A program made the translations under genes and the position numbers. From Haloarcula rubra (GTDB lineage: Archaea > Halobacteriota > Halobacteria > Halobacteriales > Haloarculaceae), in contig NZ_RKLR01000002.1 in assembly GCF_019599465.1 (NCBI RefSeq), positions 1 through 64,000 on the forward strand: a stretch of 64,000 nt of DNA, given 5' to 3'. Positions 1 to 64,000 of the stretch are shown here, in pieces. The notes under the pieces are model-generated. The model was not told the origin of the DNA. It saw only the letters and a program-made list of their open reading frames with translations, and made no database searches. Position 1 is the first letter of the stretch, and each line of letters begins with the position of its first letter.

Positions 1-235
1 GTATCGCGTTCACTCGCGGTTACTGACGACATCACGTTGCGTTTTCTTTTCCTCCCGATACTGAGATGTTTCAGTTCTCGGGGTTCCTCATTGCGCGAAG
101 CAATTGCTGAGGAGATTCTCATTCGGACATCCTAGGTTCTTCGCCTCCGTGCGGCTCCCCTAGGCTTTTCGCAGCTTGGCACGTCCTTCTTCAGCTCTCG
201 AGCCGAGCTATCCACCAGCTGGCATAGTAGCCAAC
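1..235 (-). rRNA. 23S ribosomal RNA, 5' end only (partial)
   Basis: The minus strand read from about 235 towards 1 begins GTTGGCTACTATGCCAGCTG and continues with a sequence that I recognise as the conserved 5' part of haloarchaeal 23S rRNA, including the stretch that leads into domain I. It lies downstream of 16S and tRNA-Ala on the same strand, in the usual haloarchaeal order. The gene runs off the window at base 1, so the rest of 23S and any 5S are not visible. The exact 5' end is approximate, within about 5 bases. Confidence 0.93.
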
Positions 236-408
236 GTCGTTGTGACTCGTTACACTGAACGAGTCCAGTGGACGCCTGGATCGCACGTACACACGGTTTC
301 ATCCTCGCCCCCAAGGTGGTAGATGGTGGGCGAATCGACCCTTCCTATCCTCGGTTTTACCCGGAATAGTGCACCGGTCTTCGTACCATAACCCATCGCC
401 GTCCCACA

Positions 409-414
409 CTTAAG
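409..414 (-). promoter_or_regulatory. candidate internal spacer promoter (CTTAAG box) before 23S
   Basis: Between tRNA-Ala and 23S the minus strand carries CCCCTTAAGTGTGGGAC, which shares the TTAAGTG core with the three boxes upstream of 16S. An internal promoter in the 16S-23S spacer is known for Halobacterium rRNA operons. A start about 25 bases downstream would precede the 23S 5' end by roughly 150 bases. Assignment is by similarity of motif and position. Confidence 0.55.
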
Positions 415-442
415 GGGCACGGTTCGGGGCTGGCACGTGACA

Positions 443-514
443 TGGACCCACTGGGATTTGAACCCAGGGCCTCCGCCTTGCAAAGGCGGCGCTCTGCCGC
501 TGAGCTATGGGCCC
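443..514 (-). tRNA. tRNA-Ala (anticodon TGC)
   Basis: The minus strand gives a 72-base cloverleaf beginning GGGCCCATAGC and ending TGGGTCCA. The 7-bp acceptor stem includes one G-U pair. The anticodon loop read in the RNA direction has TGC in the centre, the T-loop contains GTTCAAAT, and CCA is not encoded. The gene sits in the 16S-23S spacer, where haloarchaea usually carry tRNA-Ala. Confidence 0.97.
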
Positions 515-528
515 GACAGATCCGCAGG

Positions 529-580
529 TGTTAGCCCTGATAGTTCATAGGTGCCCGGTCGACGAGTGTTCTCGAACACC
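529..580 (-). other. 16S rRNA processing stem, 3' side
   Basis: Bases 529-546 are a perfect reverse complement of 2190-2207 on the other side of the 16S gene. The following bases to 580 remain largely complementary to 2156-2189, sharing CCCGGTCGA and CTCGAACACC segments with interruptions. In archaea such flanking stems hold a bulge-helix-bulge cut by the splicing endonuclease to release pre-16S. I infer that role; the two bulges were not fixed base by base. Confidence 0.85.
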
Positions 581-617
581 GTAGGTGGGTTGGGGCAGCG
601 CCCCAATCCCGATCAGT

Positions 618-2088
<1,471 letters not shown>

Positions 2089-2155
2089 GTATCCCGGCGC
2101 GAGGCCGGGAGGGTTAGGCGGGATCACACCCGTAAGGGTGTGGTCGCTATCGAAG

Positions 2156-2207
2156 GGTGTTCGAGGACACCCATCGACCGGGTGTCACCGAACTATCAGG
2201 GCTAACA
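2156..2207 (-). other. 16S rRNA processing stem, 5' side
   Basis: This is the partner of 529-580. Bases 2190-2207 pair perfectly over 18 bases with 529-546, and 2156-2189 pair in blocks with 547-580. Together they would close a long helix around pre-16S. The enzyme expected to cut it, EndA, is encoded in this window at 11729-12724. Confidence 0.85.
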
Positions 2208-2394
2208 TCAGATCCCATCTTGACGGCGGACCGCAGGGGTGGAATCCTCATTTCTCCGGACCTGTATGTTATCTCGAAGCCATCTTAAAGGCTTCGAGTT
2301 ACGATGGCGAGTGACCTCGCCGCGGTCCAGTTCGGCCGGGTTTCGTCGGCCCCGGCCAGGCCTCGTTCGCGTTCGTTCCGAACGCCGTCTATCA

Positions 2395-2400
2395 CTTAAG
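2395..2400 (-). promoter_or_regulatory. rRNA promoter box, proximal
   Basis: The minus strand reads TCCGACGCACTTAAGTGATA here. The arrangement, a CCGACG-like element followed by TTAAGTG, recurs at 2474-2479 and 2558-2563. Haloarchaeal rRNA operons are known to use tandem promoters of this kind. Confidence 0.75.
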
Positions 2401-2473
2401 TGCGTCGGAGTCCGGACGCGCCGAACCGCACGACGTGAGTTCGCACCGCCTCACATCCGAACCTGCTGTCGTA

Positions 2474-2479
2474 CTTAAG
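2474..2479 (-). promoter_or_regulatory. rRNA promoter box, middle
   Basis: The minus strand reads CGACTCCGTCACTTAAGTAC. It lies 79 bases upstream of the proximal box, and the core CACTTAAGT is identical to it. Confidence 0.72.
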
Positions 2480-2557
2480 TGACGGAGTCGGGAGTCGGCC
2501 TGACCGGGGCGCGTCGCCCCGTACCGAGTTCACATCGAAGTCGATGGGAGTACCACA

Positions 2558-2563
2558 CTTAAC
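2558..2563 (-). promoter_or_regulatory. rRNA promoter box, distal
   Basis: The minus strand reads GTCCGACGAGGTTAAGTGTG. It lies 84 bases upstream of the middle box. It keeps CCGACG and TTAAGTG but has GGTTAAG in place of ACTTAAG. The regular spacing of about 80 bases between the three boxes supports a tandem promoter array. Confidence 0.68.
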
Positions 2564-2740
2564 CTCGTCGGACCGGGAGCGCTACGTCAGGCGGTTACAC
2601 GAGTGAGAGAGGCACATACGTGGAAACTCGGAAGCGAGTGGTAGAACACCGGCGAGTGGCACGGAGCGCACCCGCAGACTCTGGAGAGAGTCGTGACTGG
2701 GGACGAATCGGTCACGAAAAATCCCGCGCTGGTCGACGAC

Positions 2741-3049
2741 TCAGATGTCGTCGAGGTGTTCGACACCCTGTTTCGAGACGTTCCCCTTGGTGATGTCGCC
2801 CGGCATCCAGTCGGGTTTGTCGTCGGGAGCCTCTTCGACCCACGCCCATGCCTCGTAGATATGGACCTTGTGAGTCCCTTTCTCCCGGAGTCGTATCTCC
2901 TGTCGGTTGGCGTCGTCTTCGCTATCGGCTGGGTCGAGCCGTCGGGCTGCCTTCAACGCAGCCTGTCGGGGAGTCCCGCCTGAGAAGACGCTCGATTCGT
3001 CACCATCCTCACGGAGCGCAAAGTTGCGCTTGTCACTGTCGCGTGCCAT
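2741..3049 (-). CDS. non-histone chromosomal protein MC1
   Basis: This 102-residue protein matches the MC1 family of DNA-bending chromosomal proteins from Methanosarcina and haloarchaea. Family hallmarks are RNFALRE near the N-terminus, TPRQAALKAARRLDP, IRLREKGTHKVHIYEAW and PDWMPGDITKGNVSKQGVEHL. MC1 binds DNA as a monomer and kinks it. The start is placed at the ATG at 3049, which gives MARDSD; a GTG three codons upstream is in frame but the ATG has a GGAG/GGTG-like site 5' of it and fits the TATA element at 3088-3097. Compared with methanogen MC1 it has an acidic insertion (DPADSEDDANRQE), as expected for a halophile. It is divergent from the AbrB-type gene and upstream of the rRNA promoters. 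Confidence 0.93.
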   Translation of the reverse strand: MARDSDKRNFALREDGDESSVFSGGTPRQAALKAARRLDPADSEDDANRQEIRLREKGTHKVHIYEAWAWVEEAPDDKPDWMPGDITKGNVSKQGVEHLDDI

Positions 3050-3087
3050 GGTTTTCACCGCTCCATGTCAATTCAGCACATGGCACA

Positions 3088-3097
3088 TTATAAATAT
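3088..3097 (-). promoter_or_regulatory. TATA element for the MC1 gene
   Basis: The minus strand reads GGTATATTTATAATGTGCC, which places transcription start around 3066, about 17 bases before the chosen ATG. A second AT-rich block, TTTATATAC near 3130, lies further upstream and could be an additional element. Confidence 0.6.
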
Positions 3098-3256
3098 ACC
3101 CCCCAATCCGGCTTCCGTCCCGGGGTATGTTTATATACTAGGAGAGGCTCCGACAGATATCGACCGGAATACACGTCGAAATCGGGCCGAAAAGCGGCCG
3201 TGACGGCGCGCGCGCACCCCGACCACCCGCCGTCTGCCGACCTGCGGCACGGTAGA

Positions 3257-3262
3257 CTTAAG
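3257..3262 (+). promoter_or_regulatory. CTTAAG-type promoter box for the AbrB-type gene
   Basis: The plus strand reads GTAGACTTAAGTGTATCCT, the same ACTTAAGTG core as the rRNA promoters, about 40 bases before the ATG at 3299. This would give a leader of roughly 15 bases. The hexamer is palindromic, so direction is taken from the gene. Confidence 0.55.
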
Positions 3263-3298
3263 TGTATCCTACGGCGATGCACGGAATAGGATAGCGCG

Positions 3299-3496
3299 AT
3301 GGTGCGAAAAAAGAAGCTCAGCCCGAGTGGCGCCAAGGACGAGGACGGCGAGTACCACAACGTACATATCAACATCCACGAAGACGAACTCGCCGTCGCC
3401 GGGATGGAGATCGGCGACGAAGTGTTCGTGCGGGTGCGGGACAACAAGATTATCATCCAGAAGGCCGACCCCGAAGAGGTCGAACACGATTTCTAA
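3299..3496 (+). CDS. AbrB/MazE/SpoVT-type small DNA-binding protein
   Basis: This 65-residue protein has the swapped-hairpin AbrB-like pattern: a central segment with HINIHEDELAVAGMEIGDEV followed by VRVRDNKIIIQKA, which is the typical 'G-x-GD-V-xV...I-I' end of the fold. The N-terminus is basic (MVRKKKLSP) and the C-terminus acidic. Such proteins act as dimeric transcription regulators or antitoxins. No toxin lies next to it, so a regulator is more likely. It may share growth-linked control with the rRNA operon through its CTTAAG promoter. The target is unknown. Confidence 0.75.
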   Translation: MVRKKKLSPSGAKDEDGEYHNVHINIHEDELAVAGMEIGDEVFVRVRDNKIIIQKADPEEVEHDF

Positions 3497-3547
3497 CGGC
3501 CCACCGTCGGTGCCACGGCGCCACCGAGAAGGGGTTCGAGAACGCTC

Positions 3548-4600
3548 ATGAGACTCTACGATATCGCGAAACCGGCACTGTTCTCACTGCCAGCAGAGAC
3601 AGCTAACAACGGCGTCCACACGCTCCTCGAAGCCGTACAGGGAACGCCACTCGCCGACGTGATGGCACGGCAGTACACCGTCTCGGACGAACGGTTGACG
3701 GTCGACGCCTTCGGCCAGACGTTCGACAATCCCGTCGGCGTCGCCGCGGGGTTCGACAAGAACGCGACCATCCCGTCGGTGCTCGCGTCACTGGGCTTCG
3801 GGTTCGTCGAGGTCGGCGGCGTCACCGCCGAACCACAGACCGGCAACGCCCGGCCGCGGATGTTCAGGCTCCGCGAGGACGAGGGCATCGTCAACCGCAT
3901 GGGGCTGAACAACGACGGCGCGGACGTCGTCGGCGAACGCCTCGCGTCGACAGACGCACCGGTCCCGGTGGGCGTCAACATCGCCAAGAGCGAGCACGTC
4001 GACACCGACGGCGCGCCGGCGGACTACCGATACACCTACGAACGGGTCGCCGAGGGTGGGGACTTCTTCGTCGTCAACGTCTCCTGTCCGAACTCACAGG
4101 GCTTCGAGGAACTGCAGAACCGAGACGCGATGACAGCCATCTTCTCCGAACTGCGAGACGCCGGTGCGTCACCGCTGCTCGTGAAGCTCTCGCCCGACCT
4201 CCCCGAACCGGCCGTCGAGGACACGCTCGACCTCGTGACGGAACTGGACCTCGACGGCGTCGTGGCGACCAACACCTCGACGGAGCGGCCGACCAGCCTC
4301 CGCTCGCCGAACGCCAGCGAGCAGGGCGGCCTCTCCGGCAAGCCCATCGAAGGACAGTCGACCCGGATGGTCCGCTTCGTCGCGGACCGTGTGGACGTGC
4401 CGGTGGTCGGCGTCGGCGGCGTCTCCAGCGCCGAGGGGGCCTACCGGAAGATTCGTGCCGGTGCCTCCCTCGTCCAGTTGTACACCGGCCTCGTCTACAA
4501 CGGCCCGTCGACCGCCCGAGACATCAACCGGGGCCTGCTCGAACTGTTAGAGGCGGACGGTTTCGACAGCGTCGAAGATGCCGTCGGTGCCGACTTGTAG
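3548..4600 (+). CDS. pyrD: dihydroorotate dehydrogenase (quinone), class 2
   Basis: PyrD oxidises dihydroorotate to orotate in pyrimidine synthesis, passing electrons through FMN to membrane quinone. The 350-residue length and the class 2 pattern support this: GVAAGFDKNATIPSVLASLGFGFVEVG-type N-terminal barrel start, PQTGNARPRMFRL, NRMGLNNDGAD, the VNVSCPNSQGF segment that carries the catalytic region, LVKLSPDLPEPA, GVVATNTS, GGLSGKPI and VVGVGGVSSAEGAYRKIRAGASLVQLYTGLVY for phosphate binding. The ATG at 3548 lies about 50 bases after the AbrB-type gene on the same strand, so read-through is possible. The RDD protein gene follows 35 bases downstream. Confidence 0.96.
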   Translation: MRLYDIAKPALFSLPAETANNGVHTLLEAVQGTPLADVMARQYTVSDERLTVDAFGQTFDNPVGVAAGFDKNATIPSVLASLGFGFVEVGGVTAEPQTGNARPRMFRLREDEGIVNRMGLNNDGADVVGERLASTDAPVPVGVNIAKSEHVDTDGAPADYRYTYERVAEGGDFFVVNVSCPNSQGFEELQNRDAMTAIFSELRDAGASPLLVKLSPDLPEPAVEDTLDLVTELDLDGVVATNTSTERPTSLRSPNASEQGGLSGKPIEGQSTRMVRFVADRVDVPVVGVGGVSSAEGAYRKIRAGASLVQLYTGLVYNGPSTARDINRGLLELLEADGFDSVEDAVGADL

Positions 4601-4635
4601 CGAACCCTGAAGTAGCGGGTCGGAGAAGACGGGGC

Positions 4636-5115
4636 ATGACGGACACCCCTCGCACGCTCCACATCGCCACCTGGGACGACCGGTTTCTGGCGTGGCTCGT
4701 CGACGTACTACTGGTCGGTTCCGTCCTCACCAGCCTCGGTGAAGTCGCGGGCGTCTTCGCAGTCCTGACCGGCAGTCTCTCGCTGACGACGCCGTTCGCG
4801 GGGTTGAACGGACTCGCCCTCTTCCTGTACTGGACGGCACTCGAAGGGTATCAGGGACAGTCCGCCGGCAAGATGGTGCTGAACGTCGCGGTCACCGACG
4901 AACGCGGCGACCCAATCGACTACGGCACCGCCGCCATCGAGAGCTTCGGCAAGGCCTTCCTGCTGCCGCTCGACATCGTCATCGGCTGGCTCGCCTACGA
5001 GAAGGAGGGACTGCGTCTGTTCAACAGGCTCTCTTCGACCATCGTCGTCGAGACGGACGGAGACGCCGACGAACGGCCGAGCGACGTCGAGTACGTGTAC
5101 CCGAGCGACCGGTAA
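4636..5115 (+). CDS. RDD family membrane protein
   Basis: This 159-residue protein has the RDD pattern: DDRFLAWLVDVLLVGSVL at residues 13-30 opens the first membrane segment with its conserved Arg and Asp. GYQGQSAGKMVLNVAV follows the second, and a third hydrophobic stretch covers FGKAFLLPLDIVIGWLAY. The C-terminus is hydrophilic and acidic. The family is widespread, of poorly defined function, sometimes linked to Na+/H+ transport or salt stress. It lies just behind pyrD and ends 25 bases before the convergent pheT end. Confidence 0.85.
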   Translation: MTDTPRTLHIATWDDRFLAWLVDVLLVGSVLTSLGEVAGVFAVLTGSLSLTTPFAGLNGLALFLYWTALEGYQGQSAGKMVLNVAVTDERGDPIDYGTAAIESFGKAFLLPLDIVIGWLAYEKEGLRLFNRLSSTIVVETDGDADERPSDVEYVYPSDR

Positions 5116-5139
5116 GAGAAGCGACAACCGGTTAGCGGC

Positions 5140-6873
5140 CTACTCGAGCGCGTCCAGTCGGAACTCGAAGGCCGCCACGGGGAGTTCGAGGTCGTGTTCG
5201 ACGAGCACACTCGGGTGAATCTCGCCGACGACACCGACCGATTCGCCGTCCAGTACCACCTCGGCCGCCCGGCCGTCGATGAACGAGGGGTGCGTCGTCG
5301 CCGGCGTCCGGAGGTCCTCGTCGAACGCTTCGGCGATGGCTTGCAGGCGGGCCTTCGCGTCCTCGTAGGAGGCGTCGGTCCGGGCGAGGGCGCCGGCCAC
5401 GGTGCGGTGTTCGGCGGCGCCCGTGTTCTCGGTGTCGTCCAGCCACGCTGCGAGACCGATTTCCGCGAGGTCCTGCGGGTAGCGCCGGTGGGTGTTGTTC
5501 TCCAGCACCATCATGAGCGACGGGAGTGCCCACGTGCGGAGGATGGTGTAGTCCTCGCTGTAGGGCTCTTGGATGGTGACCGGTTCGGCCGCGCCCACGC
5601 AGTCGTCGTCGGGAGCCACGTTCATTCGGTCGAAGTTCTCCGCCTCGTTGGTCATGTGGAAGTTCAGCAGGTCCTCGAAGCCGAGGCCGACGAGGGTGTC
5701 GCGGGCGGCGTCCTCCAGCCGGGACCGCTCGTGGCGGCCGCCGACCGTCGAGACGTCCGGGTAGGTCGGTTCGAGGCTGTTGAACCCGAGCGCCCGCCCG
5801 ATGTCGTCGACGACGTCCAGCGGGTGGATGACGTCGACGCGGTAGGGCGGAATCTCGACCTCGAACGAGACGCCGTCCTCGCTCCGCGTCTCGGTGGCGT
5901 CGAGGCCGGCACGCTCGGCGTAGTCGACGACGTCGCGCGGGTCGAGGTCGACGCCGAGGATGGACTCGATGCGGTCGAGCGTGACCGTCTTCGTCCGCAC
6001 CTCGAAGTCCGGGCGCTCCAGCGTCCGGCCGGCGTACTCGCCGGGCGCGTCGTCGGCGTACTGGACCTCGACGCGTTCGACTTTGCCACCACGGGCTTCC
6101 AGCGCGTAGCAGACGATGTTGCACATCCGGTCGATGGTCCACTGGTCGGTCCCGGTCATCTCGATGAAGAGGTCCCGGGAGTCCTCGGAGACCTCGGTCC
6201 GGCGGCCGTTGATGACCGGCGGGAACGAGAACAGGCCGATGGCGTCGTAGATGGCCGGCACGCGGTCGAAGTCGGCCACGAGGTCACCGTAGGTCTGACC
6301 GGTCTCGTGCTCCGCCATCACCTCGTTGGGCGTCATCTCCCGGTCGGCGTCCAGCGGCACGAACGTCGCCTCGTCGGGGTCGGCGCTCGTGTAGGTGATG
6401 GACTTGCCGGTGCCGTCCGAGGCGGCCTCGCCTTTCAGCATCGTCAGGTCGTGGACGCCGATGGCGCCCTTCGCGCGCTTGCGGCCCATCGTGGCGTGGA
6501 GTTTCTCCTGTACTTGAATCAGGGACTCCAGCGCGTCCTCGCTCATGTCGAGGCCGCGGACGACGGCGCCGGTGACGTAGGGGCGCTCCTCGGGTTGGTC
6601 CTCGACTTCGATGGTCCACTCGGCGCTGTTCGTCGTCGGGACGTAGACGCCACGGTCGTCGCCGTAGTGGTAGCGCAGCGACCGGGCGACGCCCTCGACG
6701 GAGAGGCGGTCGAGGCGGTCGGGCGCGAACTCCAGTTGGAACTCGTCGTCCTCGGTCCAGCCTTCGAACTCCAGTCCGAGGTCGAACAGGTCGGACTTGA
6801 GTTCCTCGTCGTCCTTCTCGTCGTGGCCGGTGAGATGGCGCAGTTCGTCGGGGTCGACGTCGACGACGGGCAT
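5140..6873 (-). CDS. pheT: phenylalanyl-tRNA synthetase beta subunit
   Basis: This 577-residue protein is the archaeal-type beta subunit of the class II (alpha-beta)2 synthetase. It begins MPVVDVDPDELRHLTG and contains GRKRAKGAIGVHDLTMLKG, typical of the archaeal/eukaryal B3/4 editing region. Later it has a B5 domain (around residues 275-345, KTVTLDRIESILGVDLDPRD) and a catalytic-like C-terminal module. It lacks the long bacterial N- and C-terminal domains, as usual in archaea. Its ATG overlaps the pheS stop by one base (TAATG), so the two are translationally coupled in one transcript. Confidence 0.97.
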   Translation of the reverse strand: MPVVDVDPDELRHLTGHDEKDDEELKSDLFDLGLEFEGWTEDDEFQLEFAPDRLDRLSVEGVARSLRYHYGDDRGVYVPTTNSAEWTIEVEDQPEERPYVTGAVVRGLDMSEDALESLIQVQEKLHATMGRKRAKGAIGVHDLTMLKGEAASDGTGKSITYTSADPDEATFVPLDADREMTPNEVMAEHETGQTYGDLVADFDRVPAIYDAIGLFSFPPVINGRRTEVSEDSRDLFIEMTGTDQWTIDRMCNIVCYALEARGGKVERVEVQYADDAPGEYAGRTLERPDFEVRTKTVTLDRIESILGVDLDPRDVVDYAERAGLDATETRSEDGVSFEVEIPPYRVDVIHPLDVVDDIGRALGFNSLEPTYPDVSTVGGRHERSRLEDAARDTLVGLGFEDLLNFHMTNEAENFDRMNVAPDDDCVGAAEPVTIQEPYSEDYTILRTWALPSLMMVLENNTHRRYPQDLAEIGLAAWLDDTENTGAAEHRTVAGALARTDASYEDAKARLQAIAEAFDEDLRTPATTHPSFIDGRAAEVVLDGESVGVVGEIHPSVLVEHDLELPVAAFEFRLDALE

Positions 6874-8384
6874 TACCGCATCACCTCCGTCTCCCGCAGC
6901 AGTTCCAGGTCACAGAGCGTCCCGTGCACGTCGCGGATGTCCTCGAAGCCGTACATGAGCATGAGTAGTCGTTCGAGCGAGAGCCCCCACGCCATCACGT
7001 CGCAGTCGACGCCCAGCGGGGAGAGTACCTCGTCGCGGAAGATGCCCGAGTTGCCGACCTCGACGACGTCGCCGGTCTCGGGGTGGGTGCCGAACAGTTC
7101 GAAGCTCGGTTCGGTGTAGGGGTTGTAGTGCGGCTTGAACTCCAGGTCGGTGATGCCGAACTGCTCGTAGAACTCCGTGAACGTCCCCATCAGGTCCCGC
7201 ACGGAGAGGTCCTCCGCCATCACCCAGCCCTCTATCTGGAAGAACTCCAGCAGGTGGGTCGGGTCCAGCGTGTCGTTGCGGTACACCTTCTCGACGCTGA
7301 AGAACCGTTCGGGGGGTTCCAGTTCGCCGATTTCGTGGCCCGAGAGGTAGCGCATCGACAGCGAGGTGGTGTGGCCGCGGAGGTCCAGACCGCGGGCGAC
7401 CTCCTCCTCCCACGGCGAGTGGTACCCCTCGCCGTCGGGGCCGACGCCGTTCTTGTGGGCCGAGCGAACCCGTTCGACGAGGTCCTCGGGCAGGTGCGCG
7501 ATTTCGTCCGGTCGCTCCAGCGCGAACTGGTCCCAGTGGGTTCTGGCGGGGTGGTCCTGTGGCATGAACAGGCAGTCGTTGATCCAGAACTGGGCGTCGA
7601 CGTGGGGACCCTCCATCTCCCGAAAGCCCATACCGACCAACGTGTCCTTCACGCGGTTAGCGGTCTGTCGGAGGATGTGTTCCTTGCCGTGGGGAACGTC
7701 CTCGGCGTCCGCTTCGACGTTGTACTCGGTGAACTCGACGTCTTTCCACTCGCCGCTGGTGAGCAGTTCCGGCGTGAGTTGGTCGACCGTCTCGGCGGCC
7801 TCGACGCCCTCCATCAGCGCGGTGACGCCGTCGTCGGTGAGGCGGACCGAGCGGACAGTCTGCTCGCTGATTTCCAGTAGGCCACGGCGTTCCAGTTGGT
7901 CGAGCGCGTCGGCGTCGGCGTCCTCGGCGCGGCCGTCGGCGACGGCTTCCAGCGCGTGCATCTCCGGGTCTCGTCCGGGTGCGGCGTCGGGATCGGCGGT
8001 TATCTCGCCGCTGTCTATCCGGCCGTACCCCTTCCGGGCGAAGTTCGAGAGCGCGATGTCGACGGCACCGCCCTCCAGTCCGGACGCGCCGATGACCTGC
8101 CCCATCTGCACCGATTCCTCGTCGGCGCCGGCGTCTATGGCGGCCTCGTAGAGGTCCTGTTCGGGGAGGCTCTCGCGGACGTAGCGCTCGCCCTCCTCGG
8201 TCAGGTCGTAGTGTTCGAGGGTCGCCTCGGTGACGGTCACCAGACCGTCGGCCTCCAGTTCGAAGGCGGCCCGCGTCGCCGCCTCGGGTACGAGGTCGGC
8301 CTCCTCGGCCACCCCGTCGATTCGTCTGTCCTCCTGTGCGTCGGCGGCCTGCAGGACGGCCACCTGTGCCTGTGGTCGTTTCAT
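6873..8384 (-). CDS. pheS: phenylalanyl-tRNA synthetase alpha subunit
   Basis: The 503-residue alpha subunit carries the class II catalytic core. Its N-terminal half is a set of winged-helix-like segments typical of archaeal PheS. The C-terminal half has motif 2 (FFSVEKVYRNDTLDPTHLLE) and motif 3 around AWGLSLERLLML. VEVGNSGIFRDEVL lies between them. It is the first gene of the pheS-pheT pair. The minus strand upstream has CGCTATTTCCCG near 8410, giving a start close to the ATG, so the message is probably nearly leaderless. Confidence 0.97.
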   Translation of the reverse strand: MKRPQAQVAVLQAADAQEDRRIDGVAEEADLVPEAATRAAFELEADGLVTVTEATLEHYDLTEEGERYVRESLPEQDLYEAAIDAGADEESVQMGQVIGASGLEGGAVDIALSNFARKGYGRIDSGEITADPDAAPGRDPEMHALEAVADGRAEDADADALDQLERRGLLEISEQTVRSVRLTDDGVTALMEGVEAAETVDQLTPELLTSGEWKDVEFTEYNVEADAEDVPHGKEHILRQTANRVKDTLVGMGFREMEGPHVDAQFWINDCLFMPQDHPARTHWDQFALERPDEIAHLPEDLVERVRSAHKNGVGPDGEGYHSPWEEEVARGLDLRGHTTSLSMRYLSGHEIGELEPPERFFSVEKVYRNDTLDPTHLLEFFQIEGWVMAEDLSVRDLMGTFTEFYEQFGITDLEFKPHYNPYTEPSFELFGTHPETGDVVEVGNSGIFRDEVLSPLGVDCDVMAWGLSLERLLMLMYGFEDIRDVHGTLCDLELLRETEVMR

Positions 8385-8626
8385 ACGGGTGTCTCGGTCG
8401 TTGTCGGGAAATAGCGCGGGTCGCTCAGTTAACGGTTCTCACTTCCCGCCAGCGGTTTCGTCGGGTCGCCGCCTCTCGGCGCCGCCCGAGTCCACTACCG
8501 GCCGGAAGCGAAGAAGAAACCGAACCCCGGACGGCGAACTGGCTGTCGAGCGGCGCCGGCACGGTGGGATTCGGGTGCCATACCGATTCCGTGGGAACGC
8601 GCCAGTAAAAACGTTGTCCCGCCGGC
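8385..8626. other. intergenic region between pheS start and propeller-protein end
   Basis: About 240 bases without a supportable gene. It holds the pheS promoter (TATTTC near 8410, minus strand). Downstream of the propeller-protein stop it has a short T-run on the minus strand at 8607-8611, a likely terminator. The rest is GC-rich without clear structure. Confidence 0.55.
8607..8611 (-). terminator. U-run terminator of the propeller protein gene
   Basis: On the minus strand, 16-20 bases after the stop at 8627, the sequence reads CAACGTTTTTACTGG. Runs of T are the common archaeal termination signal. There is no strong hairpin. Confidence 0.45.
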
Positions 8627-9859
8627 TCACACCGGGAACAGGAAGAACCCGCGGAACTCGAAGTCGGCGCCCTCGTCCTCTCGGAGGATGGCGCGTGGTC
8701 CCTGTCCGGTACGAGCGACGGCGAGTTCGGCGAAGTCGTCGCCGTCCATGTCGCCGAGGGCCGCGTCGATAGCGTACCCGTCCGCGTTCCAGTCGTCGCC
8801 GTCGGTGAACAGCAACTCGAACTCCGCGTCCTCGTCCTCGTGGACGAAGTAGCGGGCGTTCGACTCGGCCCGTCGGGTGACCACGAGTTCGTCGTAGCCG
8901 TCGTCGTCCACGTCGCCGAAGTCGATGCCGGTGGCGTAGGCGTTCCGGCCCCAGTTGCGGCCCGCCGCGAGGACCCGTTCGAAGTCGACCTCGGCGTCCT
9001 CGAAGACGAAGAAGCGGGCGTTGGACCTCGCTCGCCGGGTGACGCCCAGTTCCTCGAAGCCGTCGTCGTCCACGTCGCCGAACGCGAGGTCGGTCGGGTA
9101 GGCGTCCGACCCCCACTCGCGGCCGCCGCGGAACAGCACGTCGAAGTCCTCGTCGGCGTCGTCGTGGACGAAGAAGCGGGCGTTCCCGCCGGCCCGCCGA
9201 CCGACTGCGAGTTCGTCGACCCCGTCGTCGTCCACGTCCCCGGCCGCCAGCGCCGAGGTGGCGATGCCCCGGCCCCAGTTGCGGCCGCCGCGGAGCAGTA
9301 CGTCCTCGTCCTCGACGTCGACGACGAAGAAGCGGGCGTTGGTTCTGGCCGAGCGTCCCACGGCGAGTTCGTCCACGCCGTCGTCGTCGAAGTCACCGGC
9401 CGCCAGCGCCGTCGTGTCGGCGTCGCGCCCCCAGTTTCGACCCGCCGCGAGGAGTCGGTCGAAGTCCTCGTCGGCGTCGTCGTAGACGAAGAAGCGAGCG
9501 TTGCCGCCGGCCCGCCGACCGACCGCGAGTTCGTCGGCCCCGTCGTCGTCGTAATCGCCGAAGGCCAGCGCCGTCGCGAAGGCGCCGTCGCCCCACTCGT
9601 CGCTGCCGGAGAACAGCACCTCGAACTCCGCGTCCTCGTCGTCGAGGACCCAGAACCGCGGCCCGTCGTCGGTCCGGAGGGCGACGGCGACCTCGTCGCG
9701 CCCGTCGTCGTCGGCGTCGCCCCACGCGACGGCCGTCGGTCCGTCCGGGAGGTCGTCGAGTGGGAGCGGGATGGCCGCTGCCTCGGACGCGACACCGCTG
9801 GCGAGGGCGGTACCACCGAGCGTCGCACCGGTGTACTGGAGGTAGTCCCGTCGGTGCAT
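8627..9859 (-). CDS. secreted FG-GAP/VCBS-like propeller protein with seven repeats
   Basis: The N-terminus MHRRDYLQYTGATLGGTALASG looks like a Tat signal (RRDYLQ before a hydrophobic run), so export in folded form is likely. The remainder is seven repeats of about 45-50 residues. Each starts GD-x-DDDG-x-(D/E)EL, a DxDxDG calcium-binding loop, followed by R(A/R)x(G/S)NARFFV and a DEDxxF...GG(R/S)xWG segment. Seven units fit a closed seven-bladed beta-propeller. The ATG at 9859 is preferred over a codon at 9868 because a TATA-like TTTTACTG lies at about 9890. I cannot name a ligand. The gene stands alone between pheS and trpS. Confidence 0.8.
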   Translation of the reverse strand: MHRRDYLQYTGATLGGTALASGVASEAAAIPLPLDDLPDGPTAVAWGDADDDGRDEVAVALRTDDGPRFWVLDDEDAEFEVLFSGSDEWGDGAFATALAFGDYDDDGADELAVGRRAGGNARFFVYDDADEDFDRLLAAGRNWGRDADTTALAAGDFDDDGVDELAVGRSARTNARFFVVDVEDEDVLLRGGRNWGRGIATSALAAGDVDDDGVDELAVGRRAGGNARFFVHDDADEDFDVLFRGGREWGSDAYPTDLAFGDVDDDGFEELGVTRRARSNARFFVFEDAEVDFERVLAAGRNWGRNAYATGIDFGDVDDDGYDELVVTRRAESNARYFVHEDEDAEFELLFTDGDDWNADGYAIDAALGDMDGDDFAELAVARTGQGPRAILREDEGADFEFRGFFLFPV

Positions 9860-10018
9860 GGCACCCAAAAGTTAGAACACCGACAGTAAAACGGCGGAGT
9901 ATCGTTCACGCCGTCGCACACGCGGAAGTGAGCCTTACCGCGGTTGTAAGCCGAACGAAAGCCGCCGTCGAGCGGGTCGCGCCGCCGCCCGGACGGTTTG
10001 TATCGACTTACCGACCGT

Positions 10019-11638
10019 TCACGACCGTTTTCGGTCCGAGTCGAGGTCGATGTCCAGCTCGTCGAGTTTCTCCTCCCACTCGGCGCGCTTCTCCTGGTGG
10101 TCTTCGAGGAACTCCGCCATCAGTTCGGCGGCCTGTTCCTTACACCCGCCACAGAGGCGTTCGCCGCCGACGCACTCCTCGTACACCTCGGTCGCGAACT
10201 CGTCGTCGTCGCCCGACAGCAGGTAGGCGTACAGTTCGTACACCGGACACTCGTCGGCCTTCCCACCCTTCTCTCGCTGTTCCTCGGCCGTCGCGCGGCC
10301 GCCGGTCGTCGCCGACTTCACCTTGTCGTAGCCGTCCTCCGGGTCGTCCAGCAGGGAGATGTGCGAGGCCGGCACCGAGGAGGACATCTTCCCGCCGGTG
10401 AGGCCGGTCATGAACCGGTGGTAGACGGAGGAGGGCGGCAGGAACCCGTAGCCGCCGTTGTCCAGTTCCACCTCGCGGGCCAACTCCTCGGCCTCGGACT
10501 GCGAGAGGTCGAAGGCGTCGACGTGTTCGTCGTACACCCGTTTCTCGCCGTCGACGGCCTCGATGAGCGCCTCGAACGCCTCCTCGGTCGCCCGGCGGTC
10601 GAAGATTCGCGTCCGCGGCCGGAGCGGCTCTTTCCCGGCGTTCGCGAGTTTCTCGACGGTCGATTCGCGGACGTCGGTCGAGGCCGGTTCGTTGTCTCGG
10701 AGCCAGTCCGCGGCCTCGCCACAGCGTGGCGTCTCGGCGTCCTCGGCGTACTCGGCGCGGGCGTCGTAGGCCTGCCGGAGCAGTGGCCGTTCCTCGGGTT
10801 GGGCCTCGAAACTCGCGAACGCCTCGGTCACGCCGAAGTAGCGCATCCGCGCCGCGAGGTCACGGGCCAGTCGCATGTGCGGGTCCTGGTCCGGGCCGAC
10901 CGGAATCACGGTCGGTTTCGGCTCGTCCAGTTGCGGGTAGAGGATGTCGGCCATCTGCGTGACGACCGACTGCATGTAGGAGATGTTCGTCTCGCCGTCG
11001 AAGTCGTAGATGGCCTGCAACTCGGAGGCGTTGGCCTCGGCGCCGAGTTCGAAGGCGAGGTCCTGCAGTTCGCGGTTCTCGGACTGGCGGTACAGTTCGC
11101 CCTCTTCGGGGTCGAAGCCCAGTGCGAGCAGCGAGAGGACGTAACTGCGGGCGTGCTCGTCTATCTCCGCCCACGTCAGGCCGCGGGCGGCGTGGGCCTC
11201 GAGGTCGGCGATGAGGCCGTAGGCGTCGGCGCCCTGCTGTTGGTGCCAGATTATCTCGTCGAACACCATCTTGTGGCCGATGTGGGGGTCGCCGGTCGGC
11301 ATGAACCCCGAGAGGGCGGCGAACTCCTCGCCCTCGCGCATGGCCTCGGCGACGGGGTCGTAGTCACGATGGCCGAAGATGACGCCCCGGCGCATCAGGT
11401 AGTGGGGGTTCGGCACGTCCGGGAGGACGGCGTCGAACTCCTCGATACCGAACTGCTCGAACAGTTTCCGGTAGTCCGCGATGGTCGAAGAGCCCCACGG
11501 GTCGAGTTTGACCTCGTCGGCACCGGCGGCGTCCGCCCCTCCATCCGTCCGCAGGTCGGACTCCCGCCACGAGTCTCCCGACTGGCGGCGGTCCTCGTCG
11601 GGCGATGCGTCGTCGTGGTGGGAGTCGCTGTCGGTCAT
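10019..11638 (-). CDS. trpS: tryptophanyl-tRNA synthetase
   Basis: This class I synthetase charges tRNA-Trp. The 539-residue protein from the ATG at 11638 has a long acidic N-terminal extension, then GEEFAALSGFMPTGDPHIGH with the HIGH motif and GGKMSSSVPASHISLLDD with KMSSS. The region GGKADECPVYELYAYLL and a Cys pattern (CVGGERLCGGCKEQ) follow near the C-terminus. The reading frame continues 30 codons upstream of 11638, but ATG at 11638 (MTDSDSHHDD) is the natural start. It sits downstream of endA on the same strand with a 90-base gap. Confidence 0.93.
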   Translation of the reverse strand: MTDSDSHHDDASPDEDRRQSGDSWRESDLRTDGGADAAGADEVKLDPWGSSTIADYRKLFEQFGIEEFDAVLPDVPNPHYLMRRGVIFGHRDYDPVAEAMREGEEFAALSGFMPTGDPHIGHKMVFDEIIWHQQQGADAYGLIADLEAHAARGLTWAEIDEHARSYVLSLLALGFDPEEGELYRQSENRELQDLAFELGAEANASELQAIYDFDGETNISYMQSVVTQMADILYPQLDEPKPTVIPVGPDQDPHMRLARDLAARMRYFGVTEAFASFEAQPEERPLLRQAYDARAEYAEDAETPRCGEAADWLRDNEPASTDVRESTVEKLANAGKEPLRPRTRIFDRRATEEAFEALIEAVDGEKRVYDEHVDAFDLSQSEAEELAREVELDNGGYGFLPPSSVYHRFMTGLTGGKMSSSVPASHISLLDDPEDGYDKVKSATTGGRATAEEQREKGGKADECPVYELYAYLLSGDDDEFATEVYEECVGGERLCGGCKEQAAELMAEFLEDHQEKRAEWEEKLDELDIDLDSDRKRS

Positions 11639-11728
11639 GGTCGGATGACTGCGTACGTCATCGTTGGCTCCGGTCGGCGCAAAAAGGGTTCGCTTCGGGT
11701 CGCCGTCGGTCGGGCGGTCGCCCGCCAC

Positions 11729-12724
11729 TCAGGGCGTGAGACGCTGTACTTCGACCCACTCGACGCCGTCGCCGACCAGCGCGAACACCATCGTCTTCCG
11801 GACGCCGTGGGCCAGTCGGACGTCCAGCGCGAGGTCCCGCGGTTCGAACCGGTGGGCGGCCGGCAACGCCCGCACGAGCAGTTCCGAGTGGCCGAGGTTC
11901 TCGACGCTCTCGACGTCGGCGTAGGTCCGGAAGTCCGCGCCGAACTTGAACCCGGTCTTCGGGACGACGCCCGCGTCCCGCAGGGCCGCGTAGACGGTCA
12001 GTCGGCGGTCGAACCGCTCGCCCTCCACCTCGCGGCCGCGTTCGGCGACGGCGTCGGGCCCGCCCTCGACTCGCAGGTCACCCGTCCGAGCGAGGTACGC
12101 GGCCTCGACCAGCGACAACTGCACCGCGTCGTCGTCGAGTCGCTGGCCGTAGAACGCCTGCTCGTACACGTCGCTCGGCGGGTCCCAGCACACGACACGC
12201 TCCGTGAGCAGTTCGCCGTCGACCGCCGTGACGCTCGCGTCGCTGGTGCCGCCCACCTCGCGAGTGGCCGTCTCGAGGTACGTAATCTCGCTCTCCTCGT
12301 CGACGACGGCCAGCACGCAGTCGCCGAGCGACGACGCCGGCACGTCGTCCCGTTCACCGACGACGCGTACCCGGTAGGCGACCTCGTCGTCCCACGGTCC
12401 CTGCCCGCGGGGGTAGACGACGAAGTCCACGCCGTCAGGGTCCTCGACCCAGTCCTCGCGGGCGGGCGTGAGGTAGAAGCCCCTGTCCCGGAGGTCCTTG
12501 TAGACGAGGAAGTCGACCATCGAGACGGCCGACGACCCCAGCAGTTCGCGGAAGGCCATCCCGTCGACGGCCTCGACGTCCCCCCGATAGAGGAGGTGGG
12601 CCGCCTCCACCGGCGCGAGGTCGAGGTCCCCGTTCCGTGCGCGGCCGTAGCCGCGCGAGTCGTAGAACCGCTCCCGGGCGCGGCCCCCGGCCCGGACGAC
12701 GTCGCCGTCGAGTGTGAGGTCCAT
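11729..12724 (-). CDS. endA: tRNA-splicing endonuclease
   Basis: EndA cuts bulge-helix-bulge structures in pre-tRNA introns and in the processing stems of 16S and 23S rRNA. At 331 residues this is the fused two-unit form found in haloarchaea. The C-terminal unit carries the catalytic triad: Tyr268 in GADFRTY, His279 in GHSELLVRAL, and Lys310 in HGVRKTMVFAL. The N-terminal unit keeps the fold (LYRGDVEAVDG, FLVYKDLRDRGFYL) but not the triad. The start at 12724 (MDLTLDG) is an ATG; an upstream TTG at 12751 is less likely. The next gene, trpS, charges tRNA-Trp, which in haloarchaea usually carries an EndA-dependent intron. Confidence 0.95.
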   Translation of the reverse strand: MDLTLDGDVVRAGGRARERFYDSRGYGRARNGDLDLAPVEAAHLLYRGDVEAVDGMAFRELLGSSAVSMVDFLVYKDLRDRGFYLTPAREDWVEDPDGVDFVVYPRGQGPWDDEVAYRVRVVGERDDVPASSLGDCVLAVVDEESEITYLETATREVGGTSDASVTAVDGELLTERVVCWDPPSDVYEQAFYGQRLDDDAVQLSLVEAAYLARTGDLRVEGGPDAVAERGREVEGERFDRRLTVYAALRDAGVVPKTGFKFGADFRTYADVESVENLGHSELLVRALPAAHRFEPRDLALDVRLAHGVRKTMVFALVGDGVEWVEVQRLTP

Positions 12725-12871
12725 GTCTGTGCGTGGTTCGTGCGCGGACAAATCCCCTGCGGGTCACGGCTGGCAGTCGGTCGGGAACGCTCGTGCGAGG
12801 ACCGCCACCGTGAACGCCTCGAAAGCCCCGGCCACTCCGGCTCTGTTTCACCGGTCCTCGTAGGATTCCAG

Positions 12872-13606
12872 TCAGGGCGTACCGACTAGTTCCTGCTCAC
12901 AGGTGCTGTCGAGACACCGCCGGCCGCCGGCCGTCTCGAACACCGGGAGACCACACGAGCACTCGTCGACGACGACACCGGACGGCACGGAGAAGCCGGT
13001 GTCGCAGTCGGGGTAGTGTTCACACCCGGCCAGCAACCCACCGCGGCGGATGATTCGCAGGTCACCGTCGCAGTCCGGACAGTCCCACGCGCGGTCGAAC
13101 GCGGCGGTCACCCGGTCGTCCAGCGACTGGCAGTCACGGTCGAGACAGAGTTCGAAGGCCTCGCCGCGTTCGACGCGCATCGTCGGGAGGCCACAGTCGT
13201 CACAGCGGCCGCCGGTGACGGTGGCGTTCGATGGCAGGCCGTACGCCGCCGCACAGTCGGTGCAGGTGACGCTCCCGCGGGCGCGGACGAGCGTCCCGGC
13301 ACAGTCCGGGCAGTCGGCCACCGGGACGCCGGCGTGGGAGGCCGGGAACCGGGCGCTGCCGTGTTCCTCGTGGGCGACCACGCGGAGCAGTTCCTCGCCG
13401 TCGCGTGCGGTCACGACGCCGTCCTCGACGGCGACGCTCTCCGCCCGGGTGAGCCACGCCACCGGCTGGTAGCCGGCGGCGTCGTGGACGAGGACGGTGT
13501 TGTCGGGCTTGACCACCACCAGTACGTCGCCGCGCTGTTCGCGCTCGCGGGACCCCTCGAAGACAGTCGTACACTCGCCGGCCATCACGCGCGTTCCGTC
13601 GTGCAT
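12872..13606 (-). CDS. NucS N-terminal-like domain fused to topoisomerase-type zinc fingers
   Basis: This 244-residue protein has an N-terminal part (about 10-80) with VLVVVKPDNTVLVHDAAGYQ and PVAWLTRAESV, like the N-terminal DNA-binding domain of the NucS/EndoMS mismatch endonuclease. It then carries several Cys4 clusters: CPDC/CTDC, CDDC/C..C, CPDC..CEHYPDCDTGF and CSCG..C. The CEHYPDCDTGF piece is typical of topoisomerase I C-terminal zinc fingers. No NucS nuclease domain is present. A role in nucleic-acid binding is likely; the exact process is unknown. It is upstream of endA on the same strand with a 147-base gap, and divergent from a lipoprotein gene. Confidence 0.75.
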   Translation of the reverse strand: MHDGTRVMAGECTTVFEGSREREQRGDVLVVVKPDNTVLVHDAAGYQPVAWLTRAESVAVEDGVVTARDGEELLRVVAHEEHGSARFPASHAGVPVADCPDCAGTLVRARGSVTCTDCAAAYGLPSNATVTGGRCDDCGLPTMRVERGEAFELCLDRDCQSLDDRVTAAFDRAWDCPDCDGDLRIIRRGGLLAGCEHYPDCDTGFSVPSGVVVDECSCGLPVFETAGGRRCLDSTCEQELVGTP

Positions 13607-13684
13607 AGACCGGGATGGTTCCGTCTCGGTATATGAATGCTCGGCCGGAACAAGGGTTTTGTCCCGGGCACCGGTGGGTGAGGC

Positions 13685-14185
13685 ATGGACCTGTCACGTC
13701 GGGCGATGTTGACCGCGGTCGGGACCGCCGCACTGGCGGGGTGTACGGGCACGGACAGCGAGACGCCGACGCCCGACGACATCGCCTACACCGTCGAGAA
13801 CGTCGACGCCGGCCCGCACGACGTCGTACTGGCGGCGACACCGGACGGCGTGACCGGGTTCGAGTTCACCTATGCGGACGGCTCCACCCGGACCGTCGAG
13901 GCGACGGACCTCGGGGAACTTCCCAGCGACGCCATCGACGGGGCGGTCGGACTCCGACCGCTGGGCGAGGGCGTCGACCGGCGGGAACTGACCGTCGCGG
14001 CCGGGGAGCGACGGCAGGGTTCGTTCACCGGCCTCGCTCCGGACACGAGAGTGTTCACCCTCGTGGCCCCGAGCGGCGAGCAGATACGGTCCTACGGGTT
14101 CAGCTGGTGTGACCAGGGCCGGATGGAACTGGAGATACGCGTCGTCACCGAGACGAGCTACGAGGAGAGCGTCCGCTGTACGTGA
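13685..14185 (+). CDS. Tat-type lipoprotein of unknown function
   Basis: The 166-residue protein starts MDLSRRAMLTAVGTAALAGC, a twin-arginine signal ending in a lipobox Cys at residue 20. This predicts an exported lipid-anchored protein. The mature part is a beta-rich domain of about 140 residues with two late Cys (SWCDQG and the C-terminal RCT) that could pair. I do not recognise a named family. A TATA-like GGTATATGAA at about 13630 lies in the divergent gap and could serve either side. Confidence 0.75.
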   Translation: MDLSRRAMLTAVGTAALAGCTGTDSETPTPDDIAYTVENVDAGPHDVVLAATPDGVTGFEFTYADGSTRTVEATDLGELPSDAIDGAVGLRPLGEGVDRRELTVAAGERRQGSFTGLAPDTRVFTLVAPSGEQIRSYGFSWCDQGRMELEIRVVTETSYEESVRCT

Positions 14186-14229
14186 GGCGGCCGCAACAGG
14201 CAAACCCCTCGGGCGATTGAGGGTGGACA

Positions 14230-14883
14230 ATGAGCGACGCACCGACCGCCATCTGCTTCGACATGGACGGCGTCCTCGTCATGTCCGAGGACCACTGGGT
14301 GAGCGTCCAGCGCGACCACATCCTCCCGACCGTCGCACCGAACGACGACATCCCGCTGTCGGCCATCACGGGCCGCGACTACACCGAAGTGTACCCGGAC
14401 ATCGCCGCGGAGTACGACATCGAGGTCTCTCGCGAGGAGTACGAGCGCCTGTTCGAGGAAGCCGGCGAACGGATCTACCGGGACCACGCGACGCTGCTCT
14501 CGGGGGCCCACGACCTGCTCGCCGACCTCGGCGCGGCTGGCGTCGGCCTCGCGCTCACCACCTCGGCTCCGTGGGACTGGATAGACGTCATCGACGAGCG
14601 GTTCGACCTGCTCTCGCACTTCGACGCGGCGGTGAGCGCACAGGACGTCGACGGCCCCGGCAAGCCGGAACCGGGTATCTACGAGCGCGGGGCGGCGGAA
14701 CTGGGCGTCGACCCGGGGGAGTGCTGGGCCGTCGAGGACTCCACCGCAGGCGCACGGGCGGCCGTGCGCGCGGGCATGACCACCGTGGGCTTTCGCGGCG
14801 ACGGCGACGCGACGGACCTCTCGATGGTCCACCACCTGGCCGACGACGCCGACGACTTGCGGACGCTGTTGCTCGGCGAGTGA
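14230..14883 (+). CDS. HAD superfamily hydrolase
   Basis: The 217-residue protein has the HAD motifs in order: CFDMDGVLV at residues 9-17 with the nucleophile and acid Asp, ALTTSAPW around 110, GPGKPEPGIYERGAAELGV with the motif III Lys, and WAVEDSTAGARAAVRAGM with the metal-binding acidic residue. The cap between motifs I and II is helical, so it belongs to the phosphoglycolate phosphatase/beta-phosphoglucomutase-like group. The substrate cannot be inferred. It starts 44 bases after the lipoprotein gene. Confidence 0.88.
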   Translation: MSDAPTAICFDMDGVLVMSEDHWVSVQRDHILPTVAPNDDIPLSAITGRDYTEVYPDIAAEYDIEVSREEYERLFEEAGERIYRDHATLLSGAHDLLADLGAAGVGLALTTSAPWDWIDVIDERFDLLSHFDAAVSAQDVDGPGKPEPGIYERGAAELGVDPGECWAVEDSTAGARAAVRAGMTTVGFRGDGDATDLSMVHHLADDADDLRTLLLGE

Positions 14884-14934
14884 GCCAGCGAGGAGAGAGC
14901 GGGGACCGGCCGATGCGGTGGAGCGTGGGGGGAG

Positions 14935-15183
14935 TCAGGCGTCCGCGCGGTAGTCACGGCCGAGGACGAGGCCGAGGACGTTCGCGAGGAACACGCCGGT
15001 GAGGAGGACGAGCAGTGTCTGTCCGTCGAGACCGCTCAGCAGGAGTGCCGGGTACGCCAGCGGTGCCAGAACTGCGGTCCAGAACGCGAGGAACTGGACG
15101 GGTCGGAAGGCGAGCGTTCGAAAGTCGACACTCTTCTCGGGGAGTGCTTCGGTCGGGGACTGGAAGGGCGAGACACTGGACAT
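14935..15183 (-). CDS. small two-helix membrane protein
   Basis: An 82-residue protein from the ATG at 15183 (MSSVSPFQS). It has two hydrophobic segments, FLAFWTAVLAPLAYPALLLSG and TLLVLLTGVFLANVLGLVLG, and ends RDYRADA. The frame continues upstream, but a TATA-like TTTATATGG at about 15222 (minus) supports 15183. No family recognised. It is convergent with the HAD gene and alone on its strand. Confidence 0.65.
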   Translation of the reverse strand: MSSVSPFQSPTEALPEKSVDFRTLAFRPVQFLAFWTAVLAPLAYPALLLSGLDGQTLLVLLTGVFLANVLGLVLGRDYRADA

Positions 15184-15389
15184 TCGTTTCCTCCTCACGC
15201 TACTGCACGACCCATACCCCCATATAAACGCCAGATGCTTACGGACAGTTCGCGAGGTTACACGCTTCCTGTCCGGTTTCACGCCGTTTCATCGTCGTTT
15301 TCGGAAGCAGGCAGACGTTTTTAGAGGGCTTTAGAAGTTTTACGAAGTCTTCTGCGCCGTCCGTTCGCTGTCGGCGTTCGCCCGCCGGG

Positions 15390-17828
15390 TTAGCGGACGT
15401 CGACCGTTCGCGAGGACGTCACCGGCGGGAGCGGGAGGTTGGGGTACGACACCTCGACGGTGTACTCCAGTTCGTCGGCGTCGGCCCCGAAGACAGCGAC
15501 CGGCAGATTCGTCTGTCCGAGATACGCCGGTTTCGCGGTCATCTCGCGGCCGTTGACCGTCACGCGCAGGCCCGCGCGGGCGCCGCCGGCGTTGTTCGCC
15601 ACCGTCACCTCGCACATCTCGTGGTCGCCGGGCGCGACAGTATCGGGGAACTCGCCCCAGTCGACGACGACCACGGGGAGGTCGCGCGCGTTAGAGGCGA
15701 CCTGGTCGGCGACGCCCTCCGATAGCCCGGCCGAGACGAGGGCCGAGGCGCCCGCCCGAACGACGTCGGACGGCGTCGAGAGGCCGGCGGCGGCGAGTTT
15801 CTTCGCGCGCCCGGACCCGACGCCGTCGATGGCGGTCAGGCCCACCGCGTCGGCGCTGATGCCGTGTTCGACCCGGGCTTCGACGCGGCAGGCGAGGTTG
15901 GCGAAGCGGGCGGGCGCGAGGTTGTCGAGGAACTCTCGGAGTGCGGCGAGCAGTCGGAGCGCGTTCTGCCGGATGACCCACGCGTCGCTCTTGAGTTCCG
16001 TCGGCGTCGTCCCGGTCATGCCCGACCGGAGGATGGCCAGCACCTTCCGCTGGCCCGAGTCGAGGTGGTCGGGCGCGCCGTCACCGACGACGGCGTGGAC
16101 CGCGTCCTGTTCGTCGGACCGGGCGCTGACGCTGTCGAACTCGGTGGCGCCCGCGACGGTCGTCAGGAGGTCGTCGGCGTCGATAGCGTCCGCGTCGCCG
16201 TCTTCGGCGGCGGCCTCACAGCGCTCCGCGAGGTCGGCGAACCGGCGGGCCGTGTCCAGTCGGAGGTAGAACTTCGAGGCGAGTTGGCCGAGTCGAGTCG
16301 ACTCGACGCGCAGGCCGTCCTGTTCGACGAAGCCGTCGGCGACCAGTTCCGAGAGCGTGTTGCTCACCCGTTCCCGGAGGTCACTGCCTGCGTCGTACTC
16401 GTCGGGGGCCGACTGCGCCCGGGCGTAGTAGAACGTCGTCTCCAGCCAGTCCATCACGTCGTCGACGTCCCGAATCGTCCCCAGCGCGATTTCGGCGTTG
16501 AGGTGGGCGTCCAGTTCCGCCGCCAGCCGGGACTCTATCTCCTTGCCGTCCCGCAGGAGACGCCGGTACTTGTCGGCGTCCGAGCGGTCACAGACGACCC
16601 ACGCGTACCCCATGTCGTCGTAGCCCGGCCGGCCAGCCCGGCCGAGCATCTGGAGGACGTCGAGCGGGCTCATGTCCACCTCGCCCTCCAGCGGGTCGTG
16701 GAGCTTCGTATCGCGGATGACGACACACCGGGCGGGGAGGTTCACACCCCACGCCAGCGTCGACGTCGAGAAGAGGAGCTGAATCTTCCCCTCCTTGAAC
16801 CACTGCTCGACGCGGTTCTTGTCCTCGCGTGCGAGGCCGGCGTGGTGGAAGCCGACGCCGTCCAGCACCGACTGCCGGAGCGTGTCGTTCTGCAGGTCGG
16901 CGGCGTCGGTGTGGAAGTCGTAGTCCCCGCGCGCGCCCATCGGGATGTCGCGCTCGGTGAGTTCGTCGCGGGCCTTCTTCGCCGCCTGTACCGTGTCCTG
17001 TCGCGAGGAGACGAAGACGAGCGCCTGCCCCTCGTCGCGGATGTGCGGTTCGGCCAGGTCCAGCGCGCGGTAGAGCCGCCGGTACTTGTCGGCGAAGGCG
17101 TTCTCGCCGTGGGAGTAGGTCTTCACGTCGGCGTTCAGCGGTACCGGCCGGTAGTCGTCGCCGAAGGCGAAGGTGGTCTCCTCGGGGGCGTCCAGCCAGT
17201 CGGCCACGTCGTCGATGTTGGGCATCGTCGCCGACAGCGCGACCACGCGCGGGCCACAGAGGCGTCGAAGCCGCGAGACGGTGACCTCCAGCACCGCGCC
17301 GCGGCGCTCGGAGTCCAGCAGGTGGACCTCGTCGATGACACAGCAGTCCACGTCCGTGATGAAGGAGTAGCGGGCCGTGTCGTGTTTGCGGGTCGCCGAG
17401 TCGGCTTTCTCGGGAGTCATCACGAGGATGTCGGCGCGTTCGGCACGGCGCGGACTCAGGTCCCGTTCGCCGGTGACGACGTACACCGAGTAGCCCATCT
17501 CCTCGAAGCGCTCCCACTCGCTCTCTTTCTCGTTGGTGAGCGCGCGGAGCGGGGCCAGAAAGAGCGCGGTTCCGCCCTCGGCGAGCGTCTTGCAGATGGC
17601 CAGTTCCGCGAGCGCCGTCTTCCCGCTGGCGGTCGGCGCGCTGACGACGACGTTGTCCTCGCGGTTCAGCAGGGCGGGCAGGGCCGTCGACTGCATCTCG
17701 TTGAACCGCTCGAAGGGGAAGGCGTCGGCGAAGTCGGGCACCACCTCGTCGACCGCCACTGTCGGCTCACTCTCGGCTCGGCGTGACACGTCACAGAGGC
17801 GGGTCCGGGACGCCAAAGGCGTTTCCAT
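15390..17828 (-). CDS. Ski2/Hel308/Brr2-type DEAD/DEAH helicase
   Basis: The 812-residue protein from the ATG at 17828 is a superfamily 2 ATP-dependent helicase. Motif I is SAPTASGKTALAEL, Ia LAPLRALTNEK, II VIDEVHLL, III SATMPN, IV VFVSSRQD, V STSTLAWGVNLPAR and VI QMLGRAGRPGYDD. A winged helix and helical bundle follow. Then comes a helix-hairpin-helix (LTAIDGVGSGRAKKLAAAG) and a C-terminal beta-sandwich of about 90 residues beginning VVVVDWGEFPD. That tail resembles the Sec63-like unit of Brr2 more than plain Hel308. RNA remodelling or DNA repair are both possible. The frame runs 46 codons further 5', but that part would overlap the promoter of the divergent gene. Confidence 0.9.
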   Translation of the reverse strand: METPLASRTRLCDVSRRAESEPTVAVDEVVPDFADAFPFERFNEMQSTALPALLNREDNVVVSAPTASGKTALAELAICKTLAEGGTALFLAPLRALTNEKESEWERFEEMGYSVYVVTGERDLSPRRAERADILVMTPEKADSATRKHDTARYSFITDVDCCVIDEVHLLDSERRGAVLEVTVSRLRRLCGPRVVALSATMPNIDDVADWLDAPEETTFAFGDDYRPVPLNADVKTYSHGENAFADKYRRLYRALDLAEPHIRDEGQALVFVSSRQDTVQAAKKARDELTERDIPMGARGDYDFHTDAADLQNDTLRQSVLDGVGFHHAGLAREDKNRVEQWFKEGKIQLLFSTSTLAWGVNLPARCVVIRDTKLHDPLEGEVDMSPLDVLQMLGRAGRPGYDDMGYAWVVCDRSDADKYRRLLRDGKEIESRLAAELDAHLNAEIALGTIRDVDDVMDWLETTFYYARAQSAPDEYDAGSDLRERVSNTLSELVADGFVEQDGLRVESTRLGQLASKFYLRLDTARRFADLAERCEAAAEDGDADAIDADDLLTTVAGATEFDSVSARSDEQDAVHAVVGDGAPDHLDSGQRKVLAILRSGMTGTTPTELKSDAWVIRQNALRLLAALREFLDNLAPARFANLACRVEARVEHGISADAVGLTAIDGVGSGRAKKLAAAGLSTPSDVVRAGASALVSAGLSEGVADQVASNARDLPVVVVDWGEFPDTVAPGDHEMCEVTVANNAGGARAGLRVTVNGREMTAKPAYLGQTNLPVAVFGADADELEYTVEVSYPNLPLPPVTSSRTVDVR

Positions 17829-17903
17829 GGCGGCGACGGCCGACGAACGCTCGCCGTCGGGGACGGTCGTGAACCGAGGTAGCACGGCTACATACGGCTT
17901 TAT

Positions 17904-17923
17904 GTATATCTCCGTCGTATATC
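17904..17923 (+). promoter_or_regulatory. promoter with GTATATC direct repeats before the NmrA-type gene
   Basis: The plus strand reads CTTTATGTATATCTCC and then CGTATATCC. GTATATC occurs at 17904-17910 and 17917-17923, 13 bases apart start to start. The first copy overlaps a TATA-like TTTATGTATAT, and the ATG follows 9 bases after the second. A repressor binding here would block the promoter. This is inferred from the layout. Confidence 0.45.
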
Positions 17924-17931
17924 CATACGTT

Positions 17932-18810
17932 ATGAAAACTATTCTCGTCACAGGCGCGACCGGCACTCAGGGCGGCGCAGTCGTCGACCACCTCCTCGCC
18001 AGCGGTGAAGACTGGGAGATTCACGGCCTGACCCGCGACGCGTCGAGCGACGCGGCCCGCGAACTCGAATCGCGCGGGGTCACCGTCGTCGAGGGCGAGA
18101 TGACCGACGCCGACCGGATGGTCGAACTCGTCGACGGGGTAGACGCCGTCTACTGTGTCACCACGTTCTTCGAGGACGGCCCCGAAGTGGAGAGCCAGCA
18201 GGGCATCACCGTCGCCGAAGCGGCCGCCGACGCGGGCGTCGAACACTTCGTCTACAGTTCGGTCGGGAGCGCCGACGCGGACACCGGCCTCGAACACTTC
18301 GAGTCGAAGTACGCCGTCGAACAGCGCATCGCCGACCTCGGCCTCCCGGCGACCGTCGTCCGCCCGGTGTTCTTCATGCAGAACTTCGACTACATGATGC
18401 GCGAGGACATCGAGGACGGCCGACTCGTGATGCCCCTCGACGAGGGTGTCTCGCTGGCCGTCGTGGACGCTCACGACATCGGCCAGACCGTCGTCCGGGC
18501 CCTCGAACACCCCGACCAGTTCGCCGGCGAGACGATTACGCTGAGTGGTGACGAACTGACCCTCGAGGAGTTCGCCGCGGCCTTCGGCGACCACCTCGGG
18601 TACGACGTGGAACCGGTCCACGCCGACCTCGAAGCGTACCGCGAGACGGCCGGCGACGAGATGGCCGACATGTTCCAGTGGTTCAACGACGTGGGCTACG
18701 ACGTCGACGTCGCGGCGCTCGAATCGACCTACGGCGTCGAGACCACCGACTTCGAATCGTACCTCGACGAGAGCGAGACGTGGCGGCGGGCCCCCGCGGC
18801 GAGCCGCTGA
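17932..18810 (+). CDS. NmrA-type NAD(P)-binding protein
   Basis: The 292-residue protein opens with MKTILVTGATGTQGGAVVDHLL, the GxxGxxG Rossmann motif of atypical short-chain dehydrogenases. It continues with VEGEMTDADRMVELVDGVDAVYCVT, HFVYSSVGSADADTGLEHFESK and LPATVVRPVFFMQNF. The Ser-Val-Gly-Ser/Lys pattern and the PVFFMQNF segment are typical of NmrA/HSCARG-like proteins, which sense NADPH or act as quinone or flavin reductases. It is a single gene, divergent from the helicase, with a possible operator overlapping its promoter. Confidence 0.88.
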   Translation: MKTILVTGATGTQGGAVVDHLLASGEDWEIHGLTRDASSDAARELESRGVTVVEGEMTDADRMVELVDGVDAVYCVTTFFEDGPEVESQQGITVAEAAADAGVEHFVYSSVGSADADTGLEHFESKYAVEQRIADLGLPATVVRPVFFMQNFDYMMREDIEDGRLVMPLDEGVSLAVVDAHDIGQTVVRALEHPDQFAGETITLSGDELTLEEFAAAFGDHLGYDVEPVHADLEAYRETAGDEMADMFQWFNDVGYDVDVAALESTYGVETTDFESYLDESETWRRAPAASR

Positions 18811-18883
18811 GAGCGGGCTTTTTCGGACCGAATCGGGCGGTCGTGACATCGATTTTATGTGGCTGGCTCCGTGGGGAGTGGCT

Positions 18884-19246
18884 GTGAGCAAGGACTGGGA
18901 GCCAGAGACCATCTTCGAGGTGCTGGGGAGCGAGGACGTGCGCCGCATCCTCGCCGTCGCCAACGTCGACCCCGTCTCGGTGCCGGACCTCGCCGAGGGA
19001 CTGGACGCCTCCGAACCGACGGTCTACCGCCGGGTGAACGTCTGTCAGGAGTACGACCTCCTGCGGGAGGCCGACCGGGTCGACGACGACGGGAACCACT
19101 ACAAGGTGTACGAGACGACGCTGGAGCGGGTGTGTTTCGAACTGGTCGGCGGGGGGTTCGAAGTGGACCTGCAACTCCGACGGGAGACGGTCGACCAGGT
19201 GGCGGACGTCGACCACGACGAGGCGACGCCCGACGACTCGGAGTGA
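18884..19246 (+). CDS. winged-helix transcription regulator (ArsR-like)
   Basis: A 120-residue protein from the GTG at 18884 (SKDWEPETIFEVLGSEDVRR). The helix-turn-helix covers residues 20-65: ILAVANVDPVSVPDLAEGL, then ASEPTVYRRVNVCQEYDLL with the recognition helix. A wing and an acidic tail follow. Haloarchaea have many such ArsR/HVO-type regulators. I prefer 18884 to the ATG at 18857 because the AT-rich TTTTATG at about 18855 sits where the TATA box should be for a leaderless start near 18884. Its target could be the upstream NmrA-type gene, but nothing proves it. Confidence 0.72.
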   Translation: MSKDWEPETIFEVLGSEDVRRILAVANVDPVSVPDLAEGLDASEPTVYRRVNVCQEYDLLREADRVDDDGNHYKVYETTLERVCFELVGGGFEVDLQLRRETVDQVADVDHDEATPDDSE

Positions 19247-19452
19247 GAGCGCCGAGCGCGGGGAGAGATACGCCGGAGGAATACCGACGCCATCGAGCGG
19301 TTCCGTCGCGGAGTTTCGTGGTCTGAAACGGCCCGGCGAGAGACAGTTCCCGGCGTTCACGGTGGCTAGCGGGCGGATTCGTTCCCGACACGCCCGGAAC
19401 GGCTCGAGCTGCCGATATCGGACGTTTCAGAGGTTGAAGCGCCCGACCGGGT

Positions 19453-19475
19453 TATAACAATCTCACGCTGTTATA
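19453..19475 (+). promoter_or_regulatory. inverted repeat over the promoter of the 54-residue zinc-ribbon gene
   Basis: TATAACA at 19453-19459 and TGTTATA at 19469-19475 are perfect inverted copies with a 9-base spacer. The ATG follows 15 bases later. The left arm lies in a position suitable for a TATA box. The layout is that of an operator embedded in a promoter. Confidence 0.5.
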
Positions 19476-19490
19476 CGTCGACTGGATACT

Positions 19491-19655
19491 ATGTCCGTAC
19501 TCCAAACCGTCAAGCAGAAAGTGGGAATCGCCGACGAGAAACCGTCCTACCGGTGCGAAGAGTGTGGCAACGAGTTCCAGTCCGACGCCGACCCCGGGTC
19601 GTACTGGTTCCAGTGCCCGGAGTGTGGCGGCGAGGACCTGACGAGTCTGGAGTGA
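19491..19655 (+). CDS. small zinc-ribbon protein (54 residues)
   Basis: The frame starts MSVLQTVKQKVGIADEKPSY. It then has RCEECGNEFQ and QCPECGGEDL, two CxxC knuckles 20 residues apart, which form a typical zinc ribbon, and ends TSLE. Haloarchaea encode many such proteins of 40-70 residues, often regulators or adaptors of unknown partner. It is followed 54 bases later by lipA, and has its own promoter with an inverted repeat at 19453-19475. Confidence 0.75.
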   Translation: MSVLQTVKQKVGIADEKPSYRCEECGNEFQSDADPGSYWFQCPECGGEDLTSLE

Positions 19656-19709
19656 CGACGTCCGCACAGAGCGCAACCTCTTTTGAGCGGAGTCCCCAAC
19701 TGTCGGACA

Positions 19710-20633
19710 ATGAGTCGTGCGCGCAAGCCCGACTGGCTGAAGATGCGGCCACCGTCGGGCGAGCGGTTCACCGACATCAAACAGAGCCTCCGGGACCGGA
19801 ACCTCAACACGGTCTGCGAGGAGGCCAACTGTCCGAACCTCGGGGAGTGCTGGAGCGGCCGGAACGGCCCGGGGACGGCGACGTTCATGTTGATGGGCGA
19901 CCGCTGTTCCCGGGGCTGTAACTTCTGTGACGTCGAGACCGGGGGGATGGAGGCGTTAGACCCCGACGAACCCGAGCGGGTGGCCGACGCCGTCGCCGAC
20001 ATCGGACTGGACTACGTCGTCCTGACGAGCGTCGACCGGGACGACCTGCCAGACCAGGGCGCGAGCCACTTCGCCGAGACGATTCGGGCGATACGACGGC
20101 GGGACTCGGACGTCCTCGTCGAGTGCCTGATTCCGGACTTCCGCGGCGAGGAGCACCTCGTCCGGCAGATTATCGACGCCGAACCGGACGTGTTGGCTCA
20201 CAACGTCGAGACGGTCGACCGCCTCCAGTGGCCGGTCCGCGACCGCCGGGCGGGCTACGAGCAGTCGCTGTCGGTCCTGCGGCAAGCGAGTCGGGAGAGC
20301 GACGTCTACACCAAGACCAGCATCATGCTCGGCGTCGGCGAGTACGCCCACGAGGTGTACCAGACGCTCTCGGACCTGCGACAGGTCGGCGTCGACGTGG
20401 TGACGCTGGGTCAGTACCTCCAGCCCTCGCGCTCGCATCTGGAGGTCTCGGAGTACGTCCACCCCGACGCCTTCGAGACGTGGCGGCGGGTCGCCGAGGA
20501 GGAACTGGGGTTCCTCTACTGCGCGTCGGGGCCGATGGTGCGGTCCTCCTACCGGGCCGGCGAACTGTTCGTCGAGGCGGTCAGGCGCGGCGAGGACGTG
20601 GCCGACGCCCGCGAGCGAGCGCGGAACGCGTAG
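19710..20633 (+). CDS. lipA: lipoyl synthase
   Basis: LipA inserts two sulfur atoms into the octanoyl group on the lipoyl domains of E2 and GcvH. The 307-residue protein has the auxiliary cluster motif CEEANCPNLGEC and the radical-SAM motif CSRGCNFC, with the family segments GDRCSRG, LTSVDRDDLPDQGA, HNVETVDRLQ and KTSIMLGVGE, TLGQYLQPS and the C-terminal RSSYRAGE that supplies the Ser ligand. The start at 19710 (MSRARKPDWLK) is an ATG. It lies upstream of the 2-oxoacid dehydrogenase genes whose E2 it would modify. Confidence 0.97.
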   Translation: MSRARKPDWLKMRPPSGERFTDIKQSLRDRNLNTVCEEANCPNLGECWSGRNGPGTATFMLMGDRCSRGCNFCDVETGGMEALDPDEPERVADAVADIGLDYVVLTSVDRDDLPDQGASHFAETIRAIRRRDSDVLVECLIPDFRGEEHLVRQIIDAEPDVLAHNVETVDRLQWPVRDRRAGYEQSLSVLRQASRESDVYTKTSIMLGVGEYAHEVYQTLSDLRQVGVDVVTLGQYLQPSRSHLEVSEYVHPDAFETWRRVAEEELGFLYCASGPMVRSSYRAGELFVEAVRRGEDVADARERARNA

Positions 20634-20749
20634 GACGCCTCCCGATTGTGACCCACCGAACCGTTACAGCCTACGAAGGCAATACCCAGTGGTAATGTTT
20701 CGCCCGCGAATATAACACCACACAAACGCTAAGCCCGTCGCGGGTCAAG

Positions 20750-20757
20750 GTTTATCA
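20750..20757 (+). promoter_or_regulatory. TATA element for the 2-oxoacid dehydrogenase genes
   Basis: AAGGTTTATCACATGTC at about 20748 places transcription start near 20776, the GTG chosen as the start of pdhA. The ATG at 20759 lies before that point and its frame closes after 9 codons. Confidence 0.5.
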
Positions 20758-20775
20758 CATGTCACACCAGGGCAG

Positions 20776-21891
20776 GTGGTCTCTCTGAGTGTCCTCCAGC
20801 GCGACCCCACGGACAGAGTACAGGTACTCGACGAGGACGGGCAGGTCGTCGACGGCGCGACGGTGCCGGACCTGTCCGACGACACGCTCGTCGAGATGTA
20901 CCGCAACGTCAAACTGGGGCGGCACTTCGACCAGCGGGCGGTGAGTCTCCAGCGGCAGGGTCGGATGGGAACCTATCCGCCGATGTCCGGACAGGAGGCC
21001 TCACAGGTCGGGAGCGCGATGGCGCTCGACGACGGCGACTGGACGTTCCCCAGTTACCGCGAACACCTCGCGCTGTACGTCCGGGGCTGGGACCTCTCGG
21101 AGGACCTCCTGTACTGGATGGGCAACGAGTGGGGGAACGAACCGCCCGAGGACGTACAGGTGTTCTCGCTCGCGGTACCCATCGCCACCCAGATTCCCCA
21201 CGCCACGGGCGCCGCGTGGGCCTCGAAACTCGAGGGCGAACAGACGGTGTTCCTCACGTACTTCGGCGACGGCGCCACGAGCGAGGGCGACTTCCACGAG
21301 GGACTGAACTTCGCCGGCGTCTTCGACGTGCCCGCGGTGTTCTTCTGTAACAACAACCAGTGGGCTATCTCGGTCCCCCGAGAGCGACAGACCGCCAGCG
21401 AGACGCTGGCCCAGAAGGCGAACGCCTACGGCTTCGACGGCGTACAGGTCGACGGGATGGACCCGCTGGCGGTGTATCAGGCGACCAGCGAGGCCGTCGC
21501 GAAGGCCCGGGACCCGGGCGACGGCGAGCGCCGCCCGACGATGATAGAGGCGGTCCAGTACCGGTTCGGCGCCCACACCACCGCCGACGACCCGTCGGTG
21601 TACCGGGACGACGACGAGGTTGAGCGCTGGAAGCAGAAAGACCCCATCCCACGGATGGAGACGTTCCTCCGTGACCGCGGGCTACTGGACGACGAACGGG
21701 TCGCGGCTATCGACGAGTCCATCAAGGAGGAGGTGGCCGACGCCATCGACGCCGCCGAGTCGACGGAGCGACCTACCCCCGAGGAGATGTTCGCGCACGT
21801 GTACGCGGAGATGCCGAAACGACTGGAACAGCAACTCGACTATCTGCAGGCGTTGCGGGAGCGACACGGCGACGAGGTGCTACTGGAATGA
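20776..21891 (+). CDS. pdhA: 2-oxoacid dehydrogenase E1 alpha subunit
   Basis: The 371-residue protein binds thiamine diphosphate and, with E1 beta, decarboxylates a 2-oxoacid. It has [24 protein letters not shown] for the cofactor pocket, and [19 protein letters not shown] leading to NNNQWAIS, the ThDP motif (GDG...NN). [16 protein letters not shown] is the phosphorylation-loop region. The frame begins at GTG 20776 ([11 protein letters not shown]). Relatives usually begin at the MSVLQRDP position, where this gene has CTG, so the start is uncertain by three codons. It overlaps pdhB by four bases (ATGA). Confidence 0.93.
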
Positions 21892-22871
21892 GCGCACAGA
21901 GTCTCACGCTGGTACAGGCGGTCAGAGACGGTCTCTTCGGCGAGATGGACCGGGACGACGACGTCGTCGTCATGGGCGAAGACGTCGGGAAGAACGGCGG
22001 CGTCTTCCGGGCGACGCAGGGCCTCTACGAGGAGTTCGGCGAGGACCGCGTCGTCGACACGCCGCTCGCGGAGTCGGGCATCGTCGGCACCGCCGTCGGG
22101 ATGGCGGCCTACGGGATGCGCCCGGTCCCCGAGATTCAGTTCTCCGGGTTCATGTACCCCGCCTTCGACCAGATAGTGAGCCACGCCGCCCGCCTGCGCA
22201 CCCGAAGCAGGGGCCGGTACACCTGCCCGATGACGATACGGGCGCCCTACGGCGGCGGCATCCGCGCCCCGGAACACCACTCCGAGTCCAAGGAGGCGTT
22301 CTACACGCACGAACCCGGCCTGAAGGTGGTCGTCCCGTCGACGCCGCGAGACACGAAGGGCCTGCTCGCCGCCTCGATTCGGGACCCCGACCCCGTCGTC
22401 TTCCTCGAACCGAAACTCATCTACCGGTCGTTCCGCGAGGAGGTGCCCGACGAGTCCTACACCGTCGAGCTGGGCGAGGCGAACGTCCGCCGCGAGGGCG
22501 AGGACGTCTCCGTGTTCACGTGGGGCGCGATGACTCGCCCGACGATGGAAGCGGCCGAGGACCTCGCGGAGGAGGGCATCGACGTCGAGGTGGTCGACCT
22601 GCGGACGCTGAAACCGATGGACACCGACGCCATCGTCGAGTCGTTCCGGAAGACAGGACGGGCGGCCGTCGTCCACGAGGCCCCGAAGACCGGCGGCCTC
22701 GCGGGCGAGATTATCGCCACCATCCAGGAGGAGGTGCTCCTGTATCAGGAGGCCCCAATCACCCGTATCACGGGGTTCGACGTCCCCTTCCCGCTGTACG
22801 CCTTGGAGGACTACTACCTCCCCGAACCTGCCCGCATCAAAGACGGTATCAGAGAGGCCGCGGAGTTTTAG
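21888..22871 (+). CDS. pdhB: 2-oxoacid dehydrogenase E1 beta subunit
   Basis: The 327-residue protein completes the E1 heterotetramer. Typical segments are [79 protein letters not shown] and [19 protein letters not shown]. The C-terminal transketolase domain ends with [13 protein letters not shown]. The ATG is coupled to pdhA through ATGA. pdhC begins three bases after its stop. Confidence 0.96.
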
Positions 22872-22874
22872 CGC

Positions 22875-24485
22875 ATGTTCGAGTTCGAACTCCCGGACCT
22901 CGGCGAGGGCGTCGCCGAGGGGGAAGTGCTGGCGTGGCACGTCGCCGTCGGCGACACGGTCACCGAGGACCAGGTGCTGGCCGAGGTGGAGACGGACAAG
23001 GCCGCCGTCGACGTCCCCTCGCCCGTCGACGGCGTCGTCCGCGAACTACACGCCGAGGTGGGCGACGTAGTCCAGACCGGCGAGGTGCTCATCACCATCG
23101 AGGAGGACGGCGACGCCGCCGAGAGCGAGGCCGCCGAGACGGACGCGAGCGAGGGCGCGACCACCGACGGCGAGACGGCCGCGGCCGGTGCCGAGACGGA
23201 CGTCACGACCGCGGACGGACGGGTGTTCGCCGCGCCGAGCGTCCGCCGTCTGGCCCGCGAGGAGGGCGTCGACCTCGCGACCGTCGAGGGGTCCGGACCC
23301 GGCGGCCGCGTCACGGAGGCCGACGTCGAGGCCGCGGCCGAGGCGAGCGAGCGTGACGCCGACGGCCCCACCAGCGTCGTCTCGAAAGTCGGCGAAGACG
23401 AGGACGACGGCCCGACCTCGGTGGTGTCGCGAGTCGACGCGGACGAGAGCGACGGCGGCGAATCAGACGAACGGGCGGTCAAATCGGCCGTCAGGAAGGT
23501 GTCGGCCGCGGAACCGATGGCCGAACGGCGCGACCGGACGCTGGCGACGCCCGCGACCCGGCGACTGGCCCGCGAACTCGACGTGGACATCGACGCCGTG
23601 CCGACCGACGAGACGCGCGACGGCGAACCGTACGTCGACGAGGCCGCCGTCCGCGCGTTCGCCGAGGCCGAGTCGGTCGAGGTCACCGACGAGGACGTCC
23701 GCGAGGTGACCGAGGCGGTCGTCTCGGAGATGCAGTCGATCGCCGACGAGGCCGCTGCCGAGGAGACAACAGGGGTCGACGCGACCGAGGGCGACCGGCG
23801 GGAACCGTACCGCGGCGTCCGGCGGGCCATCGGCGAGCAGATGACCCGCTCCCGGCGGGAGGTCCCCCACGCGACCCACCACGACGAGGTGGCCGTCCCC
23901 GACCTCGTGGCGGCCCGCGAGCGCCTCCAGCCACTCGCCGAGGAGCGCGGCGTCCGTCTCACCTACACGCCGTTCCTGCTGAAGTGCGTCGCCAGGGCGC
24001 TGGACGACCACCCCATCCTCGCCAGCCAACTCGACGAGGCGAACGAGGAGATCGTGTTCAAGTCCGACCGGAACGTCGGCGTCGCGACAGCGACCGACCA
24101 CGGCCTCGTGGTGCCGGTCGTCGAGGACGTCGACGAGAAGGGCCTGCTGGAACTCGCGACCGAGGTCGACGACCTCGTCGACCGGGCGCGGAGCCGCGAC
24201 ATCGACCGCGAGGAGATGCAGGGCGGGACGTTCACCGTGACGAACTTCGGGGCCATCGGCGGCGAGTACGCCGACCCGGTCATCAACGTCCCCGAGACGG
24301 CGATTCTGGGCGTCGGCGCGCTGAAGGAACGGCCGGTAGCCGAGGACGGCGAGGTGGTCGCGAAGCCGACGCTCACGCTCTCGCTGGCCATCGACCACCG
24401 GGTCATCGACGGCGCCGACGGCGCCCGCTTCGTCGCCACGCTGAAGGAGTACCTCTCGGACCCGACGCGCCTGTTGCTGGAGTAG
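22875..24485 (+). CDS. pdhC: 2-oxoacid dehydrogenase E2 (dihydrolipoyl acyltransferase)
   Basis: The 536-residue E2 has one lipoyl domain (1-76) with the lipoyl Lys42 in VETDKAAVDVPS. A Glu/Asp/Ala-rich linker follows. The first peripheral subunit-binding domain lies at about 117-153 (VFAAPSVRRLAREEGVD...GPGGRVTEADV). A second similar domain is at about 222-263 (LATPATRRLARELDVD...PYVDEAAVRAF). The two DGPTSVVS words at 163-170 and 178-185 lie between them. The acyltransferase domain covers about 300-536 with catalytic His508 and Asp512 in IDHRVIDG. It forms the core on which E1 and E3 assemble. It follows pdhB by three bases. Confidence 0.95.
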   Translation: MFEFELPDLGEGVAEGEVLAWHVAVGDTVTEDQVLAEVETDKAAVDVPSPVDGVVRELHAEVGDVVQTGEVLITIEEDGDAAESEAAETDASEGATTDGETAAAGAETDVTTADGRVFAAPSVRRLAREEGVDLATVEGSGPGGRVTEADVEAAAEASERDADGPTSVVSKVGEDEDDGPTSVVSRVDADESDGGESDERAVKSAVRKVSAAEPMAERRDRTLATPATRRLARELDVDIDAVPTDETRDGEPYVDEAAVRAFAEAESVEVTDEDVREVTEAVVSEMQSIADEAAAEETTGVDATEGDRREPYRGVRRAIGEQMTRSRREVPHATHHDEVAVPDLVAARERLQPLAEERGVRLTYTPFLLKCVARALDDHPILASQLDEANEEIVFKSDRNVGVATATDHGLVVPVVEDVDEKGLLELATEVDDLVDRARSRDIDREEMQGGTFTVTNFGAIGGEYADPVINVPETAILGVGALKERPVAEDGEVVAKPTLTLSLAIDHRVIDGADGARFVATLKEYLSDPTRLLLE

Positions 24486-24815
24486 CTACTCCGTCAGGTC
24501 CGCGATCCAGCTTCTGGCCGCCATCGCCTTCGGGAAGCCGATAGTCGGAATCGACAGCGCGGCGACGTGCTGGAGTTCCTCGGGAGTGAGGCCCTCGTCT
24601 AGCCCCCGCCGGACGTGTGAGTGGACCGCGCCCTCGGACTGTGCGCCGACCGCGAGCGCGAGTTTCACGAGGCGCTTCGTCTCGTCGTCCAGCGGCCCCG
24701 CCGCCGAACAGGCCTCGCCGAGGTCGCTGTACGCCTCCCAGACCGCCGGGTTCTCCTTCGCGAACTGGCCGGGCGTCGCGGGCAGGTCCTCCGTCTCGCT
24801 GAGTTGGTCCGCCAT
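24486..24815 (-). CDS. carboxymuconolactone decarboxylase/AhpD-like protein
   Basis: The 109-residue protein is an all-helical AhpD/CMD-fold protein: AYSDLGEACSAAGPLDDETKRLVKLALAV, then EGAVHSHVRRGLDEGLTPEELQHVA and GFPKAMAA. In peroxidase-type members the centre reads CxxC; here it is EGAVHSH, so the redox pair is missing while the His remains. Function could be decarboxylase-like or unknown. It is convergent with pdhC, with no bases between the two stops. It interrupts the strand between pdhC and lpdA. Confidence 0.8.
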   Translation of the reverse strand: MADQLSETEDLPATPGQFAKENPAVWEAYSDLGEACSAAGPLDDETKRLVKLALAVGAQSEGAVHSHVRRGLDEGLTPEELQHVAALSIPTIGFPKAMAARSWIADLTE

Positions 24816-24944
24816 ATCGGGGTGTTGGAGCGGGGGCGTAACATAGCTTGGCCCTTAGTAACACGGGTCGTACTCCTGAGGTCGCTCGGCGGCGACCGGT
24901 GACGAGGGCGCGTAGTTTTTCACCCGGCCGGTCGACTGGCCGCT

Positions 24945-26363
24945 ATGGTCGTAGGAGACGTCACCACGGGCACGGAACTGCTGGTCATCGGCGGCGGGCC
25001 GGGCGGCTACGTCGCCGCCATCCGGGGCGCACAACTGGGACTCGACACGACGCTGGTCGAGAAGGACGCCTACGGCGGGACCTGTCTCAACCACGGCTGT
25101 ATCCCCTCGAAGGCGCTCATCTCGGCGGCCGACGTGGCCCACGACGCCAAACACGCCGAGGACATGGGCGTCTTCGCCGACCCCGCCGTCGACATGGCGG
25201 GGATGACCGAGTGGAAAGACGGCGTCGTCACGCGCCTGACGAAGGGCGTCGAGTCGCTGTGTAAGAGCGCCGGCGTCAACCTCGTCTCGGGCACCGCCGA
25301 GTTCGCCGACGAGGAGACGGTCCGGGTCGCCCACGGCGGCGAGGGACAGGGGTCGGAGTCCATCGCCTTCGAACACGCCGTCGTCGCCACCGGAAGCCGA
25401 CCCATCCAGGTGCCGGGCTTCGAGTTCGACAGCGAGTACATCCTCTCCTCGCGGGACGCCCTCGCACTGGAGTCGGTGCCCGACGACTTGCTCGTGGTCG
25501 GCGCGGGCTACATCGGCATGGAACTGTCGACGGTGTTCGCGAAACTGGGCGCGGACGTCACCGTCGTCGAGATGCTGGACGACGTCCTGCCGGGCTACGA
25601 GTCGGACGTGGCCGAGGTAGTCCGGGAGCGTGCCGAGTCGCTGGGCATCGACTTCGCCTTCGGCGAGGCCGCCCGCGACTGGGAGGAACTCGACGACGGC
25701 ATCCGGGTGCGGACGACCGACGCCGACGACGAGGTCAGCGAGTACAACACGGACCGCTGTCTCGTCGCCGTCGGCCGGGAACCGGTCACCGACACGCTCG
25801 GACTGGACGCTATCGACCTCGCTCCGAACGAGGACGGCTTCCTCGCGACCGACGACCAGGCGCGCACGGACGTCGACCACATCTTCGCCGTCGGCGACGT
25901 GGCCGGCGAACCGATGCTGGCTCACAAGGGGATGGCCGAGGGAGAGGTGGCCGCCGAAGTCGCCGCCGGCGAACCCGCGGCGCTGGACCAGCAGGCGATT
26001 CCCGCCGCCGTCTTCACCGACCCGGAGATCGGCACCGTCGGCATGACCGAGGCCGAGGCCGACGACGCCGGGTTCGACCCCGTCGTCGGCGAGATGCCCC
26101 TGCGCGCGAACGGACGGGCGCTGACGCTCGACGAGAAGGAGGGGTTCGTCCGCGTCGTCGCCGACGCCGACACCGAGTTCCTGCTCGGGGCGCAAATCGT
26201 CGGGCCGGAGGCCTCCGAACTGATAGCCGAGGTCGGCCTCGGCATCGAGATGGGCGCCCGTCTGGAAGACGTCGCCGGCACCGTCCACACCCACCCGACG
26301 CTCTCCGAGGCCGTCCACGAGGCCGCGAAGGCCGCCCGCGGTGAGGCGATTCACACTCGGTAA
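24945..26363 (+). CDS. lpdA: dihydrolipoyl dehydrogenase (E3)
   Basis: This 472-residue flavoprotein reoxidises the dihydrolipoyl group of E2 and reduces NAD+. It has the FAD motif VIGGGPGGYVAAIRGAQLG, the redox disulfide GGTCLNHGCIPSKAL, the NAD motif VVGAGYIGMELSTVFAKLG, the second FAD motif with IFAVGDVAGEPMLAHKG, and the C-terminal HTHPTLSEAVHEA with the His-Glu pair. It has its own start after the convergent CMD gene. Its neighbours are the E1/E2 genes, so it is the E3 of that complex, although it may serve others. Confidence 0.97.
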   Translation: MVVGDVTTGTELLVIGGGPGGYVAAIRGAQLGLDTTLVEKDAYGGTCLNHGCIPSKALISAADVAHDAKHAEDMGVFADPAVDMAGMTEWKDGVVTRLTKGVESLCKSAGVNLVSGTAEFADEETVRVAHGGEGQGSESIAFEHAVVATGSRPIQVPGFEFDSEYILSSRDALALESVPDDLLVVGAGYIGMELSTVFAKLGADVTVVEMLDDVLPGYESDVAEVVRERAESLGIDFAFGEAARDWEELDDGIRVRTTDADDEVSEYNTDRCLVAVGREPVTDTLGLDAIDLAPNEDGFLATDDQARTDVDHIFAVGDVAGEPMLAHKGMAEGEVAAEVAAGEPAALDQQAIPAAVFTDPEIGTVGMTEAEADDAGFDPVVGEMPLRANGRALTLDEKEGFVRVVADADTEFLLGAQIVGPEASELIAEVGLGIEMGARLEDVAGTVHTHPTLSEAVHEAAKAARGEAIHTR

Positions 26364-26466
26364 CAGCTCTCACGGCGCTCGGTACCGACGGGCGAGGTTC
26401 GAACCACGCGAAAGGATTATATTGCCGCTTGGGAAATTATCGGCAGACGAAGAACCGGCAAAAAAC

Positions 26467-27108
26467 ATGGATTCCGACACCGCCCAAGACGACCACATCA
26501 CCGAGGCGATTCTCTCCGGTAGCACGTACGAACGCCTCCGCTACGAACGCCACTCGTACTTCCGACAGACCGTGCCCAGAACGCTCGCGCTCCAGAGTGC
26601 CTTCCTCGGACTGCTCGCGATACTGCTCCCGATGTACGGCCTCTTCCCCGAGAGCGTCGCCCAGTTCCTCCCGGCGGCCGACCCCGAAGTGGCGTCGCCG
26701 AAGGTGCTGTTGCTGGGCGTGTTCGGCGGCCTGCTGGAGGTCCTCGGTGCGGTGTTGCTCGTCGCCACGGCCGCCTACCGGGTCCGCCGCGCGCCACTCA
26801 CGGAGGCACAGGCCCACGCGGCCCTCGACACCGAGGACTTCGCGCGGTACGTCGGCCTCGGGACCGGTGGCCTCGCCATCCTGCTCACCGTCTGTCTGTT
26901 CGCGATAGGGCTTGGCGGCGAGAGCGCCGTCGCCTCGTACGTCGCGACGGCCGGCGCGAACCCGTACGCCCCCTCCGGGTTCGACCTCTCGGTCGGCACC
27001 GTCTCGCTGGCGGGGTTCGTCGCCAGCGTCCTCGTCTTCTACGCCGGCAGCTACTTCGCCGTCCGCATCGCGCTGGAACGCATCCGGCAGCGCGGCGCCG
27101 ACGTCTGA
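26467..27108 (+). CDS. membrane protein with four predicted helices
   Basis: The 213-residue protein starts MDSDTAQDD. Hydrophobic stretches are LALQSAFLGLLAILLPMYGLF, KVLLLGVFGGLLEVLGAVLLVA, VGLGTGGLAILLTVCLFAIGL, and VSLAGFVASVLVFYAGSYFAV. Loops are acidic. I recognise no named family. An AT-rich GGATTATATTG at about 26414 may be its promoter. Its role cannot be inferred from neighbours. Confidence 0.65.
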   Translation: MDSDTAQDDHITEAILSGSTYERLRYERHSYFRQTVPRTLALQSAFLGLLAILLPMYGLFPESVAQFLPAADPEVASPKVLLLGVFGGLLEVLGAVLLVATAAYRVRRAPLTEAQAHAALDTEDFARYVGLGTGGLAILLTVCLFAIGLGGESAVASYVATAGANPYAPSGFDLSVGTVSLAGFVASVLVFYAGSYFAVRIALERIRQRGADV

Positions 27109-27151
27109 CCGACCCGACCGCCTTTCAGGGTGGCCCGCCAACCCACCGTCG

Positions 27152-27991
27152 ATGGTCCACAACGAGAGCGACACGTTCGACATCGGCGGCGACCTCACGG
27201 TGCGTCGACTCGGCTTCGGCGCGATGCGTATCACCGGCGAGGGCATCGTCGGCGAACCCGACGACGTCGAGAACGCCCGCGCCGTGTTAGAGCGGGCCGT
27301 CGAACTCGGCGTCGACTTTATCGACACCGCCGACTCGTACGGCCCCGGCGTCTCCGAACGACTCGTCGGCGAGACGCTGGACACCGAGCGCGAGGACCTG
27401 GTCGTCGGGACGAAGGGTGGCCTCCTGCGGAACACCGACGCCGACTGGATACCCCACGGCGACCCGGACTACCTCCGCAACGCCCTGCTGTGCTCGCGGG
27501 ACCGCCTGCGGATGGACCCCATCGACCTCTACCAGTACCACCGCCCGGACCCCGACACGCCCTTCGAGGACGCCGTCCACGCGCTCGCCGAGATGAAAGA
27601 CGAGGGCCTGCTCCGGCACGTCGGCCTCTCGAACGTCAGCGTCGAGCAACTGGACGCCGCCCGCGACGTCGTCGAGGTAGCGACGGTCCAGAACCAGTAC
27701 AACGTCGCCAACCGGGACGACGAGGACGTGTTGGCGGCCTGCGAGAACTACGACGTCGGCTTCGTCCCGTGGTTCCCGCTGGCCGCGGGCGGACTGGACG
27801 ACGTCGACGGCATCGACGAGATAGCCGAGCGCCACGACGCCACGCGCTACCAGATAGCGCTGGCGTGGCTCCTCCAGCACTCGGACGTGACCCTGCCGAT
27901 TCCGGGCACGTCGAGCGTCGACCATCTGGAGCAGAACGTGGCCGCGAGCGCCGTCGACCTCTCCGACGACGAACTGGCGCGACTCTCGTAG
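27152..27991 (+). CDS. aldo/keto reductase
   Basis: The 279-residue TIM-barrel oxidoreductase has LGFGAMRITGEG at the N-terminus, DFIDTADSYGPGVSERLVGE with the catalytic Asp and Tyr, and HVGLSNVSVEQLDAA. The NADPH-binding end is LPIPGTSSVDHLEQN. The usual catalytic Lys position falls in VVGTKGGLLR and the His in YQYHRPDP. Substrate unknown. It starts 43 bases after the membrane protein gene on the same strand. Confidence 0.9.
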   Translation: MVHNESDTFDIGGDLTVRRLGFGAMRITGEGIVGEPDDVENARAVLERAVELGVDFIDTADSYGPGVSERLVGETLDTEREDLVVGTKGGLLRNTDADWIPHGDPDYLRNALLCSRDRLRMDPIDLYQYHRPDPDTPFEDAVHALAEMKDEGLLRHVGLSNVSVEQLDAARDVVEVATVQNQYNVANRDDEDVLAACENYDVGFVPWFPLAAGGLDDVDGIDEIAERHDATRYQIALAWLLQHSDVTLPIPGTSSVDHLEQNVAASAVDLSDDELARLS

Positions 27992-28043
27992 CGGACCCAC
28001 CACAAGAGGTTTGCTCGAATGCTGTGGAGGCTAGCGTGAGCCC

Positions 28044-28535
28044 ATGCGTCCCCAGTTCCACCGTGCGAAGCCCCTCCAAGCCGCCAAGCTCACCGCCGTC
28101 GTGCTGACACTCCTGTACTCGGCCGGCGTCTACCTCCGAGTCATCCCGAGCGAGCGTATCACGACCCTGTTCCTCGTCCCGCTGCTGGCACTCCTCCTCG
28201 CGCTCGTCGTCACCGGCGAGGCCCTGTGCGCGGGCTACCGGGCCGCGCGGACCGACGGCCCCGTGACGGAGACACTCACCGCCAATCCGGGCTACGCAGT
28301 CGTGCGTTTCGTCGAACTCGGCACGGCCGTCGTCGCAGTCGCCGCGGTGGCCGTCGTCGTCGCCAGTATCCCCGCCGGACCGATGGCGGGACCGGGCGCC
28401 GTCGGGGTGTTCCTGCTGGTGGTCGGCCTCGGCCTGCTCGTCCTGCTGGGCGGTCTGCTCCGGTCGCTGACCGAACTCTACCGCCACCGGCAGAGCGCCC
28501 GCCCCGACGAGCGACGACCGGGGTCCTTTTCATGA
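28044..28535 (+). CDS. membrane protein with three or four helices
   Basis: The 163-residue protein has hydrophobic segments at LTAVVLTLLYSAGVYLRVI, LFLVPLLALLLALVVTGEAL, VVAVAAVAVVVASIPAG and PGAVGVFLLVVGLGLLVLLGG. The C-terminus is basic then acidic (YRHRQSARPDERR). No family recognised. Its stop overlaps a possible upstream ATG of the prephenate dehydratase gene at 28532, which hints at co-transcription. Confidence 0.6.
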   Translation: MRPQFHRAKPLQAAKLTAVVLTLLYSAGVYLRVIPSERITTLFLVPLLALLLALVVTGEALCAGYRAARTDGPVTETLTANPGYAVVRFVELGTAVVAVAAVAVVVASIPAGPMAGPGAVGVFLLVVGLGLLVLLGGLLRSLTELYRHRQSARPDERRPGSFS

Positions 28536-28555
28536 CGAGCGAACTACCCGACGGT

Positions 28556-29371
28556 ATGACGACCATCACGCTGGGGCCCGCCGGGACCTACTCCCACCGG
28601 GCCGCGAAGGCGGTCGAGGACGGCGACATCGAGTTCGCGGAGTCGATGACCGCCATCGTCGAGGCCGTCGCCGAGGGCGAGGCCGACCGCGGCGTCGTCC
28701 CCGTCGAGAACAGCATCGAAGGGTCGGTGACGGAGTCGCTGGACGCCTTCTCGGAGTACGACGTCGCCGTCGTCGAGGAGATAATCACGCCCATCCGCCA
28801 CGCTCTGCTGGCACAGGGCGAGACGTTCGAGTTGGTCTGTAGCCACGCGCAGGCGCTGGCCCAGTGCCGGGGCTGGCTGGACGAACACTACCCCGACGTC
28901 GAGGTGGAGGCCGTCGCCTCGACCGCTCGCGGCGTCGAACGCGCCCGCGAGGACCCGAGCGTCGCCGCCATCGGCCACCCCGAGAACGCCACCAACGGCA
29001 CCGAACTGGAGTTGCTGGCCGAGGACATCCAGGACCAGTCCTCGAACGCCACCCGGTTCGTCGCCGTCGCCCCGGCGAGCGAGCGGACGGAGGCGGGGAG
29101 CAAGACCTCCTTCATCGTCTACCCGAACGCCGACTACCCCGGACTGTTGCTGGAGCTGCTGGAGGCCTTCGCCGACCGCGACATCAACCTCACCCGCATC
29201 GAGTCCCGCCCCAGCGGCGAGCGTCTGGGCGACTACGTCTTCCACATCGACGCGGCCGCCGGCCTCTACGAGGAGCGCACGCAGAAGGCCCTCGACGACA
29301 TCGAGGAACTGGCCGAGAACGGGTGGGTCCGACACCTCGGCTCGTACGACAGCGTGACCGTCCTGAACTGA
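28556..29371 (+). CDS. pheA: prephenate dehydratase
   Basis: It converts prephenate to phenylpyruvate in phenylalanine synthesis. The 271-residue protein has the catalytic domain with TLGPAGTYSHRAAK, VVPVENSIEGSVTESLDA, and VAAIGHPENA. A Thr-Arg-Phe segment follows in SSNATRFVAVA. The C-terminal ACT domain (SFIVYPNADYPGLLLELLEAF ... NLTRIESRPS) carries the phenylalanine feedback-control motif ESRP. An in-frame ATG at 28532 would add eight residues and overlap the upstream stop by four bases. 28556 fits the family length better. Confidence 0.95.
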   Translation: MTTITLGPAGTYSHRAAKAVEDGDIEFAESMTAIVEAVAEGEADRGVVPVENSIEGSVTESLDAFSEYDVAVVEEIITPIRHALLAQGETFELVCSHAQALAQCRGWLDEHYPDVEVEAVASTARGVERAREDPSVAAIGHPENATNGTELELLAEDIQDQSSNATRFVAVAPASERTEAGSKTSFIVYPNADYPGLLLELLEAFADRDINLTRIESRPSGERLGDYVFHIDAAAGLYEERTQKALDDIEELAENGWVRHLGSYDSVTVLN

Positions 29372-29411
29372 GCGTCCAGCGCTTAAGTCCCGGGGCGGCG
29401 TACACCCGACC

Positions 29412-29816
29412 ATGAGCGACCGTGATCCGTTCGAGGAGATAGAACGCGCGTTCGACACACTGAGCGAGCAGTTCGGGGTGGACCTCGACACCGTCCCGAC
29501 GGACATTCTGGACGAGGGCGACGCCTTCGTCGTCCACGCCGACCTCCCCGGCTACGACAGCGAGGACATAGACGTCCAGTTGGTCGAGGAGCGGAAACTC
29601 ACCATCAGCGCCGACCACAGCGAGTCGACCGAGGCGACCGACGGCCGGTACGTCCAGCACGAACGCCGCCGACAGTCGGCCAGTCGAACGGTCACCCTCC
29701 CCGAGGCCGTCGACGAGGACGGGACCAGCGCAGCCTACGAGGACGGCGTCCTCACCGTCCGCCTGCCGAAAGTCAGCGTCGAAGGCGACGACGGTACGGA
29801 CATCCCGGTGAACTGA
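29412..29816 (+). CDS. Hsp20/alpha-crystallin family small heat-shock protein
   Basis: The 134-residue protein has an N-terminal MSDRDPFEEIERAFDTLSEQ and an alpha-crystallin domain from about 35 on: AFVVHADLPGYDSEDIDVQL, RKLTISADHSE, RRRQSASRTVTLPEAV, and the AYEDGVLTVRLPK signature. It prevents aggregation of unfolded proteins without ATP. It is one base away from the peroxiredoxin gene, so both stress proteins are likely made from one message. Confidence 0.93.
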   Translation: MSDRDPFEEIERAFDTLSEQFGVDLDTVPTDILDEGDAFVVHADLPGYDSEDIDVQLVEERKLTISADHSESTEATDGRYVQHERRRQSASRTVTLPEAVDEDGTSAAYEDGVLTVRLPKVSVEGDDGTDIPVN

Positions 29817-29817
29817 G

Positions 29818-30276
29818 ATGGTCCTCGAACCGGGGACGTCGGTGCCCGACATCGTGGCCGAGAACCAGCACGGCGAGGAGGTCCGCCCCGACTTCGCGAC
29901 GCCGACGGTCGTCTACTTCTACCCGAAAGACGACACGCCGGGGTGTACGACCGAGGCCAGACAGTTCGACGAGCGCTACGAGCAGTACGACGACGCCGGC
30001 GTCGCCGTCTACGGCGTCTCCACCGACGACGTCGACAGCCACTGCGAGTTCGCCGAGACACACGATCTCTCGTTCGACCTGCTCGCGGACCCCAACGGGA
30101 ACCTCGCGGAGGCGTTCGGCGTGGACCTCGTCGACGGTCGAAGCCGTCGGACGACGTTCGTCGTCGCCCAGAATCGGGTCGTCGGCGTCTACGAGGGCGT
30201 CCGCCCGGACGGACACGCGACCGACGTGTTACGTGACCTCGGCGAGGCAGGACTCCTCGACACCCCAGAACAGTAA
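29818..30276 (+). CDS. peroxiredoxin of the Bcp/PrxQ type
   Basis: The 152-residue protein reduces peroxides. It has YFYPKDDTPGCTTEARQFDER with the peroxidatic Cys. The resolving Cys that PrxQ often has five residues later is Arg here, so it may be a 1-Cys enzyme; a further Cys lies in DSHCEFAE. RRTTFVVAQNRVVGVYEGVRPDGHATDVL completes the fold. It starts directly after the Hsp20 stop and is convergent with leuS. Confidence 0.93.
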   Translation: MVLEPGTSVPDIVAENQHGEEVRPDFATPTVVYFYPKDDTPGCTTEARQFDERYEQYDDAGVAVYGVSTDDVDSHCEFAETHDLSFDLLADPNGNLAEAFGVDLVDGRSRRTTFVVAQNRVVGVYEGVRPDGHATDVLRDLGEAGLLDTPEQ

Positions 30277-30298
30277 CGGGCCGAAACGGCGTGCGGGC

Positions 30299-33007
30299 TC
30301 AGGACTCGATGTCGATGGCCGGACGACCGGGTTCGGCCTTCTTCGCCAGACCGTCGTCGGCCTCGTCGGCCGAGAGGACGACCACCTCGGCGTCGAACTC
30401 GCGTTCGACGAGCCACGCGGCCCGTTCCAGCGCCGCGCGTTCGCCCTCGGGCGAGAGCGTCTCGTCGTACTGGGCGCGACCCGCGAGGTCCTTCGCGAAG
30501 TCGGCAGCGGCCTCGCCGTACCGCTGTAACTCCTCGTTCTGCATCACCGCGGGGACGACGTTGTCGGCCTCGCGTGCGACGTCGACCACGCGGTGCTTCC
30601 ACTCGGGTGCGACGGCGAGCGTGACGGTCTGGGGGTCCTCGATGCCGACGGTGTCGACGATGTCCCGGACGTCCTCGCGGGTGTTCTCGACCAGACGGCG
30701 GGCGACGGCGTAGTCCTCGGGCGCCTCGGCGCTGGGCCAGTCGGCGTCGGCCATCAGGCCGTCCCGGTCGAGGCGGTCCCATATCTCCTCGCCGACGTGG
30801 GGCGCGACCGGCGCGAGCAGTTTCGCGGCGGTGGTGATACCGCGTTCGAGCACCTCGGCGTCCGGCGTCGTCGCGTCCTCGTACCGGCGGAGCAGGGAGA
30901 CGAGTTCGCGCACCGCCTGCAGGGCGTGGTTGAAGCGGAACTGCTCGTACTCCTCGGTGGCGCGGGCCGCCGTGGCGTCTATCTCACGGGCGACGTAGTC
31001 GGCGATGTCGGCGCCGGCGTCGCCAGTTTCGACCTCGCCCTCGGCGTACTCCTCGGCCAGCCGATAGACGTTCTGGAGGAAACTGTGGGCCGACTGGACC
31101 TCCTCGGCGCTCCACGCCAGTTCCTTCTCCGGCTGGGCGGCCTCCATGATGAACAGGCGGGCGGTGTCGGCGCCGTACTCCTCGATGATGCGCTGGGGCG
31201 AGACGCCGTTGCCGCGGCTCTTGGACATCTTGTGGCCGTCCTCGCCCAGCACCATCCCCTGGTTCGTGAGATTCGTGAACGGTTCGCGCACACCCTCGAG
31301 CAGGTCGGTGTCGTCCAGCACCTTCGTGAAGAACCGGGCGTACAGCAGGTGCATCACGGCGTGTTCGATGCCGCCGACGTACTGGTCGACGGGCATCCAG
31401 TCGGTCGCTCGCTCGGCGTCGAAGGGGGCGTCCTCCAGGTCCGGCGAGGTGTACCGCAGGAAGTACCACGAGGAGTCGACGAACGTGTCCATCGTGTCCG
31501 TCTCGCGGACGGCGTCGCCGCCGCAGTCGGGACAGTCGACGTGTTTCCACTCCTCGGCGGCGTCCAGCGGGTTCCCGGTGGTGTGGACGAACTCCGGCAG
31601 TTCCACCGGCAGGTCCTCGTCGGGGACTTCGACGTAGCCACAGTCGTCGCAGTGAATCATCGGGATGGGCGTTCCCCAGTAGCGCTGGCGGGAGATGCCC
31701 CAGTCCCGGAGGTTGTACTCCGTACGGTGTTCGCCGTCGAACACCTCGACGAACTGCTCGCGGGCCTCCTCGCTGTGGAGGCCGTCGTACTCGCCGCTGT
31801 TGACCAGCAGGCCGTCCTCGGTGTAGGCCTCCTCCTGTACGTCGACGTCCTCGGGGTCTACGTCGGCGTCCTCGGTCGGTTCGACGACCTGCACGATGTC
31901 GATGTCGTGGTACTGGGCGAACTCGTGGTCCCGGTCGTCGTGGGCCGGCACGGCGTACAGCGCGCCGGTCCCCACGTCGGTCAGGACGTAGTCGGCGACG
32001 TAGACCGGAATCTCCTCGCCGGTGGCGGGGTTGACGGCGTACTCGCCGGTGAACACGCCCGACGTGACGTCGAGGTCGTCCTCGTCGGCCTGTTCGGCCT
32101 CGTGGATGTACTCGGCGACGTCCTCGTCGTCCTCGGCGATCTCCTGTGCGACGGGGTGCCCGGGGGCCAGCGAGAAGTAGGTCGCTCCGTAGATAGTGTC
32201 CAGTCGCGTCGTGAAGATGTCCACCTCGCCGTAGCCAGGAATCTCGAAGGCGACGCTCGCGCCCTCCTGCTTGCCTATCCAGTTGCGCTGCATCTCCCGG
32301 ACGTTGTTGGGCCACCCGTCCAACTCGTCTAAGGCCTCCAGCAGTTCCTCGGCGTAGTCGGTGATGGTGAAGAACCACTGGTCCATCTCACGGTGCTCGA
32401 TGGGGGTGTCACAGCGCCAGCAGACTTCGACGGCTCCGCCGTCTCCGTGAGGCTCCTCCGGAGCCTCCCCCTCCTCGACCTGTTCGTCGGCCAGCACCGT
32501 CTCACAGGACGGACACCAGTTCAGTTCGGCACCCTGTCGCTCGACGAGGCCCTCCTCGCGGAAGCGCTTGAACAGCCACTGGTTCCACCGGTAGTACTCC
32601 GGTTCGCAGGTCGCTATCTCGCGCTCCCAGTCGTAGCCGAAGCCCATCTCGGTCAACTGCTCTTTCATCGAGTCGATGCACTGCATCGTCCAGTCGCGGG
32701 GGTTCGTGTCACGCTCCTCGGCGGCGTTCTCGGCGGGCAGGCCGAACGAGTCCCACCCCATCGGGTGGAGGACGCTCTCTCCGCGCATCCGCTCGAAGCG
32801 GGCGAAGGCGTCGGTGATGGTGTAGTTCCGGACGTGGCCCATGTGGAGGCTGCCCGAGGTGTACGGGAACATCGCCAGCACGTACTCGGGGTCCTCGGCG
32901 TCGTCGTCGATGCGGAACACGTCGGCGTCCTCCCACGCCGCCTGCCAGCGGGGTTCGATGGCGGTGTGGTCGAACCCACGCTCGCGTTCCTCGCCAGTCG
33001 TGGTCAT
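30299..33007 (-). CDS. leuS: leucyl-tRNA synthetase
   Basis: The 902-residue class I enzyme charges tRNA-Leu. It has the HIGH-like motif in TSGSLHMGHVRNYTITDA, GWDSFGLPAENAA, and WNQWLFKRFREEGLVER. The CP1 editing domain includes FTTRLDTIYGATYFSLAPGH. The KMSKS motif is GHKMSKSRGNGVSP. The C-terminal anticodon domain is followed by a tail ending PGRPAIDIES. It is longer than many bacterial LeuRS in its acidic insertions. A TATA-like GGTATAGC at about 33036 gives a nearly leaderless start at 33007. Confidence 0.97.
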   Translation of the reverse strand: MTTTGEERERGFDHTAIEPRWQAAWEDADVFRIDDDAEDPEYVLAMFPYTSGSLHMGHVRNYTITDAFARFERMRGESVLHPMGWDSFGLPAENAAEERDTNPRDWTMQCIDSMKEQLTEMGFGYDWEREIATCEPEYYRWNQWLFKRFREEGLVERQGAELNWCPSCETVLADEQVEEGEAPEEPHGDGGAVEVCWRCDTPIEHREMDQWFFTITDYAEELLEALDELDGWPNNVREMQRNWIGKQEGASVAFEIPGYGEVDIFTTRLDTIYGATYFSLAPGHPVAQEIAEDDEDVAEYIHEAEQADEDDLDVTSGVFTGEYAVNPATGEEIPVYVADYVLTDVGTGALYAVPAHDDRDHEFAQYHDIDIVQVVEPTEDADVDPEDVDVQEEAYTEDGLLVNSGEYDGLHSEEAREQFVEVFDGEHRTEYNLRDWGISRQRYWGTPIPMIHCDDCGYVEVPDEDLPVELPEFVHTTGNPLDAAEEWKHVDCPDCGGDAVRETDTMDTFVDSSWYFLRYTSPDLEDAPFDAERATDWMPVDQYVGGIEHAVMHLLYARFFTKVLDDTDLLEGVREPFTNLTNQGMVLGEDGHKMSKSRGNGVSPQRIIEEYGADTARLFIMEAAQPEKELAWSAEEVQSAHSFLQNVYRLAEEYAEGEVETGDAGADIADYVAREIDATAARATEEYEQFRFNHALQAVRELVSLLRRYEDATTPDAEVLERGITTAAKLLAPVAPHVGEEIWDRLDRDGLMADADWPSAEAPEDYAVARRLVENTREDVRDIVDTVGIEDPQTVTLAVAPEWKHRVVDVAREADNVVPAVMQNEELQRYGEAAADFAKDLAGRAQYDETLSPEGERAALERAAWLVEREFDAEVVVLSADEADDGLAKKAEPGRPAIDIES

Positions 33008-33119
33008 GATACCGTGATTTCGGACACGGACGGTGCTATACCTTTCCCTTCACGGGACTCGAGCGGCGGCACGGGATGCCAGCCGTAGCCTTATGCTCGC
33101 GCCGGACCTATCGGTCGGT

Positions 33120-33335
33120 ATGACAGACGACGCCGACGAGTCGAGCGACTCCATCCTGCCGGAACCGTTGCGAACCGTCACGCCGCTCACCGGCCCGCAC
33201 CGTGACGAGAGCATGGACGTCATCGGGTGGGGGATGTTCCTCGGCCTGCTGGTCCTGTTGCTGCCGCTGTTGCCGTTCGTCCTCATCGTCTGGCTCATCT
33301 CGAAGGTGACCGAGGCCGTGACGCCGTCGAACTAG
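33120..33335 (+). CDS. small single-helix membrane protein
   Basis: A 71-residue protein starting MTDDADESSDSILPEPLRTV. A single long hydrophobic helix, VIGWGMFLGLLVLLLPLLPF followed by VLIVWLISKV, ends the protein. Similar short proteins with the IGWGMFLGLLVLL core are common in haloarchaea, of unknown role. It is divergent from leuS. Its TAG stop shares CTAG (33332-33335) with the stop of the convergent cyclodeaminase gene. Confidence 0.68.
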   Translation: MTDDADESSDSILPEPLRTVTPLTGPHRDESMDVIGWGMFLGLLVLLLPLLPFVLIVWLISKVTEAVTPSN

Positions 33336-34327
33336 GGCGTCTCGGTGCCGACCAGCGAGAAGGCCGTCCCCTCGTCGGCTATCTGTGCGCCCTGATAGGC
33401 GACGTGGGCGGCCGCGACGTCCTGAATCGCCAGCCCCGTCGAGTCGAAGACGGTGAGGCCGTCCTCTGGCTCTCGGCCCGGAATCTCTCCGGCGACGATG
33501 CTGCCGAGTTCGCCGTAGATGTCCCCGTCGGAGAGCACTCCCTCGCTCCACGGGACGTTGATTTCGCCCGAGTGGGTACACTGCTCGTAGTCGTCGATGA
33601 CGAGTTTCGCGTCCAACAGCGTCCGGTCGTCGTGTTCGTGCTTGCCGGCGGCGTCGGCCCCGATGGCGTTGACGTGCGTGCGCTCGCCCAACCACGACCG
33701 GTCGACGATGGGCGACTCGACGGGCGTTATCGTCGAGAGCACGTCACAGCCGGCGGCGTCCTCGATTGACCCGGCGCGCACCTCGAAGCGGTCGGAGAAG
33801 TGGTCGACGAACGCCTGCTGTTTCTTCGCGTCGCGGTCCGCGATGACCACCGTCTCGACGTCCCGCACGCTGGCGATGGCCTCCAGTTGCGTGTACGACT
33901 GGGTGCCGGCGCCGACCAGTCCGAGCGAGTCGGCGTCGGGAACGGCGAGGTGGTCGGTGGCGACGGCCGCCGCCGCGCCGGTCCGCAGGCGCGTGAGGAC
34001 GGTGCCGTCCATCACCGCCAGCGGGAACGCCGTCTCGGGGTCCGAGTAGATGAGCGTCCCCAGCACCGTCGGCAGGCCGTGGTCGGCGGGGTTGTCGGGG
34101 TGGACGTTGACCCACTTGACCGCCGCGGCGTCCCACTCGCCGGCGTGGACGTACGCCGGCATCGAGCGGAAGTCACCGTTGTACTTCGGGAGGTCGATGT
34201 AGGACTTGGCGGGCATGATGGTGTCGCCGCGGGCGTCGGCCGCGAAGGCCGATTCGACGGCGTCGATGACCGCGGGCAGGTCGGCGTGTTCCGCCACGTC
34301 GTCGGGACCGAGCAGCAGCGTCTGCAT
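33332..34327 (-). CDS. ornithine cyclodeaminase/alanine dehydrogenase family enzyme
   Basis: The 331-residue protein belongs to the OCD/mu-crystallin family of NAD(P)-dependent enzymes. It has IMPAKSYIDLPKYNGDFRSM with substrate-binding residues, AVKWVNVHPDNP, LTRLRTGAAAAVATDHLA, LGLVGAGTQSYTQLEAI with the nucleotide-binding GxGxQ, and VNAIGADAAGKHE. In haloarchaea and Archaeoglobus close relatives act as alanine dehydrogenase. I cannot decide the amino acid. The ATG at 34327 fits the family; the reading frame continues far upstream but that part is not related. Confidence 0.88.
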   Translation of the reverse strand: MQTLLLGPDDVAEHADLPAVIDAVESAFAADARGDTIMPAKSYIDLPKYNGDFRSMPAYVHAGEWDAAAVKWVNVHPDNPADHGLPTVLGTLIYSDPETAFPLAVMDGTVLTRLRTGAAAAVATDHLAVPDADSLGLVGAGTQSYTQLEAIASVRDVETVVIADRDAKKQQAFVDHFSDRFEVRAGSIEDAAGCDVLSTITPVESPIVDRSWLGERTHVNAIGADAAGKHEHDDRTLLDAKLVIDDYEQCTHSGEINVPWSEGVLSDGDIYGELGSIVAGEIPGREPEDGLTVFDSTGLAIQDVAAAHVAYQGAQIADEGTAFSLVGTETP

Positions 34328-34432
34328 GCGAAAACGTCGCACGTCGCGGCACTTATACTGCCCGCGTCTCTGCCCACGAGGGAAGTTTCGTGGCCCCGAC
34401 TCGTTATCCGTCTCCAGTCCGTCTCTGGTCGC

Positions 34433-35272
34433 ATGCACCGGGGGGCCGCCGTCGCGGCGCTGGCGCTGTGTCTCGTCACTGCGGGGTGTACCGGCCTCGT
34501 CGGGTCGGGGTCGCCGTCGGCCGGCGAGACGGTGACGCCGGCACCGGTACCCGCACAACCGCCGGCGCCGGTCGCCCCGGGACTCACGGAGGCGGGCGTC
34601 ACCGACACGCGGGCGCTCGCACGGGCCCACGTGACGACGCTCGGGAACGTCTCCTACACGCTCCGGCACACCCGCACGGTCCAGACGGCGAACGGCACGG
34701 TCCGTCTGCGGCAGGTCACCACCGGCGAGTTCGCCGCGAACTACCGGACGTACGTCGCGACCCGGACGATTACCGGCACCGAGGTGCCGCCGACGGAGAT
34801 TCGGACACGCTGGGCGGAGGGGCGTGCGGTCCAGTGGACGACGGTGAACGGGACGACCCGACGGGAAATCGTCGCCGACGGCCGGGGCATCGGCGCACCA
34901 CCGCTCCCGCCCCGAGCGGCGCTGTTCTTCGACCCGACGTACAACGGCCGGGTCGCCGCGCTGTTTGCGGGCGCGAACGTCACTGCCGTCACCCGGACCA
35001 GTGAGGAGGTCATGCAGACCTACCGGGCACCGGTCTCCCGCGTCGTCGCCGACGGGGCGGCCGACCGCTCGCAGTTCCCGGTCGTCCACGCCGAGCGAGT
35101 CGGCGACGTTCGCTTCACCGCCGTCGTCGGGCCCAGCGGCGTCGTCTACGGCTACGGCACGCAGTACACCGTCGTCCGGAACGGGACGACGCTGCACGTC
35201 ACCGAATCCCTGCGATACAGCGACCTCGGGACGACGACGCCGCGTCGGGGCCCGGCATCCTCGCCGGAGTGA
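34433..35272 (+). CDS. secreted lipoprotein, haloarchaeal type
   Basis: The 279-residue protein begins MHRGAAVAALALCLVTAGC, a Sec-type lipoprotein signal with lipobox Cys at residue 19. A Pro/Ala-rich spacer (PAPVPAQPPAPVAP) follows. The mature domain has repeated beta-strand pairs (YTLRHTRTVQTANGTVRLRQ, TEIRTRWAEGRAVQWTTVNG) and several N-x-T sites. This pattern is frequent in haloarchaeal lipoproteins of unknown function. It is divergent from the cyclodeaminase gene. Confidence 0.72.
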   Translation: MHRGAAVAALALCLVTAGCTGLVGSGSPSAGETVTPAPVPAQPPAPVAPGLTEAGVTDTRALARAHVTTLGNVSYTLRHTRTVQTANGTVRLRQVTTGEFAANYRTYVATRTITGTEVPPTEIRTRWAEGRAVQWTTVNGTTRREIVADGRGIGAPPLPPRAALFFDPTYNGRVAALFAGANVTAVTRTSEEVMQTYRAPVSRVVADGAADRSQFPVVHAERVGDVRFTAVVGPSGVVYGYGTQYTVVRNGTTLHVTESLRYSDLGTTTPRRGPASSPE

Positions 35273-35343
35273 GCGCCGCTGGGAGTCGCTGTCCGACTAT
35301 GACGTCCAGTGAGGGTATCGCCGACGTCGGAGAGACACCTCGC

Positions 35344-35378
35344 TTTAATTAAACTCTTCACAACTCATAACTAGTTGT
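35344..35378 (+). promoter_or_regulatory. AT-rich promoter with palindromic operator-like element
   Basis: TTTAATTAAA at 35344-35353 is a perfect palindrome and a candidate TATA region. It is followed by ACAACT (35360-35365), seven bases, then AGTTGT (35373-35378), a perfect inverted repeat. The ATG of a 48-residue frame is at 35412. This is the most AT-rich stretch of its neighbourhood and looks like a regulated promoter. Confidence 0.5.
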
Positions 35379-35411
35379 AAAGTCACGTCCGCCGGCCGGG
35401 TGTGACACACA

Positions 35412-35558
35412 ATGGCACTAGAATTCGCACACAGCCCGTTACTGACGTTTCTGCTCGGCTTGATAGCTGTCATCGGCCTTCTCGTGTGGCTCGAACTGCC
35501 CGCGTTCGTCGGCCTGTTCACGACGCTGCTCGTCTCGACGGTCGTCCCGATGGCCTGA
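35412..35558 (+). CDS. 48-residue hydrophobic peptide, possible remnant of a transporter
   Basis: The frame begins MALEFAHSPLLTFLLGLIAV and has two hydrophobic segments, LLTFLLGLIAVIGLLVWLEL and FVGLFTTLLVSTVVPMA. The pattern of a first helix followed by a short polar turn and a second helix resembles the first hairpin of GntP-type or related permeases, after which the reading frame stops. It could be a real small membrane protein or a broken 5' end. It lies just downstream of the operator-like promoter at 35344-35378. Confidence 0.4.
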   Translation: MALEFAHSPLLTFLLGLIAVIGLLVWLELPAFVGLFTTLLVSTVVPMA

Positions 35559-35667
35559 CCGCTCCATCAGTCACCACGACGGACAGGCTCTCAACGCGAC
35601 CGCCCCAGAGCCGAGCCGGTGAGATGGTTTTCGCCTCACAGGTCGCTTCACTCCTGTTCGGCGTCTC

Positions 35668-35835
35668 GGCTCCGCCGCCGTCGTCACCGGGCCGCCGCTG
35701 GGCGTCCCCGGCGTCGACCCGTTCCGGGTGGCACTCGCGGCGGCGACGTTCGCCCTCTTCACCCGAGACGTCGACACGATGTACCTCATTCTGGGCGGTG
35801 GGCTGGTCGGTGCGAGCGTGTTCTTCGTGGTGTGA
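35668..35835 (+). pseudogene. C-terminal remnant resembling a chromate transporter (ChrA-like)
   Basis: In one frame the bases encode GSAAVVTGPPLGVPGVDPFR, then VALAAATFALFTRDVDTMYL and a final ILGGGLVGASVFFVV before a TGA. A GPPLG-x-PGVDP turn between two helices and a last short helix near the stop resemble the C-terminal end of ChrA family transporters. There is no start and no upstream domain in this frame, so it is a fragment. An overlapping ATG frame at 35624 has no membrane character. The identification is by eye and needs a search. Confidence 0.4.
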
Positions 35836-35880
35836 GCTACCGACGACAACGTATCGCAGAAAGGAGCCGCAGTAAGCATC

Positions 35881-36136
35881 CGGCGCGCTGCGCGCGCCGG
35901 TTCAGCCGCGGCGAACCGACTACCGCGCGGCTTTGCCGCGCGACAGGAGCACGCCGCGATTTTTCCCCACGTTTTTGCACGACCGAGGGCGGCTTTGCCG
36001 CCCGAGAGAGTTGCAAAAAGTGGTCTTACCTCACGGGCTTCGCCCGTTCGCTATCGAGGTTCCTACGGAACCTCGCTTGCCTCGCGGCTTCCGCCGCTCG
36101 ACTGTGAGGTAGGCCCTCGCTTCGCTCGGCCCTACC
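35881..36136. repeat. hairpin array next to the thermosome 3' end
   Basis: A non-coding stretch with at least six perfect short hairpins, each with a 3-4-base loop. Stems lie at 35881-35899 (8 bp), 35924-35942 (8 bp, loop TTT), 35987-36003 (7 bp, loop TTT), 36033-36047 (6 bp, loop TTC), 36055-36075 (9 bp, loop TAC) and 36084-36097 (5 bp). TTTTTGCA at 35972-35979 and TGCAAAAA at 36012-36019 form an outer inverted repeat around the third stem, perhaps a two-way terminator. The stems differ in sequence but share the layout. It ends next to the thermosome stop codon. Confidence 0.65.
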
Positions 36137-37816
36137 CTACATCATGCCGCCCATGCCGCCGCCCATGCCGCCCATGCCGCCGGGGGCGCCACCGGGGCCG
36201 CCGGGGCCGCCTTCGTCACCGTCGCCGGACGTCGAGAGGTCGCCGGCGGCGATGATGTCGTCGATTTTGAGCACGAGGTTCGCGGCCTCTGCAGCCGAGG
36301 AGACGGCCTGGGTCTTCGCGTGGGCCGGTTCGACGACGCCGGTGTCGAGCGTGTTCTCGACGTCGCCGGTGAAGACGTTCAGGCCGGCGCTGACGTCGCC
36401 GTCCTCGTGGGCGGCGCGCAGGTCGACCAGCGTGTCGATGGAGTCGAGGCCGGCGTTCTCCGCGAGCGTGCGCGGGATGATTTCGAGCGCGTCGGCGAAG
36501 GCCTCGACGGCGAGCTGTTCGCGACCTTCGACGGAGTCGGCGAAGTCGCGCAGTCGAGCGGCGACCTCGATTTCGGGTGCGCCGCCGCCGCCGAGCACCG
36601 CGCCGTTGGCGACGGTGGAGGCGACGACGTCCAGCGCGTCCGTGACGCCGCGTTCGAGTTCGTCGACGACGTGGTCGGTCGAGCCACGCAGGAGGAGCGT
36701 GACACCGTGGGCGTTCTCGCCGCCCTCGACGTAGAACAGCCCCTCGTTCTCGTCACGGGAGACGGTCCCGTGACCGAGGTCGTCCTCGCTGGCCGAGTCG
36801 AGGTCCGAGACGATGCTCGCGCCGAGGACTTCCTTCAGGAACTCGATGTCGGACTTCTTCGCGCGCTTGACGGCGAGGATGCCCTTCTCGGCGAGGTAGT
36901 GCTGGGCCATGTCGTCGATGTTCTTCTGACAGAACAGGACGTTGGCACCGGTGGCCTCGACCTTGTCGACGAGGTCCTTGAGCTGCTGTTCCTCCTTGTC
37001 GAGGAAGTTCTGGAGCTGACTCGGGTCGTCGACGGAGAGCTGGGCGTCGACCTCCGTCTCGTCGAGTTCGATGGCCGTGTCCATCAGGAGCACCTTCGCG
37101 TCGTCGACCGAGGTCGGCATCTCCTCGTGGACGGGGTCCTTGTCGACGACGGCGCCTTCGAGGAGCTCGGAGTCGCCGGCGGAGCTGCCGGTCTGGGTCT
37201 CGATGTTGAGGTACTCGAGGTCGGCGACGACGGAGCCGTCCTCGGCTTCGACGGTGACCGCGTTGACCGCGTCGACGATGATCTGGGCGAGCAGTTCCTT
37301 GTTGAGTTCCGCGCCCTTGCCGGTCATCGACGTCTCGGCGACCTTCTTCAGAAGTTCCTCGTCGTCGGGGTCGACGTCGGTCGCGATGTCCTGAATCTCC
37401 GACTTGGCCTCCTTCGCGGCCATGTCGAAGCCCTTGATGATGGCCGACGGGTGGATGTCCTGGTCGAGGAGGTCCTCGGCGTTCTTCAGGAGTTCCCCGG
37501 CGATGGCGACGGCGGAGGTGGTGCCGTCGCCGGCCTCGTCCTCCTGCGTCTCGGCGACCTCGACGATCATCGAGGCCGTCGGGTTGTCGATGTCCATCTC
37601 CGTGAGGATGGTGACGCCGTCGTTCGTGACGGTGACGTCACCCATCGAGGAGACGAGCATCTTGTCCATCCCTTTCGGTCCGAGTGTCGAGCGTACGGAC
37701 TCCGCGACCGCGCGAGCGGCCGAGATGTTGTGCTCCTGTGCGGACTTGTCCTTCATCCGCTGGGCGTCTTCACCGAGAATTATCATCGGCTGGCCCTGCA
37801 TTTGGCGCTGGCTCAT
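36137..37816 (-). CDS. thermosome subunit (group II chaperonin)
   Basis: The 559-residue protein is a CCT/thermosome subunit. It has the N-terminal equatorial motifs [13 protein letters not shown] and [15 protein letters not shown], the ATP-site [15 protein letters not shown], apical domain features ([36 protein letters not shown]), and [11 protein letters not shown]. The C-terminus is a Gly/Met-rich tail ([14 protein letters not shown]) that projects into the folding cavity. Haloarchaea have two or three paralogues. It folds proteins in an ATP-driven double ring in the cytoplasm. The promoter has TTTATATA at 37845-37852. Confidence 0.97.
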
Positions 37817-37844
37817 AGTCAGCGAAAGATTGCATGTGGTTCTA

Positions 37845-37852
37845 TATAAAAG
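37845..37852 (-). promoter_or_regulatory. TATA box of the thermosome gene
   Basis: The minus strand reads CGCACTTTTATATAGAACC, the strongest TATA-like element in this part. It would start transcription about 10 bases before the ATG at 37816. Confidence 0.65.
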
Positions 37853-37990
37853 TGCGGGTTAGAAGCGAGTCGCGGGGGTGAGGTTCGACGACCGAGACGC
37901 GCCCAAACCACCGGACTGCGACCAATACCGCGTGATAGCGTGTGACTGTGTGCCACGGCCACTCGCCGGCTGTGGCGGCATTTTATATAC

Positions 37991-38380
37991 TCACTCCACC
38001 GGCTCCTTCCAGTGGACGATGGCCGTCCCGACGACGAAGGCGTCCTCGCTGTCCCGGTCACGTTCGAACTGGAGCGTGTTCTCCCCGGCGTGGAGGTGGT
38101 CGGCGGCGACGGTGTCCATCCAGTACTGCCAGCCGGTGCCCGGCGCGACGTCGAACCCCGACAGTGGCTGGTCGTTGAGACAGATTTCGTGCGTGAACGC
38201 GTCGACGTCGTACACCTGCATCTCGACGTACGGTTCGGCCGGCGCGTCGGTCGGCACGTCGAACGCGACCCGGTCGGTGCTGTCGCCGGAGAACTCGGCC
38301 CACGGGACGTCCAGCGAGTCCTCGCCGGGGCCGAGATGTTGCTGGAACGTACAGCGTGCGTAGTTCGCGCGGTGGGACAT
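37991..38380 (-). CDS. conserved haloarchaeal protein, probable beta-sandwich
   Basis: The 129-residue protein starts MSHRANYARCTFQQHLGPGE and continues with LDVPWAEFSGDSTDRVAFDV, MQVYDVDAFTHEICLNDQPL, GTGWQYWMDTVAADHLHAGE and NTLQFERDR. The alternation of strands with LNDQPL and GENTLQF resembles a galactose-binding-like jelly roll (LxGENxLxF). I have seen such proteins only in haloarchaea and know no function. There is no signal peptide. The stop is followed by a TATA-like stretch at 37981-37989 on the way to the thermosome gene. Confidence 0.65.
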   Translation of the reverse strand: MSHRANYARCTFQQHLGPGEDSLDVPWAEFSGDSTDRVAFDVPTDAPAEPYVEMQVYDVDAFTHEICLNDQPLSGFDVAPGTGWQYWMDTVAADHLHAGENTLQFERDRDSEDAFVVGTAIVHWKEPVE

Positions 38381-38453
38381 ACCGGACCGACGACCGGGAG
38401 CTAAATAAAGCACGGTGGGGGCCGACGACGCGGCCGAGCGCTGGCGAGGGCGG

Positions 38454-39287
38454 TCAGTACAGTGGGTCCGGACCCGGCGGCATCGCGCGCTTGTGCGCGC
38501 TGGACTCGTACATCTCGCGGACCTGTTCGACGAGTGACTCGGGGACGCCGACGTGGTCGGCGGTGGCGGCTTTCGGCACACCGCCGTCGACGTGGAGCGC
38601 GAGAATCGAGTCCAGCGTGTCGTAGTCCATCCCCATCTCCGTGGCGTCGGTCTGCCCGCTCCACATCTCGGCGCTCGCCGTCTTCTCGGCGAGGTCGTCG
38701 GGGACGCCGACGTGTTTCGCCAACTGGCGGACCTGCTGTTTGTACAGCGTCGCGAGGGGGTGGCAGTCGACGGCGCCGTCGCCGTACTTCGTGTAGTAGC
38801 CCACCAGCGCCTCGCTCCGGTTGCCGGTGCCCAACACCAGCGCATTCTCGTGGTTGCCGACGAGGTAGTTCAGCACGGCCCGACAGCGCACGCGGAGGTT
38901 CCCCACCGCCAGCTGGTCGTCCTCGGCGTCGGGGTAGGCGTCGAGGAACGCGTCGACGAGCGGGTTGATTTCGACGACGTCGTACTCGATGCCCAGCAGT
39001 TCGTCGGCGACGCGTTCGGCGTCGCTCATGTTGTCCGGGCGGTTGACCTCGCTGGGCATGACCAGCCCGTGGACGGCGTCGGGACCGAGCGCCTCGACTG
39101 CGAGGTGACTGGTCAGCGTGCTGTCGATGCCACCGGAGAGGCCGATGACCGCCCGGTCGACGCCCGCGGCGTCGAGTTGCGCCTCGACGAAGTCGGTGAT
39201 GTGCTCGCGGTGCGCCGCCAGTTCGGCCTCCGAGAACGTGAGGTCGAGCGGGGTGTCCGCCTGCACGACGGTGTCGGCTTGGGCCAT
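38454..39287 (-). CDS. nadE: NAD+ synthase (ammonia-dependent)
   Basis: The enzyme amidates nicotinic acid adenine dinucleotide. The 277-residue protein has the PP-loop VIGLSGGIDSTLTSHLAVEA, LVMPSEVNRPDNMSDAERVA, RCRAVLNYLVGNHENALVLG, TGNRSEALVGYYTKYGDGAV and EKTASAEMWSGQTDATEMGM. It lacks the glutaminase domain of the larger type, so it uses free ammonia. Start is the ATG at 39287 (MAQADTVVQ). It is downstream-convergent with the tRNA-Gly region and otherwise single. Confidence 0.96.
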   Translation of the reverse strand: MAQADTVVQADTPLDLTFSEAELAAHREHITDFVEAQLDAAGVDRAVIGLSGGIDSTLTSHLAVEALGPDAVHGLVMPSEVNRPDNMSDAERVADELLGIEYDVVEINPLVDAFLDAYPDAEDDQLAVGNLRVRCRAVLNYLVGNHENALVLGTGNRSEALVGYYTKYGDGAVDCHPLATLYKQQVRQLAKHVGVPDDLAEKTASAEMWSGQTDATEMGMDYDTLDSILALHVDGGVPKAATADHVGVPESLVEQVREMYESSAHKRAMPPGPDPLY

Positions 39288-39448
39288 ACCTATCGGTAGG
39301 CCTAATCGAACAAATAGCCATCCATCGACGCCGTATTTTCGGACGTGTGTCCAACGAACGGGCGGCGTCCGAACGCCGTGTCCAGTCGGTCGCCGTCCAC
39401 CGGAAGCGCTACGTTCAAGTGCGACGGTCGTAGAGACTGTTAGTGAGC

Positions 39449-39519
39449 GCGCCGGTGGTCCAGTGGTAGGACATTGGCTTCCCAAGCCAATAGCCCGGGT
39501 TCAATTCCCGGCCGGCGCA
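39449..39519 (+). tRNA. tRNA-Gly (anticodon CCC)
   Basis: A 71-base cloverleaf from GCGCCGGTGGTCCAGTGG to CCGGCGCA. The acceptor stem GCGCCGG/CCGGCGC is perfect. The anticodon stem TTGGC/GCCAA encloses TTCCCAA with CCC as anticodon, and the T-loop is GTTCAATTC. No intron, CCA not encoded. Confidence 0.96.
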
Positions 39520-39735
39520 TTCTGCTGTGAGGAAGCCGCGAGCGGCCGCTCGGACCGCTCACGCTCGGTCTGCACGCCCAGACGTTCTCGTGGACGAGTG
39601 TCGACGGCGGGCGAAGCGGCGGCGTCGACGCCACTCGGACACGCGTCAGAACTCCCGTCACCATACACTATATCTCCTTAAACACGACCATACGTCAGCT
39701 TTATGCGATAGAAACGCACGTTCGTTCGTGTGACG

Positions 39736-39885
39736 ATGGCAGAGTGTACCAATTGCAAAGAGGAGTCGACACACGTCTGGAAACACCGCCGGCCGACGGA
39801 GACGACGACACATCGGACGGTCGAGTGGCTCTGTGCGCGGTGTCACCCGGGGATGAGCGACACACTCCGCAACGAAGGTGCGTAG
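39736..39885 (+). CDS. small zinc-finger protein (49 residues)
   Basis: The frame starts MAECTNCKEESTHVWKHRRP and ends with TVEWLCARCHPGMSDTLRNE then GA. CTNC and CARCH form two CxxC knuckles. Small Cys4 proteins of this kind are frequent in haloarchaea. It lies between tRNA-Gly and the Bat-like regulator, 50 bases upstream of the latter. An AT-rich TTTATGCG at about 39700 may be its promoter. Confidence 0.65.
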   Translation: MAECTNCKEESTHVWKHRRPTETTTHRTVEWLCARCHPGMSDTLRNEGA

Positions 39886-39935
39886 CGGTCCGGGACCCTG
39901 CACATTCTTGTGACGGAGTGGCTAACCAGTTAGGT

Positions 39936-42347
39936 ATGGATAGCGGGGCTACCGTCCTCGTCTGCGGGACCGACGAGGCGGCCGTCGCAGAGACGGCCCG
40001 AGGACTGGCGGAGGTGGGGGAGCAGTTCGACGTCGTGACGGCCGACGGCGAGGCGACGGCGAGCGCCGTCGGGGCGGTCGACTGTATCGTGAACGACGGC
40101 GTCGACGTGACGGAACTGGTCGAACAGATACGGCGGGACCGGCCCGGCGTCCCACTGGTCGTCTTCGGTCGCGGGTCGCCGGACGCCGTGGACGCGGTGT
40201 TGGCGTCCGGGGGAGTCGAGTACGTCCACCGGGGGACCGACGAGCAGTACGTCGTCCTCGCCCACCGCATCGAACGGGTAGTGGGCACCGACCGCGGTTC
40301 GGGGACGGTCGGCGCTGGCGAGTTCGACCGCCACGGCGAGGTCATCGAAGCGCTCGACGACGGGGTGTACGCGCTCGACGACGAGGGGGAGTTCGTCTTC
40401 GTCAACGACGGGATGGCCGACCTCACCGGGTACAGCGTGGACGAACTGCTCGGCGAGCACACCGCAGCCATCAAGGACCGCGAGACGGTGGAACTGGCCG
40501 AGTCGAAACTCGCCACGCTGCTCTCCTCGGACGGCCCCGACGACGTCGGGACGACGTTCGAACTGGAACTCCGGCGGGCGGACGACGAGACGGTGCCCTG
40601 CGAGGACCACATGACGGTGCTGTACGGACCGGACGGCGAGTTCCGCGGCACCGCGGGCGTCATCCGCGACATCACCGAACGGAAGCGCCGCGAGGAGATG
40701 CTCTCGGCCCTGCAAGAGACGTCTCGAGCGCTGATGCAAGCCCCCAGCAGAGAGGAGGTCGCGAGCATCGTCGCGGACGCGGCCGAGCGAGTCCTCGGCC
40801 TCGACATGGCCGTCGTCCGCCTCTACGACGCCGACGAGCGGGTGTTGCGGCCCGCGGCGACGACCGACACCGTGGTCGAACGACTCGGCGAGCGCCCCGT
40901 CTACGCACTCGACGAGGGTCGGCCGGGAGAGGTGTTCGCGTCGGGCGAAGCCGCGACGCTGAGCGAGTCCCACGAACTCGACGACGGCGGCCCGACGGTT
41001 CAGTCCGGCCTCTACTTCCCCATCGGCGTCCACGGCACGCTGAGCGTGCTGTCGATGGAACCCGACGCCTTCGACGACATCGACCGGCAAGTCGTCGCGC
41101 TGCTCGCGACCAACGCCGCGGCGGCGTGCAACCGGGCCAAGCGCGAACAGGAGGTGCGAGAGACCCGGGAACGCATCGCGACTATCCTCGACCGTATCAA
41201 CGGCCTCATCGAGAACACCGTCGAGGTGCTGGTCGAGGCGACCACCCGCGAGGCCGTCGAGGCCGGCGTCTGCGAGCAACTGGCCGCGACCGACCCCTAC
41301 ACCTTCGCGTGGGTCGGCCGGCCCGACGTCCGTGGGAGCGCGCTGCTGCCGAGCGAGTGGGCCGGCGACGCCGCGATAGCGATGGACGACCTCTCGGTCC
41401 CGATCGGCGACGGCACGCCCGGCAGCGTCGCCTTCACCGACCACACGACCGAGATACTGGACGACCTCTCGGCCGCCGACGGCGAGTGGGTCGACCGCGT
41501 CCGCGAGGCCGGCGTCGCCTCGGTGATGGCCATCCCGCTGTCGTACACCGACTCGACCTACGGCGTGTTGTACGTCTGTGCGGACGAACCGGACGCCTTC
41601 GACGACCGCGAGCAGGTCGTCCTCGAAGCGTTGGGTCGGGCCGTCGCCAACGCCATCAACGCCATCGAGAGCGGGAAGATTCTCTCGGCGGACAAGGTGG
41701 TCGAACTGGAGTTCACCGTCGACGACCGGGCCCTCCTGTTGAGTCGGCTGTCGGCCTCGACCGGTGCGACGTTCACGTCCGCCGGCGCGGTCACACAGGA
41801 CGACGGGTCCATCCGCCTCTACCTCACGGTCGAGGGCGGGGACAGCGAGGCGATTCTCGCCGAACTGACCGACGACGACGCCGTCGTCGGTGCCACTTGC
41901 GTCGCCGAACACGAGGGGCGTGCGCTGTTCGACGTCACCGTCGGCGAGTCGCTACTGGGGACGCTGGTCGACCACGGCGCGGTGCCGAAGGCCATCTCCG
42001 GCGAGAGCGGTATCGTCCGGTACACCATCGAACTGCCCTACGAGACCGAGGCCAGAGAGGTGTTCTCGCTGGTCGAGGACAACTACGGCAACACCGACCT
42101 CGTCGGCTACCACGAACACGAGCGGCCGGTCCAGACCCAACAGGAGTTCCGGGCGTCGCTGGCGGAACGGTTCACCGACCGGCAGGAGACGGCCCTGCGA
42201 ACCGCGTTCCTCGGCGGGTTCTTCGAGTGGCCCCGCGAGGTGGACGGCGACGAACTCGCGACGGCGATGGACATCTCGCGGCCGACGTACCACCAGCACC
42301 TCCGGGCCGCCCAGCAGAAGGTGTTCGAGGAGTTGTTCGAGCGGTAG
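39936..42347 (+). CDS. Bat-like PAS/GAF sensor with HTH-10 DNA-binding domain
   Basis: The 803-residue protein is a one-component regulator of the bacterio-opsin activator type. It has an N-terminal receiver-like domain (1-115, VLVCGTDEAA...VDCIVNDGVD) and a PAS domain at about 125-245 (GVYALDDEGEFVFVNDGMAD ... GVIRDITERKRR). Two GAF domains lie at about 250-410 and 430-590, then the Bat-associated domain at about 590-730. A C-terminal HTH-10 (residues 745-800) has LTDRQETALRTAFLGGFFEW and MDISRPTYHQHLRAAQ. It likely senses light, redox or a small molecule and controls transcription. Start is the ATG at 39936 (MDSGATVLV). The TAG stop is also the first triplet of a tandem repeat. Confidence 0.9.
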   Translation: MDSGATVLVCGTDEAAVAETARGLAEVGEQFDVVTADGEATASAVGAVDCIVNDGVDVTELVEQIRRDRPGVPLVVFGRGSPDAVDAVLASGGVEYVHRGTDEQYVVLAHRIERVVGTDRGSGTVGAGEFDRHGEVIEALDDGVYALDDEGEFVFVNDGMADLTGYSVDELLGEHTAAIKDRETVELAESKLATLLSSDGPDDVGTTFELELRRADDETVPCEDHMTVLYGPDGEFRGTAGVIRDITERKRREEMLSALQETSRALMQAPSREEVASIVADAAERVLGLDMAVVRLYDADERVLRPAATTDTVVERLGERPVYALDEGRPGEVFASGEAATLSESHELDDGGPTVQSGLYFPIGVHGTLSVLSMEPDAFDDIDRQVVALLATNAAAACNRAKREQEVRETRERIATILDRINGLIENTVEVLVEATTREAVEAGVCEQLAATDPYTFAWVGRPDVRGSALLPSEWAGDAAIAMDDLSVPIGDGTPGSVAFTDHTTEILDDLSAADGEWVDRVREAGVASVMAIPLSYTDSTYGVLYVCADEPDAFDDREQVVLEALGRAVANAINAIESGKILSADKVVELEFTVDDRALLLSRLSASTGATFTSAGAVTQDDGSIRLYLTVEGGDSEAILAELTDDDAVVGATCVAEHEGRALFDVTVGESLLGTLVDHGAVPKAISGESGIVRYTIELPYETEAREVFSLVEDNYGNTDLVGYHEHERPVQTQQEFRASLAERFTDRQETALRTAFLGGFFEWPREVDGDELATAMDISRPTYHQHLRAAQQKVFEELFER

Positions 42348-42540
42348 CGAGGGACCGAGCGGCAGCGAAGACCCTCGAAACGCAAACGGGGAGCAGCGCG
42401 ACCCGTGAGCGATAGCGAGAGTCCGAGTAGGTGAGGACCCTCGAAGCGCGACGGCGAACGGAGTGAGCCGTGAAGCAGTAGCGAGGGACCGAGCGACAGC
42501 GACGTCCCTCGAAGCGACACGGTGACCGCCAGAAACCACG
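42345..42540 (+). repeat. tandem repeat of about 67 bp starting at the stop codon of the Bat-like gene
   Basis: Three units start with TAGCGAG at 42345, 42413 and 42479, that is 68 and 66 bases apart. Units 1 and 3 share TAGCGAGGGACCGAGCG, CAGCGA and CCCTCGAA. Unit 2 shares TAGCGAGAGTCCGAG and GACCCTCGAAGCG. Each unit can fold a GAGGGAC/GTCCCTC-type stem, and unit 2 has a second ACGGC/GCCGT stem. The TAG of the first unit is the stop codon of the gene. A similar array lies at 59870-59996 on the other strand. Confidence 0.72.
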
Positions 42541-42598
42541 GAGTGAGAGCGAACGGCCCCCGTCTGGCGGTGGTGTCACATCCTGACACTGGGGCAAC

Positions 42599-42606
42599 GT
42601 ATATTA
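42599..42606 (+). promoter_or_regulatory. TATA element for the membrane histidine kinase
   Basis: AACGTATATTACACGTC gives a start about 5 bases before the ATG at 42633, supporting that ATG over an in-frame codon at 42522. Confidence 0.55.
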
Positions 42607-42632
42607 CACGTCTGATTGACATTTGGGTAGAG

Positions 42633-43811
42633 ATGGGACGGGGAGGGGACCGGGAGCGGTGGCGGACAGTCCGAGAGTGGTGGGTGCCGACGGTGAGTCT
42701 GATGGCGCTGGGGGCGTTGACGGCCGTCGTCTGGGTGCAGGTGTCGACACCCGCGTACGCCCTGCTCGACATCCTGTTGCCGACGGCGTTCGTCAGCGTG
42801 GCCGTCTGGCAGGGGCTCCGACTCCACCGGGCCGACGGGTTCGAGGACCTCGACACCGTCGTCCGGTGGTTCACCGGGGGGCTCGTCGTGATGGCCTGTC
42901 TCGGTCTGTGGCCGGTGCTCCTGCGGGCGGTCGGGCAACCGACGGTCCCGGTCGGCGTCCGCCTGCTGACAGAGATCATCGCCGGCGGGCTGTTCGGCCT
43001 GCTCGTCGGCGTGTACAGCGTGCAGGCACGCCAGTCCGCCGAGCGAGCCACGCAGGCCCGCGTCAGGCAGGAACTGCTCGAGCGACAGCGAGAGGCCAAC
43101 GACCTGCTGAACCGGACGCTCCGGCACCAACTGCTCAACAGCCTCACCGTCGTCCGGGGACGGGCGGAACTGCTCGCGGAGCGGACCGAGGCGGACCCGG
43201 AGCGGTGGGCCACGACTGTCGTCGACCGGACCGACCGGATGGCCGACACCGTCGAGGAGATAGCCCGGATAACGCGGACGCTGACCGAGGACACCGACCT
43301 CGGCGCGCGGTCGTTGCCCGCGGTCGTCCGGTCGCGCGTCGCCGCCGCCCGCGACAGCCACCCGCACGCCGCGGTGACCGTCGACTCGGTGCCCGACTGT
43401 GCGGTCCGGGCGAACGACCTCCTCGACCGGGCACTGGGGAACGTCGTCGAGAACGCCGTCGAACACAACGACGGCGACCGACCGACCGTGGCCGTCAGTG
43501 CGACCGTCGCCGACGGCGTGGCGGTCGTGACCGTCGCCGACGACGGCCCCGGCATCCCCGAGAGCGCACGGGAGCGGGTGTTCGAGGCCAACCAGCGCGG
43601 GCTGGAGAGCGACGGCGACGGTCTCGGCCTGTTCCTGACGGCGTCGGCGGTCCGACAGTACGGCGGCGAGGTCCGAATCAGCGAGTCGACGCTGGGCGGT
43701 GCCGCCGTCGAGTTGGTCCTGCCGCTCGCGGACACCGACCCCTCGCCCGCCGTCGGGGCCGACCGGAGCGACGACGGGACGGCGGCGTCGAACCGGCGTG
43801 CGTCGCCGTAG
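42633..43811 (+). CDS. membrane sensor histidine kinase
   Basis: The 392-residue kinase has four helices in its N-terminal third (WVPTVSLMALGALTAVVWVQ; YALLDILLPTAFVSVAVWQG; GGLVVMACLGLWPVLLRAVG; LLTEIIAGGLFGLLVGVYSV). A coiled segment and the H-box LLNRTLRHQLLNSLTVVRGR follow, then an ATPase domain with NVVENAVEHNDG (N-box), VADDGPGIPE and SDGDGLGLFL (G boxes). No extracellular sensor domain is present; the signal probably enters through the membrane part. No response regulator is next to it. It follows the tandem repeat of the Bat-like gene. Confidence 0.88.
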   Translation: MGRGGDRERWRTVREWWVPTVSLMALGALTAVVWVQVSTPAYALLDILLPTAFVSVAVWQGLRLHRADGFEDLDTVVRWFTGGLVVMACLGLWPVLLRAVGQPTVPVGVRLLTEIIAGGLFGLLVGVYSVQARQSAERATQARVRQELLERQREANDLLNRTLRHQLLNSLTVVRGRAELLAERTEADPERWATTVVDRTDRMADTVEEIARITRTLTEDTDLGARSLPAVVRSRVAAARDSHPHAAVTVDSVPDCAVRANDLLDRALGNVVENAVEHNDGDRPTVAVSATVADGVAVVTVADDGPGIPESARERVFEANQRGLESDGDGLGLFLTASAVRQYGGEVRISESTLGGAAVELVLPLADTDPSPAVGADRSDDGTAASNRRASP

Positions 43812-43880
43812 GGTTCCGTCCGACGCCGGCACCCGGACCGGGGGATACTTGTCGGGCCCTCGCTTACCTCAGCCCGACAG

Positions 43881-44885
43881 ATGGACGCGCCGTTGTGGAC
43901 CGAGACCCACGCGCCGACACTCGAAGACATCCCGCAGCCGAAGGCCCGCGAGCACCTGCAGGGCGCCGTCGAGGAGCCGATGAACCTGCTGGTCCACGGG
44001 CCGAAGGGGGCCGGTAAGACGGCCGCCGTGCGCGCGTTCGCCGAGACGGTCCACGACAACGCCGACGCCGACTTCACCGAACTCAACGTCGCCGACGTGT
44101 TCGACATGACGAAGAAGGAAGTCGCGAACGACCCCCGGTTCGCGTCGTTCATCGACAGCAAGCGCCGCCGGGAGTCCTCGAAGGCCGACCTCATCAACCA
44201 CGTCCTGAAGGAGTCGGCCAGTTACACGCCGATGTCGGGGAGCTACAAGACCATCCTGCTGGACAACGCCGAGGGGATGCGCGAGGACTTCCAGCAGGCG
44301 CTCCGCCGGGTGATGGAACAGTACTACGAGGCGACGCAGTTCGTCATCGCCACCCGCCAACCCTCGGCGCTGATTCCGCCCATCCGCTCGCGGTGTTTCC
44401 CCGTCGTGATGCGAGCGCCGAGCCACGAGGAGACGGTGTCCGTGCTCCGGGACGTCGTCACCGCCGAGGGCGCCGACCACGACGACGACGGACTGGAGTA
44501 CGTCGCCGGCTACGCCGAGGGCGACCTGCGGCAGGCCATCCTCGCCGCGCAGACCACCTACGAGGAGGCCGGCGAGGTGACGATGGAGACGGCCTACGAG
44601 GTGCTGGCCGACGTCGAGGCCGACGACGCCGTCGCGGACATGGTCGAGGCCGCCGAGGAGGGGCGGTTCTCGGACGCGCGCTCGACACTGGACGACCTGC
44701 TCGTCGACGAGGGGTACGGCGCCGAAGACGTATTGGAGGAAGTTTTAGACGTCGCCCGGTCGCGGTACTCCGGCCAGCGACTCGCCGAGGTCCACCGACT
44801 GGCCGGCGAGACGGACATGGCGCTGACCGACGCGGCCAACGAGCGCATCCACCTCTCGCGCCTCCTCGCACAGCTACGGACGTAG
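43881..44885 (+). CDS. rfcC: replication factor C small subunit (RfcC-type)
   Basis: The 334-residue AAA+ clamp-loader subunit has LLVHGPKGAGKTAAVRAFAE (Walker A), TILLDNAEGMREDFQQALRR (Walker B region, DNAE instead of the common DEAD/DEAE) and PPIRSRCFPV with the SRC arginine-finger motif. The C-terminal helical collar domain follows. Haloarchaea have rfcA, rfcB (large subunit) and rfcC; this divergent version fits RfcC. It loads PCNA in DNA replication. Start is an ATG 70 bases after the kinase stop, with GGATACTT as a possible TATA element. Confidence 0.88.
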   Translation: MDAPLWTETHAPTLEDIPQPKAREHLQGAVEEPMNLLVHGPKGAGKTAAVRAFAETVHDNADADFTELNVADVFDMTKKEVANDPRFASFIDSKRRRESSKADLINHVLKESASYTPMSGSYKTILLDNAEGMREDFQQALRRVMEQYYEATQFVIATRQPSALIPPIRSRCFPVVMRAPSHEETVSVLRDVVTAEGADHDDDGLEYVAGYAEGDLRQAILAAQTTYEEAGEVTMETAYEVLADVEADDAVADMVEAAEEGRFSDARSTLDDLLVDEGYGAEDVLEEVLDVARSRYSGQRLAEVHRLAGETDMALTDAANERIHLSRLLAQLRT

Positions 44886-44982
44886 CCGTGTGAACTGCAC
44901 ACCAGCGCCAGCCCCGCAAACCGGGAGTTACGGCTTCGAAATCCTTTTAGGCGCTTCGGCGGGAATCTATGGACAACGAACC

Positions 44983-45291
44983 ATGGATATCGACATCATC
45001 GAAGAAGAAACGAATCCCATGTTGCACCGAACGGACGTCCGGTTCGAGGTCGTCCACGACGAAGCGACGCCCTCCCGTCTCTCTGTGCGTGACTCTCTGG
45101 CGGCGACGCTGAACAAGGACGCCGAGGAAGTCGTCATCCACGAACTCGACACGAAGTTCGGCATGCGCAAGACGGTCGGCTACGCGAAGGTCTACGACAG
45201 CCCCGAGTACGCCCGCGACGTCGAGCAGGACCACATGCTCGAACGCAACAAGATCGTCGCCGACGGCGAGGAAGAGGCGGAGGAAGCATAG
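44983..45291 (+). CDS. rps24e: ribosomal protein S24e
   Basis: A 102-residue small-subunit protein: MDIDIIEEETNPMLHRTDVR, FEVVHDEATPSRLSVRDSLA, EEVVIHELDTKFGMRKTVGY, AKVYDSPEYARDVEQDHMLE and RNKIVADGEEE. All are S24e features. The TATA-like ATCCTTTTAGG at about 44943 precedes the ATG by 35-40 bases. It is followed directly by rps27ae. Confidence 0.97.
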   Translation: MDIDIIEEETNPMLHRTDVRFEVVHDEATPSRLSVRDSLAATLNKDAEEVVIHELDTKFGMRKTVGYAKVYDSPEYARDVEQDHMLERNKIVADGEEEAEEA

Positions 45292-45423
45292 ATGGCCCGG
45301 AACGAGTACTACGAGGACGGCGAACTGGTCAAGGAGAACTGCCCGCGCTGCGGCGACACGGTGCTGGCCGACCACGACGACCGCAAGCACTGCGGCAAGT
45401 GCGGCTACACCGAGTGGAAGTAA
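45292..45423 (+). CDS. rps27ae: ribosomal protein S27ae
   Basis: A 43-residue protein, [20 protein letters not shown] then [20 protein letters not shown] and EWK. The CPRC/CGKC pair binds zinc. It is the archaeal counterpart of the ribosomal part of the ubiquitin-S27a fusion. Its ATG starts one base after the S24e stop (TAGATG), and the Kae1-Bud32 gene starts 9 bases after it. Confidence 0.97.
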
Positions 45424-45432
45424 GGCCACCAC

Positions 45433-47073
45433 ATGCGCGTTCTCGGTATCGAGGGCACCGCGTGGGCAGCCAGTGCTGCGGTTTTCGAAACCGATAGCCC
45501 CGCCCGAGCCACCGACGACGAACACGTCTTCGTCGAGAGCGACGCCTACCAACCCGAGAGCGGCGGCATCCACCCGCGCGAGGCCGCCGAACACATGGGC
45601 GAGGCGATTCCCGAAGTGGTCCGGACGGCCATCGACCACGCCCGCGAGCGAGCGGACGCGGCCGGCGAGTCCGGGCCGCCGATTGACGCCGTCGCCTTCT
45701 CCCGTGGCCCCGGTCTGGGGCCGTGTCTTCGCATCGTCGGCACCGCCGCCCGCGCCGTCGCTCAGCGGTTCGACGTCCCGCTGGTGGGCGTCAACCACAT
45801 GGTCGCCCACCTCGAGGTCGGCCGCCACCGCTCCGGGTTCGAGTCGCCGGTGTGTCTGAACGCCTCCGGCGCGAACGCTCACTTACTGGGCTACCGGAAC
45901 GGTCGCTACCGCGTGCTGGGCGAGACGATGGACACCGGCGTCGGCAACGCCATCGACAAGTTCACCCGGCACGTCGGCTGGCAACACCCCGGCGGCCCGA
46001 AGGTCGAACGCCACGCCCGCGAGGGCGACTTTCACCCGCTTCCCTACGTCGTCAAGGGGATGGACTTCTCCTTCTCGGGCATCATGAGCGCCGCGAAGCA
46101 GGCCTACGACGACGACGTGCCCGTCGCGGACGTCTGCCGTGGACTGGAGGAGACCATCTTCGCGATGCTGACCGAGGTCTCGGAGCGAGCGCTGTCGCTG
46201 ACCGGCGCCGACGAACTGGTGCTGGGCGGCGGCGTCGGCCAGAACGACCGCCTCCAGCGGATGCTCCGGGAGATGTGCGAGCAACGGGGCGCCGACTTCT
46301 TCGCGCCCGAGAACCGGTTCCTGCGGGACAACGCCGGCATGATAGCCATCCTCGGCGCGAAGATGTACGCCGCCGGGGACACCCTCGCTATCGAGGAGTC
46401 CGGTATCGACTCGAACTTCCGGCCCGACGACGTCGCGGTGTCGTGGCGCGGTCCCGAGGAGTCCGTCGACCGGGTCGTCGAGACGGAGAGCGAAGTGCAG
46501 GGCGCCGAGGCGACGGTCAGCATCGAGGCCGACCGCGTCGTCAAGGACCGCGTCCCGCGAAGCTACCGCCACCCGGCGCTGGACGAGCGTCTGCGCGTCG
46601 AGCGCACCCGGCAGGAGGCCCGCCTCACCGCCGAGGCCCGGCGGCACGGCGTCCCGACGCCGCTGGTGCTCGACACCGACCCCGAACAGGCCCGCCTCGT
46701 GTTCCAGCGGGTCGGCGCGTCGGACCTTCGGGAGGCGTTGACCGAGGCGCGTGTGGCCGCCGTCGGCCGCCATCTCGCCCGCATCCACGACGCCGGGTTC
46801 GTCCACGGCGACCCGACGACCAGAAACGTCCGCGTCGACGCCGGCGAGGACGGCCGCGTCTTCCTCATCGACTTCGGACTGGGCTACTACACCGACGAAC
46901 CCGAGGACCACGCGATGGACCTCCATGTCCTCGCACAGTCGCTGTCGGGCACCGCCGACGACCCCGAGACGCTGCTCGCCGCCGCCGAGGACGCCTACCG
47001 CGCCGAGAGCGACCACGCCGAGTCGGTCTTCGCCAGCCTCGACGACATCGAGGGGCGCGGCCGGTACCAGTAA
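45433..47073 (+). CDS. Kae1-Bud32 fusion (tRNA t6A synthesis and kinase)
   Basis: The 546-residue protein fuses two KEOPS subunits. Kae1 (about 1-325) has MRVLGIEGTAWAASAAVFE, FSRGPGLGPCLRIVG, the metal motif VNHMVAHLEVG and LVLGGGVGQNDRLQRML. Bud32 (about 345-546) is a small kinase with RLVFQRVG, GFVHGDPTTRNVRVD and VFLIDFGLGYYTDEPEDHAMDL. Kae1 transfers the threonylcarbamoyl group to A37 of ANN-decoding tRNAs; Bud32 acts as an ATPase that supports it. The fusion is common in haloarchaea and methanogens. It sits in the conserved S24e-S27ae neighbourhood and is probably co-transcribed. Confidence 0.97.
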   Translation: MRVLGIEGTAWAASAAVFETDSPARATDDEHVFVESDAYQPESGGIHPREAAEHMGEAIPEVVRTAIDHARERADAAGESGPPIDAVAFSRGPGLGPCLRIVGTAARAVAQRFDVPLVGVNHMVAHLEVGRHRSGFESPVCLNASGANAHLLGYRNGRYRVLGETMDTGVGNAIDKFTRHVGWQHPGGPKVERHAREGDFHPLPYVVKGMDFSFSGIMSAAKQAYDDDVPVADVCRGLEETIFAMLTEVSERALSLTGADELVLGGGVGQNDRLQRMLREMCEQRGADFFAPENRFLRDNAGMIAILGAKMYAAGDTLAIEESGIDSNFRPDDVAVSWRGPEESVDRVVETESEVQGAEATVSIEADRVVKDRVPRSYRHPALDERLRVERTRQEARLTAEARRHGVPTPLVLDTDPEQARLVFQRVGASDLREALTEARVAAVGRHLARIHDAGFVHGDPTTRNVRVDAGEDGRVFLIDFGLGYYTDEPEDHAMDLHVLAQSLSGTADDPETLLAAAEDAYRAESDHAESVFASLDDIEGRGRYQ

Positions 47074-47111
47074 CCGGAACGCACAGGGGCCAGGGCCCGC
47101 TGGACGTAGCT

Positions 47112-47528
47112 ATGAACTACATCGCGTGGGCAATCCTCGCACTCGTCGGCTACACGCTCGTCCCGCCGCTGGCGAAGCTGGCGACGGCCGAGATTCCCAG
47201 CGACGTCGTCCTCCTCATCTCCAACGGAATCCTGGTCGTCGCTGCCGTCGGCCTCGTCGTCGCCACCGACCTCTCGGTGACGAAGTACCTCACCCACGAG
47301 GACGCTATCTACGCCTACGGCGCCGGTGTCGCCCTGACCGTCGGCATCGTCGCGTACTACCGGGCGCTGGCGGCCGGTCCGGTCAGCGTCGTCGTCCCCA
47401 TCTTCGGGATGTTCATCGCGACCAGTTCCATCGTCGGCATCCTCTTTCTGGAGGAGTCGCTGACGGCGCGGAAGGTGACCGGCATCGGACTCGCCGTGTT
47501 GGCGGTGTATCTGACCTCCGTCGAGTGA
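47112..47528 (+). CDS. EamA-type small transporter-like protein
   Basis: The 138-residue protein has four or five hydrophobic helices: MNYIAWAILALVGYTLVPPL, VVLLISNGILVVAAVGLVVA, AGVALTVGIVAYYRALAAGP, VSVVVPIFGMFIATSSIVGI and GIGLAVLAVYL. The LEESLTARKVTGIGL signature and AAGPVSVVVPI are typical of the EamA/DMT family. It is half the usual ten-helix length, so it may dimerise as small multidrug transporters do. It is 38 bases after the Kae1-Bud32 stop. Confidence 0.8.
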   Translation: MNYIAWAILALVGYTLVPPLAKLATAEIPSDVVLLISNGILVVAAVGLVVATDLSVTKYLTHEDAIYAYGAGVALTVGIVAYYRALAAGPVSVVVPIFGMFIATSSIVGILFLEESLTARKVTGIGLAVLAVYLTSVE

Positions 47529-47794
47529 CCACGGCGCGCGGTGGCCGGGAGCGGCCTCCGTGCCGCGACGACGGGGGAGGGCAGGCGTGCCAGCGAGAGG
47601 GTCCCGCTCGCCGCTGGCGGACGGTTTCACGTGATTCGCGCCTGTCTCGCCACCGTCAGAGCAACCTCTGACGAGTCTTGCTTCGCTCGGCGAGACCACG
47701 GTTTTCGGCGAGTGGTCCGCACCTGGTGCGAACCCGAGGCCGAAAAAGGCGGGTAGTGACAAACGACTTAACGGCGGGGACAGTACAGAGACGT
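47529..47794. other. intergenic region of about 265 bases
   Basis: No gene supported. It holds a short perfect inverted repeat CGCACC-T-GGTGCG at about 47723-47735 and a GACTTAAC element at about 47765. The latter is placed to start a nearly leaderless message for the gene at 47795. The TTGCTTCGCTCGGCGAG stretch near 47680 resembles words found in the stop-anchored repeats. Confidence 0.45.
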
Positions 47795-48073
47795 ATGGCA
47801 GACAAACCGCAGTCTGGGACCCTGTTTGGCGTGCCGTACAACTTCGAGCGACCGAGCCTCAAGCGGTTAGTGTCGTCGTACTGGCAGCCGGGTGACGGGA
47901 TGCTCGTCGAGAAGCCGTTCGGTATCGGCTACACGCTGAACCTGGCCAACTGGCGGTCCTGGGTCGTCCTCCTCGTGGCCGGCGTCATGCTGTACCTCGA
48001 ACGCAACAGCGGGTCCGAGGAGTTCGAAGACGACGAGGAAGCCGACGAACCGGTCGAAGTCGTCGTCGACTGA
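47795..48073 (+). CDS. DUF5808-like small membrane protein
   Basis: The 92-residue protein starts MADKPQSGTLFGVPYNFERP and continues SLKRLVSSYWQPGDGMLVEK, PFGIGYTLNLANWRSWVVLL and VAGVMLYLERN before an acidic tail. The GTLFGVPYNFERP, PFGIGYTLNL pattern is that of the DUF5808 group, common in haloarchaea and with distant bacterial relatives. One membrane helix is predicted. Function unknown. Confidence 0.75.
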   Translation: MADKPQSGTLFGVPYNFERPSLKRLVSSYWQPGDGMLVEKPFGIGYTLNLANWRSWVVLLVAGVMLYLERNSGSEEFEDDEEADEPVEVVVD

Positions 48074-48134
48074 GACGGCCCACGCCGTTCGACAGACCGA
48101 CGCCTCTTTTGTCACCGGCCGCCCCTGTGCCGGT

Positions 48135-48785
48135 ATGCTCAACTTCGTCACGACCAACCCCGGGAAGGTCCGGGAGGCCACCGAGTATCTGGACGACGAG
48201 GTGGTCCAGTTCGACTTCGACTATCCCGAGATACAGGCCGACGACCTCGGGGCGGTGGCGGCCCACGGCGCGCGGGCGGCCTACCGCGCCGCCGACGGCC
48301 CGGTCATCGTCGACGACGCGGGCCTCTTTATCGACGCGTTCGACGGCTTCCCCGGCCCCTACTCCTCGTACGTCGAGGACACCGTCGGCGTCGAGGGCGT
48401 CTGGCGGATGACCGAACCCGAAGACGACCACGCCGCGTCGTTCAAGACGGTCATCGCTTACTGTGACGGCGAAGGGTTCGCGGCGACGCCGGAACCCGTC
48501 GACCGCGACGAACGGCGGGGACAGGACCTCGCGAGCGACGAACGCGGGGCCGCCACCACCGACGAGCAAGTTGCCGGCGGCGAGGACGCCCTGCCCGTGA
48601 AACTGTTCGAGGGACGAGTGCCCGGCGAACTCGTCGCGCCGCGCGGCGACGGCGGGTTCGGCTTCGACCCCATCTTCGAACACGACGGGGCGACGTTCGC
48701 CGAGATGAGCACCGAGGCGAAGAACGCCGTCTCCCACCGGGGCCGTGCGCTGGCGAAGTTCGCCGAGTGGTACGCCGAACGATGA
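48135..48785 (+). CDS. RdgB/HAM1-type dITP/XTP pyrophosphatase
   Basis: The 216-residue protein cleanses the nucleotide pool of inosine and xanthosine triphosphates. It has LNFVTTNPGKVREATEYL, PVIVDDAGLFIDAFDGFPGP, YSSYVEDTVG, LPVKLFEGRVPGELVAPRGD, GGFGFDPIFEHDGATFAEMS and AKNAVSHRGRALAKF. An acidic insertion of about 35 residues lies near 113-148 (GEGFAATPEPVDRDERRGQD...), making it longer than the common 185-200. It overlaps the following dehydrogenase gene by ATGA. Confidence 0.94.
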   Translation: MLNFVTTNPGKVREATEYLDDEVVQFDFDYPEIQADDLGAVAAHGARAAYRAADGPVIVDDAGLFIDAFDGFPGPYSSYVEDTVGVEGVWRMTEPEDDHAASFKTVIAYCDGEGFAATPEPVDRDERRGQDLASDERGAATTDEQVAGGEDALPVKLFEGRVPGELVAPRGDGGFGFDPIFEHDGATFAEMSTEAKNAVSHRGRALAKFAEWYAER

Positions 48786-49573
48786 GCGAGGCGTCCGCCG
48801 GACGCGACGAGCGCGGCACGGCCCTGATTACGGGGGCGTCGGCGGGCATCGGCGAGGCACTGGCCCGCGAGTTCGCCGGCCACGGGCACGACGTGGTGCT
48901 GGTGGCCCGGCGCGAGGAGCGTCTCGCGTCGCTGGCCGCCGACCTCGAACGCGAGGGGGTGAGCGCGGAGACCGTCGCGATGGACCTCGATACGGCGTCG
49001 GCCGCCGAGGACCTTCACGAGACGGTCACCGACCGCGGCATCGACGTCGACGTCCTCGTCAACAACGTCGGCGTCGGTACCTACGGCCCGTTCGCCGAGA
49101 GCGACCTCGACGCCGAGCGCACCCAGTTGCGCCTGAACGTCGTCCTCCCGGTCGAGTTGACACGCCTGTTCCTCGACGAGTTCGACGGCGGCGGGAAGGT
49201 GCTGAACGTCGGGTCCGTCGCCGGGTTCCAGCCCGGCCCGAACCTCGCGGGCTACTACGCCAGCAAGGCCTACGTCAACAGCTTCACCGAGGCCCTCGCC
49301 GAGGAGTTGCGTGGTAACGTCGGCGTGACGCTGCTGTGTCCCGGCCCGGTCGACACGGAGTTCCAGGACCGAGCGGGGATGGGCGACTCGGCGGTCGGCA
49401 GTCTCACGTCGAACACGCCGGCGGCCGTCGCCGAGGCCGCCTACGAGGGACTGCTGGCGGGCGAGACGGTGGTGATTCCGAGTCGGGCGATGCGGGTCGT
49501 GGACCTGGTGGGCCGCGTGACGCCGCGGTCGGTCGTCCGGCGGGTCGCGTCGTGGGTCAACGGCGGCCGCTGA
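48782..49573 (+). CDS. short-chain dehydrogenase/reductase
   Basis: The 263-residue protein has the SDR motifs [20 protein letters not shown] (nucleotide binding), [16 protein letters not shown] (NNxG), GSVAGF, and [16 protein letters not shown] with the YxxxK pair, then [10 protein letters not shown]. The substrate is unknown. The ATG at 48782 overlaps the rdgB stop by four bases, so the two are co-translated. Confidence 0.92.
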
Positions 49574-49686
49574 GTCGGGGAACCGACAGCCGAGTCCGGC
49601 GGCGCGGTCCGCGGGACAGAGCCAGTCTTTTCAAATCTCGGGAACGGCGTGGCGAGTTGAAGTACCGTAGCGGTCAACAGTGGCGT

Positions 49687-51384
49687 ATGTCGAACACGTT
49701 CGTCCGCCGGTACAAAGAACTGATACGCGGGTCGCTCGACGTCCTCGGCGTCGCTGGTTCCGTCGAGCGAAAGGTACTGACGGCCGTCGGCCTCCAGTTC
49801 GCGGCCTCGGTGGCGCTCGCCGCCGTCGCCTTCCTCCTGAGCGGCGTCGCCCGGTTCGCACTCACCGCGCTCCTGCTGGCCGGCGCGACAGTCGCCTTCG
49901 CCAACACGGTGTTCATCACCCGCGAGGACCTCGTCGACCCGGTCGTCACGCTCTCTGAACGGGCGGACCGCATCGCCGCCGGTGAGGTGGACGTCGACGT
50001 GCCGGACAGCGACCGCGAGGACGAGGTGGCGAGTCTGCTGGCCTCGTTCGACGCCATGCAGTCCTCGCTGGAGACGGTGTCCCGGCAGGCCGACGCGCTC
50101 TCGCGACAGGCGTTCGACGACCCGGTGATGGACGAGGACGTCCCCGGTACGTTCGGAGAGTCACTGGACCGGATGGCGACCAACATGGACGAGTACACGA
50201 CCGAACTCCAGCAGATGACCGCGGACCTCGAACGCCGCTCCGAGGCGCTCTCGGAACTGGTAGCGGCCTTCGGCGACGCCGCCGAACGGGCGAAGGCCGG
50301 CGACCTGACCGCGACCATCGACGCCGAGTTCGACGACGTCGACCCGGAGTTCCAGCGCGTCGTCGCCGACTACAACGACCTCGTGACGACGCTCGCCGAC
50401 ACCGTCGGCGAGGTGACCGCCTTCGCCGACGAGGTGGCCGAGACCAGCGACACCGTCACCGAGAGCGTCGCCGAGATAGACCGGGCCAGCGACGAGATAG
50501 CCCGCTCGGTGCAGGAGATTTCCGCGGGGGCGAGCCAGCAGTCCGACCGCCACGACAGCGTCGCCGAGGACATGAACACGCTGTCGGCGACCGTCGAGGA
50601 GATAGCTGCCACCGCCGACGACGCCGCCCAGACCGCAGAGCGGGCCGCGACCCGTGGCCGTGAGGGGCGCGAGGAGGCCGCCGCCGCGATCGAGGAACTG
50701 GAGACGATGGCGGGCCGCATCGACGACATCGCCACCTCGGTCGACGGCCTCGTCGAGCAGATAGCCGAGATAGACGAGGTGGTCGACCTCATCACCGACG
50801 TGGCCGAGCAGACGAACATGCTCGCACTGAACGCCTCCATCGAGGCGGCGCGGGCCGACGCCGAGGGCGACGGGTTCGCCGTCGTCGCCGACGAGGTGAA
50901 GGCCCTCGCCGAGGAGACCCGCGACGCGGCGGCGGACGTCTCCGAGCGCATCGACACAGTCCAGACGGCCGCCAACGAGACGGTCAGCGACGTGGAGGCG
51001 ACGAACGAGCGAGTCGCCGACAGCACGGACACCATCGAGGCGACGCTCCGCGACTTCGAGGACATCGTCGACGTGGTCGGCGAGGTCAACGACGCGATTC
51101 AGGAGATCTCCGACGCGACCGCCCAGCAGGCCGAGACGACTCAGGAGGTCGTCGCGGCCGTCGACGAGGTAGCGGCGGTGAGCGACCAGACGAAGGCGGA
51201 GGCCGAGTCCGTCGCCGCCGCGACCGAGCAACAGACCGCGAGCATCTCCGAGGTGACCGACGAGGTCCGTGCCGTCGCCGACCGGACCGACGACCTCCAC
51301 GACCTGCTGACGGCGTTCCACGTCGACGACGACGAGACCGACCGGCGACGGGCGGCGGCGGTCGCGCCCAGCGCCGACGACTAA
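49687..51384 (+). CDS. methyl-accepting transducer with two helices and no ectodomain
   Basis: The 565-residue protein has two N-terminal helices (about 30-50, [20 protein letters not shown]; about 58-78, [20 protein letters not shown]) joined by only a few residues. A HAMP-type segment ([20 protein letters not shown]) follows, then a long signalling coiled coil. The hairpin tip contains [17 protein letters not shown], which binds CheA/Che[21 protein letters not shown] is in the return helix. It would dimerise and signal taxis. Lack of an ectodomain resembles haloarchaeal transducers that use a partner protein or sense the membrane. Its TAA overlaps the convergent stop of the PIN-like gene. 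Confidence 0.93.
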
Positions 51385-51860
51385 GCTCGGGGGTCCCGGT
51401 CCGGACCGGGGTAGGCACCGCCCTCGACGACTTCGTACAGCGGTTCGGGGTCGAACAGGCGGGCGAAGGCGTCCGGCGACCGGACGCTGACCTGCATGTG
51501 TGGCTGGAGCGAGAGGCCGGTCTTCGCGCTCCGTAGCCCCTCGTCGAACGTGAGGACGTGTGCGGCGTCGCCGCGGTAGGCCGAGGCCAGCGCCGGGTGG
51601 TCGCCCTCGGGGTGGTCGACGGGCTCCCGTTCGGCCTCGACGCGCTCGCGCCAGTCGGCGGCGAGCGAGTCGTCGCTCAGGTCCCGAATCACGGCCTCGG
51701 CGTCGTCCAGTAGCGGGTCGCTGGCGACGAGCGTGACCCACGAGTGTCGCCGGACGTGGTCCAGCGCCTCGCGGGCGGCGTTGTCCGCGTCCCCACACAG
51801 CAGGTCCGCCGCGAGGACGTCGGCGTCGGCGACGACGCGGGCGGGGCCGGCCTCAGTCAT
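51381..51860 (-). CDS. PIN-like domain protein
   Basis: The 159-residue protein from the ATG at 51860 starts [20 protein letters not shown]. The acidic D/D pair at the start, a middle helical part with [20 protein letters not shown], and [20 protein letters not shown] match the PIN nuclease layout with Asp residues near the ends of strands. Family members cut RNA and often are toxins. The C-terminal tail ([19 protein letters not shown]) is extra. The frame runs on upstream, but a 34-codon frame overlaps its start by eight bases. Similar haloarchaeal proteins occur in a group of unknown function. Confidence 0.7.
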
Positions 51861-51957
51861 CGTCGGCCTCCGCGCGGTGCGCCCGGAGTCGCGCCCGCAC
51901 GGCGTCGACGCTCGTCTCGTGTGCCCGCGCTCGCTCGAAGATGTCGGCCCAGTCCAT
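51853..51957 (-). CDS. 34-residue peptide upstream of and overlapping the PIN-like gene
   Basis: The frame reads MDWADIFERARAHETSVDAV then [14 protein letters not shown] and a TGA. Its end overlaps the ATG of the PIN-like gene (ATGACTGA). It is amphipathic-helical, rich in Arg, Ala and Asp/Glu, which is what a short antitoxin-like partner or co-translated leader could look like. No zinc or DNA-binding motif is visible. Confidence rests on the coupled overlap and clean codon use. Confidence 0.5.
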   Translation of the reverse strand: MDWADIFERARAHETSVDAVRARLRAHRAEADDD

Positions 51958-52157
51958 ACCCGACGGGACGCCACCCGAGACAAAAAGCCGTGCCGTGTGC
52001 CGTCCGTCTGACGGGAGTTTATATCGGGTGCGAGCATCCCGTCCACACGGGCGCGCAACGGCAATCTACACCGCTGCTTGCGTGCTTGCAGCGCATCCCA
52101 TCCTCCCGGCGCGCGCCCGGACACCGCACCCCTTTCCGTTCTCGACACCGGACAGTC

Positions 52158-52817
52158 TCAGGCCTCGCCCCGGAGCGACGCGCGAACGTCGTCGAGTCCG
52201 TCGGGGGCGGCCATCACGGCGACGCTGTCGCCGGCCTCGATGACCGTCTGGGGCAGCGGAATCGTCATCGGTTCGTGGCCGCTCCCGTGGGCGTAGATGT
52301 GCGCGTCGCCCGGCAACTCCACCTCGACGACGCGCTTGCCGACGACCGGCGAGCCATCGGGGACCTGCACGCTGGCGATGGAGAGGCGTTCGGTCAGGTC
52401 CGCGAGGACGTTGAAGTCCCCGCCCAGTAGCGCCGTCTTCGCGCCGGCAGCACCGAGTCGCTCGGGGTAGATTATCTCGTCGACGTCGGCGGCGTACTTC
52501 TCGTATATCTCCTCGCGGTAGTCCGCGTCGATGCGGAGGACGGTCCGACAGCCGTGTTCCTTGCCTATCATGCAGGCCGTGAAGTTCGTGTTCAGGTCGC
52601 CGGTGAGGCCGCCGATGGCGTCGGCGGTGTCGATGCCGGCCTCCTCGAGGGCCGACTCCTCGTTCCCGTCGCCGTCGACGACGGTGAACCCCTCTTCTCT
52701 GGCCCGGTCGACCTTCTCGGGTTCTCGTTCGACGATGACGACGTCGTGGCCTTCGCTCTGGAGGATGCGTGCGGTCCGGGTACCGACGCGACCGTACCCG
52801 ACGATGACGAACTTCAT
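52158..52817 (-). CDS. TrkA-type potassium uptake regulatory protein
   Basis: The 219-residue protein has an RCK_N domain with MKFVIVGYGRVGTRTARILQ (GxGxxG) binding NAD(H), TVVDGDGNEESALEEAGIDT, and an RCK_C domain after residue about 135 (SIASVQVPDGSPVVGKRVVE ... EAGDSVAVMAAPDG). It senses nucleotides and gates K+ uptake (TrkH/KtrB) or another transporter. Halophilic archaea with a salt-in strategy carry many TrkA copies. No TrkH is nearby. Confidence 0.92.
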   Translation of the reverse strand: MKFVIVGYGRVGTRTARILQSEGHDVVIVEREPEKVDRAREEGFTVVDGDGNEESALEEAGIDTADAIGGLTGDLNTNFTACMIGKEHGCRTVLRIDADYREEIYEKYAADVDEIIYPERLGAAGAKTALLGGDFNVLADLTERLSIASVQVPDGSPVVGKRVVEVELPGDAHIYAHGSGHEPMTIPLPQTVIEAGDSVAVMAAPDGLDDVRASLRGEA

Positions 52818-52868
52818 GGCGCGGGGTACGACAGCCAGGGATAAAAATGTGAACGTGTGACAGGGGCG

Positions 52869-54398
52869 TCAGCCGGCGGTTTCGTTGGCGACGGTGACGT
52901 TCCCCGCGTCGACGACGGGTTGGCCGTCGGCGACGTAGGGACCGTCGTCGTCACCCGCGCTCGTGACGAAGTCGTACGTCTCGTCGCCCGTCGTCTCGAG
53001 GTGTGGCATCGCGACGAGCGTCTGGTCCTCCGTCAGGGTCGGCTCTTCGAACCCGACGCCGGGCACGTCGAACAGTTCGACGGTCACCTCGTCGTACTCG
53101 CCGGGTTCGAGGAACTCGGAGACGCCGACGACGCTCCCGACGACGTTGCCGTCCAGCAGGCTACTGTCGTGGATGACGACGTAGCCGCCCTCGGGGACGG
53201 AGACGTCGGTCACGACGACGCTCGTCCCGTCCGAACTCTGGTCGTCGAGGGTCACGCTCGCCGCCGGTGCTTCCGTCTCGTTGTCTTCGGGCGCCTCCGT
53301 CTCGTTCTCGTCCGCGCCGGCGACGGTGACGTTCGCGGCGTCGACCACGGGGTCGCCGTCGGTGAGGAACGGACCGTCGTCGGCGCCGTCGCTGGAGACG
53401 AAGTCGTACGTCTCGTCACCCGTCGTCTCGTTGTGCGGCATCGCGACGAACGTCCCGTCTTCGGTCAGTTCCGTCTCGTTGAACTCCGCCCCCTCGACGT
53501 CGAACAGGGTGACCGTGACGTTCTCGTACTCGCCGGCTTCGAGGTACTCGGAGACGCCGACGACGCTCCCGACGACGTTGCCGTCCAGCAGGCTACTGTC
53601 GTGGATGACGACGTAGCCGTCACTCGGCAGGACCAGTTCGTCGACGGTGACGGTGGTCCCGTCGGACTCCTGGTCGTCCATGACGACCGAGGCGTTCTCC
53701 GGCCCCGGTTCCTCGACGGTAATCTCGGCGAACTCGCCCTCGTCGCGGGTGAACACGTTGTGGACGTACGTGCCGGGCGGGACGCCCTCCGTGGAGACGT
53801 TGAACGTGACGTCTTCGGTGTCTTCGTCGTCGATGGTGACGTCCTCGGTGGCGACGGGTGAGCCCGCGAGCCAGAACGAGACGTCCTGCGTGGTGTCGAA
53901 GTCGTTGGGGTTCTCCAGTTCGACGTCGACGGTGACCGTCTCACCGGCCTCGACGGTGTCGGGCGCGTCGAAGTCCTCGATGGTGAACGACTCCGAGACG
54001 ACGAGCAGCGCCGTCTGTCCGTTCGAGCGGGTGAACACGCCGTGGCGGTAGTCACCCGGTTCGAGTCCCTCCGTGTCGGCGGTGAACGTGACGACCTGAC
54101 TCTCGCCGGGGTCAAGCGTGAGGACCGACCGGTCGGCGACGGCCCCGCCGACACGGAACTCGACCGGTTGCGTGCCGCGCTGGGCGCCGTCGTTGGTCAC
54201 CTCCGCGACGACGGTGACTGTCGACCCGGGTGCGGTGCTCTGGGGTGCCGACAGGATGTCGACGGTGAACGACGCCGACTGGGCTGTCGGCCCGTCTTGT
54301 TGTTGTGCTGTTACTCCGGGGACGGCGGCGACCTGCATGGCGACCGCGCCTGTGGCTATCAATGCGAGCAATACGGCGAGCGTTCTGGTTCGTATCAT
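52869..54398 (-). CDS. secreted protein with two CARDB-like and two DUF7282-like domains
   Basis: The 509-residue protein has a Sec signal (MIRTRTLAVLLALIATGAVA...). Two beta-sandwich domains of about 90 residues follow (41-135, 136-225; FTVDILSAPQSTAPGSTVTV and FTIEDFDAPDTVEAGETVTV), of the CARDB type. Then two copies of a domain with VVMDDQESDGTTVTVDELVL, GYVVIHDSSLLDGNVVGSVV and NVTVTLFDVEG lie at about 230-360 and 377-505. These end with DGDPVVDAANVTV. They match the DUF7282 group found in haloarchaeal secreted proteins. No C-terminal membrane anchor is seen. The two domains share a 74-base perfect DNA repeat. Confidence 0.78.
   Translation of the reverse strand: MIRTRTLAVLLALIATGAVAMQVAAVPGVTAQQQDGPTAQSASFTVDILSAPQSTAPGSTVTVVAEVTNDGAQRGTQPVEFRVGGAVADRSVLTLDPGESQVVTFTADTEGLEPGDYRHGVFTRSNGQTALLVVSESFTIEDFDAPDTVEAGETVTVDVELENPNDFDTTQDVSFWLAGSPVATEDVTIDDEDTEDVTFNVSTEGVPPGTYVHNVFTRDEGEFAEITVEEPGPENASVVMDDQESDGTTVTVDELVLPSDGYVVIHDSSLLDGNVVGSVVGVSEYLEAGEYENVTVTLFDVEGAEFNETELTEDGTFVAMPHNETTGDETYDFVSSDGADDGPFLTDGDPVVDAANVTVAGADENETEAPEDNETEAPAASVTLDDQSSDGTSVVVTDVSVPEGGYVVIHDSSLLDGNVVGSVVGVSEFLEPGEYDEVTVELFDVPGVGFEEPTLTEDQTLVAMPHLETTGDETYDFVTSAGDDDGPYVADGQPVVDAGNVTVANETAG
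53114..53187 (-). repeat. 74-bp perfect direct repeat, copy in the second DUF7282-like domain
   Basis: The 74 bases are identical to 53546-53619, 432 bases away, inside the gene at 52869-54398. They encode the GYVVIHDSSLLDGNVVGSVV region. Identity also at third codon positions suggests recent duplication or gene conversion between the two domains. Confidence 0.9.
53546..53619 (-). repeat. 74-bp perfect direct repeat, copy in the first DUF7282-like domain
   Basis: Second copy of the element at 53114-53187, with identical bases over the whole 74. Flanking sequence diverges quickly on both sides. Confidence 0.9.
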
Positions 54399-54457
54399 GG
54401 CTTAATTCCTGTCGTCAGTGGGTCGACGACGCGAACGATGGGTAGGTAGGAGTGCCG

Positions 54458-54529
54458 ATAAACGGCTCAGACAGTTCAGAATCGAAGGACCGACCAACCG
54501 ACCACTAAGGTCGAATTAGCGAGAGAAAG
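54458..54529 (-). promoter_or_regulatory. shared promoter region, copy upstream of the first paralogue
   Basis: On the minus strand, CTTTCTCTCGCTAA lies 45 bases before TTCTGAACTGT and then AGCCGTTTATCGG. The TTTATC box is about 60 bases before the ATG at 54398. The same blocks with the same spacing lie upstream of the paralogue at 55712. Confidence 0.65.
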
Positions 54530-54587
54530 GTGAACTTTGTCTGCGCCGCGCGACGGTGACCGCGGCCGACGAGGCCGGGGCGTGGCG

Positions 54588-55712
54588 TCAGCCGCTGGAC
54601 TCGCCGGGCGTCCCGGTCTCCGTCCCGGTCGGCGTGGCAGTCTCGGTCCCGGTCTCGGTCGGTGTCTCCGTCGCGGTCCCCGACTCCGTCGGCGTCTCCG
54701 TCCCGGTGCCGCTCTCGGTCGGCGTGGCGGTCTCGGTACCGTTGTCGGTCGTCGTCTCCGTCTCGGTGGTCTCGTTCCCGGTGTCGGCGACAGTGACGTT
54801 CGCGCTGTCGGTCACCGGTTCACCGGCGACGACGTACGGACCGTCCTCCAGACTGAACGTGGTGACGTAGTCGAACGTCTGGTTGTCGTTGCTGTCGACG
54901 TGGAGCATCGCCGTGAGGGTCTGGTCTTCGGTCAACGTCACCTGACCGCCCTCGTCGGCCGTCCCGTCGGTCGTCGTCTCGGTGGCTTCCGTCTCGTTAG
55001 TCGTCTCGTTCGTCGCTGTCTCGGTCTCGTCAGCGGTGGTCTCGTTGGTCGTCTCGTTCGTCGTCGTCTCAGTCTCGTCAGCGGTGGTCTCGTTGGTCGT
55101 CGTCCCGGTCTCGTTGGTCTCAGTTGGCGTTTCGGTCGCTGTCCCAGTCTCGTTAGTCTCAGTTGTCGTCTCGTTAGCCGTCGTCTCGGTTGCCGTCTCG
55201 TTCGTCGCTGTCTCGGTCTCGTCAGCAGTGGTCTCGTTGGTCGTCGTCTCGGTCTCGTTGGCGGTGGTCGCCTCGTCCGTCGTCGTCTCCGAACCGAAGT
55301 CGGCGCCGGGGACGTCGAACAGCGTGACGGTCACTTCGTCGTACTGCCCGGGTTCGAGGTACTCCGAGACGCCGATGACGCTGTTGAGCGCGTCACCGTC
55401 CTGCAGCAGTTCGTCGTGGACGACGACGTAGCCGCCGTCCGGGAGCGTGACGTTCGACACCGTCACGGTCGTCCCGTCGGACTCCTGGTCGTCGAACGTG
55501 ACCGAGGGCGTCAGCGTCTCGTTCGCCGTCTCGTTACCCGTCGCCGTCGTCTCGTTGTCGGCCTGTGTCTCGTTTTCGGCCTGTGTCTCGTTGCCTGTCT
55601 CTGGTGTCTCTTGCTGTGCTGTCACGCCGGGCACCGCAACCACTGCTTGTGCGGCGAACAGCCCCGTCACAAGGACAGCCAAAAACACAGCGACGAATTT
55701 AGTCCGTGTCAT
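54588..55712 (-). CDS. secreted DUF7282-like protein with Asn-Glu-Thr-rich insertion
   Basis: The 374-residue protein has a Sec signal (MTRTKFVAVFLAVLVTGLFA...), a NET-rich N-terminal spacer and a DUF7282-like domain (from TPSVTFDDQESDGTTVTV to NVTVADTG). The domain is interrupted at about residues 150-255 by a low-complexity stretch of Asn-Glu-Thr repeats with about eleven NET words. NET is an N-glycosylation sequon (N-x-T), so the stretch may be heavily glycosylated. A Thr/Glu/Pro-rich tail (TETPTESGTATETP) ends the protein without an anchor. The flanking domain halves resemble those of the neighbour at 52869. Confidence 0.78.
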   Translation of the reverse strand: MTRTKFVAVFLAVLVTGLFAAQAVVAVPGVTAQQETPETGNETQAENETQADNETTATGNETANETLTPSVTFDDQESDGTTVTVSNVTLPDGGYVVVHDELLQDGDALNSVIGVSEYLEPGQYDEVTVTLFDVPGADFGSETTTDEATTANETETTTNETTADETETATNETATETTANETTTETNETGTATETPTETNETGTTTNETTADETETTTNETTNETTADETETATNETTNETEATETTTDGTADEGGQVTLTEDQTLTAMLHVDSNDNQTFDYVTTFSLEDGPYVVAGEPVTDSANVTVADTGNETTETETTTDNGTETATPTESGTGTETPTESGTATETPTETGTETATPTGTETGTPGESSG

Positions 55713-55768
55713 GTGAATCAGTAGCGTCAGTTCGTTGACGACGCTGCCGGTGTGACACGGGGGGATCG

Positions 55769-55842
55769 GATAAACGGCTACAACAGTTCAGAACCGAAGA
55801 GAGAGCCATCCGAGCGCAAGGCTCACGTTAGCGCGCGAAAGG
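55769..55842 (-). promoter_or_regulatory. shared promoter region, copy upstream of the second paralogue
   Basis: On the minus strand, CTTTCGCGCGCTAAC lies 46 bases before TTCTGAACTGTTG and then AGCCGTTTATCCGATC. The TTTATC box is about 60 bases before the ATG at 55712. It matches the element at 54458-54529 in sequence blocks and spacing. Confidence 0.65.
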
Positions 55843-55901
55843 TCGGCTTTGGCGGCCGGCTTTCGACACGCGTTTACGCGGCGACGGCCGACGACACGAC
55901 G

Positions 55902-56825
55902 ATGCGAGTGACGTTCCTCGGGACGAGCGGTGCCATCCCGACGACCCAGCGAAACACCAGCAGTATCTTCGTCAACCGGGAGGGCGACTACCACCTCTTC
56001 GACTGTGGCGAGGGCACCCAGCGCCAGATGATGCGCTACGGCACCGGGTTCGCCGTCGACCACCTCTTCGTCACCCACCTCCACGGCGACCACGTACTGG
56101 GGATTCCGGGCCTCCTCCAGACGTTCGACTTCAACGACCGCGAGGAGCCCGTCGCCATCCACACGCCGGCGGGCACCCGCGGGAACGTCAAGCAACTCAT
56201 CGAGGCCAACGGCACGACCCCCTCCTACCCGGTCCGTATCAACGAGGTGTCCGCGGGCGACACCGTACTGGACCGCCCGGAGTACGAGATTCGCGCCATC
56301 GCCACCGACCACCGCTGTGCCTCGGTCGGGTACGTCCTCGCCGAGGACGACCGCAAGGGCGAGTTCGACCGCGAGAAAGCCGAGGAGGAACTGGGCATCC
56401 CGCCGGGACCGAAGTACTCGAAACTCCACCGCGGGGAACCGGTCGAACACGACGGTCGGACTATCGAACCCGAGGAGGTGGTCGGTCCCGCCCGGCCCGG
56501 TCGCACGTTCGTCTACACCGGCGACACCCTCCCCACGGAGTCGGTCGTCGAGGCCAGCGAGGGAGCGGACCTGCTGGTCCACGACGCCACCTTCGCCGAG
56601 GACCGCAAGGAGCGAGCGAAGGCGACGGCCCACTCTACGGCGAAGGAGGCCGCCGACGTCGCCCGACAGGCGGGCGTCCGCACGCTGGCGTTGACCCACG
56701 TCTCCACCCGGTACGCCGGGCAGGCCGAGAAACTGGCTGGCGAGGCCCGCGAGCGCTTCGACGGCGAGGCGTTCGTCGCCGAGGACGGGATGGAACGACA
56801 CGTCCAGTTCCCGGACGGCGAGTGA
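55902..56825 (+). CDS. rnz: ribonuclease Z (tRNA 3' processing)
   Basis: RNase Z removes 3' trailers from tRNA precursors. The 307-residue protein has MRVTFLGTSGAIPTTQRNTS, FDCGEGTQRQMMRYGTGFAV, THLHGDHVLGIPGLLQTF (zinc ligands HxHxDH), RPEYEIRAIATDHRCASVGY, RTFVYTGDTLPTESVVEASE and LALTHVSTRY. These are RNase Z/beta-CASP-type metal ligands of the long-known tRNase Z pattern. The start at 55902 is an ATG 30 bases after CGTTTACGCG, a TATA-like element. The upstream frame is not used. Confidence 0.95.
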   Translation: MRVTFLGTSGAIPTTQRNTSSIFVNREGDYHLFDCGEGTQRQMMRYGTGFAVDHLFVTHLHGDHVLGIPGLLQTFDFNDREEPVAIHTPAGTRGNVKQLIEANGTTPSYPVRINEVSAGDTVLDRPEYEIRAIATDHRCASVGYVLAEDDRKGEFDREKAEEELGIPPGPKYSKLHRGEPVEHDGRTIEPEEVVGPARPGRTFVYTGDTLPTESVVEASEGADLLVHDATFAEDRKERAKATAHSTAKEAADVARQAGVRTLALTHVSTRYAGQAEKLAGEARERFDGEAFVAEDGMERHVQFPDGE

Positions 56826-56876
56826 GTCTGCACGGATAGCGCGACATTTATTGACGGCCAGCGTCGCTACGTACCA

Positions 56877-57950
56877 ATGACACACCAGATGGTCCACGTC
56901 GGTCTCGGTGGGCAGGGCCGGCACTGGACGACGGAGGCGATTCCCCCCAACGTCGACGCCGGCCGCGTCGAAGTCGTCGCCGCCGTCGACACGGACCCCG
57001 ACCGCCTCGAACGCGCCGAGACCGACCTCGGCCTCTCACCGGACCGCTGTTACACCGACCTCGACACCGCGCTCACGGAGCGTGAGGCCGACTTCTGTTC
57101 CGTCGTCACGCCGCCGTCGGCCCACGAACCAGTCGTCGACACGGCGCTCTCGCACGGCCTCGACATCATCTCCGAGAAACCCATCGCCGACACCCTCGAA
57201 GGGTCGGTCCGAATCGCCCGGAAGGTCCGCGAGGCCGGCGCGAAGATGGGCATCACGATGAGCCACCGCTACGACCAGGACAAGACGACGTTCCGGCGAG
57301 CGCTCGCGGAGGCCAGCCCCGTCGACTACCTCACCGCCCGCTACACCGGCAACGTCCGCGAACGCGGCCACTACTCCGACTACGTCCACGAGATGGAGGA
57401 CATGCTGTTGCTCGACGGCGCCATCCACCATCTGGACATGCTCCGGTCGTTCGTCGACGCCCGCGTCGAGCGCGTCTACGCCGAGACGTGGGTGCCAGAC
57501 GGCGCCGACTACGAGGGGGACTGCTCCGGCCTCGTCACCCTCCACTTCGAGGACGGCACCCGCGCCCAGTACGAGGGCAGTTACGCCAACGCGACGACGC
57601 TCAACGGCTGGGGCCACGAGCAGTTCCGCGCGGAGTGTCAGGCGGAGACGGTGCTGCTGGACAACCGCGAAGTCGAGCGGTTCCCTTTCGACCCGGACCG
57701 CGTCGGCAACTGGGAGGGCGTCCGGAAGGGCGACGGCCAGCAGGTCCCCCTCGCCGAGCGCCCGCTCTGGGAGAACGCGTGGCTCATCGAGCAGTTCTGC
57801 GAGTGGCTGGACGGCGGCGACCCCATGGCCACCCGCGTCGAGGAGACGCTCCAGTCGATGGCCGTCGTCTTCGCCGCCATCGAGAGCAGCGAACGCGGCG
57901 AGGCCGTGAACGTGCAGGACTTGCTGGGCGACGCCCGCCAGAACGCCTAG
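56877..57950 (+). CDS. Gfo/Idh/MocA family oxidoreductase
   Basis: The 357-residue protein has an N-terminal Rossmann domain: VHVGLGGQGRHWTTEAIPPN, VVAAVDTDPDRLERAETDLG, SVVTPPSAHEPVVDTALSHG and DIISEKPIADTLEGSVRIAR with the Glu-Lys-Pro catalytic motif. The C-terminal alpha/beta domain includes GAIHHLDMLRSFVDARVERV. It probably oxidises or reduces a sugar or polyol with NAD(P). The substrate is unknown. TTTATTGACGG at about 56847 is a promoter candidate. Confidence 0.92.
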   Translation: MTHQMVHVGLGGQGRHWTTEAIPPNVDAGRVEVVAAVDTDPDRLERAETDLGLSPDRCYTDLDTALTEREADFCSVVTPPSAHEPVVDTALSHGLDIISEKPIADTLEGSVRIARKVREAGAKMGITMSHRYDQDKTTFRRALAEASPVDYLTARYTGNVRERGHYSDYVHEMEDMLLLDGAIHHLDMLRSFVDARVERVYAETWVPDGADYEGDCSGLVTLHFEDGTRAQYEGSYANATTLNGWGHEQFRAECQAETVLLDNREVERFPFDPDRVGNWEGVRKGDGQQVPLAERPLWENAWLIEQFCEWLDGGDPMATRVEETLQSMAVVFAAIESSERGEAVNVQDLLGDARQNA

Positions 57951-58014
57951 CAGTAGCAGTTCTCACCCGATTTTCCGCAGACTACCCCGCGTCAGAGAGT
58001 CAGAACGGTGCCGC

Positions 58015-58620
58015 TCACCCCGAGCGGTGGACCGGCCCGCGTGGTTCGTACTCCATCTCCGCCGTCACGGCGTCGGCAGTCTCGGCGCCCCACTCGCGGT
58101 CGACGAGGTGGACGGCGAGGTCCAGCCCCGAGGTCACGCCCCCGGCCGTGAGGACGTCGCCGTCGTCGACGACGCGAGCGTCGACTACTTCGGCGGCCGT
58201 CTCGCGCAGGTCGTCGAGTGCGCCGCGGTGAGTGACCGCCGGGCGGTCGTCGAGGACGCCGGCGCGGGCCAGCAACATCCCGCCGGTACAGACGCCAGCG
58301 ACCGTCGTCTCTCGCTCGTGGGCGGCCGCGACGGCGTCGGGCAAGTCGCCGCGGTCTGCTTCGGTTCGTGCGCCCGCCTCGCTCCGGTCGTTCCACCCAC
58401 CGCCCGGCACCACGAGGAGGTCCGGCGAGACGTCGGCGAGTAAGCCGTCGGCGCCGACCGAGAGGCCGTGGCTGGCGGTGACCGTCGACCGGTCGTCGAG
58501 CGTCCGAAGCGTCACGTCCCACGTCGCACCGAACCGGGTGGCGTTCTCGAACACCTCGTAGGGGCCGATTGCGTCCAGTTCGTCGAACCCGTCGTAGCAG
58601 ACGATAGCGACCGTGTCCAT
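58015..58620 (-). CDS. DJ-1/PfpI family protein
   Basis: The 201-residue protein starts MDTVAIVCYDGFDELDAIGP, then LLVVPGGGWNDRS and TTVAGVCTGGMLLARAGVLD with the nucleophilic Cys in the elbow. GGVTSGLDLAVHLVDREWGA follows, as in the GATase1-like AraC-N-terminal/isonitrile hydratase subgroup. Possible roles are hydrolase, chaperone or glyoxalase. Start 58620 is an ATG; the frame extends upstream without relation. It is divergent from the PhzF gene. Confidence 0.9.
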   Translation of the reverse strand: MDTVAIVCYDGFDELDAIGPYEVFENATRFGATWDVTLRTLDDRSTVTASHGLSVGADGLLADVSPDLLVVPGGGWNDRSEAGARTEADRGDLPDAVAAAHERETTVAGVCTGGMLLARAGVLDDRPAVTHRGALDDLRETAAEVVDARVVDDGDVLTAGGVTSGLDLAVHLVDREWGAETADAVTAEMEYEPRGPVHRSG

Positions 58621-58717
58621 GTGGCCTTCGACGCCCCGGCGCGTCAAAGGCGTGCCGTGTGTGAGGGCGAGACAGGGGAGCCACACGCTCTTAGTCCCCG
58701 GCGCCCTCGGCTCTCGT

Positions 58718-59596
58718 ATGTCCCAGCCCTTCCACTTCGTCGACGTGTTCGCCCGCGAGCGGTACGCCGGCAACCAGTTGGCCGTCGTCACCGACGCCAG
58801 CGACCTCTCGACTGAGACGATGCAGGCCATCGCCGGCGAGATGGACTACTCGGAGACGACGTTCGTCACCGGGCCGCCCGACGACGGCGCGTGGCCGGTC
58901 CGCATCTTCACGCCGAATAGCGAGATTCCGTTCGCCGGCCACCCGACGCTCGGCACCGCCCACGTGATTCGAGAGCACCTCGCCGACGATAGGCCGGGGA
59001 CGGTGACGCTCGACCTCGGCGTGGGCGAGGTCCCGGTCGACGCCCGCGAGGACGAGACGCTGTGGATGACACAGCAACCCCCCGAGTTCGGCGAGCGTCT
59101 CGACCACACCGCGCTGGCCGAGGTGCTGGGCCTGCCGCGGGAGGCGCTGGACGACCGCTGGCCCGTGCAGGTGGTCTCGACCGGCCTCCCGACCATCGTC
59201 GTCCCGCTGACCGACCGCGAGGCGCTGACCAGTATCGCCCTCAACCACGACGCCTACGACCGGGTGACCGGCGACCGCGAGGCGAAGAACGTGCTGGCGT
59301 TCGCGCCCGACGCCCGGAGCGACGAGAACGACCTCGCGGACCGCGTGTTCGCGCCGTTCTACGGCGTGGTCGAGGACCCCGCCACTGGCTCCTCGAACGG
59401 CTGTCTCGCTGCCTACCTCGCCCGCACCGAGTACCGCGGCGGCCCCGTCGTCGGCGTCCGGGTCGAACAGGGCTACGAGATGGGGCGGCCGTCGCTGCTC
59501 CACCTCCACGCCGACGCGAGCGCGGGCGAGGACGTCCACGTCGAGGTCGGCGGCGGTGTGGTGCCGGTCGCGACCGGCGAGTTGCTTGACCCGTAG
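58718..59596 (+). CDS. PhzF family isomerase-like protein
   Basis: The 292-residue protein has MSQPFHFVDVFARERYAGNQ, GEMDYSETTFVTGP with the catalytic Glu, RIFTPNSEIPFAGHPTLGTA, and GVVEDPATGSSNGCLAAYLA. These are diaminopimelate-epimerase-fold PhzF features. The biological substrate outside phenazine synthesis is unknown. No phenazine genes are present. The start at 58718 is an ATG about 30 bases after TTAGTCC. Confidence 0.93.
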   Translation: MSQPFHFVDVFARERYAGNQLAVVTDASDLSTETMQAIAGEMDYSETTFVTGPPDDGAWPVRIFTPNSEIPFAGHPTLGTAHVIREHLADDRPGTVTLDLGVGEVPVDAREDETLWMTQQPPEFGERLDHTALAEVLGLPREALDDRWPVQVVSTGLPTIVVPLTDREALTSIALNHDAYDRVTGDREAKNVLAFAPDARSDENDLADRVFAPFYGVVEDPATGSSNGCLAAYLARTEYRGGPVVGVRVEQGYEMGRPSLLHLHADASAGEDVHVEVGGGVVPVATGELLDP

Positions 59597-59640
59597 CCAC
59601 GACGCGCGCGACGCATCCGGAGCCGGCAGGCTACGTGCCG

Positions 59641-59796
59641 TCAGTTGAGTCGCGGGCCGTCGACCGTCTCGAACCGGTGGCCGCAGGACGGGCACTCGAC
59701 GAGTTGCGGGCCGTCGGCGGTGCTCACGACGGCGAAGCGGCGGCTCCAGCTCAGGTGTCCGCAGTCGGGACAGCGGCGGACGAGGGGTGGAATCAT
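59641..59796 (-). CDS. small zinc-ribbon protein (51 residues)
   Basis: The frame from the ATG at 59796 reads MIPPLVRRCPDCGHLSWSRR, FAVVSTADGPQLVECPSCGH and RFETVDGPRLN. Two CPxCG knuckles predict a zinc ribbon. It is convergent with the PhzF gene. The longer frame to 59892 is not supported. Partner unknown. Confidence 0.7.
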   Translation of the reverse strand: MIPPLVRRCPDCGHLSWSRRFAVVSTADGPQLVECPSCGHRFETVDGPRLN

Positions 59797-59869
59797 GGTC
59801 GTGCCGGACTGGCGACGATACGTGCCGGTAGTCGCCGAGCCTGCAAATGGTTGGCGGGGGACACCGACC

Positions 59870-59996
59870 GCGCCGCGGTTCCCTGCGGTCACCGCTTCAC
59901 CGAGGGCCGCTCCCTTCGGTCGCGCCCCTCGCTACTCCGCGGGTCGCTTCGCTCCCCGCTTCGTCGAGGTTCCTCACTCCGTTCGGAGCCTCGCTA
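59870..59996 (-). repeat. two stop-anchored repeat units after an aldo/keto reductase gene
   Basis: On the minus strand TAGCGAGG begins at 59996 and at 59934, 62 bases apart. Unit 1 contains CCTCGACGAAGCG and unit 2 CCCTCGGTGAAGCG at the same relative place, as in the array at 42345. Units have hairpins such as CTCCGTTCGGAG (on either strand). The first TAG is the stop codon of the reductase. The second unit ends near 59870. Confidence 0.7.
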
Positions 59997-60968
59997 CTCG
60001 TGACCGTACACTTCCACCGGCTCGTACGGGTCTTCGAGATACGCCACGTCCGACGCCGAGAGGTCGATGTCGAGCGCTTCGACGGCGTCCTCCAGATGCT
60101 CGATGCTGGAGGTGCCGACGATGGGCGCGGTAACGTTGTCGTTCTGGAACTGCCACGCCAGCGCGATTTGGGCCATCGTCACGCCGTAGTCGGCCGCGAG
60201 TTCCTGCACGCGCTCGTTTATCTCCCGACTGCCCGGCCCCTCGGCGTAGGGCACCTCGGCGTTCTCCGTCTCGTGGACGCCGCGGGTCGTCGACTTGAAC
60301 TCTTCGTGCGGGCGCGTGAGGTAGCCGGCGCCGAGCGGGCTCCACGGCATGACGCCGACGTTCTCCCGGTCACAGAGCGGGTACATCTCGCGTTCCTCCT
60401 CTCGGTAGGCGAGGTGGTAGAGGTCCTGCATCGTCTCGAAGCGGGCCAGTCCCTCCCGGTCGCTGACGTGGAGCGCGCGCTGGAACTGGTGGGCCCACAT
60501 CGAGGAGGCCCCGATATGCCGGACCTGCCCGCGCCGAACCGCGTCGTCCAGCGCTCTGAGCGTCGTCTCGATGGGCGTGTCGTAGTCCCAGCGGTGAATC
60601 TGGTAGAGGTCGACGGTGTCCATCCCTAGCCTGTCGAGGGAGTTCGACAGTTCCTGTTCGATGGTCTTCCGCGAGAGCCCCCGTGCGTTCCGGTGGTCGC
60701 TCGCGCCGGGGAACCGGACCTTCGTGGCGACGACCTGTTCGTCGCGGTCGTAGTCGGCGAGGACGTCGCCCAGAATCTCCTCGGACTCGCCCGCCGAGTA
60801 GACGTTGGCGGTGTCGAAGAAGTTCACGCCGAGTTCGATGGCGCGCTCTATCAGGTCGCGGCTCTCGTCTTCGTCCAGCATCCACTCGCGGTCGCTGCCG
60901 AAGCTCATACAGCCGAGACATACCTTGCTGACTTCGATCCCGGTCGAGCCGAGGGTCGTGTACTCCAT
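59994..60968 (-). CDS. aldo/keto reductase
   Basis: The 324-residue protein is a TIM-barrel reductase of the YajO/YghZ-like group: MEYTTLGSTGIEVSKVCLGC, FFDTANVYSAGESEEILGDV with the catalytic Asp and Tyr, ATKVRFPG with Lys, and YQIHRWDYDTPIE with His. PLGAGYLTRP and APIVGTSSIEHLEDAV close the NADPH site. Substrate unknown. Its TAG stop is the first triplet of a repeat unit. It differs in sequence from the reductase at 27152. Confidence 0.93.
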   Translation of the reverse strand: MEYTTLGSTGIEVSKVCLGCMSFGSDREWMLDEDESRDLIERAIELGVNFFDTANVYSAGESEEILGDVLADYDRDEQVVATKVRFPGASDHRNARGLSRKTIEQELSNSLDRLGMDTVDLYQIHRWDYDTPIETTLRALDDAVRRGQVRHIGASSMWAHQFQRALHVSDREGLARFETMQDLYHLAYREEEREMYPLCDRENVGVMPWSPLGAGYLTRPHEEFKSTTRGVHETENAEVPYAEGPGSREINERVQELAADYGVTMAQIALAWQFQNDNVTAPIVGTSSIEHLEDAVEALDIDLSASDVAYLEDPYEPVEVYGHE

Positions 60969-61025
60969 GGACCGACCCAACGGCCGGCCCGCCTAAACAG
61001 TTCTGACGACCGACGCCGTCGTGGG

Positions 61026-62420
61026 CTACGACGCGCGGTGGAGGGAGAGCGTGACCGTGTTCCCGTCCTCGTCCGCCGCGTGGTCGATACTCCCGTCGGC
61101 GAGGTCGACTATCCAGTAGACAAGCCAGAGCCCACAGCCACGGCTGTGGTTGACCGCCGACATCTCGTGGTCGCCCAGCAGGACCTTCCGGTCGTACTCG
61201 GGAATCGGCGCGGCCTCGTCGGTGACCGACAGTTCGACACGGTCGGGTGTCGTCCGGATGGAGACGGCGACCCACGGGCGCTCGGTACGTGCGTGTCGGA
61301 TACCGTTCTCGACGAGTTCGGAGACGGCGACTGCCAGTTCCGACGGTCCCTCGACGGTGACCGACGCCGGAACGTCGGTCTCGACGGTCACCGACGGGTA
61401 GCGGTCGCGCACCGAACCGACCGCCTCCCTGACCGCCTCACAGGCGTCCGTCGTCGCGGTGCGTGGCATCGCCGTGAGGACGTCGACGATGTCGCGTTGC
61501 TTCTCGGCCGTCTCCAGCAGCGCCTCGCCGGCCCGCCGAATCATCGCGGTTCGGTCGGCGGCCTCGCCCTCGGCGTCTGCCGCCAGCGTCTCCGCGTTGC
61601 CGAGGACGACGTTCAACTGGTTGCGGATGTTGTGCCGGAGGAAGTTGTCGATGACGACCAGTTGCCGTTCCCGACGACGCCGGTCGGTGACGTCGCGGGT
61701 GAACCCGGCGATACGGACCACCTCCCCGTCACGGAGTATCGGTTCGCCCTGCACCCAGACCCAGCGGTTGTAGTCTTTCGACGGGTTCACCCGCATCTCG
61801 AGGTCGGTCGGCTCACCGTCCGAGAGACACCCCATCGCCTCCTCGACGACCGGCCGGTCCGGCGGGTACACCGACTCGAGGAAGCTCTGTGGGTCCCCCT
61901 CCAGTTCCTCGACGCTGGCCCCGAAGACGCTCTCGTAGGCCGGGTTACAGAACAGGAGTTCCGACCAGTCGCCGTCGAACATCCACAGCACGTCGTCGGT
62001 CGTGTCGGCGAGTTCCTGCAGTCGCTCCCGCGTCTCGCGGCGTTCGCGCTCGGCCTCGATGCGGTCGGTGACGACGCGCGAACTGACGACGTAGCCGCGC
62101 AACTCCGAGTCGGTCAGGTTCGACATCCGACTCTCCAGCCACACCCACGACCCGTCGCTGGCGCGGTGGCGGTAGGTCGCGGTGTCGGCCGCGAACTCGT
62201 CGTCGGTGCGGACGAGCGCCTCGAACCGCGTCCGTACCTCGTCGCGGTCCTCAGGGTGGATGTACTCGAAGGCGTCCTGTCCGACGAGGGCGTCGGGGTC
62301 GAACCCGAGGATGTGTTCGGCGGCGGCGTTCACGTAGGTGTAGGTCCCGGATTCGTCGAGCACCGCGACCTTGTCCTGCGTGTAATCCAGCAGGAGTCCC
62401 GTCGGTTCCGAGTCGTCCAT
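61026..62420 (-). CDS. soluble PAS histidine kinase
   Basis: The 464-residue protein has two PAS domains: about 8-125 (VAVLDESGTYTYVNAAAEHI ... RVVTDRIEAERERR) and about 130-255 (VLWMFDGDWSELLFCNPAYE ... GFTRDVTDRRRRE). The H-box is VIDNFLRHNIRNQLNVVLGN and the ATPase domain has SELVENGIRHARTE and a G2-like SRGCGLWLVYWIV. No membrane helix. The start at 62420 is an ATG (MDDSEPTGL). It likely senses redox, light or a ligand in the cytoplasm. No regulator gene lies beside it. Confidence 0.9.
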   Translation of the reverse strand: MDDSEPTGLLLDYTQDKVAVLDESGTYTYVNAAAEHILGFDPDALVGQDAFEYIHPEDRDEVRTRFEALVRTDDEFAADTATYRHRASDGSWVWLESRMSNLTDSELRGYVVSSRVVTDRIEAERERRETRERLQELADTTDDVLWMFDGDWSELLFCNPAYESVFGASVEELEGDPQSFLESVYPPDRPVVEEAMGCLSDGEPTDLEMRVNPSKDYNRWVWVQGEPILRDGEVVRIAGFTRDVTDRRRRERQLVVIDNFLRHNIRNQLNVVLGNAETLAADAEGEAADRTAMIRRAGEALLETAEKQRDIVDVLTAMPRTATTDACEAVREAVGSVRDRYPSVTVETDVPASVTVEGPSELAVAVSELVENGIRHARTERPWVAVSIRTTPDRVELSVTDEAAPIPEYDRKVLLGDHEMSAVNHSRGCGLWLVYWIVDLADGSIDHAADEDGNTVTLSLHRAS

Positions 62421-62535
62421 CTCGACAGCACGATACGGCCCCAGAACCAAAGTACCGGCGACGACAGCAGGTCTCGCACCACGGTCGGTTCGTCGAACCG
62501 GTACAGTCTTTCGACCGGCGGGCGAACCGCCGACC

Positions 62536-62907
62536 ATGGAACTCGCACACGCCGCGCTCTGCGTCTCGGACCTCGACCGCGCGATGCGCTTCTACGAGGC
62601 GCTGGGCTTCGAAGAGACCCACCGGTTCACGCTCGACGGCGTCGAGAACGTCTACCTCGGGCAGGACGGCGACCCGTACCTCCAGTTGCGCTACGACGAC
62701 GAGCGGACGACGCCCATCGCACCGTCCCGAGCGGACGTCGACCACGTCGCCTTCACCGTCGAGGACGTCGACGCCCAGTTCGACGCGGCCATCGACGCCG
62801 GCGCCGCGCCGGTGCTCGAACCGACCGAGATCGACGCGGCCGGTGCCTACGCCGCCTTCGTGGAGGACCCCGACGGGTACACGCTGGAGTTCTACCGTCT
62901 CCAGTAG
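62536..62907 (+). CDS. VOC (glyoxalase/bleomycin-resistance) family protein
   Basis: The 123-residue protein begins MELAHAALCVSDLDRAMRFY and EALGFEETHRF, then DVDHVAFTVEDVDAQFDAAI and EDPDGYTLEFYRLQ. Glyoxalase I-like metal ligands would be His and Glu in AHAALCV, DHVAFTV and LEFYR. Most likely a lactoylglutathione-lyase-like enzyme or metal-dependent dioxygenase relative. Confidence 0.9.
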   Translation: MELAHAALCVSDLDRAMRFYEALGFEETHRFTLDGVENVYLGQDGDPYLQLRYDDERTTPIAPSRADVDHVAFTVEDVDAQFDAAIDAGAAPVLEPTEIDAAGAYAAFVEDPDGYTLEFYRLQ

Positions 62908-62946
62908 CCCCGACACGGCTACCCGTTTCCGGCCCGTAGCACCCTC

Positions 62947-63210
62947 ATGGTCACGCCCGGTGAGGTGTACGTCCTCCTCGTGACCGCGATGGCACTGGTC
63001 GCGCTCGCCGTGGCGATTCCGGTCCTCCTCCGCATCGTCGTCGACGGCCGTGCGCGGTTGGGCGAGGAGCCACCGGCCCACCCGGACGAGGGAGCGAACC
63101 CCGGCGCGGGCGGCCAGTCGGTCGACCCGGACCGCCCCCGCTGTCCCCACTGTGGCACCGAGAACGACGCCGACTTCGTCTACTGTCGGGAGTGTCTGGA
63201 ACAGTTGTGA
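62947..63210 (+). CDS. membrane-anchored zinc-ribbon protein (87 residues)
   Basis: The frame has an N-terminal helix (YVLLVTAMALVALAVAIPVL), a Pro/Gly/Glu-rich spacer and a C-terminal zinc ribbon (CPHCGTENDADFVYCRECLE). This single-helix plus zinc-ribbon layout is frequent in haloarchaea with no known function. Confidence 0.72.
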   Translation: MVTPGEVYVLLVTAMALVALAVAIPVLLRIVVDGRARLGEEPPAHPDEGANPGAGGQSVDPDRPRCPHCGTENDADFVYCRECLEQL

Positions 63211-63245
63211 GCGACGGTGTCACTCGAAGCGTGGTTCAGTAGAAA

Positions 63246-63327
63246 CGCCAGGACTGGGATTTGAACCCAGAATCCCGAAAGGGAACACGCTTTCCAGGCG
63301 TGCGCCTTACCGTTCGGCCATCCTGGC
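63246..63327 (-). tRNA. tRNA-Ser (anticodon GGA)
   Basis: The minus strand from 63327 reads GCCAGGATGGCCGAACGG and ends TCCTGGCG at 63246. The anticodon stem encloses CTGGAAA with GGA. A variable arm and a TTCAAATC T-loop complete 82 bases. CCA is not encoded. Confidence 0.96.
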
Positions 63328-63355
63328 ACGCAGTCGAGTGTGCGGGGTCGGTCGG

Positions 63356-63559
63356 TTAAGGACTTTCGTTTCCGGGCAGGCGTCCGTCCGCCGCGTAAGT
63401 CAGCGCCGTCGCGGCCGCGGCGACGACGACGGCGACGGCGGCCTTCGCCGGGACGGTGACACCGGCCCCGAAGAGCAGTTCGTACCCCTGTACGAGGACG
63501 AGGAAGGCCAGCGCCGCCACGACGCCCCACAGGAGGCTGGATTTCGTCTTCGGGTCCAT
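63356..63559 (-). CDS. small two-helix membrane protein
   Basis: A 67-residue protein starting MDPKTKSSLLWGVVAALAFL with a second helix VPAKAAVAVVVAAAATALTY. Its ATG overlaps the TGA of ridA (TGATG), so it is co-translated. No family recognised. Confidence 0.65.
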   Translation of the reverse strand: MDPKTKSSLLWGVVAALAFLVLVQGYELLFGAGVTVPAKAAVAVVVAAAATALTYAADGRLPGNESP

Positions 63560-63921
63560 CACGTCGTGGCGACGGCCGCCCCCTTCGGGAGAGCGTCGAC
63601 GCCGACGGCCGACCGGGCAGGCGGGTCGCGCTCGAAGAACGTCCCGTAGGCGGCGTTCGTCTCGTCGAAGTCCTCGATGTCCGCCAGATAGACGGTCACC
63701 TTCAGCACGTCGTCGAGGCTGGACCCCGCTTCCTCGAGGACGGCCCGGAGGTTCGAGAGAGCCTGTTCGGTCTGGTCGGCGACCGACGCGTCGGCCCGCA
63801 GCTCCCCGTCCGGCGTGAGCGCTATCTGGCCGGCCGTGAACACGAGGTCCTCGGTTGTCGTCGCCTGACTGTACGCGCCGACGGCGGCGGGCGCGTCGTC
63901 GGTGTGGACGGTGCGTCTCAT
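63559..63921 (-). CDS. RidA family imine/enamine deaminase
   Basis: The 120-residue protein has VHTDDAPAAVGAYSQATTTE, LVFTAGQIALTPDGELR, ALSNLRAVLEEAGSSLDDVL, KVTVYLADIEDFDETNAAYG and PPARSAVGVDALPKGAAV with the active-site Arg in PARSAV. It hydrolyses reactive 2-aminoacrylate-type enamines made by PLP enzymes such as threonine dehydratase. An upstream gene on the same strand may be such an enzyme, cut by the window end. Confidence 0.93.
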   Translation of the reverse strand: MRRTVHTDDAPAAVGAYSQATTTEDLVFTAGQIALTPDGELRADASVADQTEQALSNLRAVLEEAGSSLDDVLKVTVYLADIEDFDETNAAYGTFFERDPPARSAVGVDALPKGAAVATT

Positions 63922-63957
63922 ACCGACAGGGGTCGCGCCAGCCGTATAAAACGCCCG

Positions 63958-64000
63958 TCAGACCAGCACTTCGACCTCGTAGCCGCTCTCGCGGAGGGCC
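63958..64000 (-). CDS. C-terminal end of an unidentified gene, cut by the window edge
   Basis: Only the last 13 codons are visible, reading ALRESGYEVEVLV followed by TGA at 63958-63960. The ending is compatible with an ACT-domain C-terminus such as that of threonine dehydratase, and RidA follows 37 bases downstream. Too short for a firm call. Confidence 0.35.
   Translation of the reverse strand, partial: ALRESGYEVEVLV

Follow-up and report, generated by a model that had tools for sequence, protein, structure and literature searches.

Two tandem repeats on opposite strands of the DNA analysed here raise the question of why a repeat should begin precisely at the stop codon of the preceding gene, and do so at genes unrelated to each other. 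The stretch under study, referred to below as the window, covers positions 1-64000 of contig C22 in a haloarchaeal genome of 4.67 Mb. The first array follows the gene of a Bat-like regulator with PAS, GAF, BAT, and HTH_10 domains (39936-42347, plus strand), whose stop codon TAG (42345-42347) is at the same time the start of the array. As the preliminary description had it, all three units of this array start with TAGCGAG (at 42345, 42413, and 42479, with spacings of 68 and 66) and have CCCTCGAA in common; TRF also detects the array (42339-42518, period 66, 71% matches). The GAGGGAC/GTCCCTC stem ascribed to the units, however, is exact in unit 3 only, units 1 and 2 having an imperfect form of the same hairpin. 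Unit 1 is composed of a GTAG tag (42344-42347) providing the stop codon, a hairpin H1 (CGAGGGACCGAGCGGCAGCGAAGACCCTCG, 42348-42377), and a hairpin H2 (ACGGGGAGCAGCGCGACCCGT, 42386-42406). Unit 2 has a decayed tag, in which A stands before the TAG, joined to its H1 (42413-42443, H1 at 42416-42443) and followed by its H2 (ACGGCGAACGGAGTGAGCCGT, 42451-42471), and unit 3 again has a GTAG tag (42478-42481) with an H1 (42482-42511) whose outer 8 bp stem is perfect.

On the minus strand, two units begin at 59996 and 59934, 62 bp apart, and the first TAG (59996-59994) is indeed the stop of an unrelated gene, encoding an aldo/keto reductase (59994-60968, minus). H1 of the first unit adjoins this stop codon (59965-59993), with H2 at 59939-59959, while the second unit comprises a GTAG tag and H1 (59901-59935, H1 at 59931-59901) and an H2 (59875-59895), all on the minus strand. 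The window also holds a third case that the earlier inspection had overlooked, directly 3′ of the thermosome (Cpn60_TCP1) gene (36137-37816, minus; stop TAG 36139-36137), where the hairpin GGTAGGGCCGAGCGAAGCGAGGGCCTACC (36136-36108, minus) adjoins the stop and is followed by a second hairpin, CGAGGTTCCGTAGGAACCTCG (36055-36075, minus). An Rfam search of the window at the gathering score gave rRNA and tRNA matches only, and the repeats match no family. Two long degenerate tandem repeats of another kind lie in predicted minus-strand genes (8712-9644 and 54609-55289, with periods of 162 bp and 30-48 bp) and are probably repetitive protein regions. Further along the contig, at C22:85428-85466, one strand of a near-perfect palindrome has a GTAG tag, and the opposite strand includes the TAG with which a gene stops.

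The same architecture recurs throughout Haloarcula: GTAG, H1, a short spacer, and H2, together about 50-70 bp, with the next unit starting ~62-68 bp on. In its 33-nt class, H1 reads CGAGG-NNN-Y-GA-xC-GNA-Gx′-GA-R-N′N′N′-CCTCG, with variable arms, tandem G.A, and a GNA loop, and units of the same design occur with other stems, for example TAG|GGAGA...TCTCC and TAG|CGTGGTTC...GAACCACG. In a set of 33-mers hand-copied from the listed matches, with non-palindromic-looking ones left out, the outer five pairs of H1 are fixed by the search pattern and the six inner pairs are free; 95% of all cells of these inner pairs are paired, double-change cells number 77 versus 23 in shuffles, and the covariation score is 0.449 versus 0.127, a value reached in 0 of 500 shuffles. 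The covariation falls sharply once the register is slid, and in the same selected set the tandem G.A positions are kept non-Watson-Crick in 26-27 of 37 sequences. Kink-turns were dropped as candidates because no 3-nt bulge lies beside the G.A pairs. Conserved stem mismatches are also the reason why a scan requiring contiguous inner pairs missed members. The usual loop sequence is found inverted at L091, L147, and L157 (one instance being AAGCTCCCTACGGTCGCTT versus AAGCGACCGTAGGGAGCTT), which suggests template switching across the hairpin.

The G before the TAG is likewise a regular feature, preceding 12 of 13 intergenic TAGCGAGG hairpins on C22 although it was not fixed by the search, and GTAG is also found 5′ of units with stems unlike the one in the search pattern by which their loci were retrieved. 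Within arrays, where no stop is needed, GTAG stands before 24 of 56 core hairpins, the others being mostly H2 hairpins, terminator-like hairpins, and decayed tags. Because array-internal units carry it too, the tag belongs to the unit.

Registration at stop codons holds across the genus when pattern matches are set against stop distance, and the matches are not scattered at random positions. There are 128 distinct strict pattern matches, 107 of them intergenic. Among the 83 palindromic matches with a same-strand upstream gene (a statistic that takes unfiltered matches as its starting set and retains those with at least two of four inner pairs, the gene ends being those of a basic codon-score caller, verified at the genes with ortholog comparisons), the TAG is the stop of that gene in 38, and just one falls 1-49 nt past a stop, a near-absence that random insertion fails to explain. 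Most of the remaining matches lie near 59-80, 118-139, and 175-191 nt past the stop and thus represent later units. A scan that did not require CGAGG, applied to 69 array loci drawn from several Haloarcula genomes, put the start of the first hairpin at offset 0 from the stop in 48 loci and at offset 1 in another 4; TAG is the stop codon at 65 of these loci, compared with 286 of 1103 genes (26%; p=3e-31). Since the element is present at no more than a few percent of TAG genes, scanning for stems in general, with the core motif not required, yielded little signal at stops, and none in 400 kb of a relative.

The copy numbers are modest. The structured pattern GTAGCGAGG-N8-30-CCTCG has 24 copies in this genome versus 2 for the reversed control, and 0-41 strict copies in each of the other Haloarcula genomes, which is a lower bound, since stems vary. 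Across 293 genomes of the order, pattern matches are mostly few and often near the control level, with the highest counts in Haloarcula. Generic-core hairpins on C22 number 13 in intergenic and 1 in coding sequence, and 0 in the reversed sequence. The units are diverse, and recent identical copies, as active spread would leave, are absent. Taken as a whole, this is a real, structured element, genus-wide in distribution and registered at stop codons to the exact base.

What the element does to its host gene can be seen from orthologs with and without it. The regulator ortholog of Haloarcula pellucida, the closest named relative found (90% identical) and the basis for assigning the window to Haloarcula, has an array at the same stop, made of different units. 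The C-terminus of aldo/keto reductase orthologs is YGHE or YGHQ whether the element is present or absent; two close ones have a TAA stop and no element, and the occupied ones bear differing hairpins. Thermosome orthologs have TAG or TAA-G and then differing hairpins, several being without any. In further ortholog pairs the C-terminus is likewise kept (QFRWE, ERLRE, PPPKP, DFLER, LGKFE/D, and VLDEK/N), with occupied gene ends reading G-TAG and elementless members stopping with TGA, TAA, or plain TAG. Orthologs with and without the element thus share the end residue, so that the element does not truncate the protein.

In a second genus (g17), which we infer to be Halorussus, related palindromes lie mostly within predicted genes, on the sense strand. 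Among those chosen by eye for being palindromic, the TAG is read in frame 2 in 13 and in frame 1 in 1, and forms a stop codon in one more; we infer that frame 2 is preferred because its acidic residues suit halophile proteins. The peroxiredoxin genes of this genus (L330-L345) include a full in-frame unit of about 50 bp in 5 of 16 species, lengthening the gene to 555-564 nt from 513, a short remnant beginning GTAGCGAGGC in 2 of 16, and no clear copy in 9 of 16. At the position of the element, a hydroxyacid dehydrogenase and an acyl-CoA synthetase have sequence that is additional to, or fails to align with, that of solved relatives. These coding-region copies speak for spread at the DNA level.

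We therefore favour, with a probability of about 0.68, a non-autonomous, GTAG-tagged double-hairpin DNA element of haloarchaea, built like the GTAG REPs of bacteria and the IS605-derived PATEs. Where a copy is joined to the 3′ end of a gene, the TAG of its tag would serve as the in-frame stop codon; within genes, copies would be tolerated when read in a different frame, and arrays would grow and turn over through duplication and deletion of units. Its movement may have been that of a single-stranded hairpin handled by an HUH/Y1-type enzyme, one that acts in trans or has meanwhile disappeared, and stop codons may have been either preferred as sites or the places where copies were selectively retained; as a possible side effect the hairpin may serve as an mRNA 3′ end or an exonuclease block. 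Of the three ideas put forward in the preliminary description, a defined insertion site is the best supported, with the amendment that the TAG and the G preceding it are part of the unit.

The resemblance to bacterial GTAG REPs is close in several respects. As described in PMC3733652 and PMC8266576, these have an unpaired GTAG 5′ of an imperfect palindrome with conserved stem mismatches, and they are defined by a palindrome of 20-50 nt with a covarying stem, a description that H1 matches. According to PMC3733652, they lie mostly 3′ of genes, the TAG often being the stop codon, and some copies occur within ORFs. The activity of E. coli TnpAREP needs both GTAG and the stem mismatches (PMC8266576). 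The Haloarcula element differs in having an archaeal host and two different hairpins per unit, in that base-exact stop registration is the rule, and in that its arrays run head to tail, whereas bacterial REP multimers alternate in orientation (BIME); bacterial REPs often exceed 100 per genome, compared with tens of strict copies, a lower bound, in Haloarcula. A RAYT (NF047646) above the cut-off is found in 0 of 32 Haloarcula genomes. With no RAYT above that cut-off and with direct-repeat arrays, the element is not a classical REP. Integron attC sites were dropped as candidates, as there are no gene cassettes between units.

PATEs of Haloquadratum, as portrayed in PMC3119063, are IS605-derived elements with two palindromes, down to 52 bp long, and apparently mobile although intact tnpA is scarce. 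The Haloarcula element is similarly haloarchaeal and short, with two palindromes (H1 and H2), no coding capacity, divergent copies, and likewise few intact tnpA genes; unlike PATEs as described there, it has a GTAG tag and stop-codon registration, and the likeness observed is one of design. Rickettsia palindromic elements (PMC2229807) also place palindromic units in frame within protein genes, but they are 105-146 bp long and bacterial, with no stop-codon tag described. No archaeal GTAG family is named in the portion of PMC3733652 considered; REP-like palindromes are reported from archaea generally in a 2025 survey (PMC12306157), whose text contains no word that begins with “halo”. A literature search covering few subscription journals returned no description of this element family in haloarchaea.

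As to the mobilising enzyme, a RAYT was rejected as the present-day mobiliser on account of its absence above the cut-off in those 32 Haloarcula genomes, and the Y1 proteins tested are ordinary IS200/IS605 tnpA, scoring 24-30 bits against the RAYT cut-off of 80. Copy number does not rise with the number of Y1 transposases (rho -0.38, p 0.07), and two genomes with 28 copies each have no Y1 gene, for which reasons a Y1 enzyme encoded today in the same genome is unsupported as the source of mobility. Possible alternatives are that the enzyme has been lost, that the element came in from outside, or that some other mechanism is at work. In a quick motif scan of two IS605 loci, one core-like match was found (L278:3231, plus) just 3′ of a tnpB-like gene, and the occurrence of this motif near an IS200/IS605 end is a possible hint that the element and transposon ends are connected.

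The strongest competing explanation, which we regard as a serious possibility though short of even odds, is that of a functional mRNA 3′-end element, likewise among the ideas of the preliminary description, in which a very stable hairpin immediately 3′ of the stop serves to terminate transcription, hold back exonucleases, or clear the ribosome, its position being held by selection on RNA. Besides the hairpins that adjoin the stop in 48 of 69 loci, this is favoured by the placement of the G.A strand on the mRNA strand (++ 43 and +- 53 versus -- 7 and -+ 5) and by a fold that relative to shuffles is stronger for the sense RNA (z of -4.9 and -4.5) than for the antisense (-1.8) or the DNA (-1.7). 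T4 runs are rarer downstream of arrays (10/68 versus 112/287), although the arrays are themselves T-poor, which lowers the T4 counts. Hairpins with the same loop occur elsewhere with a T-tract behind them: GA-xCGNAGx′-GA-capped examples followed by a T-tract are seen at C22:192067 (minus), C22:183498 (plus), and loci L177, L223, and L172. These are likely to be ordinary terminators, the cap apparently being a hairpin module in general use among haloarchaea. Termination signals of Haloferax volcanii likewise lie at gene 3′ ends, where a hairpin can terminate transcription, as documented in PMC7237163; the main intergenic terminator given there is a T stretch, mostly missing from Haloarcula arrays, and neither a repeat family nor stop registration was found in the sections considered. 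Only 2 of 71 AG-tagged hairpins have T4 within 25 nt on their 3′ side. Against selection on RNA, A.C mispairs are no rarer than G.U: TAG-tagged hairpins, a set including some false ones, have 21 G.U and 26 A.C, compared with 7 and 0 in tRNA acceptor stems (p=0.01), and the well-formed ones have 8 and 7 (p=0.05). These equal mispairs, unlike those of tRNA, suggest maintenance at the DNA level. The retention of GTAG in array-internal units, the related units within coding regions of another genus, and the restriction of the element to a few percent of TAG genes also argue against this explanation. DNA-level and RNA roles are nevertheless compatible with each other.

Less probable, in our estimation, is that an IS605-like process places hairpins 3′ of an existing (GA)GTAG, so that the TAG predates the element and TAG stop codons are simply the commonest harmless target. 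Exact registration with unchanged C-termini would follow. GAG is the final codon of 29 of the 38 anchored genes, compared with 36 of the 164 TAG genes that have G as the last base of that codon, and the target sequence of IS605-type elements is 4-6 bp long (PMC3119063). However, elementless orthologs do not mostly have TAG, as TAA, TGA, and TAG all occur, though stops drift, and the empty peroxiredoxin alleles are without GTAG at the site. With similar reserve, we speculate that a stop-coupled process might replace or capture the stop with single-base precision, converting TGA or TAA to TAG plus a hairpin, leaving the protein unaltered and providing a new modular mRNA 3′ end. Pure tandem duplication, in which an ordinary gene-end hairpin is copied locally at each gene and nothing moves between genes, is improbable; the head-to-tail direct repeats with a period of about 65 bp and the varying order of units among thermosome orthologs bear out the earlier proposal of repeated duplication as far as array growth is concerned, but not the tag, H1, and H2 design common to unrelated genes or the single in-frame copies in coding regions of another genus. 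Chance occurrence of TAG in GC-rich, low-complexity haloarchaeal intergenic sequence, for which the weak enrichment of the 8-mer TAGCGAGG alone in the window (5 observed, 1.85 expected, with 5 reached in 3 of 100 shuffles) might be cited, is refuted by the covariation, the reversed-pattern controls, the exact stop registration, and the conserved C-termini.

The GTAG-tagged double-hairpin element favoured here bears on a family of repeats that in bacteria has been catalogued and tied to RAYT transposases: an archaeal family that has no RAYT, is registered at stops to the exact base, and comes with occupied and empty alleles would be evidence of an origin or spread of this design independent of the RAYT system. 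Peroxiredoxin genes, with GTAG-H1-H2 present, remnant, or absent in congeners, are well suited to dating how the unit was gained and lost, and tractable haloarchaea make it testable how REPs reach gene ends and whether they have an RNA function or act as DNA only. For annotation, it would mean that the element itself encodes some of the stop codons of haloarchaeal genes and some of the acidic insertions inside their proteins.
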